Positions 1 through 64,000 of a stretch of 64,000 nt of DNA are shown here, one piece after another. Numbering within the stretch: the first letter of the stretch is position 1; the number at the start of each line of letters is the position of its first letter. The stretch spans positions 248,001 through 312,000 of the forward strand of contig NW_013524651.1 in assembly GCF_000250985.1 (NCBI RefSeq). The letters are read 5' to 3'. The translations under genes were made by a program, and so were the position numbers. Source of the stretch: Nematocida parisii ERTm1. Taxonomy: Eukaryota; Microsporidia. The notes under the pieces were generated by a model. The model did not search any database and was not told the origin of the DNA. It worked only from the letters and a program-made list of their open reading frames with translations.

Positions 1-555
1 ACAGAAATTGCAGAGCACGTCCTTGGAAGAAGAATGGGAAGAAGATCTTCTGCATCCGAACTCTCCCAAGATGAAATTTCAGCCTACATACAAGCTGCGC
101 GTAATATAAACCCAGAACTCACAGATGAGGCAGAGGAATACATCAGTAAAGAATATATCCGTATAAGAGAAGAGGGTGAAAAGAACAAGACAAGCCTCTC
201 CAGAAATGTCACTGCAAGGTTACTAGAAAGTATTGTAAGACTGTCCACTGCGCATGCAAGAGCCAGACTCTCTTCTGAAATTATCCTGGAAGATGCCATG
301 GCAGCTGTGGATATACTTGAGCACACTCTTTGGAGAAAGAGTGTTAAGAGAAGAGAGAGAAAAGAACAGTCACAAGATACTCTTCTTAACATATTATACT
401 CCTACAGAGAAAATAACCCAAATGATAAGCTTGTTTCTGTTGAAAAGATCGTTTCTCTATGTGATGTATCCAGAGAAGCTGTAATTGATGGTCTTATGGC
501 ATTTGAAAAGGAAGAACTAATCAAACTAGTTGATGGAATGGTTATTTTCCCATAG
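1..555 (+). CDS. MCM3: MCM3 replicative helicase subunit, C-terminal part (5' end outside window)
   Basis: Reading frame 1 is open from the first base, so the gene enters from the left edge; about 184 residues are visible. They cover the end of the AAA+ module: the helical lid with NVTARLLESIVRLSTAHARA, followed by an acidic helix (EDAMAAVDILE) and a C-terminal winged-helix segment. This pattern matches the MCM3 paralogue (family form TARTLETLIRLSTAHAKAR) better than the other MCM subunits. MCM3 is one of six subunits of the MCM2-7 helicase that unwinds DNA at replication forks. The Walker A and B motifs and the arginine finger lie upstream and cannot be checked. The protein ends shortly after the winged helix, so the long C-terminal extension of animal MCM3 is absent or much reduced. 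Paralogue assignment is by family knowledge, without an alignment. Confidence 0.85.
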   Translation, partial: TEIAEHVLGRRMGRRSSASELSQDEISAYIQAARNINPELTDEAEEYISKEYIRIREEGEKNKTSLSRNVTARLLESIVRLSTAHARARLSSEIILEDAMAAVDILEHTLWRKSVKRRERKEQSQDTLLNILYSYRENNPNDKLVSVEKIVSLCDVSREAVIDGLMAFEKEELIKLVDGMVIFP

Positions 556-959
556 CCAGAGATTATTGTTTATGCTTTGGTTTCTATTAATAAATATATA
601 CGTCATGTCTACCCATATACTACTACGCTTTGTGTGTTTAAGTACATTATATATTTACTGTATTTATTTTAGTACTAAAGGATACTTAAAAAATAAAAGA
701 AAGAAAAGTATTCAGCTTAAGAATAGAATAAGAATAGTTTTATTTTTGTAAATTTTAAATTTAATATGTATGCGTATAAAGAAAACAATATAAATAATAC
801 CATAAAAATGAGTATAATAGATAAATACACCATAAATGCACAAAACCATAAAAATCATATTAAAGCAACGGATAAACCACTATAAATATTTATGGAATAG
901 AACTGGAAAGAACAAGGCATTTAAAGCTTGAAGGCACAATGCAATACGCAGCTGATAGT
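556..959. other. Intergenic spacer without a recognisable gene
   Basis: This is a 404-bp AT-rich spacer between convergent genes (MCM3 on plus, a secreted protein on minus). I see no tRNA, no GC-rich structured segment and no convincing short reading frame. Both genes point into it, so it should hold their two 3' ends. Confidence 0.6.
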
Positions 960-3332
960 TTATGACAATGCAATCATGTACAGATTTCTGTATAAGTGAG
1001 AAATAAGAGATTCTTGTGGTATAATTAATTTTTCATTAATACAGCGAACCTGTGCATTCCAAAAATTAAATGCTCTATTGTTCTGTAAATCTATTACATT
1101 GGATTTAATTTCCTGTATAACATACTCAGATGGAATGCAATGATAATTATCTGTTGGTGTATTGATTAAAACAAAGTCCCATGGAGCATCGTTTGTTAGG
1201 AATATACCAATTTCATAATCCTTTGGGTCAAGGAAATCAAAGAATTTACACGCACATGCATGTTGCGCTTTAAACAGAGCGCCGGGGGTTTTGAATACCT
1301 TATTAAGGAAATCTTTGTCATTCTCGGCCACAAAACCCTCTATGGGAATCTTCAAGGGAATATTTATAGGCCGGCAGATTTTTGTATCCATAATCCTTTC
1401 CTGGCAAATAAGCACACCATTTTTCTCTTCAACTCTTTTAAATACATTGTCTAGGTGCTTGTAGAAGTAATTATTTCTGTTTATCGTAAAATAATTGTGA
1501 TAGTTATTAAATGCATATGCTTCTCCTGATGTGAGTTTCTTATTCGCTGTATACGTATCTGGAACTATAACCGGCATGGTGGATAATTCAGCGAAGGACA
1601 TTCTGTTAGGAGAGTTTATCGATTTATATCCTATTATTTGCTCTCTTGTTATTTCTGTAAGTATAACAGGAATTGGCATATTTTTTAATGTTTCTTCGCC
1701 AGAACTAAATATAGCAAAATTATATATTCTTTCATATATATTGGCATGCTTCCACACAAAGTAAAATACAACATGATCCTTACATAAACTCTCTATTGTA
1801 TTTACTTCCATCTCATTGTCTGTAATTCTCACCCAGTAAATATCAGATCCTGTTTTTTTCTTTTTGTATGCCATAATAACACCCAGCACATCAGAAGTTT
1901 CCATTAATTTCATTAGATATATTTTTATCTCTGCTAGTGTGTGTGGTTTTACAATTGTGCTTCTATTGCCCATCGTCCTTGAAATAGTTGGTAGCCATTT
2001 GCATTCATACTGCATAGTGCACGTATTCACAAAGTGTATAGCATAGAATAACTTTTTTTTATCGCTCATTTTTCCTATTAATCTGTGCTGAATTCCATCC
2101 TCTTCAAATGCAGAGCTTTCTTTGAATTCAATTCTCTTGTCAGAGCCTGGGATATTCTCATTTAAGTGCAAAGATGTAGTTAAGCTTCTGCACTTTGGTT
2201 TAATAAAAACATCACCTGGCTTACCAATTATATTCCGAATACATTTCAATTGAACTTTTTTTGAATGGCACAGTTCATAAAATACATCCATTGCCTTAAG
2301 ATATATATTATGCGTAAGGAATATCATTTGCTGTTGAGTCTCAAAATATAATAATTTAGCAAAGTTTGAGATTATTGTATCATAATTGCTCGGGTTGCAG
2401 AGTTCTGAAAATGAATTTAATAGCATTTCATCATCACGAATGTAAATATAAACTGGGACCATATCACACACATCTGTTCTTTTATCTAGAACCTTCTGAA
2501 TAGCAGTCACAAAAACACGAATATGCTTCAGAAGAAATATAAATGAATCTGTTGATTTACACTTTTTGAAGTCTTCTATTCTATTGAATTCGTCGTTATC
2601 TATGGTTAAAAGGTCATTGTATATCATGCTGTTTTTAATAAGCATGGAGATAACAATGTACATACACCTTTGTAATTTGCCTATTATTTTTTGTGTGTTA
2701 TATGTTAATGTTAGGGGGCTTATGTAGCGAAGTACAATCCTGTTCATTGGCCTGAATAATTTACGAATATTATGTTTTTCTGCCAAAACTGGAAAATCGA
2801 TGCTTCTTACTTTTTGTAGTATTTGGTTATGATCTGTTAATAAATGCATGGGGAATACATCTTCCATATATGTGCACACTGTCTTTATTAAACTAGGTTG
2901 CCATTTATTACACCTATCTAGTATTTTATAATACGTATACCGTTCTCTTGTTTCACTTGAGCTGCAGACACTACTATATATAATTAACTCTTTCATATGG
3001 TTAATGCTTAGTCTTTTAATAACACTAAATATTGTATGAACTATCTCGCAAACAGGGCTCCTATGCTCTATGCATGCATAGTTCTCACTTAAAACCTGTT
3101 CAAGGATTGCACGCAGTTCTAGCTCCCATTCTAAAATATTTTCAAACTGTCCTATAAGCCTATTGTTATTTATAGGAAAAGGAGTTCTATACAGACTGCC
3201 TCCCATAATATTATTTGAACTGAGCACATCTGTGTTTATACTAATGCCGTCTGCGCATTTACTTTTTGTTATTAGCGTTATAAGAAATACAGTTAGTGCA
3301 AGAATGTGCTTTATTCTCTTATCTATACACAT
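960..3332 (-). CDS. Lineage-specific secreted protein, function unknown
   Basis: This encodes 790 residues, starting at an ATG preceded on its own strand by an AAATTTTAT stretch. Residues 1-26 form a classic signal peptide: a basic start (MCIDKRIK), a hydrophobic core (ILALTVFLITLIT), then KSKCA as a plausible cleavage region. The rest has no membrane span that I can see and contains about 25 scattered cysteines, which suits an oxidised extracellular or ER-lumen protein. I recognise no domain. Large signal-peptide proteins of unknown function placed between housekeeping genes are typical of Nematocida-type microsporidia, where many are thought to face the host; for this protein that is inference only. 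It does not visibly resemble the other secreted proteins here at 10.7-13.4, 30.5-32.4 or 35.1-36.6 kb. Confidence 0.75.
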   Translation of the reverse strand: MCIDKRIKHILALTVFLITLITKSKCADGISINTDVLSSNNIMGGSLYRTPFPINNNRLIGQFENILEWELELRAILEQVLSENYACIEHRSPVCEIVHTIFSVIKRLSINHMKELIIYSSVCSSSETRERYTYYKILDRCNKWQPSLIKTVCTYMEDVFPMHLLTDHNQILQKVRSIDFPVLAEKHNIRKLFRPMNRIVLRYISPLTLTYNTQKIIGKLQRCMYIVISMLIKNSMIYNDLLTIDNDEFNRIEDFKKCKSTDSFIFLLKHIRVFVTAIQKVLDKRTDVCDMVPVYIYIRDDEMLLNSFSELCNPSNYDTIISNFAKLLYFETQQQMIFLTHNIYLKAMDVFYELCHSKKVQLKCIRNIIGKPGDVFIKPKCRSLTTSLHLNENIPGSDKRIEFKESSAFEEDGIQHRLIGKMSDKKKLFYAIHFVNTCTMQYECKWLPTISRTMGNRSTIVKPHTLAEIKIYLMKLMETSDVLGVIMAYKKKKTGSDIYWVRITDNEMEVNTIESLCKDHVVFYFVWKHANIYERIYNFAIFSSGEETLKNMPIPVILTEITREQIIGYKSINSPNRMSFAELSTMPVIVPDTYTANKKLTSGEAYAFNNYHNYFTINRNNYFYKHLDNVFKRVEEKNGVLICQERIMDTKICRPINIPLKIPIEGFVAENDKDFLNKVFKTPGALFKAQHACACKFFDFLDPKDYEIGIFLTNDAPWDFVLINTPTDNYHCIPSEYVIQEIKSNVIDLQNNRAFNFWNAQVRCINEKLIIPQESLISHLYRNLYMIALS

Positions 3333-3497
3333 CGATAAAATTTAAATAATTTTAGTTATAGTTTAAAGATAAAGCTTAAATAAAATTCTATTTATTCATT
3401 TGATTTTTCAAAAAAGAATAAAAATAGAGTGAAGAGTCGCCTAAAAGGGAAATGATCTGAGAAAGATTTACAAAAAAGATAACAAACGGTAAACCCG

Positions 3498-5342
3498 TTA
3501 TTTAAAATTACCAGCTGCTTTTACAGAATTAGTTTGTTCTTTTTCCTGGCTTAGAGATATTCCTGTTAATCGGTTTAGCTCACATAGCCTTTCCATAATA
3601 TTTTCTGATGAATCCACTATAATTAGTCTATCTCTTTCTATTAAGTGAGTCTCCTTTGTTAGAATCTCCTGTACCTCTACTGCATCTAAAATTGCTTCTA
3701 AGTCTGTGCGAATGACTTTATACGGCATGTATGGGTTTGGTAATATTCTGGCTAGAATTATTTCATTTTCTTTGACTGTATACTGTCTAAGCTTTTCTTC
3801 TATGTGAGCAGTTTCTATTCCAATGAAGGAGTCGCGGCCATTGTACGTGTATGCATTATTTATGAGCAATTCTACGTCCTTCACGGTGTCTGCAAATGAT
3901 TTGTACTTAAGTTTAGATATTCTTTGCTTTATAAGATCAAGTGATACGGGCGTCCGTATTATAGAGGAGTACCCTGGGGCAATATCATCTGTAATTTGCT
4001 CTTTAAATAGAGAATGCCTGTCTGCAGCTGTTAATGCATTGTGCAGAGATTGGATCTGATTGTATCCCTTAATGAATTTAGAGATAAGCGAGATTCTGTT
4101 GCTTTCCATATCTAAAATGTGCTTGGATGTTGTGTCTGCTATGTTCTCTGCGAGCTTGTATGAATTCACGATTCTGTGCGTAGTGACTGCGCATATGTTA
4201 TACAAGTACTTTTCTGCTGCGGGTAGGACTATTTCTTCTGGAAGTTTTAAAATCGCGTGTAAAATATTTGATTCCCTGGTAATTGCCGGATTCTCTGTAA
4301 ACACTCTCTTCCCCCAGTGGTTGAACTCATCTGAAGGAGAGTCAATGCGAAGCCTTTTTATGATGGTTCTGTCCTTCTTTCTGGCTTGCCATGCAGCAAA
4401 CATGTCTTTAATGCAGGATGCGCTTGATTTTATATTGGGTAGATCACGCTCTGCAATTCGGTTGACCACATAATCAGAAATTTTTACAGGAACATTTTCA
4501 ATTTCTAAGTGAACTCTTCTCTGCGGCTGCCATAGCGGGACATAGTTGTGAAGGACTGGAGGATTTTCAAGCACGGGGTAATTGCTATCAGGAGACCGCG
4601 TCATGGCCAGTTCTGCTTTTTTCTTTGGATCATGCTCAGTGCAAAATAAAATTCCGTTGGCAATGTCTATGTACTTCTGGCTTTCAACAGCACAAGTCGC
4701 ATGGTAGTATCTGCGACAGCCATAGTATGCACAGTTTGCCACACCTCCTTTCTTAAACCCGCACTCTGTGCAGTGGTGCTGGCTCCTGTGCACATCATCT
4801 ATGTCAACGGGCTCAACCAAAGAAACATTCTCAAACCGCGCACCGGGTATGAGTAAGCCGCATATCACATGGCACCAAAACCCATTTCTGGTTCGCTTGT
4901 ATGCTCCGCCCAGTGAAGAGCACAGAATGCAACTAATTACTTTTTTTGGTGACAAAAGGCATGGCCGACAGAGCCAACTGCCCTCTGGAATGTGCGGTAC
5001 TCCGTAGCAAGACTGGTGAACAGCAATATTACACCCATCACAGAACACAAGAAAGTTGTCATCTTCCGTTTCCTTTCCTCCACATATATTGCACTCCTCT
5101 GACAAATCATCGCCATCAGATATTTTTGTTATGGCAATTCGTTGCAAAAAGTGATGCTCTTTTTCTAGTCTGTCCATGACCAGTTCATACATGTCCTCTG
5201 TGAACCAAGAGTGCCTGCTCTGTAAATACTGCAGAATGTCTCTGTCTGTTTCGTCCATATTGTATTCTATATCGTGCGCTGTGGGTTTTCTTCTTCCCTC
5301 CAGTGACTCAACAATAATTCTTCTTGCGTTCTTTATATGCAT
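3498..5342 (-). CDS. PHD / extended-PHD / bromodomain protein, BRPF/Nto1-like
   Basis: This 614-residue chromatin reader has the domain order of BRPF and yeast Nto1. A canonical PHD finger lies at about residues 84-128 (CNICGG, then CDGCNIAVHQSCYG, then WLCRPC). A zinc knuckle and extended PHD finger lie at about 138-238 (CILCSSLGGAYKRT, WCHVICG, CTECGFKKGG, CAYYGCRRYYHATCA, FCTEHD). A bromodomain lies at about 415-517, with the acetyl-lysine Asn in the NNAYTYN segment. Such proteins scaffold MYST acetyltransferase complexes (NuA3 in yeast) and target them to histone H3 tails. The PWWP domain of animal BRPF is absent; the protein ends about 97 residues after the bromodomain. The gene lies in a minus-strand run with the Kre33 and Pol alpha B genes. 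The start ATG is followed closely by conserved sequence and preceded by a T-rich stretch. Confidence 0.85.
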   Translation of the reverse strand: MHIKNARRIIVESLEGRRKPTAHDIEYNMDETDRDILQYLQSRHSWFTEDMYELVMDRLEKEHHFLQRIAITKISDGDDLSEECNICGGKETEDDNFLVFCDGCNIAVHQSCYGVPHIPEGSWLCRPCLLSPKKVISCILCSSLGGAYKRTRNGFWCHVICGLLIPGARFENVSLVEPVDIDDVHRSQHHCTECGFKKGGVANCAYYGCRRYYHATCAVESQKYIDIANGILFCTEHDPKKKAELAMTRSPDSNYPVLENPPVLHNYVPLWQPQRRVHLEIENVPVKISDYVVNRIAERDLPNIKSSASCIKDMFAAWQARKKDRTIIKRLRIDSPSDEFNHWGKRVFTENPAITRESNILHAILKLPEEIVLPAAEKYLYNICAVTTHRIVNSYKLAENIADTTSKHILDMESNRISLISKFIKGYNQIQSLHNALTAADRHSLFKEQITDDIAPGYSSIIRTPVSLDLIKQRISKLKYKSFADTVKDVELLINNAYTYNGRDSFIGIETAHIEEKLRQYTVKENEIILARILPNPYMPYKVIRTDLEAILDAVEVQEILTKETHLIERDRLIIVDSSENIMERLCELNRLTGISLSQEKEQTNSVKAAGNFK

Positions 5343-5399
5343 AGAGAAAAATCCGAAAACAAATTTTAAGTGGTTAAAAGACCAAAGAGCGCTTTATTT

Positions 5400-7769
5400 T
5401 TATGCGGAGTGGGAGAGAGAAGCCATTGCCTTAGCAATTAGCATTTTCACTTGTGAGTGCTGTAATTTCAGCTCCTTTGTAAGATCTTCTATTGTTTTGT
5501 GTTGTAAGCCCATTCCCAGCAAAATTATCTTTTGGGTTGTAGAGACAGTTGATTTCTTTGTCTTTAAGACTTCCTTTGCCAGCATAGGGAGAAGGTCTGC
5601 AACTATCCTTAGATCTAAATTACAACGAGAGAACTGTTGCATTCGCTGGATCTTTGATTCTGCAAACTCGGCTATGTCCTCCTGGAATGGAGCAATTATT
5701 TGCAGAGCAATGAGTGTAGAAACAGTGCTAAAACATCCAGGAAGAAGTTCTAAGAATCTCTCAGTAAACTCTCTTTGGTATACGTTCACTTTTTCTTGTG
5801 CTTTCGTAGACAGTGCTCGCATCATAATTAGTGAGTGTTCACCAGTGGTCTTGCAGAGGGTGTGCTTTAAATAAACTGCCTTCATGTCTAGTCGCAGCCA
5901 GAATTCAAGCAGCCGCTGAGTCACTCCAAATGATACGCCAATATAATCAATTCTGCCCATTGCGAGATCAGAGAAAAGAATCGTATTCTTGCTTGATGTG
6001 CTCTGGCATGTATTTACGGTTGTGGCCCTTATGATCTCTTCTACAAGATATGATCCGTACCCCATTGACTGTGCATCTGGGTGAATGGCAATTCTGATAA
6101 TACGCAGACCTACCTGCTCAAATATATCCATGTCCAGGAAGTACTGTGAGAGTGACCAGGGGATTAAATTACCCTTTTCTGTTCTCTTTTCATTATATTT
6201 CTGCTGTGTCTCATTAAGGGCTGATTTACTGCCCTCCTTCACGCACTGCGCCAAACCCAGCACTCTTCCGTCCTCTGTTAATAATGTGACTAAAGTATGG
6301 TGCTGGTCATCTGCAAGAGTCTGCAGATCATTTGGACTGTTTTTGTAATGGCCAGACAGAAGTATGCTGGACAGTGCCCTAAGAATCTTTTCAGTCTCTT
6401 CATGGCCCGAAAATAAAAGTGCTTTATTAACCGTGTACACCTTGCACTTTTCTCGTGCTGGGAACGTAATCATTTTTGGTATTTCAGGTGACAGTGACAG
6501 GGCATTGTTTAGCCAATACTCTACTGGATCATGCCGCCTGTACCGAATTGGCTCTTCCAGCCTGATAATTTCTGGGTTCAATGACTTAAACAGCTTCAGT
6601 GAAAGTGCCCTTCCAGTACCCTCATACCCAGCAGTTGTAGATGAAATAAGTGTAGGATACATCCCAAGCATATCTTTTAGTGTGGGCAGTGGAACAGCTG
6701 CAGCCTCATCCACTACAAGCATAGACGGTGAGTGCACTAGTTTCTGCGGTGGCATAAACCGAATGGTCTGATAATGCGTCTTTGAAATAGAAATTTTTTC
6801 AATGGATTTCTTGGCTGTTTTAGAGTACTCCACAAAGAAATCAAATTGTTCTTTGTACCCGTTCGCAGTTAGGCCTACAATAATAAACTGGAATAATGTC
6901 TGAACATTTGATAAGTGCGGTGCAGATATTAAAATATCGTTCAGTCCCTTTACAACAGCATGTGCAACAGAAAGACCAAGTGCTGCAGACTTTCCCCTTC
7001 CTCTGTCAGCAGTAATAGCGATTAGTGCCCTTTTATCTATGGTCTCTGTTAGAGTTAGTACAGCATCTGCTTGGTCCTGTGTTCTGCACTGTTTCATTAA
7101 GACCGCTGTACTATTTGCACATACCACACTCAGTGGGTTCAGCATATTAGCAGAGTCTTTTACTTTCTGTATCTTCTGGTCAAGAATATTTTGCATGTTC
7201 TCTTTATCCTCTAATAACTCTTCTACAACAGTAGTTGATTCTTTAAGTACATTCAGCTGAGTGTCCAGTATCATATAATTATCTGCTGACTGTAGTAAGT
7301 GGTAAAGCCTTTTTGTGTATATATTCTGCGTCTCTTCAACTGGAAGTAGAATCACTCCACCACCCTTTACACTCTCCACTACACTCGCCAGTGCATTAGC
7401 AGGTATCTTTGTAAAGTCTTGGAGGATGCAGAAGTCAGTGGTTGTTCCCAAGACTTTTTCTGCTTCATTGTGAAATACGTAATTTATCTCAGTGTTCACA
7501 ATAAATGATTCAAAATTAGAAAGTGCCACCTCCCCGGCATTCTTTCTTTTCTTTGCCTGGCCTATTTTATGCGTCTTTGCTTCTAGCTCTTTTTCGTATA
7601 CCCATAAGACATTTGGTCTAATAGTGTATCTAGATAGTAATGAGTGGATATGGTGGACTACTTCCTTGACTTTACCGCATACTCCAATTATACAACGGTG
7701 CTTGTTCTTGACACTCTCTTCTAATAGACTCAGCAGTCTCTTGTCGACTCTTTCTTTATGAGTTGTCAT
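5400..7769 (-). CDS. KRE33: RNA cytidine acetyltransferase (Kre33/NAT10)
   Basis: This encodes 789 residues from the ATG at 7769; the frame opens six codons earlier only at a TTG. Kre33/NAT10 makes N4-acetylcytidine in 18S rRNA and in tRNA (with a Tan1-type adaptor), using ATP and acetyl-CoA, in the nucleolus. The N-terminal region is the TmcA-like domain. A helicase core follows, with Walker A ADRGRGKSAALG near residues 253-264 and Walker B LVVDEAAAVPLP. A GNAT domain carries IAIHPDAQSMGYGSYLV, whose QSMGYG fits the acetyl-CoA-binding Q/R-x-x-G-x-G/A motif. A C-terminal tRNA-binding-like segment closes the protein. It is about 230 residues shorter than human NAT10 and lacks the lysine-rich tail. 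The nearest upstream sequence carries two copies of a 19-bp near-palindrome (7855-7920) that may be regulatory. Confidence 0.92.
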   Translation of the reverse strand: MTTHKERVDKRLLSLLEESVKNKHRCIIGVCGKVKEVVHHIHSLLSRYTIRPNVLWVYEKELEAKTHKIGQAKKRKNAGEVALSNFESFIVNTEINYVFHNEAEKVLGTTTDFCILQDFTKIPANALASVVESVKGGGVILLPVEETQNIYTKRLYHLLQSADNYMILDTQLNVLKESTTVVEELLEDKENMQNILDQKIQKVKDSANMLNPLSVVCANSTAVLMKQCRTQDQADAVLTLTETIDKRALIAITADRGRGKSAALGLSVAHAVVKGLNDILISAPHLSNVQTLFQFIIVGLTANGYKEQFDFFVEYSKTAKKSIEKISISKTHYQTIRFMPPQKLVHSPSMLVVDEAAAVPLPTLKDMLGMYPTLISSTTAGYEGTGRALSLKLFKSLNPEIIRLEEPIRYRRHDPVEYWLNNALSLSPEIPKMITFPAREKCKVYTVNKALLFSGHEETEKILRALSSILLSGHYKNSPNDLQTLADDQHHTLVTLLTEDGRVLGLAQCVKEGSKSALNETQQKYNEKRTEKGNLIPWSLSQYFLDMDIFEQVGLRIIRIAIHPDAQSMGYGSYLVEEIIRATTVNTCQSTSSKNTILFSDLAMGRIDYIGVSFGVTQRLLEFWLRLDMKAVYLKHTLCKTTGEHSLIMMRALSTKAQEKVNVYQREFTERFLELLPGCFSTVSTLIALQIIAPFQEDIAEFAESKIQRMQQFSRCNLDLRIVADLLPMLAKEVLKTKKSTVSTTQKIILLGMGLQHKTIEDLTKELKLQHSQVKMLIAKAMASLSHSA

Positions 7770-7798
7770 ATTTTTTACCAACTGCAATTTTTTTGTCT

Positions 7799-7839
7799 TT
7801 AAAGCACAGCGAACATCTTTGGGCAGTGGAGTGCTTTAA
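7799..7839. repeat. Short inverted repeat upstream of KRE33
   Basis: TTAAAGCAC at 7799-7807 is repeated in reverse complement as GTGCTTTAA at 7831-7839, with a 23-bp loop. It lies 30 bp upstream of the KRE33 start codon. It could form a hairpin or be a pair of half-sites; chance is possible for 9-bp arms. Confidence 0.4.
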
Positions 7840-7854
7840 GGCTGAAATAGAATA

Positions 7855-7920
7855 TATTACACAGTGTGTAATAACTATTGTAAAGTGAATATGCTATAAT
7901 ATATTACACAGTGTGTGATA
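7855..7920. promoter_or_regulatory. Two copies of a TATTACACAGTGTGTAATA palindrome
   Basis: Positions 7855-7873 form a perfect 19-bp palindrome around a central G (arms TATTACACA and TGTGTAATA). A second copy at 7902-7920 differs at one arm position (TGTGTGATA). The two lie 47 bp apart, about 85-150 bp upstream of the KRE33 ATG. A weaker relative, TATTACACGCAGTGTATTT, occurs near 17665, upstream of the HECT ligase gene. A dimeric DNA-binding protein site is the simplest reading; no factor can be named. Confidence 0.45.
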
Positions 7921-7959
7921 TATTATGAGTACTTTTTAAGCATTATGCAATAAGTTCTA

Positions 7960-7980
7960 ATAACCCGAATAACCCGAAAT
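7960..7980 (+). promoter_or_regulatory. Tandem ATAACCCGAA motif
   Basis: Two back-to-back copies of ATAACCCGAA lie in the KRE33/POL12 spacer. The same motif, single or doubled, recurs in other spacers of the window (see findings). Microsporidian promoters are known to carry CCC/GGG-like signals, so a regulatory role is plausible but inferred. Confidence 0.4.
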
Positions 7981-8016
7981 TAAATAAAAATTTATTGTGA
8001 TAACGAAAGGGAAGTA

Positions 8017-9174
8017 TTAATTCTGAACTATTTCAATGAGACCGTGCATGCCGCAATTCACTTCAATGCATGAATTAGCAGTGCACACAGGAATTACATA
8101 AGTATCACATACGCTTTCAATGCGAGCAGATAAGCACGTAGGGAATATGTACAAGTCAGGCCTGTACGGCCATAAGAATGCATTAAACCCAGAATAGTCC
8201 ACTGGTATGTCCTGTGGTACAAATGGTAAGAATGTCCCCTGGTACACAGAATGCACTAAAATATCGTACATCCGATCTTCTCTATTCCGACTGATTTCCT
8301 TCCTGGATATGCCCATAAGAACATCAACCGTTGTTAGACCAATCAGTACGCCATTTAGACTAATCATGCAGGGATTCTGCAGCTCAATAAACCAGCACTT
8401 GCTTATGTCACACATCCCACGTATGCCAGTGCCCTCATCCTCATTACATACAGGAAGGGGACTGGTCACTCTATTAATATACTCAGTAGGGTATGTCATA
8501 GATGATTCTAGACCATCTGTATACGGTACACATACTATTCTTATCCTTTTGGATATGGCCAAGGATTTACACACCTCCCTCTCCCGTACGGTTACATCAC
8601 CAAATATTATCAGTACGTCTGAGCAGCACTCATTAACTAAACTAAGAAGTCTCTCTGATTCATGCGTATCACGTGTCTCCCCTGTGGTCTTAAGAGACTC
8701 TAACCTCTTCATATCAATCACACTAACCAGAAACTTGCCTGGCAGTGGTTGCTCTGCTTGTTCATTGAATTCTCTGTCGTATACTAATGAGTCAGCAACT
8801 ACCTCCTCACCAATGATGTTCGTGCCCAGTACTTTTATTATCTGCCCTGGGTATATCGTATACTCTGGAAGCTCTGCTAAATCCAGGCGTAGAACAGTTG
8901 CAGTATAATCTGCACGTACACTAAGCAAGTAATACGCATTGTTTGCGTACATAATCATTCCACAGTAGATCTCCTTCTCTGTACTCTCTCTTGTGTTTAT
9001 CGCATAGTCAGTCCCACAGAGGGCTTCAAGCCTTCTGCGGACATAAGCATAGAAATACTTTGTAAGAACAGGAAGAAATTTGTGCTTGCTCTGCACAACA
9101 GAAAGAACACCCATCTCAGAGACCCTTTCGTTCTTCTCCACTAGCCGCCTACTGAGCTCCTCTACTCTATCCAT
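8017..9174 (-). CDS. POL12: DNA polymerase alpha subunit B (Pol12/POLA2), short form
   Basis: This encodes 385 residues from an ATG preceded by AAATTTTTT. Pol alpha subunit B bridges the catalytic subunit and primase and regulates priming at replication origins. The OB-fold region carries IYPGQIIKVLGTN. An inactive calcineurin-like phosphoesterase domain follows, with the family signature NPCMISLNGVLIGLTTVDVL near residue 265-285. It ends with FLPFVPQDIPVDYSGFNAFL and PDLYIFPTCLSARI, close to the conserved C-terminal block. Yeast and human subunits are about 600-700 residues. The missing part is at the N-terminus, including the small helical domain that binds partner proteins, so this is a trimmed core. 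It lies between KRE33 and the divergent tRNA-Tyr/MetAP2 pair. Confidence 0.85.
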   Translation of the reverse strand: MDRVEELSRRLVEKNERVSEMGVLSVVQSKHKFLPVLTKYFYAYVRRRLEALCGTDYAINTRESTEKEIYCGMIMYANNAYYLLSVRADYTATVLRLDLAELPEYTIYPGQIIKVLGTNIIGEEVVADSLVYDREFNEQAEQPLPGKFLVSVIDMKRLESLKTTGETRDTHESERLLSLVNECCSDVLIIFGDVTVREREVCKSLAISKRIRIVCVPYTDGLESSMTYPTEYINRVTSPLPVCNEDEGTGIRGMCDISKCWFIELQNPCMISLNGVLIGLTTVDVLMGISRKEISRNREDRMYDILVHSVYQGTFLPFVPQDIPVDYSGFNAFLWPYRPDLYIFPTCLSARIESVCDTYVIPVCTANSCIEVNCGMHGLIEIVQN

Positions 9175-9247
9175 AAAAAATTTACTGCTGCCTCTTCTTT
9201 CCTCTTCTAACTGGGTGTCTTGTGTGGTTTGCGTGTTTTGTTATCGG

Positions 9248-9341
9248 CTCCTGATAGCTCAGTTGGAAGAGCATACGACTGTAGAAGTGGAATTCCCATT
9301 GGAGTTATCGTAGGGTCGGTGGTTCGAATCCATCTCAGGAG
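9248..9341 (+). tRNA. tRNA-Tyr (GTA) with a 22-nt intron
   Basis: The cloverleaf folds fully. The acceptor stem is CTCCTGA paired with TCAGGAG (7 of 7). The D stem is GCTC/GAGC, the anticodon stem TACGA/TCGTA, the loop C-T-GTA-G-A, and the T arm GGTGG-TTCGAAT-CCATC with one G-T pair. The C1:G72 end pair is the known eukaryotic and archaeal tyrosine identity element. A 22-nt intron, about 9285-9306, sits right after position 37, the usual place for tRNA introns, leaving a 72-nt mature body before CCA addition. The B box GGTTCGAATCC is intact. A run of seven T follows from 9343 as the Pol III terminator. Splicing would need the tRNA endonuclease and ligase elsewhere in the genome. Confidence 0.95.
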
Positions 9342-9342
9342 A

Positions 9343-9349
9343 TTTTTTT
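9343..9349 (+). terminator. Pol III T-run terminator of tRNA-Tyr
   Basis: Seven consecutive T begin two bases after the tRNA 3' end, the usual RNA polymerase III stop signal. The MetAP2 start codon lies only 26 bp further on. Confidence 0.85.
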
Positions 9350-9375
9350 ATAAATTTTTAGTAAAATTTTAAGCC

Positions 9376-10398
9376 ATGTTCCCACAGCTTATAAATAAAG
9401 TGGTCGTTCCAGAGCTTAAAAACATTTTGGTAAATGAACAAATTGGAATACTCTCTCCGATAGAGTCAGCCCGCCTTGCAGCAACTGCGCATAAGATGGT
9501 GAGGCAGAATTTACAGGCACAGATACGGCCTGGAATGACTCTTTTGGAAATGGCTGAAATAGTGGAGAATGGTACAAAAACAGTACTGGGCCAGGGATAC
9601 AATAAGGGGATAGGGTTTCCCACGGGTCTTTCTCTGAACAGCTGTGCTGCCCATGACAGTCCTAACCCCAAATCACACCCGGTTGTCCTTGCTGCAAATG
9701 ACATACTGAAGGTGGACTTTGGTACGCATGTTAATGGATACATTATAGACTCTGCATTTACGGTGTGCTTCAATCCGGATTATGACAATCTTTTACTTGC
9801 TGCGCGTGAGTCTGTCTATGAGTGCTTAAAGCTTGCTGGGCCAGATGCACCAATTAAGGATATAGCAGATAAAGCAGAGGAAGTTATTAGAAGCTATGAG
9901 CTAACTATTGATGGAAGGTCTGTCCCTATACGGCCAGTGACTAACTTAAACGGGCACTCTATTAACCAGTATAAAATACACGGGGGTAAGTATGTTCCCA
10001 TTATAAAAAACTCTGGGAATAAGTCTAGAATGCTCCCTGGTGAGTTCTTTGCAATTGAAACCTTTGCAACCACAGGAAATGGGTATGTGAATGAGAAAGG
10101 GGACTGCTCGCACTATATGATCAGTAACCCAAATGTACACTCAAAACTAGAAGGAGGAAAAACACTTATGAAGTACATACAGAATACTTTCTCAACACTT
10201 CCGTTCTGCAAGAGATACATAGACCCAACAGAAATTAAGTCTGCAGATACTTACATTAACTACCTAACTAAAATAGGCGGAATAGATGATTACCCTCCAC
10301 TGTATGACTCTCCAGGGTCTTTGGTGTCACAGTTTGAGCATACGCTTTATGTGAACGAGTCTGGAATTGAAGTATTATCTCGTGGAGATGACTATTAA
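9376..10398 (+). CDS. MAP2: Methionine aminopeptidase type 2
   Basis: This is a 340-residue metalloprotease that removes the initiator Met from new proteins; in microsporidia it is the known target of fumagillin. Metal ligands are readable: D114 and D125 (VDFGTHVNGYIID), H194 (NGHSI), E228 (IETF) and E321 (FEHT). H93 in NSCAAHDSPNP corresponds to the histidine that fumagillin modifies in human MetAP2, and H202 fits the second active-site histidine. The insert between H194 and E228 and the long C-terminal helical part mark type 2 rather than type 1. The polybasic N-terminal extension of animal MetAP2 is missing, as in other microsporidia. AAATTTT stretches lie directly upstream, shared with the tRNA-Tyr terminator region. 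Confidence 0.95.
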   Translation: MFPQLINKVVVPELKNILVNEQIGILSPIESARLAATAHKMVRQNLQAQIRPGMTLLEMAEIVENGTKTVLGQGYNKGIGFPTGLSLNSCAAHDSPNPKSHPVVLAANDILKVDFGTHVNGYIIDSAFTVCFNPDYDNLLLAARESVYECLKLAGPDAPIKDIADKAEEVIRSYELTIDGRSVPIRPVTNLNGHSINQYKIHGGKYVPIIKNSGNKSRMLPGEFFAIETFATTGNGYVNEKGDCSHYMISNPNVHSKLEGGKTLMKYIQNTFSTLPFCKRYIDPTEIKSADTYINYLTKIGGIDDYPPLYDSPGSLVSQFEHTLYVNESGIEVLSRGDDY

Positions 10399-10694
10399 TA
10401 AAGGAATTTTTAATACCTAGTATATAGAACGAATAATGCCAAATATATTATTATGTATGCTTTAATCAGTTTGTTTGCTCATTGTATTTTTAAGTCCCAA
10501 TGTACAATAATGCACTAGAATAGTCCATTATAAAAATAATGGCTGTTTTGGGTGTGTAGTCTGATAATGGATTTACTGTGCACGAAGAAGGCTGTTAAGA
10601 GTAAACCCCACTATGTGTTATATTTATTCAATTACTTAGCAGTAATATTTGAATTAAATTATTATTCAGATAGGTCTACTGGTTGAAATGTGAA

Positions 10695-13379
10695 TCAGTA
10701 TAAACTTGGCCTTTTTCTAAATAAATTGAAGCATTCTATTAAACTTTCTATTTTTTCTCTTTCTTCTTCTGTACTAGGAGTACTTTTCTTAATTATTTCA
10801 AGTGTTTTTAAAACAGTTGCATAATTGTCCTGAGTACGCGTGTATCTTAAGAATATTTCTGTTGTCCAATCTGGAAGCAGTTTGTATGTCTCTGTGATTA
10901 ATTCTAGCGAGTCTCCTTTCTCCTCACACACATATACAAATAATGATAATGCAATTTTCTTGTGCGTGGATCTGTCCTTCTTCCAGTGCTTGTTAATACA
11001 GTTTCTTATTGTTTTAATGTGTTCTATTGCATCCTTCTCCAGCAATTGTTTAAATATTTTAATTAGAAGCCTACGAACTATTAAATGATCCGGTAGGCAC
11101 TGGAATGAACTTGGGAATTGTATGGACACTTCTAGGCACCTGATTAATATATCATCTGAATTCGTCTCTAGAGCATACCCAATAATTTTAATCATTTCTT
11201 CTCGGTCACATGGAATCTGTGTAAAGTCTGCATGTTCTAGTTCTATACTGTCATATATATTTTGGTTTTTTATATATGCCAGTCCTGTAAATGCCTTCTT
11301 CTGGTTCTCTGAGTTATTTAGCCGAGCACTTCCCAGAATATTTGAAATGAACCTAGATATCCTGTCTTCTTTTGATAGTTCTGTCTTACTGCTATATATC
11401 AGTGCACAGTTGGCTATTCTTATTTTGTACACTGTATCATTTATTTTTCTTTTCATGAGTATTTTGTTTATCCCTTCGCCATTGTTCATTACAGCGCTTT
11501 CTATTTCTTTTTTTGGAAGGTCTTGATGCAGTGTCCCTGAAAACCTATCAATAAAAGAGTTAATGCAGTACTGTGTTAAGTGGTCTATGAACTTAGAAGA
11601 GCTCTTGTTTGCCGTCTTTGCATTTAACACTGATTTGATTTGATATATTAATCCTGTTCCTCTTAAATTACTGTTTGACAGGAAATACACGTGGGCATGC
11701 CCCCTACTAAAGCATAGGGTCACTGTTTCTTCTGCTTGTTCTGTTTTGTATTTCAGTAAAATATCCCCAAATACATCAGGTATTCCAATAGAATTATTTT
11801 TTATCATTAAGTCATAGCACATTACCTCTATGGTCTTGTCAAATGCCAAAGACAGAAGAATATTCTTTGCAAATGCTCCTATTTGTTTTAACAGGCCTTT
11901 ACAGTCCTCCATTGGTGCACCCACTGCCTTAATGAATTCCAGTATTTTGTCTGTATATTGTGCAGATTTATTCGCCATACTCGCAAACGCCAGAAGATAG
12001 TTTAGGATTCCACTGATTATTTCATTTCCTTCTTTTTTGTATATGCGATCACATCCTTCTAAGTATACTGTGGATTTACACCACTGCATATGTGTTTCTA
12101 AATTTATTTTATTATACGGTGTTCTGTTCATAGAAAAGAACTCATTCACATCATGTATACAGTTCATGTGTTTGGTAGTATACTCCTGGGTTTTTTTATC
12201 ATACGCCAAACAACAGAATGTAGTCAGTAGAGCAGTTTCAACACAGTCAGTATAGAATTTGTCCTTGTCCTCAATAAAGTCTTTCTTTGTTTTTGGGTAA
12301 CTTGGCACTTGTATGTTTACAGGCACTTGCTCTGCCTCTGAAAATGGAGATATTTTATACTTCTGAATTTCCTTATCAAGCAGCTTTAGGCTTTGTATAT
12401 TCTCTGATTTAGTAATTGAACACTTTTTTTCAAAACAGGATAGTAATACATTTTCTGCTATTTTTATGTCTTCTTGGTTCTTGCTCTCTACTGACCTTAT
12501 TTTATCTATAAGAAGAGTGTGCACTGCTTGAATTATTTTATACGCCTCTTTGTCTGTGTTTGTGAATTCGTATATATACGTTTCTATCAAAAACTGAATC
12601 CCATTGAGAAAGTGTCCTTCTTTTAACTCTTCATAGCTCTTAGGCTTTGTGAATTCACTTAACTCGTCTAAAGCAACACTCTTCTGATACCTCTTAAAAA
12701 ACCGAATAATCTTTGATGTCTCGCTTTGGTACATGTCTATTACTTCGCCTTTCTCTTTGTTGTACTGTTTTATTTTCATGCTCACAGAAAAGTACACTGT
12801 TCCATCAGACTTTCTTACTTCCAAAACCTTTTTTTCTTTTTCATCTATTTCCACATTAATACTTACTCCCTCTCCTAAAAGAAGAAGAGTTGCAAGAATT
12901 TTATGTGCGTGCTCATGAACACTTTCGTGTCTAAGCCATTTAATAAACGCATCATCCCGGCCTGTTTCAATGGACACCTGTGTTTCTGTAGAAGGAAACA
13001 TGAGAATAAGCCTTTTGTGATACCCACTCAAATACTTCTCTTTTTTATTTGTAATACCTTCTATTGCATGCGATTTATCATTCTTTACTTCTCTCTTAAA
13101 TACATAAAGACCCGTAGGTGACTGTGGAGTATCTTTTCGAGTTAAATGATGACTAATGTTAATCTCAGAAGAAAAGAACCTTTTGTTATGCATCAACCCA
13201 GTCTGCTGATATATATATCCCCTAAGAAAATTAAGAAACCCATCAGAATTTACTACTATTTCTCCCAGCACAGGATCATCTATTACATAATTTTCTATAC
13301 ACTCTAAGTCTGTTAGTGTAAGCTTTGCACGAACATAATAAATTACCAGAATTATTGTAATAATAATGCAAGCCCTCAT
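10695..13379 (-). CDS. Large lineage-specific secreted protein, function unknown
   Basis: This encodes 894 residues starting at an ATG. Residues 1-18 are a signal peptide with a very hydrophobic core (IIITIILVIYYV) and a likely cleavage after ARA. The remainder is soluble, rich in Lys, Glu, Ile and Asn, with scattered Cys. Around residue 375 it carries FYTDCVETALLTTFCCLAYD; a DCVETALL block of this kind occurs, as far as I recall, in a family of Nematocida secreted proteins, which would support the lineage guess. No enzymatic motif is visible. It is flanked on its 5' side by the longest gene-free stretch in the window (13380-14618), a setting often seen for fast-evolving host-facing genes. 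Confidence 0.75.
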   Translation of the reverse strand: MRACIIITIILVIYYVRAKLTLTDLECIENYVIDDPVLGEIVVNSDGFLNFLRGYIYQQTGLMHNKRFFSSEINISHHLTRKDTPQSPTGLYVFKREVKNDKSHAIEGITNKKEKYLSGYHKRLILMFPSTETQVSIETGRDDAFIKWLRHESVHEHAHKILATLLLLGEGVSINVEIDEKEKKVLEVRKSDGTVYFSVSMKIKQYNKEKGEVIDMYQSETSKIIRFFKRYQKSVALDELSEFTKPKSYEELKEGHFLNGIQFLIETYIYEFTNTDKEAYKIIQAVHTLLIDKIRSVESKNQEDIKIAENVLLSCFEKKCSITKSENIQSLKLLDKEIQKYKISPFSEAEQVPVNIQVPSYPKTKKDFIEDKDKFYTDCVETALLTTFCCLAYDKKTQEYTTKHMNCIHDVNEFFSMNRTPYNKINLETHMQWCKSTVYLEGCDRIYKKEGNEIISGILNYLLAFASMANKSAQYTDKILEFIKAVGAPMEDCKGLLKQIGAFAKNILLSLAFDKTIEVMCYDLMIKNNSIGIPDVFGDILLKYKTEQAEETVTLCFSRGHAHVYFLSNSNLRGTGLIYQIKSVLNAKTANKSSSKFIDHLTQYCINSFIDRFSGTLHQDLPKKEIESAVMNNGEGINKILMKRKINDTVYKIRIANCALIYSSKTELSKEDRISRFISNILGSARLNNSENQKKAFTGLAYIKNQNIYDSIELEHADFTQIPCDREEMIKIIGYALETNSDDILIRCLEVSIQFPSSFQCLPDHLIVRRLLIKIFKQLLEKDAIEHIKTIRNCINKHWKKDRSTHKKIALSLFVYVCEEKGDSLELITETYKLLPDWTTEIFLRYTRTQDNYATVLKTLEIIKKSTPSTEEEREKIESLIECFNLFRKRPSLY

Positions 13380-14618
13380 AAATAATAAAAAAAACTTTTA
13401 GGTACCATCACTAAAAGTAGTAGACCATTCAAAATGTTTAAATATCATAATTTTATAATATTCCTGTACAATTACTCATATTAATACGTTAATATTCTGA
13501 TTATATATATTCACTTATTAATCTTATTAATAAGACTACTATATATGCTGTACGTACTGTATATACTGTATTGATTACTAAATAATTATGTTTTCCCTAT
13601 TTAAGTACATTTGAATCTGAATCTTTTATCCTTATATTTTTCTCTTCTTATTATTATATTTATATATTTATAAACTATTCACTTTTTATATTTTTTGTAT
13701 ACCATTAATAATAAATATTATACAAGAATAAATAGTTTGTATTCTACTAAATCATATAAATACACAAAAATACCAGAGAAGAGAAGAATAAACAAGAAAT
13801 ATAAACAAATTAAAAACAACAGAATAATAAAGATGAACCAGATGGGACAACAATTAATACAAACATACCATTAGATGCACATATATAAGTTTAAACTATA
13901 AAGAAATTATATATAAAGAATAATTATATAAAAACCTGTAATACTAATAGAATAATAAAACATTTCATACAACAAGAATAAATAAGTTAGTAAAATAGAA
14001 TAATATTAGGGGATAATACACTAAATAAGTGAATAAAACAAATAAATATTTTTAGTATATAAATAATATAAATAAGTGGTTTAGTTAATCTCCTTTATTA
14101 TTAATTCTATATAAATATTAGAATATTCAGAAAAGAAATTCAGAATATTTACAATAATTTATTTTTGTGAAGAATAAAAAGATAAAAATTCAATTTTGTA
14201 TTATTCAGAAAATAATTATAGTCAACAATACAATTAAGCACAGAATATTCAATGGATAGAGGAAGTTATTTATACAGGATAAAATAGGATTTTATAAGAA
14301 AATATTATAAGAACAATTTAGACTAAACAGCTTAATGGTATAATATAGAAGAAATGTATAAATTACAATATTATTTGGTTTACTAGGAAGAAGAGAAATC
14401 ATTCATTATACAATTCAAATTTGTATTATTATTATGATATACTAAAAATAGATAAAATAGGATACTTCTGGTTATTTACACTTTATTGTAAATGTATAAT
14501 TTATTATAATCCGAAATAATTAAAGTATAATATATAGAGTAGTATAGTAAATAAATACATTTCTATTAATCTGTATATAATCATAACTTTAGAATAATTT
14601 TCGGAGTATACTGTATAA
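13380..14618. other. 1.24-kb AT-rich gene desert
   Basis: This is the longest non-coding stretch here and is extremely AT-rich, with runs built from TATA, AATAA and ATTAT. I find no reading frame above a few dozen codons, no tRNA arms and no GC-rich structured block. One ATAATCCGAAAT (14506-14517) matches the recurrent TAAYCCGAA motif. It separates the start of the 894-residue secreted protein from the 3' end of the DUF2439 gene, so it holds at least one promoter. Confidence 0.6.
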
Positions 14619-15125
14619 TTACATAAACATATCTAATAAATCAGTTCTAGATTTTATAGAACTATTCTGGTCTTCTATGTTATTATTAGTTGTTTTAGAT
14701 TCTATTTTAATATTTTCGTCTATTTTATATTTCTTTTCCTCTGCATGTTTCTTTACAGTGAGATCTTCTACTATTTTCAATACTTTACTACATAATTTAT
14801 GCTCTGGTATAGTTGTATCTGGTATAACTGCGCCTTGCATAGTTGTATCTGGAATATTTCGGGTGTTATTATTAGTGCCAACTAAATCATCATTATCTAT
14901 TATTTCTTGTAATATTCTATCTATGCCATCACATAACACTTCGTGATAGTCCATGCGAATGGAGTCAGTGCCCAATTCAACCCCTTTAATTCTTCTTGAG
15001 TCTATTTCTTTACTTTTATTATCGAATAGAACTATTCTACAGTTGTTTACTGTAAGAGTCCCGTCTACCCACCGCTTTTTATTGTGCATGCAATATGTGC
15101 ATGGCAAATCTGTTTTGCTTCCCAT
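14619..15125 (-). CDS. Small DUF2439 (ZGRF1/Mte1 N-terminal-like) protein
   Basis: This encodes 168 residues. The first ~65 carry the DUF2439 pattern found at the N-terminus of ZGRF1, budding yeast Mte1 and fission yeast Dbl2: CTYCMHNKKRWVDGTLTV, then RIVLFDNKSKEIDSRRI, then MDYHEVLCDG. In those proteins the domain helps DNA repair by recruiting helicases of the Mph1/FANCM type. Here it stands alone, with a low-complexity Asn/Lys/Ile-rich tail and no helicase part. In a microsporidian with a trimmed repair set this is unusual. The gene is divergent from V-ATPase subunit a, with 31 bp between the start codons. The domain call rests on motif memory; a profile search would settle it. Confidence 0.6.
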   Translation of the reverse strand: MGSKTDLPCTYCMHNKKRWVDGTLTVNNCRIVLFDNKSKEIDSRRIKGVELGTDSIRMDYHEVLCDGIDRILQEIIDNDDLVGTNNNTRNIPDTTMQGAVIPDTTIPEHKLCSKVLKIVEDLTVKKHAEEKKYKIDENIKIESKTTNNNIEDQNSSIKSRTDLLDMFM

Positions 15126-15156
15126 GAAATAAAACTATTTTTGCAATAAACAATAA

Positions 15157-17352
15157 ATGTTTCGAAGTGAAGATGTAAGCATGGTTAGATTATATATCTC
15201 CCCAGATATAGCAAGAAATGCATTGGAAGAGCTTGGCCAGCGGGATATACTGCACATAGTATCACAAAACACAAATTTGCTGAATAAAACAGACCATTGC
15301 TTGGAAATGGAAAAAATACTGGCAAGAATTGCATTTCTTACCCAGAAGCTGAATGAAAACAAAGTTACTCTAATAAAGGGGACAAACATTCCTCCGCTCA
15401 ACACAACGATAGAGGCACTGTCTGCTTCAATAGAAAAGCACTACTACAGAGTTGCACAGCTTGCACAGATCATGAAAGACACTGGAGAGGCAGTTGAGAA
15501 GATGGAGGAGGATGTGATTGTACTGCAGGACATGCAGAGAATTTCTACGGAAGGGTTTAAAGACTTAGAATTTGAGACGGGAAAGATGGAGAACGTCGGA
15601 TTGGAATATGTGGCAGGTGTTATTTCAAAAGACCAAATATTTACACTAGAAAAATTCTTGTGGAAGTCATTGCACGGAAATCTTTGCTTTGTCTCTGTTG
15701 AAATGGTGACGCCCACAAAAATGGGGTTTATATGTTTCACACACGGAGAAAAGGCAATTGAGAGGGTTAGAAATATCTGTACAAAGATCAATGCAAGGAT
15801 TATCAGATATGAAAGCCAGGCAACAGAGAGGAAGGAAGGTGATCTATTGAATGTTTCAGAGAATCTATCTCAGCTAACTAAGCTTCATAAGATTAACACA
15901 GAAGCATTCTATACAGAGATAAAAAACATATCAAGAGAAATCGTCATATGGAAGTACTACATAATTAGAGAGATAGAGATAGAAACTGCACTGTCTAAGC
16001 TGCAAATGAACAAAGATAATTCCTACCTAACAGGAGAGGGGTTTATACTGAAAAGAAATGAAGAGCGGTTTGGAAAGTTAATTAAAAAAATAGGAGAGGT
16101 GCATGGAGATGCAGCAGCTGAAATAATTGCGATACCAGAAGGCACTATGCTTCCCACGCACTTTGACACAAACCCAATTACGCAGTGCTTCCAAGATCTT
16201 ACAAATGTTTACAGCATGCCGATGTACAAAGAGATAAACCCAACAATATTTTCAGTCTCCACCTTCCCATTTTTATTTGGTGTGATGTTTGGGGATGTGG
16301 GCCATGGCCTGATATTTATTGGAATGGGATTTTATTTTTTGAGAAAGCAGAAAGTAACAGACCTTCCGGATTTAGTAGAAATACTATATAATGCAAGATA
16401 CCTATTCATATTTATGGGGCTGTGGGCTGTGTATTTTGGATTTTTATACGGCGATTTTATGGGCTGTTCATTTGGAAGCCAGCTTTCTGGGTATACAGAG
16501 AGTGGTGTGAGGAAAGGTCTGTGCCTCTTTGGAATAGATTACACATGGCACCATGCAGAGAACAGTTCAGTATTTGTGAATTCACTCAAAATGAAAATGA
16601 GTATAGTGTTTGGGTTCTTCCACATTACGCTGGGAATGGTTCTGGGGGCAATTAATGCAGTGTACAATAAGAACATGATAACGCTGCTTGGGGTCATTAT
16701 ACCGCAGTTTATAATATTCTTTGGGCTGATTGGGTATATGGTATTCTTGATAATTTTTAAGTGGTGCACGGGGTATTCTACATGGCCAGGTATTATTTCT
16801 GTTATAATTGACATGGCATCATTTAAAACCCCAGAAACCCCAATATATCCAGGGCAGGGCCTAATACAAACACTTATTATGGTGGTGGTACTAGCATCAT
16901 TCCCAGTTATGTTATTAGCAGAGCCAGTGTATAGAACCATAACAAAGAAGATGCACAAGAACTCTTCTCTATCGGATGTATGGCTGCACTCTCTGATCGA
17001 AGGAATAGAGTTTACAATGGGGCTGATTTCAAATATATCTTCGTATTTGAGGCTGTGGGCAGTTTCACTAGCGCACGCAGAGTTGAGTAAAATAATCTTC
17101 AGTAAAACAGTTGGGAATGAAGAAATGTCGCTGGCATTCAGAAGTATAAGTTCTATTATGTGGCTTGGTGCCACGCTTGTCCTTCTTATAGGGTTGGAAG
17201 GGCTGAGTGCCACTCTGCACAGCCTAAGGCTGCACTGGGTTGAGTTTGGGTCAAAGTTCTTTAAAGGAGACGGTCTTCTTTTTAACCCATTTACATTTAA
17301 ACCCGGCGTCCTTCTAAACTCAGATAGAATCCCAGGAGGAAATACTGAGTAA
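15157..17352 (+). CDS. VPH1: V-type proton ATPase subunit a (Vph1/Stv1)
   Basis: This 731-residue protein is the membrane-embedded stator subunit of the V-ATPase, which acidifies vacuole-like compartments. Residues 1-350 form the cytosolic arm, starting with the family block FRSEDVSMVRLYISPDIAR. The C-terminal half has about eight membrane spans, beginning FPFLFGVMFGDVGHGLIF. The essential proton-path arginine is R632 in SSYLRLWAVSLAHAELS, matching Arg735 of yeast Vph1. It is about 110 residues shorter than the yeast protein, with loops trimmed. The gene shares a 31-bp divergent promoter with the DUF2439 gene, so the two may be co-expressed. Confidence 0.95.
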   Translation: MFRSEDVSMVRLYISPDIARNALEELGQRDILHIVSQNTNLLNKTDHCLEMEKILARIAFLTQKLNENKVTLIKGTNIPPLNTTIEALSASIEKHYYRVAQLAQIMKDTGEAVEKMEEDVIVLQDMQRISTEGFKDLEFETGKMENVGLEYVAGVISKDQIFTLEKFLWKSLHGNLCFVSVEMVTPTKMGFICFTHGEKAIERVRNICTKINARIIRYESQATERKEGDLLNVSENLSQLTKLHKINTEAFYTEIKNISREIVIWKYYIIREIEIETALSKLQMNKDNSYLTGEGFILKRNEERFGKLIKKIGEVHGDAAAEIIAIPEGTMLPTHFDTNPITQCFQDLTNVYSMPMYKEINPTIFSVSTFPFLFGVMFGDVGHGLIFIGMGFYFLRKQKVTDLPDLVEILYNARYLFIFMGLWAVYFGFLYGDFMGCSFGSQLSGYTESGVRKGLCLFGIDYTWHHAENSSVFVNSLKMKMSIVFGFFHITLGMVLGAINAVYNKNMITLLGVIIPQFIIFFGLIGYMVFLIIFKWCTGYSTWPGIISVIIDMASFKTPETPIYPGQGLIQTLIMVVVLASFPVMLLAEPVYRTITKKMHKNSSLSDVWLHSLIEGIEFTMGLISNISSYLRLWAVSLAHAELSKIIFSKTVGNEEMSLAFRSISSIMWLGATLVLLIGLEGLSATLHSLRLHWVEFGSKFFKGDGLLFNPFTFKPGVLLNSDRIPGGNTE

Positions 17353-17749
17353 TTTAAATAAATATTTCGGATTAACTCGAACTGCCAGAATGTATTTAAG
17401 AAGTAGCATAAGCAACAAGCCACTATTTAAGACGTAATCTAGAATTAATCAGTATAAATAAGACACCAAAGCATTTCAGCCCTTTTTTGGTGCTTAATTG
17501 TATTTTCTAATATGTTCTCATATTTAGCCTTGAACTGTTTCAAATTGTGCATATACTTGTCAGTGCATTGAGTGGTATTGTATAAATAAAGCACTTTAGG
17601 TGATTTCTGGCTGTGCTGTGTGGTGGTGGGCCCACAGTATTAATGTATGTTGTGACAAATGTATATTACACGCAGTGTATTTAGATTTATAATAAATTTA
17701 GGATAATCTAGTAAACTGAAAGTATTTAAAGATTTGTTTTTTTATTTTT
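17353..17749. other. Intergenic spacer with possible upstream signals of the HECT gene
   Basis: This is a 397-bp spacer with no gene visible. It holds ATTTCGGATTAA (17364-17375, the recurrent motif on minus) and ACACCAAAGCATTTC with its partner TTGGTGCTTAA around 17463-17497, which could form a hairpin. Near 17665 is TATTACACGCAGTGTATTT, a weak relative of the palindrome upstream of KRE33. A T-rich tract directly precedes the HECT start codon. Confidence 0.45.
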
Positions 17750-20700
17750 ATGAAGATTGAAAGGCCAATGGAGAGGCGATTCTCACAGCCAGGCAAGCAG
17801 ATTTCAAATATAATAAAGCAGTTGTCAAATCTACCGGAAGAGGAGCTTCCAACGTATCTGAACAATATATACGAGTGGCGGTGCGCCAAGACAGATCTTC
17901 TGTACTGGGTTGACGTACTTGATAGATTTGATGAGATCTTGAAGGCAGTTGTAACAGAATATGGGTTAGGCCAATTTCAAAACAAACCCATGAAAGAATC
18001 AGATAAAGAGATGGTTTATGCGATATTAAAATTTCAGAAACTGTTGGTTGAGAACAGTTCGAACAAAAGCATGTTCAGCTCATTTGATGTGGTAGAGCCT
18101 TTTATCTATTCGTTTGAGCTGGATTTAGCGATTGAAGCGCTTTATTTGGTTTCATTCTTTGCTTCGAAGATTCACATACAGCGATCAATAAAGACAAGCA
18201 TGGCTCTGATGAAGATGGAGACACTGAAAATACTAATTGAGCGAGTGAAGGAGAAGCCGCAGAGCATGTACACGTACTATGATGAGACTACAAATAATTG
18301 CAAGCGGGTGAGTATTAAGAAGGCAGTGAAGAAGGGAATATACAGTATTTCAGATAAGATGCTTCCAAGCCAAGAGATGAGAAGGTTTATACATGCGATA
18401 CGGCTGCATGAAATGGCTGAGCAGCATGAGAAGTTGAAAATAATAAGAATGCTTGCATTTAGTGCGCTGGTTTACTATAGCTACACAGACCTGCCAATAG
18501 ACTCTGAGTTTATTAGCCGGGATCTGCCAGAGACACTAGCAATAATCAACACAGAGAGTTATCAGATGAGAGAGGCGGCAGTGACCATGATAGATGCCAT
18601 ATTTCGAATGAGGATTAGGCACTCTGCTGTTATAGCGGCAATGAATGCACAGTCGCATGAAGGGATGATAATGAATCTTTTGAAGAAAGTAGTAAATGAG
18701 GATGTTCCAGAGCACTTTGCGATTGTTTTCTTCAATTTTCTTAGTTCATGCTTTGCCTCTGGGCCGTGTGTATCTGCGCTGTTTTCAGCAGGAATTGTGC
18801 AGTATGTGTGCAATACACTGAGGGACCGGCCAGATATTTCTTACCGAAAGAGGATGCGGCTGGTGATGGGAGCCAACACATTTTTGTTTACTTTGCCAGC
18901 GCCTTTTACATGGTTTATATCCGAGAATGGAATTAGGATCCTTTCAAAGGAATTGCTTCTGGCAGTTGACGTGGCGGTGGGTAACATAAAGGACCACGAC
19001 CTGCTGATGTACATCAACTCAATAATGAAGATTATATCGCAGCTATTTAAGAATGCAGGAACAGCAGAGGCAATGCGCGGGTTTTTGGAGGGCGAGTTTC
19101 CAAGGGCTATTAGCTTGATTCTCTTCCACTCGGAAGAGTTTACACCCTCTATTCTTGCGTATTTGTTTTCAGCGGTTGGGGACTACATTCACAACGAGCC
19201 ATCAAACCTTCCCTTTATTATTGAGGCAGGAATATTTGATGGGTTTGTGATGTGCATGAAGAAAGAGCTGCCTGAATCGCCAGACTTTCTGCTTGAGCTG
19301 CCTAATCTGATTGAGGCGTTCTTTTTGAACTCAGAGCTAATCAAAAAAATAGATGAAGAGAATATCTTGGACAGGATATTTGAGAGCTTTGAAATAGTAA
19401 ATTTGAGCAATATTATTCTGATGTATGACATAGGCCGTGCGTATGGTATATTCCTGGAGAATCTTGTGCGGCATTATCCGATTATTTCACTGACGGTTAA
19501 AGAGAAGATATACAATACAATGAAAAATCTGGAAAGCATGATACCGAACACCGACCTAGAGCTCATGCGGCTTCTGCTTGGGAACTTATTCCGGATGATG
19601 CACCGGGCAGTGTACAGAAAGACAACCAACAACCAATTAATTACAGACAAAGGGCTATTGAACAACAGAATAATAAGCATGCTTATGCTGATAGAGATCC
19701 CTACAGAAACTGAGCTATACACTGATGTAATGAACATACTAATGGAGGTATTTGATGAGGATCAGACGTATGTTATTTCATACATTGCTAAGGTTATTGA
19801 TAGAGTCATGAAAAACAAGGTCACCCTAGAGAACATAGAGAAAATCAAAAGAATTCTGCTGATAGTGAACTATCTTATATTCAAAAACGAAGAGACATGC
19901 GAAGAGTTTATTAAGCACTGCACGTCCAAGGGGTTCCTGCAGATTGTTAAGAGGATTAGCCAGTACTTTGACAATCTAAAGAAGGACACTGCCCTGGTGA
20001 GTGTGGCAAAGAATGAAAGTCTGACCAATCTGTACTATTCGTTTACTATGGGGATACTGAAGACTGTGTACAGGTACAGCAAAACCAATGCTAAGGAGTA
20101 CTTAAAGATTTTTGGGCTGCTAGTTGAGGACTTATTGAGCAAGACAGAGCAGATAGACCACTTATACTATACACAGCGAATGCACGGGCTGAAGAACTAT
20201 ATTATGGTGGACAAAAGCCCACAGCAATACCCACAGAAGAATGAATTTGTTGTAACGCAGGAGTATCTTATGGGCATTAATCTGAGCGAGACCCTTATGG
20301 AGCACGCAAAGAATTCGGTTTCTATGCTGAAGAGCGAGAAAATAACCATGGATGCGCATAAGAAGGTAGTTTCATCCATACTTGAGGTGCTTTCTATATA
20401 TGTTCGAGGCATTAAAAATCTCTTTGTTCCAGTGAAAGAGCCCAAGAAGAAGGTGTGTGAAATTGAGGAGCATGTGCTTATAATAGCAGAGCTTCTGATG
20501 GACTACATAGACAAGAGCAGCATAGAGCATCTGCTGAATATAGTAAAAACTGCCTTCTTTGTTACTCTTAGGAAGCAAATCACAAAAGAGGTGGATAGGG
20601 AGAACGAAGGTTCAGCAGAGTATAAGAGAAGGAACATTCTTGGGTCATTTTTCATTTCTGTGTTTTTAAACCTTCCAAAGGAGGAGACAGAAGCTGTTCT

Positions 20701-23700
20701 GAAATCAGATATTTTCACTATTCTTGTAAAGAACAAAAAAACGTTCAAGCAAGTGTACAACAAGAACTGTTTTGGCCTTCTGCAGTATGCGGCAATTAAG
20801 GAGAGCAGGGTGTTTTCGCATCTGGTCTCGTTTATTCCAAAGATGACCAAGCAAGTGGGGGCATCTACAGACCCGGCTTTTTTGAAACTTTATGCAGTTG
20901 GACTTGTTTTTGTGGCAATACGGGACACACTGAAGAAAACAACAGTTCTTTCTAGATTCATAGGAAACGTTGTTTTCGCAGAGAGTATGTGCCCAATGGT
21001 TGTAGAGGCGCAGGGAATAGTTATTCTTGCGATTGTTAAGCTAAAAATAGAGTATAATCTTGCAATAACAATAGAAGACCCAATTATTCATTTGAATCGG
21101 ATATATGCAATAGTAGAAACGGCAGAGCAGAAAGAAAGCTTGGTCATTCTAGCCAACCTTCTGATAAGAAGGGTGATAGAAAGCAAAGAGGCGGCGAAAG
21201 AGGCAGTGGACACTATTATAAAGAACAAGCATTTGGGGAAAAGCCGGATGTACACTGTTCACACTGTGTGCAGCAATCTACGAAATGCGTTGTTCTACTC
21301 AATCACATCCTTCCTGGAGTATCTTTCAAGTAACTTTGAGTGCATTAGTGCGGGGTGGGAGGACATTCGGCACAAGCTTCCAGATGAGCCGGCAAACCCC
21401 ACAGAGAGTGGGCAGATATCAGAGGCAGTGCTGGAGACTCTTTCAGATGGGCTATTCACAAAACAGATAAAGATATATTCTGGGCTAAATGCCGAGCTTT
21501 TTAGAACACTATTCGTGCACAGGGCAACTGGCAAGATGGAGCAGATAGTGCGAATTCACTCGCTGTGTCTCTTAGTAGTTTCTTTCCCGCAGCTTATTTC
21601 AACACTTGTGCTAGAGGACTATTCATTCTTTATGTACTTCTTGGAGAACCATGCAGCGTACTCTAAATCACTGAAGCCGAGTGCATTCCAGCAGGAAGAC
21701 AAAACCCTTGCGTACTGGTCGGGCCACTTTATTATGCTTATATTCAACCATACAACGTATGTAGAGGTTAAGAAATACATTCTAGAGAAGGTTTTGGAGC
21801 TGCTTCCTACGTCTATTAATGCAACGGTTATTTTTTCTGAGCTCATACAGGAGATTCTTACGATGCGATTCAGCAAGAACACATTTGACGAGAACACGGC
21901 GCTTGTGAAAGAGATGAACTGTTTAGAGGTTATGATCAGAAGCACCATGCAGATAGATAACAGAAGAAAGGACTATGGGTCTATCATGGAGATACTTACC
22001 AAGCCAATGGAGTATATCACGCGTATTTTAGCAGTTGATGAGAAAGAAGCGTTTTATGAAGAGGTTACGCAGTCAGAAGAAGAGGTTTATTTTGAAGACA
22101 TTGATGAAGGGTACATGGAAGACTTTGACACAGATGAGACAATGGATAGTGACCAGGTGGTGTATGATGACACAGAGGAGAACTCACAGGAAGTAGGGGA
22201 GTTGTGCAGTGAGGATTCGCTGACTGTATACACTGCAGAGTCAAATAACTATGGGGAGTATCTTATGTCAGATGAAGAATCATCAAGTGAGGAAGAAGGC
22301 ATGGATGAGGAGCAGTTCTCGTCTGAGCAGTCGGAGAAGAATGAGTTCCTAAAGTCACTCTGCATACTTCCTATATCTAAGCTGATAGGAAAAGAAATGG
22401 AGATATTCAATGCAGATGAAAGAATGCCTTTTGTGCAAAAAATACTTGAAGGCATCATTATTTCAAATCTCCAGGAGAAAGAGCCTTCTTCTACAGATGA
22501 AGAAACTTTTGACAGCGAGGAGGGATCATATCGCAGGCACCAGTATCTCATGCGGCGGGAAGAGGAGAATGATGATGAAGAGCTAAATGACTATGCAATC
22601 GACCCTACAGACCCAGATGCGCACTTAGACGACGAGGGTCCAGAAGAAATTGATGAGGGCGTAGACGAGTATGATGACGAGTCGCAGTATGACTATGATG
22701 GAAATGGGTCTGATGACGAAGAGTATGATGACGAAGAAAGCTTTGCAACTGGAGAAGAAATAGCCATTGGTGATGAAAATGGAGAAATTCCTGAGTTGGA
22801 TGTGGAGGTTTTAAATAATCTACCGTCTTCTATTCTAGAGGACACGGTTGAAAACTTCTACCAGGACAGAATCTCGTCAAGCACTGAGTACCGCGCAATA
22901 AGTCTGCACTTTTTGAACAGACTTAGAGAGGAGGTGCGAAGTGTATTTGAGGAGCACGAGGCTCGGTATATGGAAACATTCGCAGGAGAAATTGTGCCAC
23001 GCAGAGAGGAGAAGAAAAAGAAGCCACAGGAGATGCCATTTATTGCTGAGAGAGAGGCCGCTGCCTCTGTCCCTATTGACATTGTTTTTGGGCTTATTCA
23101 CATGGTCCTGCAGTGCGGAAACAGAAGAAACCTTTATCGAATAATTCATAATATATCTGCAAATAAAGAAGTGCGGATATTTTCAGTGGAGACTTTGGTT
23201 AACTCAATTCATCAGGCTATGGTAGAAGGGGCTAGCAGCTCTGCTGGCGCAGGGAGTTCAACTGTAAATGCAAGCGCTGGGTCATCTGGAAACAATGAAG
23301 CAATCGCACCAGAGGTAATTACAAAGAGAGGATTTGAAGCATTAACATATCTGTGCACCAAGTCGTCCGACTTTACGACTGTTTTCAGCTACAACACAGA
23401 GCTGATAAATAAGATACTTCAAGCTACTAACAAGAGGACTATTGCTGAGAGCGTTAAGCTTTTGAGCACTGTGGGTGACTGTTTCAATAATGATAAAGTA
23501 TCAGAGCCAGAAAACATTGAAGTGCGCAAGTACATAGGCTTTTTGGAGTATGACATGACAGATGATACTTTTAAGCATTTCTGTGAGTTTATTAAAAAAA
23601 CAGACCGGTTCTATAGGCCTATGTATCTTCTCTATTTAATGGGAGGAAGCAAAAAAAGCCTTGAAGAGTGTCTGGATAAAAAAGCAGAATTTAACAGCCA

Positions 23701-25222
23701 CACACACCATAAGGGCATTATAAAGCTTGTTAGAATGCTGAGTTTGGTAAATATCATGGGAATAACAGAGACGTATCTGGATAGTCTTATGGAACTTAGA
23801 GAGATGCCGTTCTGGGAATACTATTTTAATATTATCCTGCCTAAGGAGAAGGAATCATTGTATGCATCGTCAATTCTTCCTCTATTTAAGGCATTTGTCA
23901 TTGTGCATACGATACAGATGTATATAGGAAGAAATGAAAACGTAAATGAGTTCTCAGAGATACCAAATAGCGACTCATCTATATACTATAATGTGGTAGA
24001 GAAGGAGAAAGACCTTATTAACACATTTATTCAAGCAGACCCGGATCTATTATTCCATGCGTTTGCAGGCCTTCAGAAGAAAATATTAGACTTTGACAAC
24101 AAGCGGATATACTTCTACAAAAAAATACGGGAAGATGTGCAGCTACGGCCAACTATTTCGCTTATGGTGCAGAGAGGAGCAGTGTTTGAGGATACTTTCC
24201 ACCAGCTAATGCGGCTGAATGGAGAGCAAGTAAGAAATGCAAAGTTCAACATTAAGTTTGCAGGAGAGGAAGGTGTTGATGCAGGCGGCCTTACACGAGA
24301 GTGGTACTCTGAGCTGAGTAAAGAGATGTTCAATGCAAACTATGCACTTTTCACTCCTATAGGCTCTTCATACCAGCCAAACCACATAAGCCACATAAAC
24401 CCAGAGCATCTTGTATACTTCAAATTTATTGGGCGTATTATTGGAAAGGCTGTGTATGATGAAATGACTGTTGACTGCCACTTTACACGGGCCTTCTATA
24501 AGCGTGTGCTAAGTATTCCTGTTGACCTCACTGATGTTGAAGCATTAGATCCAGAGTTCCACCGGTCTCTTGTCTGGATTCTTGAAAATGACATTGAGAA
24601 TGTTCTGGAGATGACTTTTTCGCTAGAGCAAGACCGATTTGGAATTACCGAAGTAATTGATTTGAAGGAGAATGGAAGAAACATTGCAGTAACAAATGAG
24701 AATAAGCGAGAGTATGTAGAGCTTGTGTGTAGGTTCAAGCTTGTCCGAGTGATTGAAAGACAGTTGTCTGCATTTGCAGAGGGATTCTTTGAAATACTAG
24801 ACGTAGATATGCTAAGGATGTTCAATGAAAAAGAGCTTGAGCTTCTAATCAGTGGTCTTCCAGAAATTGACGTGGATGACTGGCGCAACAATACTATATA
24901 CTTTGGGTACACTTCAGACTCACAAGTTATTCGATGGTACTGGCGAGCAGTGCGTAATTTCAGCATGGAAGAGAGAGCCAAACTCCTGCAATTTGCCACA
25001 GGAACTTCTAAGCTACCTCTTGAGGGATTCGCAGGCCTGCGGTGCCAAAACGGAAACCAGAAATTCCAAATCCACAAAGCATCCGGCGGATCATCCAGAC
25101 TGCCAACTGCACATACATGTTTCAACCAACTAGATCTACCAGAGTATGACTCATATGAGCAATTAGTTAAGGCGCTTCTTTTCTCACTAGAAGAGTGTAC
25201 TAGTGGGTTTGGATTTGCATAA
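17750..25222 (+). CDS. TOM1: Giant HECT-type E3 ubiquitin ligase (Tom1/HUWE1-like)
   Basis: This 2,490-residue protein is the longest in the window. The C-terminal ~350 residues are a HECT domain: FNIKFAGEEGVDAGGLTREW opens the N-lobe and THTCFNQLDLPEY places the catalytic cysteine at C2457. An FGFA tail ends the protein, as in Tom1/HUWE1. Residues 1-1430 are helical, Armadillo-like sequence matching the DUF908/DUF913 solenoid of this family. A strongly acidic linker covers about 1437-1690, where Asp and Glu dominate. Tom1/HUWE1 ligases ubiquitinate unassembled ribosomal and histone proteins and nuclear substrates. It is shorter than yeast Tom1 (about 3,270) but keeps the architecture. The start follows a T-rich stretch. 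Naming within the large-HECT family rests on the acidic linker and the N-terminal solenoid. Confidence 0.9.
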   Translation: MKIERPMERRFSQPGKQISNIIKQLSNLPEEELPTYLNNIYEWRCAKTDLLYWVDVLDRFDEILKAVVTEYGLGQFQNKPMKESDKEMVYAILKFQKLLVENSSNKSMFSSFDVVEPFIYSFELDLAIEALYLVSFFASKIHIQRSIKTSMALMKMETLKILIERVKEKPQSMYTYYDETTNNCKRVSIKKAVKKGIYSISDKMLPSQEMRRFIHAIRLHEMAEQHEKLKIIRMLAFSALVYYSYTDLPIDSEFISRDLPETLAIINTESYQMREAAVTMIDAIFRMRIRHSAVIAAMNAQSHEGMIMNLLKKVVNEDVPEHFAIVFFNFLSSCFASGPCVSALFSAGIVQYVCNTLRDRPDISYRKRMRLVMGANTFLFTLPAPFTWFISENGIRILSKELLLAVDVAVGNIKDHDLLMYINSIMKIISQLFKNAGTAEAMRGFLEGEFPRAISLILFHSEEFTPSILAYLFSAVGDYIHNEPSNLPFIIEAGIFDGFVMCMKKELPESPDFLLELPNLIEAFFLNSELIKKIDEENILDRIFESFEIVNLSNIILMYDIGRAYGIFLENLVRHYPIISLTVKEKIYNTMKNLESMIPNTDLELMRLLLGNLFRMMHRAVYRKTTNNQLITDKGLLNNRIISMLMLIEIPTETELYTDVMNILMEVFDEDQTYVISYIAKVIDRVMKNKVTLENIEKIKRILLIVNYLIFKNEETCEEFIKHCTSKGFLQIVKRISQYFDNLKKDTALVSVAKNESLTNLYYSFTMGILKTVYRYSKTNAKEYLKIFGLLVEDLLSKTEQIDHLYYTQRMHGLKNYIMVDKSPQQYPQKNEFVVTQEYLMGINLSETLMEHAKNSVSMLKSEKITMDAHKKVVSSILEVLSIYVRGIKNLFVPVKEPKKKVCEIEEHVLIIAELLMDYIDKSSIEHLLNIVKTAFFVTLRKQITKEVDRENEGSAEYKRRNILGSFFISVFLNLPKEETEAVLKSDIFTILVKNKKTFKQVYNKNCFGLLQYAAIKESRVFSHLVSFIPKMTKQVGASTDPAFLKLYAVGLVFVAIRDTLKKTTVLSRFIGNVVFAESMCPMVVEAQGIVILAIVKLKIEYNLAITIEDPIIHLNRIYAIVETAEQKESLVILANLLIRRVIESKEAAKEAVDTIIKNKHLGKSRMYTVHTVCSNLRNALFYSITSFLEYLSSNFECISAGWEDIRHKLPDEPANPTESGQISEAVLETLSDGLFTKQIKIYSGLNAELFRTLFVHRATGKMEQIVRIHSLCLLVVSFPQLISTLVLEDYSFFMYFLENHAAYSKSLKPSAFQQEDKTLAYWSGHFIMLIFNHTTYVEVKKYILEKVLELLPTSINATVIFSELIQEILTMRFSKNTFDENTALVKEMNCLEVMIRSTMQIDNRRKDYGSIMEILTKPMEYITRILAVDEKEAFYEEVTQSEEEVYFEDIDEGYMEDFDTDETMDSDQVVYDDTEENSQEVGELCSEDSLTVYTAESNNYGEYLMSDEESSSEEEGMDEEQFSSEQSEKNEFLKSLCILPISKLIGKEMEIFNADERMPFVQKILEGIIISNLQEKEPSSTDEETFDSEEGSYRRHQYLMRREEENDDEELNDYAIDPTDPDAHLDDEGPEEIDEGVDEYDDESQYDYDGNGSDDEEYDDEESFATGEEIAIGDENGEIPELDVEVLNNLPSSILEDTVENFYQDRISSSTEYRAISLHFLNRLREEVRSVFEEHEARYMETFAGEIVPRREEKKKKPQEMPFIAEREAAASVPIDIVFGLIHMVLQCGNRRNLYRIIHNISANKEVRIFSVETLVNSIHQAMVEGASSSAGAGSSTVNASAGSSGNNEAIAPEVITKRGFEALTYLCTKSSDFTTVFSYNTELINKILQATNKRTIAESVKLLSTVGDCFNNDKVSEPENIEVRKYIGFLEYDMTDDTFKHFCEFIKKTDRFYRPMYLLYLMGGSKKSLEECLDKKAEFNSHTHHKGIIKLVRMLSLVNIMGITETYLDSLMELREMPFWEYYFNIILPKEKESLYASSILPLFKAFVIVHTIQMYIGRNENVNEFSEIPNSDSSIYYNVVEKEKDLINTFIQADPDLLFHAFAGLQKKILDFDNKRIYFYKKIREDVQLRPTISLMVQRGAVFEDTFHQLMRLNGEQVRNAKFNIKFAGEEGVDAGGLTREWYSELSKEMFNANYALFTPIGSSYQPNHISHINPEHLVYFKFIGRIIGKAVYDEMTVDCHFTRAFYKRVLSIPVDLTDVEALDPEFHRSLVWILENDIENVLEMTFSLEQDRFGITEVIDLKENGRNIAVTNENKREYVELVCRFKLVRVIERQLSAFAEGFFEILDVDMLRMFNEKELELLISGLPEIDVDDWRNNTIYFGYTSDSQVIRWYWRAVRNFSMEERAKLLQFATGTSKLPLEGFAGLRCQNGNQKFQIHKASGGSSRLPTAHTCFNQLDLPEYDSYEQLVKALLFSLEECTSGFGFA

Positions 25223-25707
25223 TAATAAATTAGCTTCTATTATATCTAACTGTTTCTTTATAGTAATAGAAATCTTAAGCATGCATACTCAAAAAGTACA
25301 TAAACTCATATTTTATATTTCTATCACACTGTCTACACAATATATTTATACACGAGCATATAAGACACAGTGCATAATTACTGAAATTACTCCACAAATT
25401 CATAAATATACAGAATGTGATCTCTAATAATTACTTTATATTTGATATATGTAATATTACATCTGTCTATCTCTCTGATTTTAATCCATATTCACTAACA
25501 AATTGATCCATGCGATGTGAAATTGTGATAGAAATACTTCCATCCCATTATAAATTGAATGTGTGATTATATCTATTCTGATGGAGTGTATTCTACTTAA
25601 TATATGAACTATTCTATCTTTCTGATACCTCATTTGGATTCTGCTTTGTTCTACTGCTTTAATGCAGACACGTATACAGCAACAGAATAATTTGCAAATT
25701 TATTTTT
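25223..25707. other. Intergenic spacer upstream of TFIIH p34
   Basis: This is a 485-bp spacer between two plus-strand genes. Local GC is slightly higher than in the desert at 13.4-14.6 kb, but I see no RNA fold or coding pattern in it. Confidence 0.5.
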
Positions 25708-26340
25708 ATGCTCTTGGTTCTTGTGGTTTCCAGCCAGTTCCCAATGAGCGCAGAGTCAATGAATGACCTGCTTGTTTTTCTTATAATGTATCTACGCACA
25801 GGCCATAACAATAGGCTAAAGATAGTTAATAAACTTTCTATCTTATTTGATTCTGATGTGGATTTAGAAGAGAACCTCACAGACAAAATACTGCAGGGTT
25901 TTAATGGCGCACCATCCACCGGCCAGTGCAGAGACCTTGGTTATGCTCTTCTACTGATTCAAAAGGAAAAAAGAGATAAAAGTAAAATACTTTTCTTTTC
26001 CTCAGGCAATGCGTCACTCAACTTCATAAAATGCGCATTTACTGCAAGAAAATTAAACATACACGTAGACTGTATAATACCAAATGATGGGTTTGTATCA
26101 CAAGTATCAGATGTTCTAAAAAGACCAGCATTCTGCATATCCTCCGGAGAGTCTTTATTTGAGTACTTAATGGGAATGCTTTCCATAGACTTTGGCCGGA
26201 TCAGCAGAAAGAATGTCCACAGATTCTGCATATGCCATAATAAAGAAATACAGACAGGGTATCTCTGTCCAATCTGCCTCGGTCTTTACTGTAAATTTGT
26301 TCCTTTATGTAAGCATTGTAAGACAAGATTCGTCTTTTAA
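25708..26340 (+). CDS. TFB4: TFIIH subunit p34 (Tfb4/GTF2H3)
   Basis: This encodes 210 residues. Tfb4 is a core subunit of TFIIH, used in transcription initiation and nucleotide excision repair. The start MLLVLVVSSQFP resembles the first strand of its von Willebrand A-like fold. The middle carries ILFFSSGNASLNFIKCAFTA and DCIIPNDG, which fit later strands. The C-terminal zinc site is clear: C187 and C190 in GYLCPICLGLYC, C201 and C204 in PLCKHC. Human p34 has the same CSVCLSIFC block. The protein is about 100 residues shorter than human p34, with vWA loops trimmed. The AT-rich start context TTATTTTTATG matches other housekeeping starts here. Confidence 0.85.
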   Translation: MLLVLVVSSQFPMSAESMNDLLVFLIMYLRTGHNNRLKIVNKLSILFDSDVDLEENLTDKILQGFNGAPSTGQCRDLGYALLLIQKEKRDKSKILFFSSGNASLNFIKCAFTARKLNIHVDCIIPNDGFVSQVSDVLKRPAFCISSGESLFEYLMGMLSIDFGRISRKNVHRFCICHNKEIQTGYLCPICLGLYCKFVPLCKHCKTRFVF

Positions 26341-26869
26341 TTTCTAGTTATACAATCATGGCTTAATACACTAAAAATAGAAATAATACTGCTTGAATGA
26401 TTTCTGGTATTTTGAATTATCAGAACATTCAGAATGTGCACTGTCCTGTACTGAAGATAATTTACAAGTGGTTTTATGTATTATACGCTTATATTTGCTA
26501 TTGTTTTATTATTCTATAGATAATAAAAGTACTTAAAACTTACTACACATATATCATAAAATTATGAATATAATTATTATAAATTACTACAGTAAATACA
26601 GGCATAAGTGAATAAACAAATAAATGTATATTTATGTTTAGCTTTAATGCCAAATAATACGGATTGTTCATTATTATAAAAATTAGCAGGTAGTAAAATA
26701 AAAGTATATTAATAAAATAAGGATTTAAATAAAATGTGAACTATGCATAATTTATTAAAAATAAAATATTATTTATGCCTTATATAAAATATATAATGAT
26801 CTTTTCTTAAAAAAAATAATAAGATAGAGTTACCACAGGAATATAAAAGAAGAAAGAATTCAGAAAAGA
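26341..26869. other. AT-rich intergenic spacer
   Basis: This is a 529-bp, very AT-rich spacer between two plus-strand genes (TFB4 and the Mei2-like RRM gene). No short gene or structured RNA is visible. Confidence 0.55.
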
Positions 26870-27703
26870 ATGAAAAATATAGGACAAATCAGGACAGGAC
26901 AGATCTTGTCAGGGAAGAGATATGTACTCAGAGAAAAAACTAAAGTGGGCCTTATCCCATTTAACTCTTGTTATATTTGTGGGAGGGGTATTTTATCAGA
27001 AGAAATGGGTGTTTCAGATGTCAAGTCATTATTTAAAGGGTTTAAATACGTTGACGGAATAAAATATATGTTAATAAGTAATGAGTGCGGTAAGAGCTCT
27101 TATATATATGCAGATGAAGAATTATCCACTGAGCACTGTACGTGTGTAATACCCTATAGGCCATTTACACCGGTTGGGACTCTTTTTAATTTGGAAAGGC
27201 CATTTCTAGGGAATATGCACAGCCACCCCTTTCCGGATGTCTACCTAATTCCTATCTTTCCCATTTATTCTCCATATTTTATATCAGTGGAGAAAATAAT
27301 ATCTGGTAAGGATACAAGGACTACCTGCATGTTAAAGAACATACCAAATAAGTTGAATATAAGCCAGTTAATAGAGGTGCTTACATCTATTTGTTACAAT
27401 GCATTTGACTTTGTCTATCTGCGGATGGACTTTAAAAGTAACTGCAACAATGGATATGCATTCATTAATTTCCGAGAGGCAAAGTACATTCCAATATTTC
27501 TTGATGCAATACAGGGAAGAAAGTGGAAGAATTTTAAAAGTGAAAAGAAAGGCGATATAGCATATGCCCGAATACAGGGTCTACACATGCTACAAAGCAG
27601 ATTCAGGAGAAGTGATATTCTAGCAGCAGACAAAGAATACTGGCCAGTAATTTTTAACAAAAAAGGGGATCAAGTACTTGCATCTGAATGGAAGTTGCAC
27701 TAA
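26870..27703 (+). CDS. Mei2-type RRM (RRM_2) RNA-binding protein
   Basis: This encodes 277 residues. From about residue 150 it carries the Mei2-specific RRM: RTTCMLKNIPNKLN (RNP2 side), then DFVYLRMDFKSNCNNGYAFI (RNP1 side), then GRKWKNFKSEKKGDIAYARI and a terminal block WPVIFNKKGDQ. That order is diagnostic of the C-terminal RRM of fission yeast Mei2 and plant Mei2-like proteins, which bind meiotic non-coding RNA. The N-terminal half is short, has a CYICGRG cysteine pair and a Pro/Phe-rich stretch, and lacks the two extra RRMs of Mei2. It is convergent with DCP1, 26 bp away. A link to meiosis or sporulation is inference from the family. Confidence 0.85.
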   Translation: MKNIGQIRTGQILSGKRYVLREKTKVGLIPFNSCYICGRGILSEEMGVSDVKSLFKGFKYVDGIKYMLISNECGKSSYIYADEELSTEHCTCVIPYRPFTPVGTLFNLERPFLGNMHSHPFPDVYLIPIFPIYSPYFISVEKIISGKDTRTTCMLKNIPNKLNISQLIEVLTSICYNAFDFVYLRMDFKSNCNNGYAFINFREAKYIPIFLDAIQGRKWKNFKSEKKGDIAYARIQGLHMLQSRFRRSDILAADKEYWPVIFNKKGDQVLASEWKLH

Positions 27704-27729
27704 TAGCCAAAAGATTTTATTTGTTGTAT

Positions 27730-28161
27730 TTATACACCTTTACACTTGTTTAATAATTCCTTTGACTTTTCTAAAAGAGCCAGCTGGTCTGTTAAAATAC
27801 TACCAGCCTGTGCGCATGACTGCTTGTCATAAAACCATAGCCCAAATACTTCAATTTCCTTCTTGTGGGCTATTTTTATAATAATAAACCGGTCGAAAAT
27901 CTCTATGCCGTGCACTGCTTTGTCTATCAAAAGATGAAAATCTGCAGGTGCTTTTCGATTTAGCACCAGAATGCATGTGGATGGAATTATTTTTCTCTTA
28001 TACAAATGGATTGCTCCTTCTGTGCATGTATTAATCCATTTGTTCTCATATTTAAGGACCAAAACGTTAATAGATGTTAGGAGTAGGTGACTATACTGTG
28101 CGTCCTTTCCTTTGAGCATTCTATTAGTTACTTCATTTGTCGGTGGTCTCTTTGTGTGCAT
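27730..28161 (-). CDS. DCP1: mRNA decapping protein 1 (Dcp1), EVH1-like
   Basis: This encodes 143 residues. Dcp1 activates the Dcp2 nuclease that removes the mRNA 5' cap in 5'-to-3' decay. The fold is a single EVH1-like domain. Readable family blocks are the strand with VLVLKYENKWINTCTEGAIH, the STCILVLNRKAP strand, and the C-terminal FGLWFYDKQSCAQAG, matching the YGIWFYDKEEC consensus just before the last helix. The length suits a minimal Dcp1 without the proline-rich tail of animal forms. The gene is divergent from DOA1 (35 bp between the start codons) and convergent with the Mei2-like gene. Confidence 0.85.
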   Translation of the reverse strand: MHTKRPPTNEVTNRMLKGKDAQYSHLLLTSINVLVLKYENKWINTCTEGAIHLYKRKIIPSTCILVLNRKAPADFHLLIDKAVHGIEIFDRFIIIKIAHKKEIEVFGLWFYDKQSCAQAGSILTDQLALLEKSKELLNKCKGV

Positions 28162-28196
28162 GTTTCCCTTGTTTTAATTGGTTTTTTTTATTTGTT

Positions 28197-29909
28197 ATGG
28201 CACATATTCAAGTTCTGAAGAAACTTCATGCCTCAGATATAAAAGACGGAGTAATTTACGAAAACCGGCTGTATACTGTCGGAAGAGACCGGGTTGTGCA
28301 CATATCCTCACTGCCTGATTTAGAAAGTGTTGGAGGGTCAGAAAACCTTGGTGCACCTATAAACTCTGTGTGCATACACAATGCAGTTTTGTATGCGGGA
28401 CTGCAGACAGGAGAGATAGTAAGGTATGCAATAGAAATGGATGAAAACAGTGAAGAATCTGGCAGTGCTGGGAAAAAAGAGATTACTCTTAAGCTGCTAG
28501 GAAGAAGTAAAGTGCATGGAGACAATGTATGCTCATTAAGCAGCTTTGATGAGGGGGTTATTAGCACATCCTGGGATGGTTCAGTTGGTGTGATTAAAGA
28601 AAATCAATCTCCAGAAGTAATAAGAATAGAAAGTGTTGCTTGGTCGGCTAAGAAAGTCCCTAATGAAGATACAATTATAGCTGGATGTATAGATGGGTCT
28701 ATATGCACGATTAAAAAAGTAAATGGAAGATATACCCAGGTTAAAGGTATAAAACTGCATGCTACTTGCATTAGAGACATCTGTATGGAGAACGATCGGT
28801 ATGCCACGGTATCCAACACAGGTGTAGTTATTGTTACAGAGCGCAATGGCCGGGTGCTTCATAAGATGGATCTAAATAACACTAGCTTTAGAATAAATAA
28901 GTACACAGCAGGAAATGCCACTGGTTACATTGTTTCTGCAGATGAGGGAATGGTTTATCTTTTAAGTGAGACTCTAGAAAGCCTTTTCAGTATAGCTGCG
29001 CCCACTCTTTCTTGCTGGAATGCACTGTCAGAAAATGGCAGAATATTTGCACTAGGCGCTGATGGAAGAGTATATGTTTTTGCCGATAAGGAAGGCAATC
29101 CGCAGTACCAAAAAGAGCTAGAAGAGTTACAGAATAAGATGGGAAGCGACAAAGTACAAGACACTGCACCGCCAGCCCAAAAACAAGCAGAGGATGCAAA
29201 TAGCAGCCCACAGTACAAAGTAATTGATGATAAAGTATATGAGCTAAAAGACGGGGAGTGGGAATTATTTGGGAGCACCGTGGAGAAGAAAAAGAAAGAC
29301 CATACAATTACAATTACCCTAGGAGAGGCCAACTATACACTCTCATTTGACAAAACAGATAAGTATGAAGAGGTGGCACTTGGATTTGTAAAAGAAAACA
29401 ATTTGGGCACAGAATACATTCCAGAAATTGTTGAGTTTTTAGACAAGAACTTTGGAAATAAGAAGAAAAGAGACGTGTCGAAATACTTTATGTATGATAC
29501 GATTGACCTTGATATTGTTGGAAAAAAGATTCAGCCACTTCCTAACAGCAGCACTGTAATTGAATTTCTGCAGGGCATAAAGAATGGAAAGTCCTCCCAG
29601 CATAATGAGTCAGATGTAGAGGTAATTCTAAGCGAATGGATGGAAATGGGAACAGAAAAAGTAGCAGTTCTTGATGTGTATAAGTACTTAATTGCTAAAG
29701 GTGTAGACATAAATTTGTCATTCTTAAAACACATAGACCCATTTTTTTGTAAAAAAGTAGCTCTTGTCTTTTCTCTTATTTCTACAAATGTGCTAGCCAT
29801 GCGCCCAGAGTGCAAGTCACTGGTTGACAATACAATGACAAAAATAATTGACAAGCAATTAGTAAATTCTAAAGTTCTTCAGAACTACAAAAACAACAGA
29901 AGGCTTTAA
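28197..29909 (+). CDS. DOA1: Doa1/Ufd3 (PLAA), WD40-PFU-PUL ubiquitin adaptor of Cdc48
   Basis: This encodes 570 residues from the ATG at 28197; the frame is open 20 codons further up, but the family starts at the WD40 propeller. Residues 1-310 form the propeller. Residues about 336-420 are the PFU ubiquitin-binding domain: YKVIDDKVYELKDGEWELFG, then ANYTLSFDKTDKYEEVALGF. The remainder starts with KYFMYDTIDLD and corresponds to a shortened PUL domain that binds Cdc48/p97. Doa1 routes ubiquitinated clients, including mitochondrial and ribosome-associated ones, to Cdc48. It is about 145 residues shorter than yeast Doa1, mostly in PUL. The 35-bp divergent promoter is shared with DCP1. Confidence 0.9.
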   Translation: MAHIQVLKKLHASDIKDGVIYENRLYTVGRDRVVHISSLPDLESVGGSENLGAPINSVCIHNAVLYAGLQTGEIVRYAIEMDENSEESGSAGKKEITLKLLGRSKVHGDNVCSLSSFDEGVISTSWDGSVGVIKENQSPEVIRIESVAWSAKKVPNEDTIIAGCIDGSICTIKKVNGRYTQVKGIKLHATCIRDICMENDRYATVSNTGVVIVTERNGRVLHKMDLNNTSFRINKYTAGNATGYIVSADEGMVYLLSETLESLFSIAAPTLSCWNALSENGRIFALGADGRVYVFADKEGNPQYQKELEELQNKMGSDKVQDTAPPAQKQAEDANSSPQYKVIDDKVYELKDGEWELFGSTVEKKKKDHTITITLGEANYTLSFDKTDKYEEVALGFVKENNLGTEYIPEIVEFLDKNFGNKKKRDVSKYFMYDTIDLDIVGKKIQPLPNSSTVIEFLQGIKNGKSSQHNESDVEVILSEWMEMGTEKVAVLDVYKYLIAKGVDINLSFLKHIDPFFCKKVALVFSLISTNVLAMRPECKSLVDNTMTKIIDKQLVNSKVLQNYKNNRRL

Positions 29910-30011
29910 AATAAAATAATTAACAAATGAATAAAAATCACATTAATTAAGTTAAATCTATTATACAAAAAAGTGTCCTCTAAATACACATCTATTCTAT
30001 AGGATTAAAAA

Positions 30012-30368
30012 TATATAGAATATATCTGTGGTGTCATCACCACTCAAGCGCGCAGGCTCGAGACCGATCCTCCAATGCGCCTACGCGCGCGGTGATCCAG
30101 CCTTCGCAAAAGGCCCGGATCTAATAATCACAAATTAACTTTGGACTATATAAGTAGCACGCACCCAGACAATACTGGGACAACTACGGGAAACATTTAC
30201 CACAAGGCTCAGCGCCAATAGCGCCACAAGGACTCCGCGTCCGCGCACATCCCAATATTCTAATAATCATAATAAAGAGCATCCCTTAATACTATCTTTA
30301 TCTATCCTGGACTATGTTATCCGGGTGGCGACGGTGCCTCCTCGTGAGCACATTATATAGAATATATC
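30012..30368. repeat. 15-bp direct repeat flanking the structured element (possible target-site duplication)
   Basis: TATATAGAATATATC occurs at 30012-30026 and again at 30354-30368, exactly flanking the GC-rich element. An exact 15-bp match at both borders is the size expected for a target duplication made by LINE-type retroposition. The word is low in complexity and similar AT strings occur elsewhere (a shorter match near 52180), so chance is possible. Confidence 0.5.
30027..30353 (-). ncRNA. Structured RNA-like element, copy A
   Basis: This GC-rich island of about 327 nt lies in an AT-rich spacer. Read on the minus strand it aligns end to end with copy B (53360-53693). Shared blocks include TGCGCGGAC..GGAGTCC, TTGGCGCTGA, ATAGTC..AAGTT, GGGATCACC-like and the terminal TGACACCACAG. 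The ends can pair: CGTCGCCAC near 30335 with GTGGTGATG near 30035 gives nine pairs including two G-U. No codon pattern is visible. I recognise no known RNA: it lacks an SRP domain IV loop, RNase P CR motifs and tRNA boxes. It may be a non-coding RNA gene, a SINE-like retroposon or a MITE. It sits between DOA1 and a secreted protein. Confidence 0.6.
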
Positions 30369-30528
30369 GAATTAGTACAAACCAGTTAGAAGGTTTATAA
30401 TAAACATAAAAATTTGTAAATTTTAATTAATCTGGAAGTAAAACTGACTTATAGGGCTTATATTCTTTATTCATACAACAGAGGTTAAAATATTTCCTTA
30501 AATATAAAAATTCTAAAAATAAATATTA

Positions 30529-32385
30529 ATGAGGTACATTAAGGAAGCCATACTATGCACATTAGCACTGTTCCTATGCAAGTGCTCAGTAGAAGAAACG
30601 GAAGAAAGCCCATTTTATGGAAGACACACGTCAGATGATTCAACAGTCAATGAATCATGCATTTCAAATGAATGTTCATTTGATATAGCGACTATATCAT
30701 ATGATCGTAGAGCATCAACAATTTCAGATATATTAAATACTATTAATAGTTTAAATGAGAGCAGTATGGCAGAATGCGAAGCTACATTTCCGGAAGAAAA
30801 CAGATCAATAACTAGAAATAGTTCTTTCACACTGTCATGTGTGGCTGCATCTAAATATAAAAAAATAGACGAAAAACTAATTAGGGACTTTAACAATAAC
30901 TGTATGGCGTTAAAGTTCTTTTCAAAAGATCAGATTGATGATATACTCAAAAATTGGGAGTCTATTCACGCAAAGTATTTAGAAATAATTTCCAACGTAG
31001 ATGATCCTCTAATAGAATTAATTCATGATATAGAAACCAACTCAGAAATAATAGCTAGCAATGACTGCAATGAAAAAACTACTGAAATAGAAGAATATAT
31101 AAAGAAGATAGAAGGAATATTTGGGAGTCAAAATATAATAGAAGAAGACAGAAAAGGATTGTATGAATGCTTGAATGCTCTAAAAAATGTTGGCGAAGAA
31201 AATATTAAACTTGTTTTTAAGAATAGTAATGATAGGATGCGCGGACTCCATAAAATAGTAGATTCTGCCAAAAATGCAATTAAAGATGAGTTTAATAAAA
31301 TCTATTTTCAGAGCTGTTTTAAACTAAAAAAGAAAAAAGTCTATTTTCAGAAGAACAAGGATAAAAAAGAAATAATCTGGAGAATTGTTGATTTAATGAA
31401 TATAATTGTAAGGCTAGCAGAAAAAATACAGAATGGCATACTTGAACCAAGCAAATCTTTAATATCTGATCTTGCTAAACATGGAATGAACGCGGATAAT
31501 GACATGCAAATAGGATCAAGTAGTCTAAAAGACTGTATAAAAACAATTGAGAGTATATTGTTTGCAGCAACTCCTGGGTTTATTACTATAGAATTAACAA
31601 GTAAAATGAAAATGTTCGTAAGAGATGAAATGTTGAGCATAAAAAATAAGCATAATAATAATCCAAATATGATTTGTAAACTTATTATAAGTGTCGTCTG
31701 TAAAAGTCTACTTAATCACTTTATTGCAGAGTCAAGTTCTTCCAGAGATGTCTTTTTATTTGGGTGCAACCTTAAAGCGAACTTTTCTGCAATACAAGCA
31801 GGAATAAAGTTCTATCATATATTAGAAAATATCGAACTACGAAGCAAAAATGTAAAACAATCTTCCCTGAGAGCAAGCAAAAGAAGAACAGTCACTTCCT
31901 ATTTTACATCATTATTTGACAGAAAAAATGGTTCTATAACTGAACAAATAAAAAGTGCTGAAAATGATTTAAAACATGCACTGATGGAATCTTCACGTGA
32001 ATTAGAAAATAAGAAACCTCCCTCAAAAAACAATGTATTTATGTACTTGGGAAACATAGACTACTTTGAACAGCCATTTGATAATGAATCCAAGTATAAT
32101 AGATTGATTTCAGAAGTATTCAGTTACATCGATTATGAGATGGATAGTCTGAATAATACTTTTAAAATGAAAAATGATACATCTCATAATATAAACGCGC
32201 TTGCTATATATACAGTATTGTTCTACCGTATAATGACACTTGCTTCAATAGAAAATATTCTAATCGATATGAATTTCATGGCAGTGTCAAAATACGCATT
32301 GCGAATAGTTGCTAATCAGTCAGATGAGCAGAAGTATATTATGAATTTTTTGCTTAACCCAGATAGTATACTTTCTTTCGAATAA
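30529..32385 (+). CDS. Lineage-specific secreted protein, function unknown
   Basis: This encodes 618 residues. The N-terminus MRYIKEAILCTLALFLCKC is a signal peptide, with cleavage likely near CKCSVEE. The mature part begins with a Ser/Thr/Glu-rich stretch and continues as charged, helical sequence with about 15 cysteines; no membrane span is clear. No domain is recognised. Unlike nearby housekeeping genes, its upstream stretch is A-rich (AAATAAATATTAATG) rather than T-rich. It lies next to copy A of the structured element and in the same 6-kb interval as an LRR-like secreted protein, so this region looks like an accessory island between DOA1 and RPN6. Confidence 0.7.
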   Translation: MRYIKEAILCTLALFLCKCSVEETEESPFYGRHTSDDSTVNESCISNECSFDIATISYDRRASTISDILNTINSLNESSMAECEATFPEENRSITRNSSFTLSCVAASKYKKIDEKLIRDFNNNCMALKFFSKDQIDDILKNWESIHAKYLEIISNVDDPLIELIHDIETNSEIIASNDCNEKTTEIEEYIKKIEGIFGSQNIIEEDRKGLYECLNALKNVGEENIKLVFKNSNDRMRGLHKIVDSAKNAIKDEFNKIYFQSCFKLKKKKVYFQKNKDKKEIIWRIVDLMNIIVRLAEKIQNGILEPSKSLISDLAKHGMNADNDMQIGSSSLKDCIKTIESILFAATPGFITIELTSKMKMFVRDEMLSIKNKHNNNPNMICKLIISVVCKSLLNHFIAESSSSRDVFLFGCNLKANFSAIQAGIKFYHILENIELRSKNVKQSSLRASKRRTVTSYFTSLFDRKNGSITEQIKSAENDLKHALMESSRELENKKPPSKNNVFMYLGNIDYFEQPFDNESKYNRLISEVFSYIDYEMDSLNNTFKMKNDTSHNINALAIYTVLFYRIMTLASIENILIDMNFMAVSKYALRIVANQSDEQKYIMNFLLNPDSILSFE

Positions 32386-32619
32386 ACTACAATATGATTA
32401 GAAGGCATATAAATAAATTCTGAAGATTTTAAACATACAGAAATAACACAATTTGTATATTTTCATTGTTATAAGAAATACTCCCTAACAGAAATAGAAA
32501 GTGATTGATTTGTTTTAAACTTCTTATACTCCGCACATCGGATGTTTTCGGATTAAAATATTATTTAGCTGGCAAGTTAAATACAAAACTACTTAGATTT
32601 ATTTGGTATTTATTTCAAT

Positions 32620-33723
32620 TTACACCTTTCGTTTATGTGGAGAAGGGGACTTTAGAAGGGGTGCTGCTATCACAGAGTAAAGTCCATTGATAACTTTTTC
32701 CCTTTTCTCTTTTCTTTGGTGGAACTCTTCTGTTATTTTTTTCATATCATGCTTGTACTTGGCATATTGAACCGTTGATATTGAAATTCGGTTTAAAAGA
32801 TTCAGAAATGAAATTATGTCTGATTTACTTATGTCCACCGGCTGGCCTTTTGCTCTTTTAAGTAGGTTTAATGCACACTTAAGCCCATCTATCTGCACCT
32901 TGCCCCACAGTTTGCATCGCATGCAGTCAACACATCCCATTAGATAGGAAATAGTCCTGCACTTCTCTATGATTTCATCTGATACATTGTACATATCATA
33001 GTTATATGCCATGTCCAGGGGAAAGGATCTCTCCAGCGCATTTAGTGTTATAATTCCTCTATGGGAATGTGTCATCTTAAACATCATATCCAGCCCAATA
33101 GGAAGTATCGCTATGAGTGTGTCTAATGTATATCTTAAGTTGGAAACATACTCTTCATTAACCTTCTCTGTCATTAGTTTGTAGTTCATGTAAAGCTTCC
33201 TATTGACAGGATCTTCATTATAGAAAGAGCACAAGTGGACAGACACAGAGCAGTGGATTCCACTCAAAAGTCTTCTAAGTAAGTGGTCTTGTTTTCCTAT
33301 TTTATGAATGGCATTCCACACAGGAGACCCATTATAGCCGGTGTATCTCTCTAGTACAGTTTTTAAGTCTACTGCGATATGTGTCTGCCCTTTTGTATTT
33401 TCAGTCATCTTTATTTTCTCTCCTATTTCTTCTCTGAACGAGTTCAGCCTGTTCTCGGCTGGTCTCTTTTCTTCCTTCTTCTTATATGTTATTTCACATG
33501 AAGCGCCGCACTCTTTCAATTGCTTTCTAATATATTCTGGGCATTCATTATCTATGCTCACCTCAATTCTAGAAAACTCATTTATTGTGCAGAGAATTGA
33601 CACATTCTTCCTTATTTCTACATTGCTGTACTGCTGTTGTATTACAGCCATTACTTCATATGACAGAAAAAAGACAATGCTCCAGAGAGCTCTCTTCATA
33701 ATCATAAAAAACAAATCATTCAT
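32620..33723 (-). CDS. ERO1: ER oxidoreductin (ERO1), compact form
   Basis: This encodes 367 residues. ERO1 is the FAD enzyme that re-oxidises protein disulfide isomerase in the ER lumen and passes electrons to oxygen. A signal or anchor sequence covers about residues 5-28. The inner active site is C264-V-D-C267-M-R-C270-K-L-W-G-K, matching CVGCDKCRLWGK of the family. FAD-site blocks TGYNGSPVWNAI (128-139) and RLLSGIHCSVSVHLC (151-165) are present. The outer shuttle pair is probably C72 and C76 (ECGASC), spaced CxxxC instead of the usual CxxxxC. It is about 100-200 residues shorter than yeast and human ERO1. The stop codon of YIF1 directly abuts its ATG with no spacer. Confidence 0.88.
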   Translation of the reverse strand: MNDLFFMIMKRALWSIVFFLSYEVMAVIQQQYSNVEIRKNVSILCTINEFSRIEVSIDNECPEYIRKQLKECGASCEITYKKKEEKRPAENRLNSFREEIGEKIKMTENTKGQTHIAVDLKTVLERYTGYNGSPVWNAIHKIGKQDHLLRRLLSGIHCSVSVHLCSFYNEDPVNRKLYMNYKLMTEKVNEEYVSNLRYTLDTLIAILPIGLDMMFKMTHSHRGIITLNALERSFPLDMAYNYDMYNVSDEIIEKCRTISYLMGCVDCMRCKLWGKVQIDGLKCALNLLKRAKGQPVDISKSDIISFLNLLNRISISTVQYAKYKHDMKKITEEFHQRKEKREKVINGLYSVIAAPLLKSPSPHKRKV

Positions 33724-34395
33724 TTATTTAAGGAAAACAAGTAAAAGACCTTCTATTAACACAATGAAAAATAAGAAGTACATCTTTCGCTTCTTAATCA
33801 GTATTTCATGCTCGTTTGATATTAAAAAATGCTTCAGCGACCTTCCTAAAAAGAGGGAAAATGAAGCTATTAGCAGAAGTGATGATAATTTTGATAAAAT
33901 AATTGGGAAAACCTTTGACAGAATTTTTGTATACATGATTGTAACATATTTATACCCAATAAATGCTATGATATCAGAAATACTCAGAGATGTACAATCG
34001 AAAAAGAAACTTGCGGCTTTAATTATGGCACTTTCTAACAGCCCTAAAAACAGCGACTTAGTACTTATCTTTCCTAGAGTTTCTGGACTAAATTTGCCTT
34101 GAACCTCCATTTCGCACGCCACAAATAAAATATATGTTATAATGGCCATGACTGGTATGTACATATCTGGGTCACTAATTGACACACCACACACATCTCT
34201 ATCGGTTGTACACTGCCACTGTTCTCCGCTGTACGGATACACTATCAAGAACAATTTTCTTAGTAAGTATGAATTGTCTATCTGAAAGTATCTACGGACA
34301 TACTCAAACCTGCTCAGAGAAACCGCCCGGTTAATATATGAACTGCCCAGTGTTAGTGCATGTTTCTGCATGTCTATTTGGAGTGAATGTGACAT
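33724..34395 (-). CDS. YIF1: YIF1-family ER-Golgi transport membrane protein
   Basis: This encodes 223 residues. Yif1 partners Yip1 and acts with Rab GTPases in ER-to-Golgi vesicle traffic. Family blocks are the YFQIDNSYLLRKLFLIVYPY segment and SDPDMYIPVMAIITYILF, which matches the DLYIPLM start of the first membrane span. Four or five hydrophobic spans follow to the C-terminus. The cytosolic N-terminal part is cut to about 90 residues (human YIF1A has about 290 in total). It is upstream of ERO1 on the same strand, with stop and start codons directly joined, so the two secretory-pathway genes probably share overlapping transcripts. Confidence 0.85.
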   Translation of the reverse strand: MSHSLQIDMQKHALTLGSSYINRAVSLSRFEYVRRYFQIDNSYLLRKLFLIVYPYSGEQWQCTTDRDVCGVSISDPDMYIPVMAIITYILFVACEMEVQGKFSPETLGKISTKSLFLGLLESAIIKAASFFFDCTSLSISDIIAFIGYKYVTIMYTKILSKVFPIILSKLSSLLLIASFSLFLGRSLKHFLISNEHEILIKKRKMYFLFFIVLIEGLLLVFLK

Positions 34396-34422
34396 TAATT
34401 TTTTGCTGAAGTAAATTTAAAT

Positions 34423-34704
34423 TTAATTCATTCTCCGATAGAACTCTCGCACTTTCTTTCGAAAACGTTCAAAATAAACAGCCTCACATGCAGTCACTCT
34501 ATTGAACGCATCCGCAATGAATGCATCATTCCTATACGACCCAAATAATCTAACCCATTCGTTTTTCTCTAAGTTATTCGGCTTGGTAAATAGAACAGAA
34601 ATTGTTTTATTTGTGCACTCTACCTGTACATTTGGAGTGATTTCTGCTACTCTTCCTAAAATAGCCGTTCGTTTGTTTTCCTTACAGGAATGTGGATATA
34701 CCAT
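34423..34704 (-). CDS. RPA3-like single OB-fold protein (replication protein A small subunit)
   Basis: This encodes 93 residues. The order of strands and the end helix fit RPA14/Rfa3: KRTAILGRVAEITPN (strand 1 with the GR pair), NEWVRLFGSY (strand 4 with V-x-x-G) and a C-terminal helix AVYFERFRKKVREFYRRM. RPA3 stabilises the RPA heterotrimer that coats single-stranded DNA. Sequence identity looks low and the family is short, so a Ten1-type OB protein or an unrelated OB fold remains possible. It is upstream of YIF1 on the same strand, and divergent from the 85-residue gene that begins 40 bp away. Confidence 0.5.
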   Translation of the reverse strand: MVYPHSCKENKRTAILGRVAEITPNVQVECTNKTISVLFTKPNNLEKNEWVRLFGSYRNDAFIADAFNRVTACEAVYFERFRKKVREFYRRMN

Positions 34705-34743
34705 TTATAATTAAAAATAACAAGAATTTACAGTTTGACATAA

Positions 34744-35001
34744 ATGAAAAATAAACTATCTGCTGCATTAGAAATGAAAGAGAAACGAGACGGCGCGCCC
34801 CGTGAAAATATGCCTAGTTGTATTGTTAGTAGGTCTATAAAGCAAAAGATAAGAAGACTTTTTAGTAATGAGGTACTGGCTGAAGAAGAATTGCAGTATC
34901 TTTTGAAAATTAAACCTATCTGGCCAATAGTTAGAGCGTATATACTTATAAACCAAGATAGGTATGATTTTCTAAATCTATTGGATGCGATATGGGAATA
35001 A
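34744..35001 (+). CDS. Small hypothetical protein
   Basis: This encodes 85 residues: MKNKLSAALEMKEKR then a basic and helical stretch ending in LLDAIWE. The codons use G and C in first and second positions more than the surrounding spacer, and the frame starts 39 bp from the divergent RPA3-like start, both in favour of a real gene. No domain is recognised. It ends 53 bp before the ATG of the LRR-like secreted protein. A longer minus-strand frame overlaps it (34728-35069) but is hydrophobic noise in the complementary frame. Confidence 0.5.
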   Translation: MKNKLSAALEMKEKRDGAPRENMPSCIVSRSIKQKIRRLFSNEVLAEEELQYLLKIKPIWPIVRAYILINQDRYDFLNLLDAIWE

Positions 35002-35054
35002 ATAATTGGTGTGTTGAAAAGTACTGTATAAGAATCAAACAGAAGCGATTTGAT

Positions 35055-36620
35055 ATGAAAAATATTCATTTGATTGTGTATGTACTATTAGTACAATTTG
35101 TATCTAGTGAGCTGTTAGAACCAATTTACTATAAGAATAATTCAGACACAAATAATTTTTTAAATGCTACAACTGCACAAGGCATTCATAGAAAAATAGA
35201 AGAAAGAGGAGAATCAACAAATTCTATTTATAGAAATGGTGTGCTACGGCTTAGTAATTTATTCAATGCATTTTCTGTTAAGATAAGACTAAATGATCTA
35301 TCTGCAAACATGAACACAAACATGTCTGTATTTAGGAATTGGCAGAAAATAACTATTGTAGGTGAAGATAGTGCACTTTCTCAAATTAATAAGCCAGAAT
35401 TAAAGAATTCTAATTATTATTTGCAGAATATAGAAACAGCTAAAAAATTAGAAAACCTTCTAACCCTTCTATCATCTAATAATAATTTATTTGAGATAGA
35501 ACTTAAGAATCTTCAACTGGCATATCTACCTACATCGATTGAAAAGATCAAGTCACTGAGGATTTTAAAGTTTGAAAACATAAATTATCAATGGATTAGT
35601 ACAAGAACAACCGATTTGATCCTTTCCAAGAAAGAAACAAGAAGCTCTAATCTTATTTTTTGTTTAAAGTATATTCAATCGCTGAAGCATATTGTGTTCA
35701 CTGACTGTACAATAAAAAATTACCAAGAAGATGAAGAGATGCATGATGGCATAAAAAACAGCTTGGCCAGAATAAATTTTGTACGTATAGACCTAAACTT
35801 TATAAATGAATTTATGTGGTACTACTGCGAAAATCAAACGGATAAAAAATTAACTATAGAAATAGCAAGCCCTCTACAGCTAAACTCAAATATATTCTTA
35901 GATATAGAGGAAGTGAACTCATCTATAAATGAATTGATCTTAACAGAGTTTGATATTCAGTACACAAATAATGTAGTGTTCTCAAATCTAGGCAAATTAC
36001 AAAAATTCACATTAATTAGCCCACCATATAATGAACGCGTATATTATTCCGATGAAAAAAACAATTGCATTGATTTTTGGAAAAATCTATTTAATAAGCT
36101 CCCAGAAATAACAATACCATTGAATATAGCTCTACTTTTAGAAGATTTTCCTATTAAATCTATGCCCAGATTAACCATTATAGATAATAGTAGGAAATTT
36201 AAAATCGCACTAGAAATTATAAAGAAATCCCATCTTTCCTTAAGACTTTCTACCAATGTATCAGAAGATTTTTTTATCGATGTAATCACGGCAAACCATT
36301 CAATTTATAAATTGGTTTCTGAGTGTACGCAGATTTCTTTTATGATAGAAGAGTATGTTGGCCCAATTGAGGATATTCTTATGTTTATTCTTAACAGTGC
36401 GCATGAAAATACAATTATAAACATCAATTTTATAATATTCTCGTACGTCTATGTACAAAATTTTAGTAATGCTCTAGAAATAATAAACACCAATAAAATA
36501 ACCGTAAAGCTATCAAACTTGAACATACAAATGTTCTTGTCGCTACTGACCAAAGAAGAAATTAGTCAAATCACATTTACTGGGGGTGCTCTTACAATTA
36601 ATCCTGTAAATACACCTTAG
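35055..36620 (+). CDS. Secreted protein with leucine-rich-repeat-like segments
   Basis: This encodes 521 residues from the ATG at 35055; the frame is open 21 codons earlier, but only this start gives a proper signal peptide (MKNIHLIVYVLLVQFVSS). The mature part contains repeating Leu/Ile patterns, for example LFEIELKNLQLAYLPTSIEK and LRILKFENINYQWI, then HIVFTDCTI and INELILTEFDIQY. This is the spacing of an irregular leucine-rich repeat. Several Asn-x-Ser/Thr sites suggest passage through the ER. Secreted LRR proteins are known in Nematocida and other microsporidia and are proposed host-interaction factors; the role here is inference. It is unrelated by eye to the other secreted proteins in the window. 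Confidence 0.7.
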   Translation: MKNIHLIVYVLLVQFVSSELLEPIYYKNNSDTNNFLNATTAQGIHRKIEERGESTNSIYRNGVLRLSNLFNAFSVKIRLNDLSANMNTNMSVFRNWQKITIVGEDSALSQINKPELKNSNYYLQNIETAKKLENLLTLLSSNNNLFEIELKNLQLAYLPTSIEKIKSLRILKFENINYQWISTRTTDLILSKKETRSSNLIFCLKYIQSLKHIVFTDCTIKNYQEDEEMHDGIKNSLARINFVRIDLNFINEFMWYYCENQTDKKLTIEIASPLQLNSNIFLDIEEVNSSINELILTEFDIQYTNNVVFSNLGKLQKFTLISPPYNERVYYSDEKNNCIDFWKNLFNKLPEITIPLNIALLLEDFPIKSMPRLTIIDNSRKFKIALEIIKKSHLSLRLSTNVSEDFFIDVITANHSIYKLVSECTQISFMIEEYVGPIEDILMFILNSAHENTIININFIIFSYVYVQNFSNALEIINTNKITVKLSNLNIQMFLSLLTKEEISQITFTGGALTINPVNTP

Positions 36621-36890
36621 TTTAACAGAGAATAAAATTTTTAGTCTAAATATTACTTCTTTCTTTGCGTTACTTCAGATTATAAACTATAGTTTTTGCT
36701 CTGTTAACTATTCTGCAGTACACTAGTATTAAAATTTTCATATCTAAATAATTATTTTTGTTTAGAACACTTTCCTATTTTATTTTTAATGGAATCTGAT
36801 AGACAAGAGTACAAATTACCTGCAGTACAATCTATAGCCTCCCTAGATACTCTTAGAATAGCTTGGATGGTGTATAGACCAGCCCAAAAA

Positions 36891-38055
36891 TTACTTAGAA
36901 ATTATTGTGTTTATGGCATCTGATAGCACATTAAGTATCTCCTCGGCCTCTTCTCTGTAATTCTTCTTTACTTCATCTCTTTGAATATTTATGCACATTG
37001 TTTCTTGATCAATATCTCCCTTTATCTTTTCATCAAGAATCATTCTTCTAATCCTGTCCTCAATCACTTCGATACTAAAGTTAAGAATGTTTCCTATGTG
37101 CTCTATGTTTATGTTGGAATATGGCTCTATTATTTTAAGAATATTGGCATCAATTAATGAATCGCACAGCGATATTAAATGGTTCATTAAGAATTCATCT
37201 GCTTCAATCATTGTCATGTTTTTGTCTATTATATCCTTACACTGCCGTAAGTCCCTGTTTATTACACACTTTCCAATTGAGCTTAGCATATTTATGCACT
37301 GATCATTTTTGCTAACGCTGCTTGGTACTTTGTTCTGTAGTAGAGAAGGTATCTCAGCTGATTTATTGTCGAGTATTTTAACTAAAATTAAATACCTACA
37401 ACACTGCGCAGTCATTTCTTTATCACCTGCCAGAGAAAACCCATCCATTGCTTCAATTATGTACCCCGCACTAATAGAGTATTCTTTTTCATCTGCTGCA
37501 TATACCCCAGAGAGCAGGTCTATTTTTGCCTGTAAGAAAGATGGACAATATACGAACGTGGCAGTTGATTTAGAGAGAGTTAATGCTGACTTTGCTTTGG
37601 AAATGTTCTTTAGCGCATAAAATACCTTACTTTCTAGGTAAAATAGCTTTACAAGCCCTAGTTTGTCGTCTGCCTTTTTCAGCAATTTTACCGTTGTTCT
37701 TATTAAATTCAATGCTCCCTCGTAGTCCTTCATTAAAAAAAAGTCCTTCAATCTTTCTTATGTCAAAGTCTATTTTAAGAAGATTTCTCTTGTGGGCTTC
37801 TGCCCATTGAATTAGTCGGTTATATATACGTATTCTCTCTTCTATCTCTGTACTGCTCTTTTCTATCCCATCTAAGGATTTCTTTAAGAGAATTGCGATA
37901 GATGGTTTTGATATCTTAGAGGTGTTTGCAACTGTATCAAACAGAAGGTCTGTTCTGGCAGTGTCACCCTGTGAAATAGAATTTAATATCTCCCTGCTCA
38001 ATAATTCTACTGCTTTTGTTCCCTTTAAATTCTCCTCTAATGCGCTAATGTCCAT
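36891..38055 (-). CDS. RPN6: 26S proteasome lid subunit Rpn6 (PSMD11), interrupted by a frameshift
   Basis: Two overlapping minus-strand frames together give one Rpn6: 38055 to about 37740, then about 37740 to 36891. The second part matches the TPR-like solenoid closely (KLFYLESKVFYALKNISKAK, then SALTLSKSTATFVYCPSFLQ), and ends with a PCI-domain winged helix (HIGNILNFSIEVIEDRI). Rpn6 clamps the proteasome lid onto the core. The frames meet at a run of eight A (37735-37742); with seven the frame would be continuous. The first part is not a separate gene, since it carries the N-terminal half and then runs into unrelated sequence. Either the assembly has one extra base, or the gene needs slippage, or it is damaged. 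About 385 residues would be expected. Confidence 0.82.
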
Positions 38056-38289
38056 ACAAATAAAAAAACAAGAATATAAATAGACTAAATAATAAATAAA
38101 TGACTATTGCCTCTGGAAATCTCCTTAATAGGTATATTATACACGTATGGTAATAATCAATTAAACATACATTGTTTATCTGATTATTTCATAGTATTTG
38201 TCCTCTGCTGTTAAAAGTATGTATTTGCTGTTTTATTTATGATATGCCTGTAAATCTATTATTATTGCATAAATATATAATCTGAGAGT

Positions 38290-39411
38290 TTACTCATCTG
38301 CCTTTCTAACAAATGAAGCAAGGAAAAAGCCTTTTGTTCCTGTCTCTTCATTGCATCTTATCACATTTTCGCTGAATTCATAGCCCTCTACTCCTCGCAT
38401 ATTCCAAAGAGGAAGTGCTTTCTCTAGAACAAAGCCTGGACACGCGTCAAGAACTTGCTTAACCACAGCTTCATTTTCCTCTTCATATATAGAGCATGTG
38501 GAGTATACAACTTTCTTTACCTTTGGGTAGCTCAGTGCTTTTAACAGAATTTTCACTTGGAATGCACTTAGCTTGTTTAACCTTTCGTGGTCTTTCTCCT
38601 CTCCTGGGTGTATTCCAGAGCCACTGCATGATGGATCGACCAAAATGTACTCTGCCTGGAATACTTCCTCTGCCTCTTTATTTATTCCCAAAAAGTCTGC
38701 ATTCATTGTTATGACATTTTCTGCCCCGGACTTCTCTATCATCTCTCTAAGTATTTTGTATCTTTCGGTGTCTTTCTCTACTGCATATATTGTGCTTGTA
38801 GGAGAAAGCATTGCTAAGTGCGTGGTTTTATTCCCTGGAGCTGAACAGGCATCTATCACTACGCTGTTCTTAGCCGGCTTTAAAACATACGCAGGAAGGC
38901 AGCTTGATAAGTCTTGTATAAAAAACAGCCCATCCTGATAGCTCTTTAGCTTACTCCAATTTACTTTTTCTAATACCTTGTACACATTGGGGATAATAGT
39001 GCGCTCTATTGCCAGCGAGGATATAGCAGACTCGTCTGCCTTGATTGTGTTTATTCGCAGATAGGCAGGCGTGGTGTCCTCCTGCTTCTTCTCTTTCTCA
39101 ACAATTCCAAGCGACTTGTATACCTCTTTTACTTTTTTTATTAATTTTTTATTAAACTGCGTTGCTTCCCTCTTATTTCCGTATAAAATTTCATAGCATA
39201 GAACAATTGCATGCCATTTACTCCGAATTTCAAAGTCCAGTGCGTTTACTATACGTGACAGTACATCAAATCTTCTTAATATACTGCTAAGCACTGCCAT
39301 GTATTTTGTGGGCATTTCTGTCTTATAACACGCAGTTTTTATTCCCATTCTCTTCTCCTTAACATCTCGCAGCATTCTACCACATCTTTCATAGAACTTC
39401 TTAGTCTCCAT
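38290..39411 (-). CDS. RCM1: rRNA cytosine-C5 methyltransferase, NSUN5/Rcm1 type
   Basis: This encodes 373 residues. Rcm1/NSUN5 methylates a single cytosine of the large-subunit rRNA near the peptidyl transferase centre. The SAM-binding motif I is DACSAPGNKT at residues 187-196. Motif IV holds C262 in VDPSCSGSG and motif VI holds C306 in VYSTCSIYEEEN; these are the two catalytic cysteines of RsmB/NOL1-type enzymes. The helical N-terminal region with FEIRSKWHAIVLCYEILYG and the AYLRINTIK strand fit NSUN5 rather than Nop2 or NSUN2. It starts at an ATG preceded by AAATTTTTTAT, similar to the other AAATTT-type starts here. It is upstream of RPN6 on the same strand. Confidence 0.88.
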   Translation of the reverse strand: METKKFYERCGRMLRDVKEKRMGIKTACYKTEMPTKYMAVLSSILRRFDVLSRIVNALDFEIRSKWHAIVLCYEILYGNKREATQFNKKLIKKVKEVYKSLGIVEKEKKQEDTTPAYLRINTIKADESAISSLAIERTIIPNVYKVLEKVNWSKLKSYQDGLFFIQDLSSCLPAYVLKPAKNSVVIDACSAPGNKTTHLAMLSPTSTIYAVEKDTERYKILREMIEKSGAENVITMNADFLGINKEAEEVFQAEYILVDPSCSGSGIHPGEEKDHERLNKLSAFQVKILLKALSYPKVKKVVYSTCSIYEEENEAVVKQVLDACPGFVLEKALPLWNMRGVEGYEFSENVIRCNEETGTKGFFLASFVRKADE

Positions 39412-40044
39412 ATAAAAAATTTTATTGTACTCTCTTTATATGGAATCAGATACGCCTATCGTATTTTTGCATAATTCTTTGGGTATTCTATATTCCACCC
39501 CAATTAACAATAAGAATAACCCAAATTATTCTACTATAATGACTCAAGTAACTAGAATAATCGAAAAACACAATTATTTCATATGAAATTTGTCTAATTA
39601 TATTTGTGCTTCTTTTACTAAGACATACTGCATAGCCAGCAATATAGCCTCTGTTTTTACTACTACATAGTATATAATAAATCCATATTTTCTGATTTTA
39701 TTTCTTTATACCTCTGTACTGATTGTTTTTACGTTTTAAATTATACAGTAACTGGCTATAAGTGTTAGTACTATCAGATTGATATTCTAGTATTGTTATA
39801 TCCAGTAACTGTTTAAATATAAGTAAATATTCTCTTATTTCTCCATGTTTTAATTAAAATATGTTTGTGCTACTATAATTATAAATACGCACTAAGTCAT
39901 TTTATTGTATTTCTGATTTTAGCACGCCTTTCCACTAGAAGCAGCTTAGAATATTTAAGATATTTCAGAGAATTATTATAAATACTTGAAAATATAAAAA
40001 TAGTACTTTGAGTTAAAACAAATATTTATTTATGCGTACACATT
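39412..40044. other. AT-rich intergenic spacer
   Basis: This is a 633-bp, very AT-rich spacer between two minus-strand genes. Short runs such as CATACTGCATAGCC are slightly richer in GC but form no tRNA or long hairpin. I see no gene. Confidence 0.55.
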
Positions 40045-40392
40045 TTATTTATTTAATTTATTCAAATCCTTCCTTGCCTCTTCTTCTGTTATATTCTCTA
40101 GTAGCACAGACTTAGCGCGAGACTTTAGCCCAGCTATTATCTTTATAGTACTTCTAGGCCTTCTAAATATCTCATGGAAGGTTTCTATAACTTCTTTATT
40201 TGCTCTATTTTCTATTGCCATTTCTGTCAGTGAAATGTATAAAATATCATTTGCCCATTCCACCATAAAAAACTTACATTTGGGTTTTACCTCACAGCTT
40301 ATTACTACACCAGTCTCTGCCACCCGCATAAAATTAAATTTATGTGAAAATATAAATATTCCTATGTCTTTATTTATGCTATGCACAGCCAT
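40045..40392 (-). CDS. DUF167/UPF0235-family small protein
   Basis: This encodes 115 residues. The central part fits the DUF167 (YggU/C15orf40) pattern: VKPKCKF at the first strand (family PGAS-like), then LYISLTEMAIENRANKEVIE (family V-x-APPVDGKANEALI), then STIKIIAGLKSRAKSVLLEN (family V-x-I-x-SGxxSRxK). Function of the family is not established. The start ATG lies about 60 bp downstream of an ATTTCGGGTTAT element. Nothing in its context suggests a pathway. The match rests on motif order only. Confidence 0.65.
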   Translation of the reverse strand: MAVHSINKDIGIFIFSHKFNFMRVAETGVVISCEVKPKCKFFMVEWANDILYISLTEMAIENRANKEVIETFHEIFRRPRSTIKIIAGLKSRAKSVLLENITEEEARKDLNKLNK

Positions 40393-40449
40393 AGAAAAAT
40401 GGATAAATAATTCTTTAATACACTGTCATTCGTTATAAACACATTTATG

Positions 40450-40461
40450 ATTTCGGGTTAT
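40450..40461 (-). promoter_or_regulatory. ATAACCCGAAAT motif upstream of the DUF167 gene
   Basis: On the minus strand this reads ATAACCCGAAAT, about 58 bp upstream of the DUF167 start at 40392. It is one of several copies in the window and its position suits a promoter element. Confidence 0.4.
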
Positions 40462-40462
40462 A

Positions 40463-40840
40463 TCAAGCTGTAGTATTTTCAGTGGACTTCTTTTCATGCA
40501 TGTTCATGTGAATGGCAAGTCTTCTTTTATCTACAAATGTTTTATCACATATATGGCAAGTATGTATTGGCTTGACGGGCTCTGATGCAACCTTTGGCTT
40601 TGTTTCTGTTGACCACCCTTTTAACTTTAACTTACTTCCCCCAACTGTACGAATTACCACATCACTTTCTATATAGTGCCGAATGGATACCCCTTTTAAC
40701 TGCTCTACTGCTTCTTTCTGCATTTGTATTACTGCTGAACCTTCTGTTGGTTTTTGGCCCTCGCCCTTTCTTTTGTCTTCCATCTCAATAGTGGCTTCTT
40801 TCATTAAAAACTTTTCGGATACGGTATAGAAAACATCCAT
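40463..40840 (-). CDS. Single C2H2 zinc-finger protein
   Basis: This encodes 125 residues. The only recognisable domain is a C-terminal C2H2 finger, CHICDKTFVDKRRLAIHMNMH, with normal C-x2-C and H-x3-H spacing. The preceding 90 residues are Lys/Glu-rich with no clear domain. A single finger of this type could bind DNA or RNA or a protein partner; no specific role can be assigned. Two TCGGGT-type elements lie about 25-45 bp upstream of its ATG. Confidence 0.7.
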   Translation of the reverse strand: MDVFYTVSEKFLMKEATIEMEDKRKGEGQKPTEGSAVIQMQKEAVEQLKGVSIRHYIESDVVIRTVGGSKLKLKGWSTETKPKVASEPVKPIHTCHICDKTFVDKRRLAIHMNMHEKKSTENTTA

Positions 40841-40861
40841 TTCTTTTTATTGCATACAAAA

Positions 40862-40881
40862 ATCGGGTCAGTTCGGGTTAT
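40862..40881 (-). promoter_or_regulatory. Paired ACCCGA elements upstream of the C2H2 gene
   Basis: On the minus strand this reads ATAACCCGAACTGACCCGAT: two ACCCGA cores ten bases apart, about 22-41 bp upstream of the start codon at 40840. This spacing fits the CCC-like signals described for microsporidian genes. Confidence 0.45.
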
Positions 40882-41072
40882 ATATTATATTTATAATTTC
40901 ATATATACATATTACTATTAGAAATAAAAAACACGCATGAATTAATTCTTTCATTTATTAAATTTCCTAGAAAATATGTTTCTTCCAGGCCTGTACATAC
41001 AAAAATAGCACCAAATATTAGACAGAAAATATTCGGAAATAGATTGATGGAGTATGCTGGGCTCATCTGTAT

Positions 41073-42071
41073 TTAGTTTAGACTTCCACTTTGAAATAGC
41101 CTTCTATTAAACAGATTCAATCCAAACTCATATATTACCATTTCTGTTCCAATGTATAGCTTTCTACCATCCTCTCCAAAGGACAGGCCAGAAATGTGTT
41201 TGTCGCCTGTTGTTCCTGTGACCGCAATACTCTGCCTTTTGCTAAAGTCTCTTATATCTACTACTGTAAAATGTGATACATGCTCTGTAAACACCAGAAG
41301 GTCCATTGAACTGTCTGGGCAGAATTTAACATTACGGCAGGCGCCCTTTACCAGTGATCCTTGTACAGACCGGATTGCTTGTATTTTCTCGTTCATATTA
41401 CGTATGTCGTACACACAGACATATCCATCCTGCGTGCTTGCTGCTAAATATACTCCAGATGGACTCCATGAAACCTTGAAAGATGCATCGTTCATTGCTT
41501 TCATTTTTTTGATAAGCGGATATTTTTCTCTTCCTACTGTGTATATAGACACTTCATTTGAATCGCCAACTGTTGCTAGAATTCGGCCACTTGCATTAAC
41601 AGAACAATTATTTACCGGAGAGTCGTGTTCTATTATAGAGCATCTTCTCATATTATCGATAGAGTACTCCTTTACTGTCTCATCATTATTACAGACTAAT
41701 ATTCTTTTGTCGCCAAAATGCGAGAATATTTCTAGCCCATTGTTTATTGATCCGCCTGTTGTGATTTTTTTATCAGCTCCCGTTGCAATGTTCTTTATGT
41801 ACAGCTGGCTTCTCTGCCCGCCAACTCCAACAATCTCATCATTATAGCAAATGGCTGTGGGATTAAATACTAAATTTCTTGAAATGGTATGTATTTTTTC
41901 TGATTTAGTGTTTAGGACATTAATGGAATTTGCATACACATAAACTACTTCATTTGGATTGTTTGTTCCTGATATCATATCTCTTAACTGCCAGTGATGT
42001 ATGCTGGTTCTGACTTGATACTTTCTATATTCCTCACAAATAATGCCTTCACACTCTCTCAGTAATACCAT
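41073..42071 (-). CDS. WD40-repeat protein with DUF2415 region
   Basis: This encodes 332 residues from the ATG at 42071; the frame opens two codons earlier only at TTG. Several WD40-like blades are visible, such as SFKVSWSPSGVYLAASTQDG, ending YVCVYDIRNMNE. The segment ACRNVKFCPDSSMDLLVFTE followed by HVSHFTVVDIRDF fits the DUF2415 signature. In yeast that signature occurs in YLR149C, which I recall being called Gid11 and linked to GID ubiquitin ligase substrate choice. Whether this protein has that role is uncertain; it may be a general fungal WD40 protein. About 490 bp of spacer separates it from the divergent gene at 42574. Confidence 0.7.
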   Translation of the reverse strand: MVLLRECEGIICEEYRKYQVRTSIHHWQLRDMISGTNNPNEVVYVYANSINVLNTKSEKIHTISRNLVFNPTAICYNDEIVGVGGQRSQLYIKNIATGADKKITTGGSINNGLEIFSHFGDKRILVCNNDETVKEYSIDNMRRCSIIEHDSPVNNCSVNASGRILATVGDSNEVSIYTVGREKYPLIKKMKAMNDASFKVSWSPSGVYLAASTQDGYVCVYDIRNMNEKIQAIRSVQGSLVKGACRNVKFCPDSSMDLLVFTEHVSHFTVVDIRDFSKRQSIAVTGTTGDKHISGLSFGEDGRKLYIGTEMVIYEFGLNLFNRRLFQSGSLN

Positions 42072-42573
42072 AAACAAAATAGTAAATCACTCTATATTAT
42101 GTAGATTAGACTATTCTAGACCGCTCTCTAAAATAAATATTGAATCACCTTAATTAACTTCTTCCTCCACTGTTAGTAGATAGGCATACACCATCACAAT
42201 TGTCTATGGCATTCATACTCTATTAATGCATTATAGACAGTTTAGATTTATATCAGGCTATACCCGAAATCTTCAATCTTATAATAGACACACTAGTATA
42301 AATAGTGAATGTCAGTGCATTACATCAGAATATGCCACTAGAACAATAGCTTAAACCATAACTTGATTTTTATGCACTGCATTCTATATATAGTACACCA
42401 AATAACCATAAATCCATTGTAAGCATGTAATATGTCGTTTCTAGTGAAGAACAAATAACAGAGAATGTACAGAGATATTATAAGCACAAAAGAGCCATTC
42501 ATGATTCATGCTCCTTTGAATTACCACACAATCGATCTAGAATTAAATACATATTGTTGTTTTTCTTTTATTT
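42072..42573. other. Divergent intergenic spacer
   Basis: This 502-bp spacer separates two divergent genes and so holds both promoters. It includes short runs of moderate GC (for example CTTCCTCCACTG at about 42160) but no RNA fold or reading frame worth calling. Confidence 0.5.
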
Positions 42574-43020
42574 ATGCAGTCTGCCATTAAAAAAGAAATT
42601 GGGGATACAGTCACACAGAAGAGTCTTGAGGATTTCTTCAAAGACCTCTTTCCAGTCGGTGACTCATCAAATAGTGCGCAGATACTCATAAATTCTTTAA
42701 CCGACAAATCACCAGAAGGGCTGTATGAACTAATTCTTAAGTGCAGAAACAATAAGACCGATTTTGCTAAATGGATATATAAATGTATTAAAATCTCTAA
42801 TCCTACCACAGAAACGAGCCAGAGTGAAATATCCCAAAGCACTCTAAAAAATTCAAAAATATCCACTAAAAATATTTCTGAATATTTATCGGAAATTACC
42901 GCAATATCGCCAGCAAAACCAATGGAGGTGCCAGGCTCAGAAGAAGAATTTATTAATTTCTGCTTATCTTCAAAGGAATTCCAAAAATCCTGGAATGTTT
43001 TAAGATTGTCTTCTTTCTAA
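42574..43020 (+). CDS. Hypothetical protein, 148 residues
   Basis: The frame starts at an ATG after a T-rich TTTTCTTTTATTT stretch like that of housekeeping genes here. The protein is hydrophilic, mostly helical up to residue ~70, then Ser/Thr-rich (SQSEISQSTLKNSKISTK), ending with a short hydrophobic helix. No signal peptide and no known domain are seen. It is 51 bp upstream of a multi-pass membrane protein on the same strand. Confidence 0.6.
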   Translation: MQSAIKKEIGDTVTQKSLEDFFKDLFPVGDSSNSAQILINSLTDKSPEGLYELILKCRNNKTDFAKWIYKCIKISNPTTETSQSEISQSTLKNSKISTKNISEYLSEITAISPAKPMEVPGSEEEFINFCLSSKEFQKSWNVLRLSSF

Positions 43021-43071
43021 CTTTGTCACAGAGATAAAACACTCTATTTATTCTATATTCTTCTATTTATT

Positions 43072-43890
43072 ATGGCAATACGAGTCACTCCCGTTATATT
43101 TCTACTCGATATTTTTAACTCGTTGACTATGCCGATCCTGTTTATTTACTACTCTGCCCACGAAAGGCTTGGGGTCCATCCTAAAAATAGAGTGAAAATT
43201 ATTGATCCTGTCAATATTTCATTGGCTGTAATGCTTACTTCATTTTATATGATGTGGTCTATTGGATGCCTGCTGGGCAGCTATTTTGGTGGCTATGAGG
43301 TGTTTATGGCACAAATGAGTTTGGCCTTTGAGAATCTGCTTACCATGGAAGTTATTATTGATGCATTCCAAAAGGCAATTAACTTCCTGGTGCTTGCAAT
43401 GGCATCCTTTCAAATGGGCGCGCTAGGGCATAGAGAGTCTTTAATCCCCTGGGGAAGTACTTGTGCATCGATTGGTTTAATGCAAAGTATTGCGATGGCC
43501 GCAATGTTGGTTTTTTTTAAAGGCCTGTCTGGCTGGGTTATTCTATACGTATTTAGTGGACTTGTTTCATTAAGCATTAGTATTTTTAGCCTTCTCACTA
43601 TTTTCATGATTAAGCAGAACAAGATGCCCGAGAATATATCTGGATACCTCTCTAACCAGATGATTCGCTGGAATGTTAACATATGCTATATGTCATTGGT
43701 AGCAGGAGTACTTGATCTTAGCTATAAAGCAGTGTTTGTCCTTATGGAGATTAATGTGCTGGGAAAGAATCAGTTATTTTCAGATATTTTCTCATTAGCT
43801 AAAACAGCATCAGTATTTATTACTGTTATATCCGTATATACATCTAGAGTACCCAATTCAAAATCATACAGTGTGCAGTCATATAGCTAG
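43072..43890 (+). CDS. Multi-pass membrane protein, function unknown
   Basis: This encodes 272 residues with about six or seven hydrophobic spans: near 6-28, 44-70, 98-118, two or three between 123 and 178, and one each near 205-225 and 240-258. No transporter or enzyme signature is recognised. A GAL(G)HRESLIPWG loop and a serine-rich tail (SKSYSVQSYS) are exposed. It sits between the 148-residue gene and acetyl-CoA carboxylase, all on plus. Membrane-lipid or secretory work is possible but not shown. Confidence 0.65.
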   Translation: MAIRVTPVIFLLDIFNSLTMPILFIYYSAHERLGVHPKNRVKIIDPVNISLAVMLTSFYMMWSIGCLLGSYFGGYEVFMAQMSLAFENLLTMEVIIDAFQKAINFLVLAMASFQMGALGHRESLIPWGSTCASIGLMQSIAMAAMLVFFKGLSGWVILYVFSGLVSLSISIFSLLTIFMIKQNKMPENISGYLSNQMIRWNVNICYMSLVAGVLDLSYKAVFVLMEINVLGKNQLFSDIFSLAKTASVFITVISVYTSRVPNSKSYSVQSYS

Positions 43891-43978
43891 GCACACATAA
43901 TATGGTATATTAGTAAATCTTGAATTAGCCCCAAATGCCAGAAATAAATTGAATTAATTATTCATAAATAAATTAACT

Positions 43979-46900
43979 ATGGATTGTGTTATGAATGAAG
44001 TGACCGAGTTAAAAAGGTTTTTAGATGATTTAAATGGAAAGTATGAAGGAATTCGAATATTTATAGGGAATAATTCATTAGCTGCCTTTAAATTTATCAG
44101 TTCAATGCAGGACTTCTCATACAGAAGATTTGGCAGGAATATTTTTGAATTCTACGGAATGGAAAGGCCATCTGATCGTGCTAGTAGGAGCAAGTATCTA
44201 GACGGTCTTACAGGGTATATTGAGTTATTTGATGAGTCGCCAGAGAATAGTTTTAAATCTCCGAAAGTTATATGCCAGGGCGCAGTTCACTTTGATTGCC
44301 AATTTGTATGGCCGGGATGGGGGCACTCTTCTGAAGATCCAAGCTTTCCCAGGGAGTGTAAGAAGAATGGATTGATATTCATAGGGCCAAGCGAGCATGC
44401 AATGGATCTTCTTGGCAGTAAAATATCTGCAAACAAACTAGCTGATAGTTCTGGCATACCAAGTATTCCATGGATAGAGGTGGCGGAGCTATCAAAAGTC
44501 CAAGAGTTCTGCAGAAAAACAGGATTCCCATTATGGTAAAATCACCTGAGGGCGGCGGTGGAAAAGGCATCCGAATTATAGAGTCTGAAGATGAATTGTT
44601 GCAGGCAATTGCAACAGTACAGGATGAAACAGGAAGCAAAGCAGTTTTTGTCACAAAGTACTTGAGAAGAATTAAGCACATAGAAATACAGGTAGTTGCG
44701 GATAAAGCGGGCAATTATGAGGTAGTATCTACTAGAGACTGCACTATACAGAGAAGAAACCAAAAATTAATAGAAGAGGGACCGTCCATTATAGACACTG
44801 CAAAAGAAAAGAAAATAGCAGAAATGGCAGGCAAGCTAGTAAATGCGGCAGAGTACCATAATGCGTGCACTGTGGAGTTTGTTTTGGATTTAGACACTGA
44901 CGACATGTTCTTTTTAGAGTGCAATCCAAGATTGCAAGTAGAGCATACAGTGACAGATTTATTAACAGATAATAATTTGTGCAGTATACAGTGGTTAATA
45001 TCATGTGGGGCAACAATTCCTAGGCTAAAAGAGCGCGGTATACTAAAAGAATTCAGAGGGCATAGGCATGTGGTGGGCGCTAGAGTCATTGCGGAGTCAG
45101 CAGAGTGCAAGTTTATTCCCAGTAGTGGAAAGCTTTCTGTTTCTTCATCCTTTCAGTCTGGAACTGTTGGGTACTTTTCTGTGGACAGTGGTGCTATTAC
45201 TCCATACAACGACTCACAATTTGGGCATGTGTTTGGGATAGGAGAGACCAGAGATGAGGCTATATCTGCTCTAAGAATGGCACTAAGCTCTGTGAAAATT
45301 ACAGGCGAAGTAAAGCACCTGAACAACTTTCTTAGTGATCTTATTAATACCGATGAATTTAAAAATAGCCAACACACTACGCGCACTGCAGAAGTATTTC
45401 AAGAAGAATGGGTAAAATTATCTGGAATGCCTCCTTTCTTTATTCTTTCGTTCTGTGCTATATCTGCTGACCGTATGGGAAAGCCAGACACTCAAATGAC
45501 CTTTCAAACAAACCAGCTGCAAATAACAGCAAAAATTCAGAAAGTTGACAGATATGTGTACGCAATTGAAATAAATGGCGGTATATCGGTTTTAGAAATA
45601 CTCTGTCTGTTTGATGATAAATACAGAGTAAAAACCAGCGATAATGAGATAAAGGTAATATACTTCTCAAAGTCAAAGATGTATACAGAATTACACACCG
45701 AGGGAAAGACTGTTAGATTCACAGAAAATCTTGCAGGGAATAAAATACATGCGCCAGTGCCCGGGCGAATAGTAAAACTATTAAAGGAAGGGTCAGTGGA
45801 AAAGGATGAAGAATATTTGGAAATTGAAAGTATGAAGAATTTAATTAGAATAAAAGCACCAAAGGGAGGGGTGCTTGAGTATAAAGTACGGCCAGAAGAA
45901 ATAGTTGAGATAGGAGATATTTTAGCAGAAATATCAGGCGGAGCATCAGATGCTGTTGTCTGTTATACTGAGCAGCTTGTATACAAAAATACCCAAAGAG
46001 ATTTAACTCTGAATTTGTTTAAAGGGTATAACATACCAACAGAATTACAATCCTTTGACTTGAGTACGATGAACCAAGCAATAGAGGAATACACCAAGAG
46101 CACATATATACAAAATTCTGCGGCTGTAGTGTATATTATATCTTGTTTGGTTTATCTATTAGATGAAACGTCCGAAACTATTATTCAGTTTAAGAATGCA
46201 CTGAATAGTCTTAAGCAGAAAGTTTCTAATAATAATGAACTGGATAGGACAGATGTATTCATTCATATTTATAAATTACAGCAGATTATATACAATGAAG
46301 AAATCAAAGAAGAAATTGGCCAATTTATCCAATTGAGTAAAGAAGAAACTATTAAAAACGCTGAGAGCATCAAAAATAACCAAATTTTACTAATAATGGC
46401 TGTGAATAGTGAGAAAGTAAAAATGGTTAATTTGTTAGGCATTTGGATAAAGAAGGTATTTAATAAGAGTGATATAGAGATGGCCATAGAAGAAGGCAAT
46501 CCAACTGCAGGAGTAATAAAAATTGAAATAGGTAAGAATGCAGCAGATGTATTTTATCTAATAAAAATCGAGAATGCCCAGCATGATCCTATTATAAATA
46601 CTGGGATAAATATTGCAGGGATCTCTGAGAAAGATATTCCTGGAATAATTGATCGAATACAGAAGAAGTGCACAGAGTTTACTTTAGTTCAGGTGAATGG
46701 ATTATGTATAGAATACATAAAATATTCTGGAAGTATAAGATACAGCAATATTAATGTATTCTATACGCATACTGGTAGACTTCCTATGGCCATAGAAAAC
46801 AATCCAGATAACTCATTCCAGTATGCTCTACTAGACAGAAAAGTATTTGTGCATTCGGCAGATGACAAAGTCATTATTTATTGTGTTCTCAGTAAGAATG

Positions 46901-48939
46901 ACATTAAAAATAATTTAGACCAGATAGTGAATGAAACACTCTTTGGGTACAAACTATTTGGTGTATTAGGGCAACCACTAATTCTTTATATGCAAGTAAT
47001 GGAAGAATTAGAATACTCTGATGAGATGGATTTCTACTTTAAAGAAGAAATACCAAATAAGTTTTACTGTGTGGATGATTATAACTGTACATGGCACATT
47101 ATTGGATATTTTAATAATATGGGGCCATTTATACTAGACATACAAAGCAAGAAGGGATTTAGAGAAGTGGTTTTAACTGTTGATAAAAATCCAATATTTT
47201 ATAGAATTGGTGATTTTGATATAAAAAACACAAAAAACAATGAATTATCTGATAATTTGTTTGTGCCCAGCCAGTACACTGAAGATATTCTATGTAGATC
47301 TCGTGCTAGAGCAAAGTCTCTAAATACAATTTGCATATACGATGCAGCGCTTTTGCTCAGTATTCTTATTAAGGAAGTATCTGGCGATCTGCGAATATTA
47401 CCAATTGAAAATAAGAGAAATGCTGCCATGTTTGGGTGGAGATTCACTAATGAAATATTTGATTTTGTCTTTATAGGCAACGATATAACCGCGAAAAACG
47501 GAGCGTTTTCTATTGATGAGGACAATTACTTCACAGAGTGTGCCAATATATCAGTTTCCAACAGAATTCCCTTTATATACGTGTCAAGCAATTCTGGTGC
47601 AAAGATAGAAGTACTTGAAATGTTAAAACCAATGATAAAGTACGAAAATAATCTAAACATAATCTATATGGAAAAGAATATGTACGATTCACTCACAGAC
47701 AAACAAGTCGTTGACGTCTCAGAAAGAGAAATTGAAGGAAGAAAAGTCTACGAAATAATAGAAATAATAGGGGTGTATGGAATGGGCGTTGAAAATCTCT
47801 CATACTCAGCACAAGTGGCTAAATCTATGGCCATTTTATATAAGGAAGTTCCTACACTAACCTATGCAACAGGAAGGGCTGTGGGCATTGGTGCGTATCT
47901 GGCAAGTATTGGAGGAAGAATAATTCAAAAGGAAGACTCTCCAATTATTCTTACGGGATATAATGCACTGAATAGTTTATTACAAAAAGAAATATATAAA
48001 AACAATTTAGACATTGGTGGTCCATCTATCTTAGAGAAGAATGGAGTGGTGCACAAAGCTGTAACAAGTGATTTAAGTGGACTGAATGAGGTACTCAAAT
48101 GGCTTCAATACATCCAATCCTCAGATAAATCAAATAACGCTGCAGAAGATTTGCGGGAAGATACATATGATGAGCAAGTAGAGAGATTCACTGCAGAGGA
48201 GATAGTTAATTACATATCTGACACAGATGGGTTTACTGAGTATTTGAGCGGATGGGCACCAAATGTGCAAGTTGGTCGAACAAAAATACAAAATATTTCA
48301 TGTGGTGTGATATTCCCCAGAACAGGAACTGTACATCAACTGCTCCCTGCGCCAGAGGCAACAAATAGAGACTTTTCACCAAGTGCTGTAGTACAAACTA
48401 CATGGACAGAAAATGTACTTTTGTCTGAGTCAGCCAAAAAAATAGCACTAGCAATTAATGATTTCACACGGGAATCCATTCCTATCCTGATTCTTCTTAA
48501 TTGGAAAGGATTTTCTGCTGGGCATTTGGATATGTTTAATGGCGTGCTGCAAAATGGTTCTGAGATAGTTAAAAGCATGGAAGGGTCATCTTCTAAAATA
48601 TTCACATACTTGCCGCCATTCTCTGAGCTTAGAGGGGGCTCCTGGGTTGTGTTTGATAAAAAAATAGGTAATAAAATCCGATCTGCTGCACATCCCACGG
48701 CAAAAGGAAGCGTCATACACCCAGACGGGCTTTCAAAAATCAAGTGCAAGCAGACAGAGCTTGCATCTATTCTTAAATCTTCAAATATTCCATTTTCAAA
48801 GATTGATGCGTCTAAATTAGCCAAGAAGTTCTGTGCGCTGCATGATTCTTCTACAAGAATGATTAAAATGGATGTAATTGATGAAATTATACCTGTATTT
48901 AATTTGCGAGAATCTGTGGTTAAGTACTTCAGAGAATAA
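43979..48939 (+). CDS. ACC1: Acetyl-CoA carboxylase, multidomain, with a frameshift in the biotin carboxylase domain
   Basis: This is a eukaryotic-type single-chain acetyl-CoA carboxylase of about 1,650 residues, which makes malonyl-CoA for fatty-acid elongation. The order is complete: biotin carboxylase (43979-45410) with the glycine-rich ATP loop MVKSPEGGGGKGIRI and ECNPRLQVEHTVTD; biotinyl carrier with the biotin lysine at 45835-45837 in IESMKNLI; a short central region; and a carboxyltransferase with VSSNSGAKIEVLE, GRAVGIGAYLASIGGRIIQK and NWKGFSAGHLDMFNGVLQNG. The first frame (43979-44539) stops at TAA; the second continues from about 44530 to 48939. One missing A near TTATGG would restore GFPLMVKSP. 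It is about 25% shorter than yeast Acc1, mainly in the central domain. The carrier motif is MKN rather than the usual MKM. Confidence 0.88.
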
Positions 48940-49291
48940 ATCTGTGTACCATTGAATAATTTCATATATTGTATAATTTAGTTTATACATGGTGGTAAAA
49001 TAATAAAATAGGGGCAATCCAAATGCATAAATTCATTTTATTTTTTCTATTCGCATATTAGCAGAGAAGGCCTCTACATTATTCTCTTCTAAGAAAATTC
49101 ATATTTTTACTTTAACATTCCATAGACTAAAATTGCAGTAATATACTTATTGGTACGGATTACCGCTGTAGTAATTATTTACATAATTATAAATGTAGAT
49201 AAAGCACATAGTTTTATAGAAGATGTGTAATAATTCATATAACAGTGTAATTTATTCTAAATATAGTTGGATATACTTGGCATATTTTGAA
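48940..49291. other. AT-rich spacer between ACC1 and a small minus-strand gene
   Basis: This is a 352-bp spacer between convergent frames. No gene or structured RNA is visible. Confidence 0.55.
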
Positions 49292-49480
49292 TTATTTCTC
49301 CCATGTAGTCTCAAACTTACATAAGCTGTTGTTCATTTCCAGTTCAAATAAGTTCACTCTTTTCTTAGATGGGAAGAGTGGCTCACTTGTTTGAATTAGT
49401 TTGGAGTCTTCAATGGGGTCCCATTCTATTTTACCAATGGGCATTTCTACAAATCTTTCTAAGTGTCGCAGATTAAACAT
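49292..49480 (-). CDS. Possible small protein, 62 residues
   Basis: The frame MFNLRHLERFVEMPIGKIEW continues to FETTWEK; an ATG seven codons upstream (49501) would extend it to 69. The sequence is well mixed, with Trp, Pro and Met placed as in a real protein, and it is divergent from VID27 with a very short gap (5-26 bp), a common arrangement here. I recognise no domain. It could also be chance, since it is short. Confidence 0.4.
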   Translation of the reverse strand: MFNLRHLERFVEMPIGKIEWDPIEDSKLIQTSEPLFPSKKRVNLFELEMNNSLCKFETTWEK

Positions 49481-49506
49481 ACTGCAAATAAAAAGGAGCA
49501 TATTTA

Positions 49507-51353
49507 ATGCAAATTTTTATGGTTCTGCAGCACATAAAGAGCATGTTTGGTATTGAAAGAGTTGAAGTATCTGGCAACTTATACTGTAATAAAGCACTAA
49601 AACTGTCAGATGCAAGTATAAACATAGTAAATGAAAAGAACTTGGAAATAGTTGGGGGAGATAAAAGATTAGATTTTTTGTTAGAGGATATTTCCTATAT
49701 AGACTTTCATAAAACAGAAAGCCAGGAGCTGTCTGTGTATTTCTTTGTTAAAGAAGACAAATGGACATTTGTATTTAGAAAAAACCTGCCAAGAACGATT
49801 GTTCAGTTTTATGGAAAGCTAGTTTGTGTTCAATCTAAGATAAATGGCTGGGAGGTGCTTTATACAAACGACTGTGTTAGTCTTAAGCAGTATAATCAGA
49901 TAACAGAGCAGTATGATTTATTAGATGGGTCTGTGAGTGTTAGACTGCTAAAGATAAAAAACAGCACTGTCCTTCGTGTATATAAAGAATACAATATAAT
50001 TAGAAAAGGCGACTTAATTCAGAGCTATTCAGACTTCTATGTAGACCAAGAGACGCACAGCTTCTCATGGAGTACTTCTAATGGAAGTAATGAAATGGAG
50101 GTGTACAGGCTGATCTTTCCTAGTCTTCCGACCTTATTTGCTTTTGTTTCCTCTTTTGTTAGTGCAAACTCACCCGAAGAGGTTAGCTATTTAGAGAAAA
50201 TGGAAATAGATAATTACCAGGAAGACATGGATAGCAGTGAAGAAGAGAGTGAGGAGGAAGAGGACAGTGAATCTTCTGATACAAAAATCATGTTGGAACG
50301 GAAAAAGACAAGTAAAAAGAAGTATGCGCAGGCAGCAGGAAATATATTTGGTGGGCGCGACAAGGAGAGAAATCGTGCGCTTGCAGTGAATGAAGCCAAT
50401 ACTTTTGTTTCCAGAGGTTCTGCTATTGGTATATTCAAGAATGAAGACGATGATCTTAGCTATAAAGGAACTATCCAGGCTATACTCAGAAAGGGAGAGA
50501 ACGTAACACCAGATAAAATGATTGTAGCAAAAGACAACAATTCACTAATTGTGTCAGATCTAAACAAAAAGGACATGATGTACAAGATAGATCTGAACAC
50601 AGAAAAGGTAGCAGAGTGCTGGGATACAAAAGATGAACTCAAAGACTTTTTCTCATCTGCAAAGGATGAAAGAGGGGCACCGCTCACACACGATTTTGTA
50701 GGAGTGTCAAAGAACAGACTTTTTAAAATTGACCCAAGGTCTGCTGGCTTAATAGAAGGTAAGTCTTACAGTACAAACACAAAGTTTACTTCAGGAGATT
50801 CCACCAGCAATGGATATTTTGCTCTAGGATCAGAGACAGGTGACATTCGTATGTATGACTCATTAGATAAAAGAGCAAAAACACTCCTGCCTGGTCTAGG
50901 TGATTCTGTCTTGGGAGTTTTTATATCACCAAGTGGTAAATACATGGTGGGTACATGTAAGTCCTACCTTATGCTAATTGTAACCGAGGCTGCAGGTGTA
51001 TGTGGGTTTAAAAAGAGTCTAGGCCAGAATAAACCAGTTCCAAAGAAATTAATTGTGCGGCCAGAACATCTCCACTACTTCAATGGAGAGGTAAACTTCA
51101 CAAATGCCAGTATAAGTACAGATAAAGATGAGAAATACGTATAGTCAGTACTGGAGAATGGATACTTGTATGGGACATGGAAAAAGTCTTGAAAGGCCAT
51201 GTCTTCAACTATCAAATTAAGAGAAATGATTATAAAGTTGTTTCAAATAGTTTCATTCCCGGAGATAGCAACAAAATTGTTGTTGCTATGGATGATGAAA
51301 TGGCAATGATCAACAGACTCTCTCTTAAGAAGCCAAAGAACCCAAATAAATAA
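49507..51353 (+). CDS. VID27: VID27-family protein, frameshift near the C-terminus
   Basis: About 615 residues in all: 545 in the first frame (49507-51144) and 70 more in the next frame (51141-51353). The N-terminal half carries the PH-like VID27 region. A Glu/Ser-rich acidic linker (SSEEESEEEEDSESS) follows near 240. The C-terminal half is the WD40-like VID27 propeller: SDLNKKDMMYKIDL, then FVGVSKNRLFKIDPR and GYFALGSETGDIRMYDSLD. The first frame ends TAC-GTA-TAG; the next frame continues with IVSTGEWILVWDMEKVLKG, as expected of the last blade. One missing A would restore the frame. Vid27 is linked to vacuolar import and degradation in yeast; its biochemistry is unknown. Confidence 0.82.
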
Positions 51354-51981
51354 ATGCCAATTTTCAGATTTTACTTTTATTCTATATGCTATGTTTATTA
51401 TAGCTAATCTTTACATGAAAATGCAAAATAACCCATAAACACATTTTATATAAGATATATTCTTTAAATAAGACAACCTCAAGTTATATTTGTGTTTTAC
51501 TGTGGCATTATACTCGATGTGTTATATGCAATGTATAAAAACTCTTGGTAATACCTATTAAACAGTGATAGAAATAGAAAAAATATTAGAAGAAAAGGAA
51601 ATGAGCAAAAAAGGAAAAGGACAGAAAAGGAAAGATATAACCCTAAGTGGTAAATGAATTAATATAAGAAAATGAATATATATGTAAAGGACTAAAACGA
51701 ATTTAATATATAATCCAAAATACTCAGCAATTTACATGTGCTATAAACAATTAAACTATATCCACATGTGCAATCGCTATATTAAGTCATAAACCGCATG
51801 TGAATAAGTCCTATTTACAAATTAAATGTAAATTATTGCATTTTTAGGAAACATCCCTGTATAACCCCGTATAGTTACATAATTACTAGAAAAGCACAAT
51901 TCCCGGCAAAAAAGAAATTTACCCTTTATGGATTAATTACCTTTTAATTTCATTTATGTAATTTTCTATTTAAAATATAAA
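51354..51981. other. AT-rich spacer
   Basis: This is a 628-bp AT-rich spacer. A purine-rich stretch near 51565-51655 gives a short open run with MSKKGKGQKRKDITLSGK at its end, but it is too short to call. No RNA structure is obvious. Confidence 0.5.
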
Positions 51982-52158
51982 ATGGAGGAGACGTTATTTA
52001 CATTTGTAATAATGATACTAACAACAACAATCACGTACACACATTTAAAAAGATGCATGGGCGTAAAGAGGCAGCAAAGACCATATTATAAGCGACAAAG
52101 ACCTTCTCCTCTTTTTAACCATCGCGCATACTTAAATGAATGCATAAAATTGGCATAA
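51982..52158 (+). CDS. Possible micro-protein with a membrane span, 58 residues
   Basis: The frame runs ATG at 51982 to TAA at 52158. It begins MEETLFTFVIMILTTTITYT, an acidic start followed by a hydrophobic span of about 16 residues, then a basic tail with repeated Arg, Gln and Tyr (RQQRPYYKRQRPSP). Its GC content is clearly higher than the spacers on either side, and a TATTTAAAATATAAA stretch precedes it. That combination suggests a real type-III or N-anchored small membrane protein. No family is recognised. Confidence 0.4.
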   Translation: MEETLFTFVIMILTTTITYTHLKRCMGVKRQQRPYYKRQRPSPLFNHRAYLNECIKLA

Positions 52159-52267
52159 ACCTATGGAATAACAAATAAAATATATAGAATATAAAACTGA
52201 AATTACCAAGAATCCCTGTGAAAACAAATAAAATTTTATTATAGAATTTTCGAATATTTAGTAATAT

Positions 52268-52768
52268 TTATTCTGTAGTATATGCAGTAAATGTATAATT
52301 ATACAAAGTATTCCAGTGTAGGTGATGATCTGCTGTATCTTCCCATATCGCAGACAGAATGCACTTTGCTATTCCTTTAGCTTCTTTTCTTCTGTTACCT
52401 GCTATATCTTTCACTGCATAATATATCCATCCTTCATTCGGTAGTTTTTTGCATGTTATGCCTATGGCCTTGTAAATATGTGGGGGTGTTCCTTTTCCTA
52501 TTTCCTCTATATTTTTACAAAGCGGAATTTCTAGTTCTTTATACTCTTTATTTCGCATTACAATAAGAAGAAGAATTAGCGGAATTGGGTCTAATATCCT
52601 GACTGTGCGTGGGTAGATGGTTTCTACTCTTTCCACTGTGCTTTTTAGTAGATTTATAATTTGTTCTTTAAGAGCATTCTGCGGTTCTTCTGATAGATCT
52701 TTTAGAAGACAGAATAACTGTTTGCTCTTTTTTTCTGAAAATAGCAGCCACTCCTTGTCATCCTGCAT
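52268..52768 (-). CDS. Hypothetical protein, 166 residues
   Basis: The frame starts at ATG and ends at 52268. It is helical at the N-terminus (WLLFSEKKSKQLFCLLKDL), has a hydrophobic stretch DPIPLILLLIVM at about 65, and then GIAKCILSAIWEDTAD. It has no signal peptide and no recognised domain. It is divergent from the E1-like gene with 28 bp between starts, so both probably use one promoter region. Confidence 0.6.
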   Translation of the reverse strand: MQDDKEWLLFSEKKSKQLFCLLKDLSEEPQNALKEQIINLLKSTVERVETIYPRTVRILDPIPLILLLIVMRNKEYKELEIPLCKNIEEIGKGTPPHIYKAIGITCKKLPNEGWIYYAVKDIAGNRRKEAKGIAKCILSAIWEDTADHHLHWNTLYNYTFTAYTTE

Positions 52769-52796
52769 AGAAAGTTTTTTGCTTGAATTGAAAAGA

Positions 52797-53252
52797 ATGG
52801 AGGAAGAGAAATACTCCAGACAAATAAAACTATTTGGGCATGAAGCTCAGAAAAGAATCAAAGAGTCACATATCCACATAAAAGGAAATGCAAAGGAAAC
52901 AATGGTAGATTGCATGGTAAGGCTTTTGTTGCAAATAGGAGCAAATGTTTGCCGGGACAGTATGTGCACTGCAGAACCAACATGGGTGTTTATGTGCGAT
53001 TTAGATAAAGAGTACATAGAAAATGAAAATACTTACTGTAATAATAAGAATATTCTTTATATATCAACTAAGACACTTTCTATGTCAAGAGCATATACAG
53101 AACCTAAAAAATCCGAAGTTTCCTGTATAGAACACATTGAGATATATTTAAACATATTAGGTGGCATGGCTGTGCAAGAATATGTTAAATCGGTTGCTGG
53201 TGTTAAGTCTGTTGAACAATGGTCGTTAGACCCTTCTACTTTTGAAAACTAG
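52797..53252 (+). CDS. Half-length E1-like protein (Aos1/SAE1-like), probably degenerate
   Basis: This encodes 151 residues from the ATG at 52797. The N-terminus EEKYSRQIKLFGHEAQKRIK matches the opening YDRQIRLWGLEAQKRLR block of Aos1/SAE1, the non-catalytic half of the SUMO E1. After that the resemblance fades: the ATP-site glycines are not recognisable (IKGNAKETMVDCMVRL stands where GxGGLG would be), and the C-terminal half of the family is missing. It ends with the block LNILGGMAVQEYVKSVAGVK, resembling the VVGGILAQEVIKAIT helix of this family. So both ends of the fold are kept but the centre is short. It may be a minimal structural partner or a decaying gene. Ula1 is an alternative. Confidence 0.6.
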   Translation: MEEEKYSRQIKLFGHEAQKRIKESHIHIKGNAKETMVDCMVRLLLQIGANVCRDSMCTAEPTWVFMCDLDKEYIENENTYCNNKNILYISTKTLSMSRAYTEPKKSEVSCIEHIEIYLNILGGMAVQEYVKSVAGVKSVEQWSLDPSTFEN

Positions 53253-53359
53253 CCATATTCAGAAAGATATAGTTTAAATGCGATCTTTCATATAATAAAT
53301 TAGCTATAGATAATCTGAAAATATAAACAGGATATGTTTATTCCTTTAATCTGCTTGAC

Positions 53360-53693
53360 ATACCCACAAGGAGTCACGCCACCGCCGCCCTGCTACATAG
53401 CCAAGAGAGAAGAGATTGAAAGGGGAGAGCTCTTTATTCTCTTTAGGAAGCAGCCCAATCCTGCGCGGACATGGAGTCCCGGGCGCAGTTGTGTTAGGCT
53501 TGGCGCTGAAGTTAAGCCATCGAGGCTTCCCTGAGTCTCTCTCTACATTGTGGGAAGAACTCCAGTTAAATAGTCGGAAGTTGATATACTGATTCAGAGA
53601 TCTCGGCCTTTGCTTTGGCGGGATCACCACACGAGCTGGCACGCAGAAGGATTGTCCTCGGGGAGTCACGTCTGAGTGGCGGCGTCACCACAG
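53360..53693 (+). ncRNA. Structured RNA-like element, copy B
   Basis: This ~334-nt GC-rich block aligns end to end with copy A (minus strand, 30027-30353) and copy C (56500-56803). It looks like the most intact copy. Blocks shared with A include CTACATAG-like start, GAGCTCTTTATT, TGCGCGGACATGGAGTCC, TTGGCGCTGAAGTTAAGCC and GTGGCGGCGTCACCACAG. CGCCGCC at the 5' side pairs with GGCGGCG at the 3' side, closing the molecule. The word GGAGTCACG occurs at both ends. Reading frames in it are only overlaps without coding character. It does not fold as tRNA or 5S rRNA, and a GGAAGCAGCC string resembling the bacterial SRP loop is not kept in A. Confidence 0.62.
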
Positions 53694-54382
53694 TTATAGT
53701 AAATATTATACTAAATATCTATTAAATCATTTATCAACATTATATATCGTAATATAAAAATGATTTATTAATAAATATAGTTGTATATTCTTTATGTATA
53801 TTTGTGACAAATTACCTCTTTTCATCTACAAGCACACCAGAGATGATTAATTTCGCAATTAAAGTAGTAATCTAGTTAGATTATTTGAGGTTATATTTTA
53901 GTTTCATATGTTTGCTATGTGTTTTTATTATTTGTTTTCTATTTTATTTTTATTTTTATACGCACAACGATAATCAAAGTACATAGATACCCATACAATT
54001 TGTTATTCTGGCAACAAATTGTAGTACTCACACATGCCACCACAAAAAGCAAGTGATATTAATAAAGCCTGCACACTGGAGACTTTTCTCGATTTATACC
54101 GCTTTGATCGGATTGATATATATTCCTAGTAGGATATGCCATATATGCAAGTTATATCACAGTGATTCTCTTGATTATATTATGGATAGGTATCTAATAA
54201 TAACAGTAACTGGTCAGTAGAGCATTTTTCTTAATGGATTGTATATATTCATTTTACATATTATATCATTCTGTAGGATACGAAATATATCTAAATAATC
54301 TTTTTTATTACAAATCAAAAGAACATAAAGATATGAGATGTGTGTCACATAAATATTTCAAATATATTGAAAAAAGATAAAT
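53694..54382. other. AT-rich spacer after copy B
   Basis: This is a 689-bp AT-rich spacer. A short frame at 54034-54129 (MPPQKASDINKACTLETFLD, 31 residues in total) has more codon-like composition than its surroundings, but is too short to call. No RNA fold or repeat is otherwise seen. Confidence 0.5.
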
Positions 54383-55801
54383 ATGAATAGAAATTCTTTC
54401 ATTAACCACCAGCTCCCAACACATATAAAAACAATAGGACTAATAAAGAAGAATAATAATATAGACCTAGAAGAAATGCAAAAAAAGTCTCCCACTAGAA
54501 ACACAGAATGCGTGCCTAGTGAGAAACAAAAAACAAACTTTTTATCTAATACCTCTGTGCCATCTAGTGTGCACCAAGAAGAAAACACTAAAATGCCTTA
54601 TAGTCCAAATGGCAATGTGAAATATCCTGTTTATAATACAATTGCCTCAAAAAACATAGATAATATCTATGACACGCCTGAGCATCAAGAAATTAGTTCT
54701 TTTGAAGACAATAATTCCAATGAGCATGTTATTGTAGATCATCCCATCCCGCAAGAAGAAAGCAGCATACTCCTTTTAGAAAATGAGAGTGCTGTTGCTA
54801 ATAAGGATAGTGAGCAGCAAAATAATAGGGAACAAACATTTCGGCTAGTTTTTTTATATAGCAGAACAAATTACATTATTATTCACTTTAAAAGGGTATT
54901 TGGCATGATAAATAATCCCAAAGTATGCTTCTTTGGCATTTCACTCCTTCTTATACTTACTATGTATATTGTCAGATTAGTGTCTATGAACTCCTTCCAT
55001 GAGTTGGCATATAAAGCAAAGCCCACGGATGGCACTGTTTACAACAAAGTAGTTAAGTATATACAGGTGGCAGACTTTCTACTTACATCCATAATGTACT
55101 TTGTTGTTTTTGGTATTCGAAATTATAGATTCGTGATAGAAATCTTTAAGTGGGTAATTATAGTTGCAAATGTTATATTTATAGGCCTTTCTCTGTACTG
55201 GCTGAACATTGATTTAGACATTTTGCTGCACATAGGTTCTATTATAAAAGCCCTCTATGACATATCTTGTATTTTTGTTATAAATACAATATTTGGGTAT
55301 GTTGTTAGGCGCAATGTGCTGATATACCAAACAGTTGTGTTTTTCTCTATAAACTATATGCTATTCCTCTGTGGCAGTTACCAATTCTGGAAAATAACTA
55401 GAGAAGATGAAAATGAAATTCTTCAAAAAATAGTAAATTATATATCTGAGGCATCATCTAGCGCACTTAATAGTGGGAAGCTATGGGCAGCAGAAAATAG
55501 TCTTGTAGATAAAAGCACAACAAAGATGTATGCACAAACCGTAGATAAGTATATATATATTATAACAACGTATAAGATAGTACTATGTATCTCATCTGTT
55601 CTGTTTATAACATGCTATAGAGTGCTTTTACAAATAAAAAGTAAGAACAATGAAATAGATAACTCAGAAAAGAAATTCAATATTAGTTTAGTTAGAACCA
55701 CTGGCGCTCTTTTATGTATAGAATTTCTCAAAACCATGTCCTGGTATGTGATTCTAAATATTTTATTGCTAAGGATAAAAAACGTATTAGATGCTTTTTA
55801 A
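54383..55801 (+). CDS. Multi-pass membrane protein with long cytosolic N-terminus
   Basis: This encodes 472 residues. The first ~175 are hydrophilic, rich in Asn, Ser, Glu and Pro, and probably disordered. About seven hydrophobic spans follow, starting CFFGISLLLILTMYIVRLVS near 183 and ending SWYVILNILLLRI. There is no signal peptide and no recognised transporter motif. It shares general design, but no obvious sequence, with the multi-pass protein at 61887-63176. It lies between copies B and C of the structured element. Confidence 0.7.
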   Translation: MNRNSFINHQLPTHIKTIGLIKKNNNIDLEEMQKKSPTRNTECVPSEKQKTNFLSNTSVPSSVHQEENTKMPYSPNGNVKYPVYNTIASKNIDNIYDTPEHQEISSFEDNNSNEHVIVDHPIPQEESSILLLENESAVANKDSEQQNNREQTFRLVFLYSRTNYIIIHFKRVFGMINNPKVCFFGISLLLILTMYIVRLVSMNSFHELAYKAKPTDGTVYNKVVKYIQVADFLLTSIMYFVVFGIRNYRFVIEIFKWVIIVANVIFIGLSLYWLNIDLDILLHIGSIIKALYDISCIFVINTIFGYVVRRNVLIYQTVVFFSINYMLFLCGSYQFWKITREDENEILQKIVNYISEASSSALNSGKLWAAENSLVDKSTTKMYAQTVDKYIYIITTYKIVLCISSVLFITCYRVLLQIKSKNNEIDNSEKKFNISLVRTTGALLCIEFLKTMSWYVILNILLLRIKNVLDAF

Positions 55802-56254
55802 TTATGGATAAACCCTAAAATATTATTTCTACAATTTTAAAATAAACTCTTCATTTAAAAATATTTATTATAATAAGTGAATGTACACTTTGGATATTCT
55901 CTAAACATTATATTTGTACTGAAAAATTAATTATATCTAAGAAATATAATACAAAAAACCCAAGAGAACCTGTGGAGATTAAGTAAATTACATTGTATAA
56001 AACATAGGAGATACATGTGTCTCAGCAGCCAATAGAACTAACTTGTTACAGCTTCTTTATGGATATGAGTGGCAGGATATAAAATAGAGAGGATCAGTGC
56101 ATGGCACTATCAGAACAACAAAGCGAGTTCCCAATGCTTATATTAATAGACTATTTTCTATTATAAAAAAATTACAGTTAATATAACCCGAATAACCCGA
56201 ATAAATTGTATTTTTATTGAATTTAAAAATAAATTATTTTAAGTAGCTCTTAAA
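55802..56254. other. Spacer with a tandem CCCGAA motif
   Basis: This 453-bp spacer holds a tandem pair of ATAACCCGAA (56183-56202). A run near 56030-56130 has somewhat higher GC (GAGTGGCAGG, GGATCAGTGCATGGC) but forms no tRNA-like arms. No gene is visible. Confidence 0.45.
56183..56202 (+). promoter_or_regulatory. Tandem ATAACCCGAA motif
   Basis: Two directly repeated ATAACCCGAA units, the same arrangement as at 7960-7980. No start codon follows closely on plus; the minus-strand gene remnant ends 52 bp downstream, so its role here is unclear. Confidence 0.4.
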
Positions 56255-56508
56255 TTAGAATAATAGAAAATTATTCATAACTTCTTTTGCTTCAGTGGGA
56301 TATATCATGAATATACTAAGAATAATTATATAAACAATTATAATTATTGCTACAGCAATCTTTAATATTTTAGTAGTCCAGAAATTTATAGCTTCTTTTT
56401 CATTAAGTTTTTGTTCATTCCTGCTTTCTGGTTCTATTTCATCTTCAGTTTTTAGAGCATTATTTATAAATATGCTAGTGTTTTTATAGACTTATTAACT
56501 GCAGACAT
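56255..56508 (-). pseudogene. Small tail-anchored protein gene, frameshifted or remnant
   Basis: On minus, an ATG at 56508 opens MSAVNKSIKT and stops after 14 codons. The next frame, open from 56491 to the stop at 56255, continues with acidic sequence (KTEDEIEPESRNEQKLNEKE) and a strong C-terminal span (ILKIAVAIIIIVYIIILSIF), ending VMNNFLLF. Adding one A in the A5 run near 56481 would give a continuous ~84-residue tail-anchored protein. The second frame has no ATG of its own upstream of the acidic part. It may be a real gene with an assembly error or a decayed one. Its 5' end overlaps the start of element copy C. Confidence 0.4.
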
Positions 56509-56803
56509 TGTTAAGATAGAGAAGAGAGTGGAAGGGGAAAGCTCTTCATGCATTTAGGATTCGGTCTAAGCGTGTACAGACTCGGAGTCCAAGAGCACAG
56601 TTATGTTAGACCTGGTGCTGAAGTTAAGCCGTCGATGCTTTCCTGAGTCTCCTCTTAAGTTGAGAAAATAACTCGGGTTAAATAGTCGAAAGTTAATCTA
56701 CTGATTTGTGATTTTAGCCCTTTTTGTGGTGAGATCATCATGAAAGATGGCACACTAATGAATCGTCCTCGATAGCTCATGCCTAAGTGGTGGTATTGCC
56801 ACA
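56500..56803 (+). ncRNA. Structured RNA-like element, copy C (decayed)
   Basis: This aligns with copy B over about 300 nt: AGAAGAGAG, GGGGA-AGCTCTT, GACTCGGAGTCC-like, TGGTGCTGAAGTTAAGCC, CCTGAGTCTC, GTTAAATAGTC-AAGTT and AAGTGGTGGTATTGCCACA. Most differences from B are G or C replaced by A or T. The 5' half of the closing helix is gone. This is the picture of a copy drifting to the local base composition without selection. Its beginning overlaps the start of a small minus-strand gene remnant. Confidence 0.55.
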
Positions 56804-57097
56804 ATTATTCGTTACGCATTGATCATTAATATTCATTCAATGCACTATAACATAATCTGAAATAGTCTGAAGTGTCCATTATAAATATAACTAGATCATA
56901 AAATATTCTTATTACAAGCTACATAATAGATTAATACTCATTTCTGTTTATAGACTAATTCATAATAACCTAAAATTATAATTTTATACATAGTGTATTA
57001 AAATATAGAATAATAATATGTCAGAATATTCTTGTATGTATAAAAATACAAAAAGCTAGAAGTATATAATATTTAGTAATTAAAATAATTTTAAGAA

Positions 57098-58696
57098 ATG
57101 CGAAGAGCCACAATGGCAGGAATGCCAGCAAGAAATTCACTTTCTTCGGAAATAAGTAGATTAACACTAAGTGAAGACCCCAGAAGAAAACAAAGGAATC
57201 CAAGAGAAAAAACCCATCAGGAAGAGAATATAAATATTATCATAAACTTTCTCTCATCCACTGAGTATGACAGGCCCTTTTCTCATGCTCTGTTAAGTAA
57301 TCCATCGTCGAAAGACTTTCAATCTATTTTTAGGCACATTCAGTCTTTTATTGATCCAACTGCAGAGTTTACAAAGAGAATTGAAGATGAAGCGCCTTTA
57401 TTTCTGCGAGCAATAAAGTATCCGTACATTTCTGAGATAAATAGAAGTCAGCTTATAGCAATAACACCGCATACATGGCCGGTGCTATTGTCTATGCTTG
57501 GCTGGCTGGTGAAGACTGTTAATAGTGTATATGAGCTAATGGACGTTCCATCAATTGAAGAAGAGTCTAAAAGCATTTTCTATGAGTTTTTGTACAAAGA
57601 GTATTCAAACTACATGGAAGGAAGGGACAGCAATGATCTGGAAGAGGCAGTAGAAAGAGAAATAGCACAAAAAAACAAGGAAAGAATAAAAATAGCAGAA
57701 GAGAAAAAAGAGCATCTAAAAAGGCTTAAAGCTGAAATAAAGAATGAAACATTCAATGATTTGGAAGAGGTAATAGAAAAGCAGAAGCAAACACAAATTG
57801 ACCTAGAGAAAATCACAAATCTGCGAAAGTCACAGGAGATAAAGAACAAAAATTATAAAAAGGCGCTGGAAGAAACTGTAAAGGCATATACAAAGCTAAA
57901 GGAAGATGCAGATAGGATTCTTCAGAAAAAGCAAGAGCTAGAGGAGGAAATAAAGATGCAGCCAATAAAGCCGGAGCATGTACAGGAAATGACATATGAA
58001 AGAGACCAGTTAATAAAGTCATTAGAAGAGATAAAAAGGTCAAAAACAATTCTAATACGAGAGATTGACCTTAAGAACCAAATGATAAAGACTCAGGTAG
58101 AGGAATTTGAAAGAATTCTGGCAGATATTAAGAAAATTCGGACGGGTATAAATATTGGAATAGAAATTAAACGGAAAAAAACAGCCACAGACTTTTTGGA
58201 GTATGAAGAATATACAATAGAGGGAGACATTTTAGCACACGAGCAGTTTGCCAAGGAAAAACTTGAATCACTGCAGAAAGAAATTGAGCAGATAGAAGCT
58301 GCAGCTGAAAAAGAAAAAGAGAAAAACATTCTATTGACAGAAACACACAGTGCACTGTCCGATGAAATCGAACAGAAAGAAGAGCGAGTAAAGGTGCACG
58401 CGCAGGTTTACATTGAAAAGAAAGAAGCAACAGAGGAAGAGTATAAAATGACTGTTGGAAGAGTGGACAAGGCAGAAACCGAATTATTGAAAATACAAGC
58501 AGAGGGAGATAATGGGCTCTTCCAAAGTGAGCAAGCATTAGAAAGAATAAAAATAAGGAAGGGCAGAATTCTCAGCAAAATTGCTGTGGAGGAAGCTGAA
58601 ACACAGAAAATTACAGCAATAGTAGCAGCAAACATTCAAAGCTTAAAAGAAAGACTGGAGGAGGCCAAGACCACTCTTGAAGTATCCCCCCAGTAA
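57098..58696 (+). CDS. NDC80: Ndc80/HEC1 kinetochore protein
   Basis: This encodes 532 residues. Ndc80 is the microtubule-binding subunit of the kinetochore NDC80 complex. A calponin-homology domain covers about residues 40-165. It carries the DPRRKQR lead-in, SSTEYDRPFSHALLSNPSSK, DFQSIFRHIQSFIDP, APLFLRAIKYPYISEINRSQ and HTWPVLLSMLGWLV, all matching the family. From about 190 to the end the protein is coiled coil, heavy in Lys, Glu and Ile. The basic N-terminal tail of yeast and human proteins is reduced to about 40 residues. Later ATGs at 57113 and 57122 are possible starts. It is convergent with OLA1. Confidence 0.92.
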   Translation: MRRATMAGMPARNSLSSEISRLTLSEDPRRKQRNPREKTHQEENINIIINFLSSTEYDRPFSHALLSNPSSKDFQSIFRHIQSFIDPTAEFTKRIEDEAPLFLRAIKYPYISEINRSQLIAITPHTWPVLLSMLGWLVKTVNSVYELMDVPSIEEESKSIFYEFLYKEYSNYMEGRDSNDLEEAVEREIAQKNKERIKIAEEKKEHLKRLKAEIKNETFNDLEEVIEKQKQTQIDLEKITNLRKSQEIKNKNYKKALEETVKAYTKLKEDADRILQKKQELEEEIKMQPIKPEHVQEMTYERDQLIKSLEEIKRSKTILIREIDLKNQMIKTQVEEFERILADIKKIRTGINIGIEIKRKKTATDFLEYEEYTIEGDILAHEQFAKEKLESLQKEIEQIEAAAEKEKEKNILLTETHSALSDEIEQKEERVKVHAQVYIEKKEATEEEYKMTVGRVDKAETELLKIQAEGDNGLFQSEQALERIKIRKGRILSKIAVEEAETQKITAIVAANIQSLKERLEEAKTTLEVSPQ

Positions 58697-58734
58697 CAAC
58701 CGTAAAATAAAAACAAACTAATCAGCCGGTATAC

Positions 58735-59874
58735 TTATTTTTTATTAACTCTGCCTGCCCGGAAGTGGAGAATATCACCATTTGCCACAGGGTAGTCTCT
58801 TCCTTTCATTCGGCACAGCCCTTTAGATTTTAGCTCCTGCTCACTGCCGTATTCTATTAAATCATCATAACTCATTACATCCACAGCAACAAATCCTGTT
58901 CTAAAGTCGGTGTGGATGACTGCTCCTGCATCAGGGGCCAGAGTTCCATCTCTAATAGTCCAGCATCTTACTTCTTCGGGACCGCACGTGAAGAATGTAA
59001 TCAGCTCAAGTGTTTTGTACCCAGAGGAGATAGCTTTGTCTAAATATTCGGTTGACTCATCTACTGAAATACCAGCACATACTAATATGCAGGGCGCATC
59101 TGGATCTGTTTCCATTAAGTGCTTTTTAAGCTTAACTGCGAGAGAAGTGGGCTTATTCTGTCTGTACTTGTCCACACTGATGTTGGCAAGATAAACTACG
59201 TTTTTAGCAGTTATTAGATTTAGCGGTCTAAGAGATTTTATTTCATCAGAGGTAAAGTCAATGAATCTGGCATCCTTTGCTGCCTCTAAACCAGCAACTA
59301 GCTTTTCTAGTGCTTCTATATAGATTTTAAAGTACTTATCTGATGGCTTTGATCTTAGCTCCTTCTTTGCGATTTCCAGCCTTTTCTTTGCGTCTGTTAA
59401 GTCCTTTTGACGAAGCTCCTCTCGAATAACCATGCAGTCACGCACTGGGTCAACTGAGTCATCAACGTGTGCAATAGAATCATCATTAAAACACCTTACC
59501 ACATGGAATATTCCATCCACCTGTCGAATATTTTCTAAGAAACTGTTTCCCATCCCAAGCCCTTCAGAAGCCCCTTTCACCAGGCCAGCAATGTCAAACA
59601 CCGTTAGGTATGCAGGAGTTGTTTTCTTTGGCTTATATATTTTGCAAAGGTCATCAAATCTTTTGTCTTTTATGCACACTTTCGCCTCTGATGGGTCAAT
59701 GGTACAAAATGCATAGTTTGAAGCGGGCACTTGCAGCCCAGTCATGGAGTTGAAGAGTGAAGACTTCCCTACGTTTGGAAGACCAACAATCCCCATTGTG
59801 AGGTTGTGCGTGTTAGTTCTTCCAAATTTCACAACTGCCTTCTGTGCAGCGTCTTTTTTCTTTTGTGCGTTCAT
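58735..59874 (-). CDS. OLA1: Obg-like ATPase 1 (Ola1/YchF)
   Basis: This is a 379-residue P-loop nucleotidase tied to translation and stress response. G1 is GLPNVGKSS (31-39), with VPASNYAFCTIDP and the DIAGLVKGASEGLGMGNSFL block of the YchF family. The G4 position reads NISVDKY where bacterial and human proteins have N-x-x-E; the Glu is replaced by Val. The C-terminal TGS domain is intact (TFFTCGPEEVRCWTIRDGTL and GDILHFRAGR). Length is near that of human OLA1 (396). It is divergent from RRP6, with 37 bp between the start codons. Confidence 0.93.
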   Translation of the reverse strand: MNAQKKKDAAQKAVVKFGRTNTHNLTMGIVGLPNVGKSSLFNSMTGLQVPASNYAFCTIDPSEAKVCIKDKRFDDLCKIYKPKKTTPAYLTVFDIAGLVKGASEGLGMGNSFLENIRQVDGIFHVVRCFNDDSIAHVDDSVDPVRDCMVIREELRQKDLTDAKKRLEIAKKELRSKPSDKYFKIYIEALEKLVAGLEAAKDARFIDFTSDEIKSLRPLNLITAKNVVYLANISVDKYRQNKPTSLAVKLKKHLMETDPDAPCILVCAGISVDESTEYLDKAISSGYKTLELITFFTCGPEEVRCWTIRDGTLAPDAGAVIHTDFRTGFVAVDVMSYDDLIEYGSEQELKSKGLCRMKGRDYPVANGDILHFRAGRVNKK

Positions 59875-59911
59875 TTCGTGTAACTTATTAGTATAAAATT
59901 TTTAGTTTTTT

Positions 59912-61327
59912 ATGCTTTTACCACAGGCTACTGAGCGGCTCTCAAAGGCACTGACAAAGTACACCAATATGATAAAACAGGAAAAGCTAATTATGACAGA
60001 AGCAGAAATATCCAGCAAATTGCACCAATGCCAAGAGTTGATAGGGCAGGTTGAGAATCAAATATCAACAGAACCGCTATCTCTTCTCAAAACAATAGAA
60101 GATATCTTAGAAGATATTCACAAAACATGCACCAACACAGAAAACGTAAAGGAAGAGAATATAATCCCAGATCCAACAACAATTCTTATAGAATCAGCCA
60201 CAAAGAAGAAATTTGTTCTGTCGAAGAACATTCCTAGACCACAGATCAACTTTAAAAATCGGGATGTATATGCAATGAAGCCAGAAGGATTTTATCATTC
60301 TAATTCATTTATAAGAACCGCACAGAGCGCAAAAACACCGGCAGAAACTGTAGAGGTAGATAGTCAAACTGTAGAAGGGTGTGAAAACATAGAAGATGCA
60401 ACCCGAAGCATTCTGATGAAGCTATACAGTTCCACAAAGATTATAGATGTGACAACAGAAATATCACCAAATATTTACTATATTAAGACGGCTGAGGAGT
60501 GTAAGATGGCAAATACACACATTCTGCAAGAAGCTGCTGTAGGCGTAGATATAAAAACCCATAAATTCAGAAGTTATAGTGGATTTACTTGTTACATACA
60601 GGTGGCGACTCTTGAGAGCATATATCTATTTGATATGATAGAGCTAAGAAATAATTCTGAGTTGCTTACATTTTGGAGCAACCCGTCTGTGGTTAAAGTG
60701 TTTTATAAAGCAACCGAGAAGGTATACTGGCTTAAAAAAGACTTGCAGTATACAGTAAAGGCGTATGTTGATTTATTAAGTATATATGGGTATCCAGAGG
60801 AAGTAACAAATTTAGGTAGAGCTGTAATGTATGCGACGGGAAGAAAGCTGAGAAAACAATTACAGCTTATGGACTGGAGGTACAAGCCAATTTCAGTAGA
60901 AATGTGCACGGATTTAACCGAACAAGTCGGGTATCTTCTGCTGTCTGTAGCAGGCATGGCAAAGAAGTGCACAGAGGAACAGTTTGTATCAGGGTATAAC
61001 TATAAGGCAAAGAAAATCGAATCCGACCTTTCACCAGAAGAATTTCTTCTGTCGAAGAACATTGAACCCGCGGAGATTTCTGTTAAGTTGCACATGCTTA
61101 GAGACTTTATAGCAAAGCAAGAAGATGAAAGCCCGCAGTTCCTCATGACAGATAAACAGCTTGTTAGATTCATAAAAGAGCAGCCAACTACACAAGAGCA
61201 AGTGTTTTCTCTGTTTAAAAACATTAGCCCACTCTTTAAAGCCAATCTGAATAACTTTATAAACCTTCTACACTCCACACACAAAACATCCTCATTCAAT
61301 ATGACTGCATTAAAGGACAAATCATAA
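59912..61327 (+). CDS. RRP6: Rrp6/EXOSC10 homologue with a lost exonuclease active site
   Basis: This encodes 471 residues. Rrp6 is the nuclear exosome's 3'-5' exonuclease. The protein keeps the family order: an N-terminal PMC2NT-like helical region, a DEDD-fold domain (FRSYSGFTCYIQVATLESIY, then NPSVVKVF and QLQLMDWRYKPIS), and an HRDC domain (LHMLRDFIAKQEDESPQFLM, then FIKEQPTTQEQV). The catalytic residues are not kept. Aligned to Rrp6, the first Asp stays (D213), Glu becomes K215, the Asp before the WL motif becomes K270, Tyr becomes D334 and the last Asp becomes Q338. Such a protein should bind but not degrade RNA. It is also about half the length of human EXOSC10. It is divergent from OLA1. 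Confidence 0.85.
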   Translation: MLLPQATERLSKALTKYTNMIKQEKLIMTEAEISSKLHQCQELIGQVENQISTEPLSLLKTIEDILEDIHKTCTNTENVKEENIIPDPTTILIESATKKKFVLSKNIPRPQINFKNRDVYAMKPEGFYHSNSFIRTAQSAKTPAETVEVDSQTVEGCENIEDATRSILMKLYSSTKIIDVTTEISPNIYYIKTAEECKMANTHILQEAAVGVDIKTHKFRSYSGFTCYIQVATLESIYLFDMIELRNNSELLTFWSNPSVVKVFYKATEKVYWLKKDLQYTVKAYVDLLSIYGYPEEVTNLGRAVMYATGRKLRKQLQLMDWRYKPISVEMCTDLTEQVGYLLLSVAGMAKKCTEEQFVSGYNYKAKKIESDLSPEEFLLSKNIEPAEISVKLHMLRDFIAKQEDESPQFLMTDKQLVRFIKEQPTTQEQVFSLFKNISPLFKANLNNFINLLHSTHKTSSFNMTALKDKS

Positions 61328-61444
61328 ATAAATTCCTGTTAAATTGCCAATGCCACACAGATTTGCATAATTTCTATAATAAAATAGTATTAAAATCATA
61401 AAATAACCCTTGATTTAATGTTTGTAAAGAATAGATAATTTTAT

Positions 61445-61456
61445 ATTTCGGGTTAT
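61445..61456 (-). promoter_or_regulatory. ATAACCCGAAAT motif (minus)
   Basis: Exact 12-base match, in reverse complement, to the element at 61728-61739. It is not directly upstream of any minus-strand start. Confidence 0.35.
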
Positions 61457-61727
61457 CTGCATGATTTATTAATATCAGAATAATTCATTCCTTATATATT
61501 TTAATAAGCTATGATTATATTACGAAGTATAAAAAAACATGAAACTACAAAATATTCCGGTATTAATAAATAACAAAAATATTAGAAATGCATTTCTTCA
61601 TGTATACTATAGACTACGCAATACAATATGCAATGGCATTAAGAAACCAATTTATAATTATCGCACGGTATATGCAGTATAGTGCATAAAAAGACCGAGT
61701 GCGCACAAACTATAAGTAACATAACAA

Positions 61728-61739
61728 ATAACCCGAAAT
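61728..61739 (+). promoter_or_regulatory. ATAACCCGAAAT motif (plus)
   Basis: Same 12-base motif in the plus orientation, about 150 bp upstream of the membrane-protein start at 61887. Confidence 0.38.
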
Positions 61740-61886
61740 CAATAAAAACCAGCTAATTAAACCATTATACAAAAAAATCAACCAATCAAGTATTTATACC
61801 CCGTGCACAATAATCACTTGAATATCAACCAATTAATTTCGCAATTCATATTGCGCATATTTCATTATATTTTTTTTATTTTGTTT

Positions 61887-63176
61887 ATGCAAATAGAAAA
61901 GACTTCACAGATTCAAAAACTAAAAAATACATTTCCATGGGTGATCTACTACGGAATTGCAACCGTAAACTTTTCCATGTCAGTTTATTTAGATTTTTGT
62001 TCTGCTGTTCCATTTAGCATGATTACCAATCCCTCATTCATTTTTCTAATACTTACAACATTCGTGTTTTTTTCTGTGTATATTCAATCTCCCCCTTCTA
62101 TTATAGCACATACTAGACCAATTAACAATATAATTGTGAGTAAATTGCTAAGTATTATAGCAATATGCGATGTAATAATTCTATCAATTATTTCACACTT
62201 ATGCATAACAGGGAAGTATTACAGTATTCTATTCTTTGCAAGTTTATTAGTACAAATAGGAATATATTCTGAGTATTTGCTAAAATTAATTGTACCATAC
62301 TTACCAAGACTTCCAGTGGAGAATTACATTCTGTCAATATCAATAGAAATGGAAATGGACGAGAGAGATTCAGTATTTTATGACTTTCACTTCTTATTCT
62401 ATGTGTTTAATTTTTTATTCATATTCTGCAGCTCCTTACTTGTATTTCTTTCAGTCTGTCCAATGGATGCTCCTATTTCATCATTTATATTTAAGAATTT
62501 ATACTGTTTATTCACTTATTACTGTTTATTATACATATTTATGTCCGCCTGTGTAATTGCATTTTATTTAAAAATTAATTCTGGTTCACAGAAGTGCTAT
62601 CGGCTGGTATCCAAATTGATTCTAAAAAATATTGGTGTAATAATATTTATGGCAGGGATAAATTTAATTTCTGCAGTGGGAGAGGTGTTTTTTAACGTAT
62701 TAAGTGGAATATCTATAATAAGGAGTATACTAGAAGACATTGGCAGCAAATATTTTATGAATATAATATTTTATAGAAAAGTAGGAATAGCACCAATTGT
62801 TGTTATTTCTACGATTTTAGAGAAAGAACCTGATGAGGTGGTTGAATTTATAAAGGAAGTAGAAGCAATGGGTGATTACCCATATATAAGCTCATTTAGT
62901 ACTACACACAGCGGCAGAACAACAGCGAGGACATCTTTATCTATTATAACAATTGTTTTGTTTCCATTGCTTATGACTATTCTTATTACATCATTAAAAA
63001 TACATGAGTTTTATGTCCACGCAAAATTGATTATTTCTCTCTGTTGGGCTGTGTACTGTACTGCGTGTATTTGGTATATTTATTCAGAGTCTTTATACTA
63101 TGCAGCTCTTTTGTCAAATATTCAAGGGAGTCCACAGGGGAAGAAGTGGATTAATGCGTATCTTAATACACTGTAA
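61887..63176 (+). CDS. Multi-pass membrane protein, function unknown
   Basis: This encodes 429 residues from the ATG at 61887; the frame extends 28 codons further up without an ATG. About eight hydrophobic spans are visible, starting FLILTTFVFFSVYI and continuing through IAICDVIILSIISHLCI, FLFIFCSSLLVFLSVC, LLYIFMSACVIAFYL, IIFMAGINLISAVG, ITIVLFPLLMTILIT and LIISLCWAVYCTACIWYI. A cytosolic loop with EKEPDEVVEFIKEVEAM lies before the last three spans. There is no signature of a known transporter. A T-rich run directly precedes the ATG. Lineage-specific multi-pass proteins of this kind are common in microsporidia. Confidence 0.7.
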   Translation: MQIEKTSQIQKLKNTFPWVIYYGIATVNFSMSVYLDFCSAVPFSMITNPSFIFLILTTFVFFSVYIQSPPSIIAHTRPINNIIVSKLLSIIAICDVIILSIISHLCITGKYYSILFFASLLVQIGIYSEYLLKLIVPYLPRLPVENYILSISIEMEMDERDSVFYDFHFLFYVFNFLFIFCSSLLVFLSVCPMDAPISSFIFKNLYCLFTYYCLLYIFMSACVIAFYLKINSGSQKCYRLVSKLILKNIGVIIFMAGINLISAVGEVFFNVLSGISIIRSILEDIGSKYFMNIIFYRKVGIAPIVVISTILEKEPDEVVEFIKEVEAMGDYPYISSFSTTHSGRTTARTSLSIITIVLFPLLMTILITSLKIHEFYVHAKLIISLCWAVYCTACIWYIYSESLYYAALLSNIQGSPQGKKWINAYLNTL

Positions 63177-63341
63177 ATACAGACAAATCATTATAATAAG
63201 AATAATTTAAATACATTAGATAACCTATGCATACTAAATAGCAATTAAATAAATTATTAGGTTAATTATTACTGAACAACTGCAAGCTATGCATCTTTAG
63301 GGCGATTGGGGCAGATTCTATTGTTATCCGTTTTTATTTTC

Positions 63342-63350
63342 TAACCCGAG
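63342..63350 (+). promoter_or_regulatory. TAACCCGAG element upstream of the NEMF/Rqc2 gene
   Basis: TAACCCGAG lies 30 bp upstream of the start codon at 63380, the same distance range as the elements before the C2H2 gene. A T-rich tract sits between it and the ATG. Confidence 0.45.
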
Positions 63351-63379
63351 GATTTAAAATATTCTTTTATTATTTTTAT

Positions 63380-64000
63380 ATGAAAGGAAGACTCTCTTGG
63401 TTAGACATTAGAGCGGGAGTGAATGAATTAGAGAAAATCAATGGGTGCCATATAAAGACAGTATACAGCACGAGTAAAAAGGCGATTTTAATAAAGTTTA
63501 GCAACAAAGAACAATTATTAATAGACCCACCAAGCAAATTTCATTTGACGCATAAAAATTATGAAAAAGTGAATTTAACGCCATTAGCACTGTACTTGCG
63601 GAGAGAAATAAGTAACTATAGAGTAGAAAAAGTGACACAACTGGGGTTTGATAGAATTGCTGTAATAAAGATTAGGTCAGGAAAAGGATGCAGGCTGTTG
63701 ATTATTGAAATGTATGCTAATGGTAATATAATTCTGACAGACGAAGAACTAAACATAATAAACCTTTTAAGGCCAGTAGAGCATCTGGGTGTAGTAAAAG
63801 AGGGGCAGTACTTAATAAACCAGCCAGAGCTAGTATTGGACATTGCTAGGTTTAACTATGTAAAGGGTGATACATTAAAAAAGAAAATATCCAACTTTTT
63901 ATCCCTTTCTGGCCGTGTGGTAGATGATGTAATTGCTGAAATGACAGAAGTATTTGAGAAAGAGCTGGGAATGAATAGGCCACTACTTCTAAGTGATATA
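63380..64000 (+). CDS. RQC2: NEMF/Rqc2 (Tae2), ribosome quality control factor, N-terminal part
   Basis: The frame starts at the ATG at 63380 and is open to the window edge (207 residues), so the gene continues beyond. It matches the NFACT-N domain of NEMF/Rqc2: MKGRLSWLDIRAGVNELEK, then IKTVYSTSKKAILIKFSNKE, then LGFDRIAVIKI and YANGNIILTDEELNIINLLR. Rqc2 binds stalled 60S-peptidyl-tRNA complexes and adds C-terminal Ala (and Thr) tails. The D91-R92 pair in GFDR corresponds to the conserved Asp-Arg that tail synthesis needs in yeast. The central coiled coil and the rest of the protein are outside the window. Confidence 0.93.
   Translation, partial: MKGRLSWLDIRAGVNELEKINGCHIKTVYSTSKKAILIKFSNKEQLLIDPPSKFHLTHKNYEKVNLTPLALYLRREISNYRVEKVTQLGFDRIAVIKIRSGKGCRLLIIEMYANGNIILTDEELNIINLLRPVEHLGVVKEGQYLINQPELVLDIARFNYVKGDTLKKKISNFLSLSGRVVDDVIAEMTEVFEKELGMNRPLLLSDI

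Follow-up and report, generated by a model that had tools for sequence, protein, structure and literature searches.

A GC-rich island lies in the AT-rich spacer between two genes of the microsporidian Nematocida parisii, a parasite of Caenorhabditis elegans with a compact (4-Mb) genome, and raises the question of what kind of element it represents. The preliminary description of the 64,000-nucleotide stretch analysed here, which we refer to as the window, had proposed an unrecognised mobile element with pairing ends and a possible 15-bp target duplication, either a MITE or a SINE-like retroposon originating from a structured RNA. We consider it very probable that this block (copy A) and its reversed counterpart in the same window (copy B) are solo LTRs of a single LTR-retrotransposon family comprising two subfamilies. 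The supposed new class of element is thereby replaced by an LTR family that is real, mobile, recently active and of an ordinary, known kind.

The GC-rich block was present in its AT-rich spacer as described, and it aligns end to end and in reverse orientation with the block near 53360, at 60.8% identity in the family alignment. Both blocks are real, but alignment of the copies corrected their limits. Copy A, assigned to the A subfamily, runs from 30027 to 30355 on the plus strand (TGTGGTG...GAGCACATTA; model match 30027-30354), its ends having been set by comparison with 48 complete copies of the genome-wide family, and copy B, of the B subfamily, occupies 53356-53692 on the minus strand (genome search, model match). 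A third LTR copy, degraded, of B type and missing its 3' part, was located at 56505-56803 on the minus strand (genome search, C6:304518-304808; model match). Upstream of copy A lies a host gene for a phospholipase A2-activating protein (PLAA)-like product (28137-29909, plus strand), whose best named relative, at 67%, is from N. ausubeli. Downstream, a host ORF of 618 aa without a Pfam match (30529-32385, plus strand) starts 173 bp past the LTR in the same direction.

A genome-wide search for copies, as the preliminary description had proposed, revealed a family far beyond chance: counting fragments, the genome of 3.98 Mb contains at least 61 copies. Copy A gave at least 37 own-genome matches and copy B at least 42, some of which are pieces of one copy, with best non-self matches at E-values of 1.2e-115 and 1.2e-130, respectively. 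Fifty-nine copies, fragments included, were fetched (19 via copy A and 40 via copy B), and searches with three other members added C11:6878-7213 and C4:97509-97843, both outside the fetched set. Counts of ends and duplications refer to 48 complete copies (15 of A type and 33 of B type), the 11 fetched copies without a recognisable end being left out, and the family alignment comprises 46 sequences, without L054 and L060. Mean GC content is 48.5% in A-type and 54.9% in B-type complete copies, against 26.1% in the 300-bp flanks. Among the 46 aligned copies, identity ranges from 74.6 to 97.9% within A, from 66 to 100% within B, and from 49.5 to 65.6% between the subfamilies. Seven B LTRs, distributed over six loci, form 19 pairs with 98-100% identity, which indicates that the family moved recently. 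The pair L061/L062 is similar in both flanks and its LTRs are mutually closest, so at least this pair is attributed to duplicated host DNA rather than to two insertions. At another locus (L075, G000:C1:164600-165800), two B-type LTRs stand in opposite orientation about 210 bp apart.

The complete copies start with TGTGGTGACACCACCACTC and finish with GTGAG(T/C)ACGTCA or a close variant, giving the form 5'-TG...CA-3', with a TG start in 44 of 48 and a CA end in 39. The exceptions start with TA (four copies) or end with TA (eight) or TG (one). The fuzzy motif used to locate the ends itself contains TG and CA; these counts are thus not independent of it, and the flush 5-bp repeats serve as the independent check. 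An exact 5-bp target duplication flanks 18 of the 48 copies, and five more match at four of the five positions, whereas a flank-shuffled control yielded a mean of 0.93 and a maximum of 4 exact duplications in 300 trials. Duplication lengths of 3, 4, 6, 7 and 8 bp showed no enrichment in that register across the same copies. In the remaining 25, which include copies A and B, at most three of the five positions match; two of these are the paired LTRs of one element, and age or recombination may account for copies without the duplication.

The exact 15-bp direct repeat reported around copy A, TATATAGAATATATC, can be read directly on the plus strand at 30012-30026 and again at 30354-30368. With the LTR ending at 30355 the flush repeat measures 13 bp, or 15 bp when the final TA of the LTR is included. 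The 5-bp duplication, for its part, is absent at copy A (none of five positions alike) and at copy B (two of five). When longer flush repeats were sought in the 48 complete copies, only copy A had one, of 13 bp, and flush repeats did not exceed 8 bp when flanks were combined into 2256 cross pairs, compared with 13-15 bp at copy A. A 15-bp target duplication was therefore ruled out as a family feature, the long flush repeat being confined to this one locus and the family value being 5 bp; nor did such a direct repeat recur around other copies. Its origin in a tandem target, or in capture at a break with long overhangs, is our guess.

Microsporidian Ty3/gypsy LTR retrotransposons are defined by a pair of LTRs, TG...CA ends, a 5-bp duplication and a polypurine tract; LTR retrotransposons in general have a constant target duplication of 4-6 bp. 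The LTRs of the present family are approximately 330-340 bp long and contain AATAAA in all 48 complete copies and a TATA-like hexamer (TATAWA or TATTTA) in 45 (14 of 15 A, 31 of 33 B), each at one aligned place in the 46-copy alignment. In copy A, these are the TATA-box-like TATATAAG at 30147-30154 and the polyadenylation-signal-like AATAAA at 30271-30276, the latter in invariant alignment columns, both on the plus strand. The former would have a promoter role and the latter a polyadenylation role.

A two-LTR element was found at C3:268028-269802. Its LTRs are direct repeats alike at 338 of 339 positions, AGATC stands outside both of them, and a polypurine tract, AGGAGGGGCAGGA (with one C), directly precedes the TG of the 3' LTR. 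We read it as a complete element that would have transposed as a unit. Its interior, 1,097 bp long with 55% GC, holds no ORF above 119 aa. Five ORFs scanned against Pfam gave a best E-value of 0.069, below the cut-off, and a homologue search with one of them returned no protein relative. The interior has no second copy in the genome, and the flanks of the 59 fetched copies contain nothing else of it above 26 nt. A primer-binding site following the 5' LTR was sought but not recognised in a comparison with only two tRNAs; TGG is lacking from the first 30 nt, and self-priming complements do not exceed chance. Small non-autonomous LTR elements are known as the TRIM/LARD type, which the present element resembles in its two LTRs, an interior without a long ORF and the 5-bp duplication; it differs in that its interior is of intermediate size and occurs at one locus only.

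A second LTR pair (C3:384730-389090, within L069, G000:C3:384600-389300) was considered as a two-LTR element and rejected. Its A-type LTRs are 97.9% identical over 338 bp, face the same direction and lie approximately 4.0 kb apart; the 3.7 kb that they flank contain two host-like ORFs without a Pfam match (342 aa and 557 aa), and the outer flanks have no 5-bp repeat in common. The arrangement is likely to stem from local duplication or gene conversion, and possibly from gene capture.

These features bear directly on the proposal of a MITE, that is, a non-autonomous DNA transposon moved by a transposase. Size, copy number and the 5-bp duplication would fit such an element, and MITE families, some with 5-6-bp duplications and ends starting with TGT, appear in the available part of a report on Nosema (PMC4405373). 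In that part, the Nosema MITEs are likewise short and dispersed with a short flanking duplication, but they carry terminal inverted repeats of 5-34 bp, unlike the N. parisii family. Here, the 5' end reads TGTGGTGACACC and the 3' end, when reverse-complemented, TGACGTACTCAC, with only the tip TG in common. Moreover, AATAAA occupies the same alignment position in all complete copies, and in the two-LTR copy two direct copies enclose an interior with a polypurine tract. We accordingly regard a MITE as extremely unlikely and retain the solo-LTR reading.

The other original proposal was a SINE-like retroposon from a structured RNA. Such an element would rely on Pol III for its transcription and on the reverse transcriptase of a LINE for its copying, and a SINE would be expected to show a Pol III promoter or a head derived from an RNA gene, a duplication of variable length and an A/T-rich or repeat tail. 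The units are short, non-coding, dispersed and GC-rich, and copy A has its 13-15-bp flanking repeat and folds better than most shuffled sequences (z -2.25, with 3 of 100 shuffles as good). Copy B, however, folds no better than its shuffles (z -0.25). A check against Rfam, also suggested in the preliminary description, gave only a distant tRNA-Leu in the whole window at the gathering score and no match to a known RNA in either block; at a relaxed score, copies A and B yielded chance-level matches with E-values of 0.24 or worse. The sense consensus fold of the 46 aligned copies reached -12.4 kcal/mol (covariation term, -1.05 kcal/mol), and for 10 of its 28 predicted pairs one or more copies differ on both sides; the case for a structured-RNA origin is weak. 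The antisense fold reached -9.9 kcal/mol. Consensus energies within one subfamily were -33 to -57 kcal/mol, as expected of similar sequences.

The claim that the ends can pair depends on the strand. On the sense strand, which carries the TATA-like motif and AATAAA, 66.1% of the cells of the nine-pair end helix pair, a level attained by 129 of 500 shuffles, and its covariation score was reached by 34 of 500. If the minus strand is taken as the RNA, pairing does hold, with at least eight of the nine pairs in 43 of 46 copies and 96.3% of cells paired, much of it through G-U wobble. Sliding the columns by +3 nevertheless left 93.9% paired (83.1% at -3), and since the +3 slide pairs nearly as well, the antisense helix is read as triplet-repeat sequence rather than as selected RNA. 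The element may possess a functional subterminal inverted repeat. Overall, the folding predictions do not convincingly point to a conserved RNA structure in the family. A structured non-coding RNA gene was also considered and rejected, given the lack of an Rfam match, the weak covariation and the shuffles and slides that pair as well or nearly so. For the SINE-like reading, the constant 5-bp duplication abutting the CA end, the lack of a tail and the existence of a two-LTR element with a shared outer duplication weigh further against it, and it appears highly improbable.

For each complete copy, the LTR and one duplication copy were removed by script, and the joined flanks were compared with 351 kb of sequence, overlaps included. 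Two of the 48 copies, L047 and L041, matched uninterrupted sequence elsewhere. The matches for L047 are ungapped (for example, one of 50 nt with 90% identity and another of 48 nt with 89.6%), with a right side of just 17 nt there and up to 26 nt in others, and that for L041 spans 88 nt at 82% with one gap. The joined flanks of copy A had no uninterrupted paralogue in the genome. Mobility, as originally suspected, is thus borne out by a dispersed family with defined ends, target duplications and empty sites for two copies. L047 also sits within one copy of an approximately 50-bp AT-rich motif, GGCATAAATAATATTTTATTTTAATAAATCATGCATAGTTCA, that recurs in the genome, at 26729-26794 of the window and at several other loci (e.g., L087:2906-2958).

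Among 44 of the 48 insertion points (neither the two LTRs of the two-LTR element nor the inverted pair of adjacent copies being counted), five fall in an open frame of at least 150 codons, compared with 79% of random window points; the surviving copies are therefore mostly intergenic. There was no sign of tRNA targeting, one of 58 loci lying within 1.5 kb of any of the 53 predicted tRNA genes where 2.26 would be expected at random. A comparison of the flanks of the fetched copies yielded 18 similar pairs at an E-value of 1e-15. In one of them, L043/L044, approximately 600 bp of 5' flank is common at 89% right up to the LTR, while the 3' flanks differ and the two LTRs are not each other's closest relatives. 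A portion of this flank is also present, in reverse, behind L047, and this favours a host repeat; same-site insertion in duplicated DNA, LTR recombination or the remnant of another interior are possible explanations as well.

The solo-LTR reading is favoured by the number of copies, their TG...CA ends, the 5-bp duplications in a large minority, the empty sites and the two-LTR element, and also by the AATAAA and TATA-like motifs, the Ty3/gypsy genes of the genome and the scarcity of insertions in reading frames. Counting against it are the missing 5-bp duplication at copies A and B, the 13-15-bp repeat at copy A, the 25 of 48 copies with a poor duplication match, and the lack of a recognised primer-binding site and of a gag-pol copy. 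The shared 5' flank of L043/L044 and the short empty-site matches lower our confidence slightly. Under this reading, the TATA box of the LTR would drive transcription of the element, the transcript would be polyadenylated after AATAAA and then reverse transcribed, and an integrase making a 5-bp staggered cut would insert the product. The two LTRs would subsequently recombine, which would delete the interior and leave one LTR behind. Because the only two-LTR copy lacks a long ORF, its mobilisation probably took place in trans, with a Ty3/gypsy element from the same genome or a since-lost autonomous relative as the helper.

One oddity is kept in this account: 59 of the 61 copies, fragments included, stand singly, some of them very young, against one two-LTR copy without genes. 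Five of the six loci with nearly identical B LTRs hold single LTRs, each with an exact 5-bp duplication. These observations, together with an interior confined to one locus, would be explained by a single-LTR unit moving by itself, whose LTR-only transcripts or cDNA would be inserted in trans by a Ty3 integrase without a full-element stage. If true, the 340-bp unit would be mobile in its own right, as a coding-free retroelement that depends on an unrelated Ty3 element for its integrase. However, solo LTRs can arise by LTR-LTR recombination with no need of new machinery, the two-LTR copy demonstrates the existence of the ordinary route, and no priming or packaging signal was identified in the LTR. 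A further point against this reading is that remnants of a different interior may lie beside some copies (L043/L044). Recombination between LTRs is the conservative account, and the bold one, a self-sufficient single-LTR unit, seems to us very improbable.

The solo-LTR family was compared with the literature as represented by accessible portions of five papers (PMC4202319, PMC13174016, PMC7313128, PMC10393165 and PMC4405373). The microsporidian Ty3/gypsy elements resemble it in the LTR pair, TG...CA ends, 5-bp duplication and polypurine tract, and Ty3-type reverse transcriptase (RT), RNase H and integrase are encoded in the N. parisii genome. A table in the accessible portion of PMC4202319 lists four LTR-retrotransposon families for N. 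parisii, and the paper, to the same extent, concerns coding polyproteins, whereas the present family, which may be among those four, has no gag-pol inside its LTRs. The word "solo" is absent from the text of PMC4202319. No title on solo LTRs in Nematocida was found in the largely non-subscription literature on microsporidian and Nematocida retrotransposons, and the family may have been published.

Mostly intergenic LTRs with promoter- and polyadenylation-like motifs may affect neighbouring genes as well as gene annotation. Since no coding copy was found, a modest and testable question arises, namely, which integrase moved the family. A profile search of the genome returned six RVT_1 and four rve matches, two of the latter over the cut-off. 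Five of the seven frames with RVT_1 or rve combine RT with a Ty3/gypsy-type RNase H according to Pfam, and a further frame has RVT_1 alone. Integrase joins RT and RNase H in one polyprotein of 1,146 aa, which is 100% identical to a Nematocida parisii protein and has a zinc knuckle below the cut-off. Ty1/copia RT (PF07727) gave no match in this genome, and none in the control genomes either.

A gag-pol with RT, RNase H and integrase in Ty3 order is absent inside the family LTRs, the sole interior being without a long ORF. Of nine fetched RT/integrase regions, only one holds a family LTR (L021, beside a weak integrase frame), and this LTR has its own four-of-five duplication. As none of the nine contains an RT gene bounded by LTRs of this family, we infer the Ty3 assignment, like mobilisation in trans, from the presence of Ty3 genes in the genome rather than from linkage.

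The genome also carries a different LTR element (L091, G000:C1:934700-944600, at 2734-6520), in which 216-bp direct repeats, 97.7% identical, enclose two frames, one of 398 aa that has no Pfam match and one of 488 aa that encodes RT-RNase H; an integrase domain was recognised in neither. Additionally, RT plus RNase H frames without a detected integrase occur at L092:3020-6124 (1,035 aa), L093:4047-6107 (687 aa) and L094:4079-5494 (472 aa), and these are possibly domesticated or eroded Ty3 copies.
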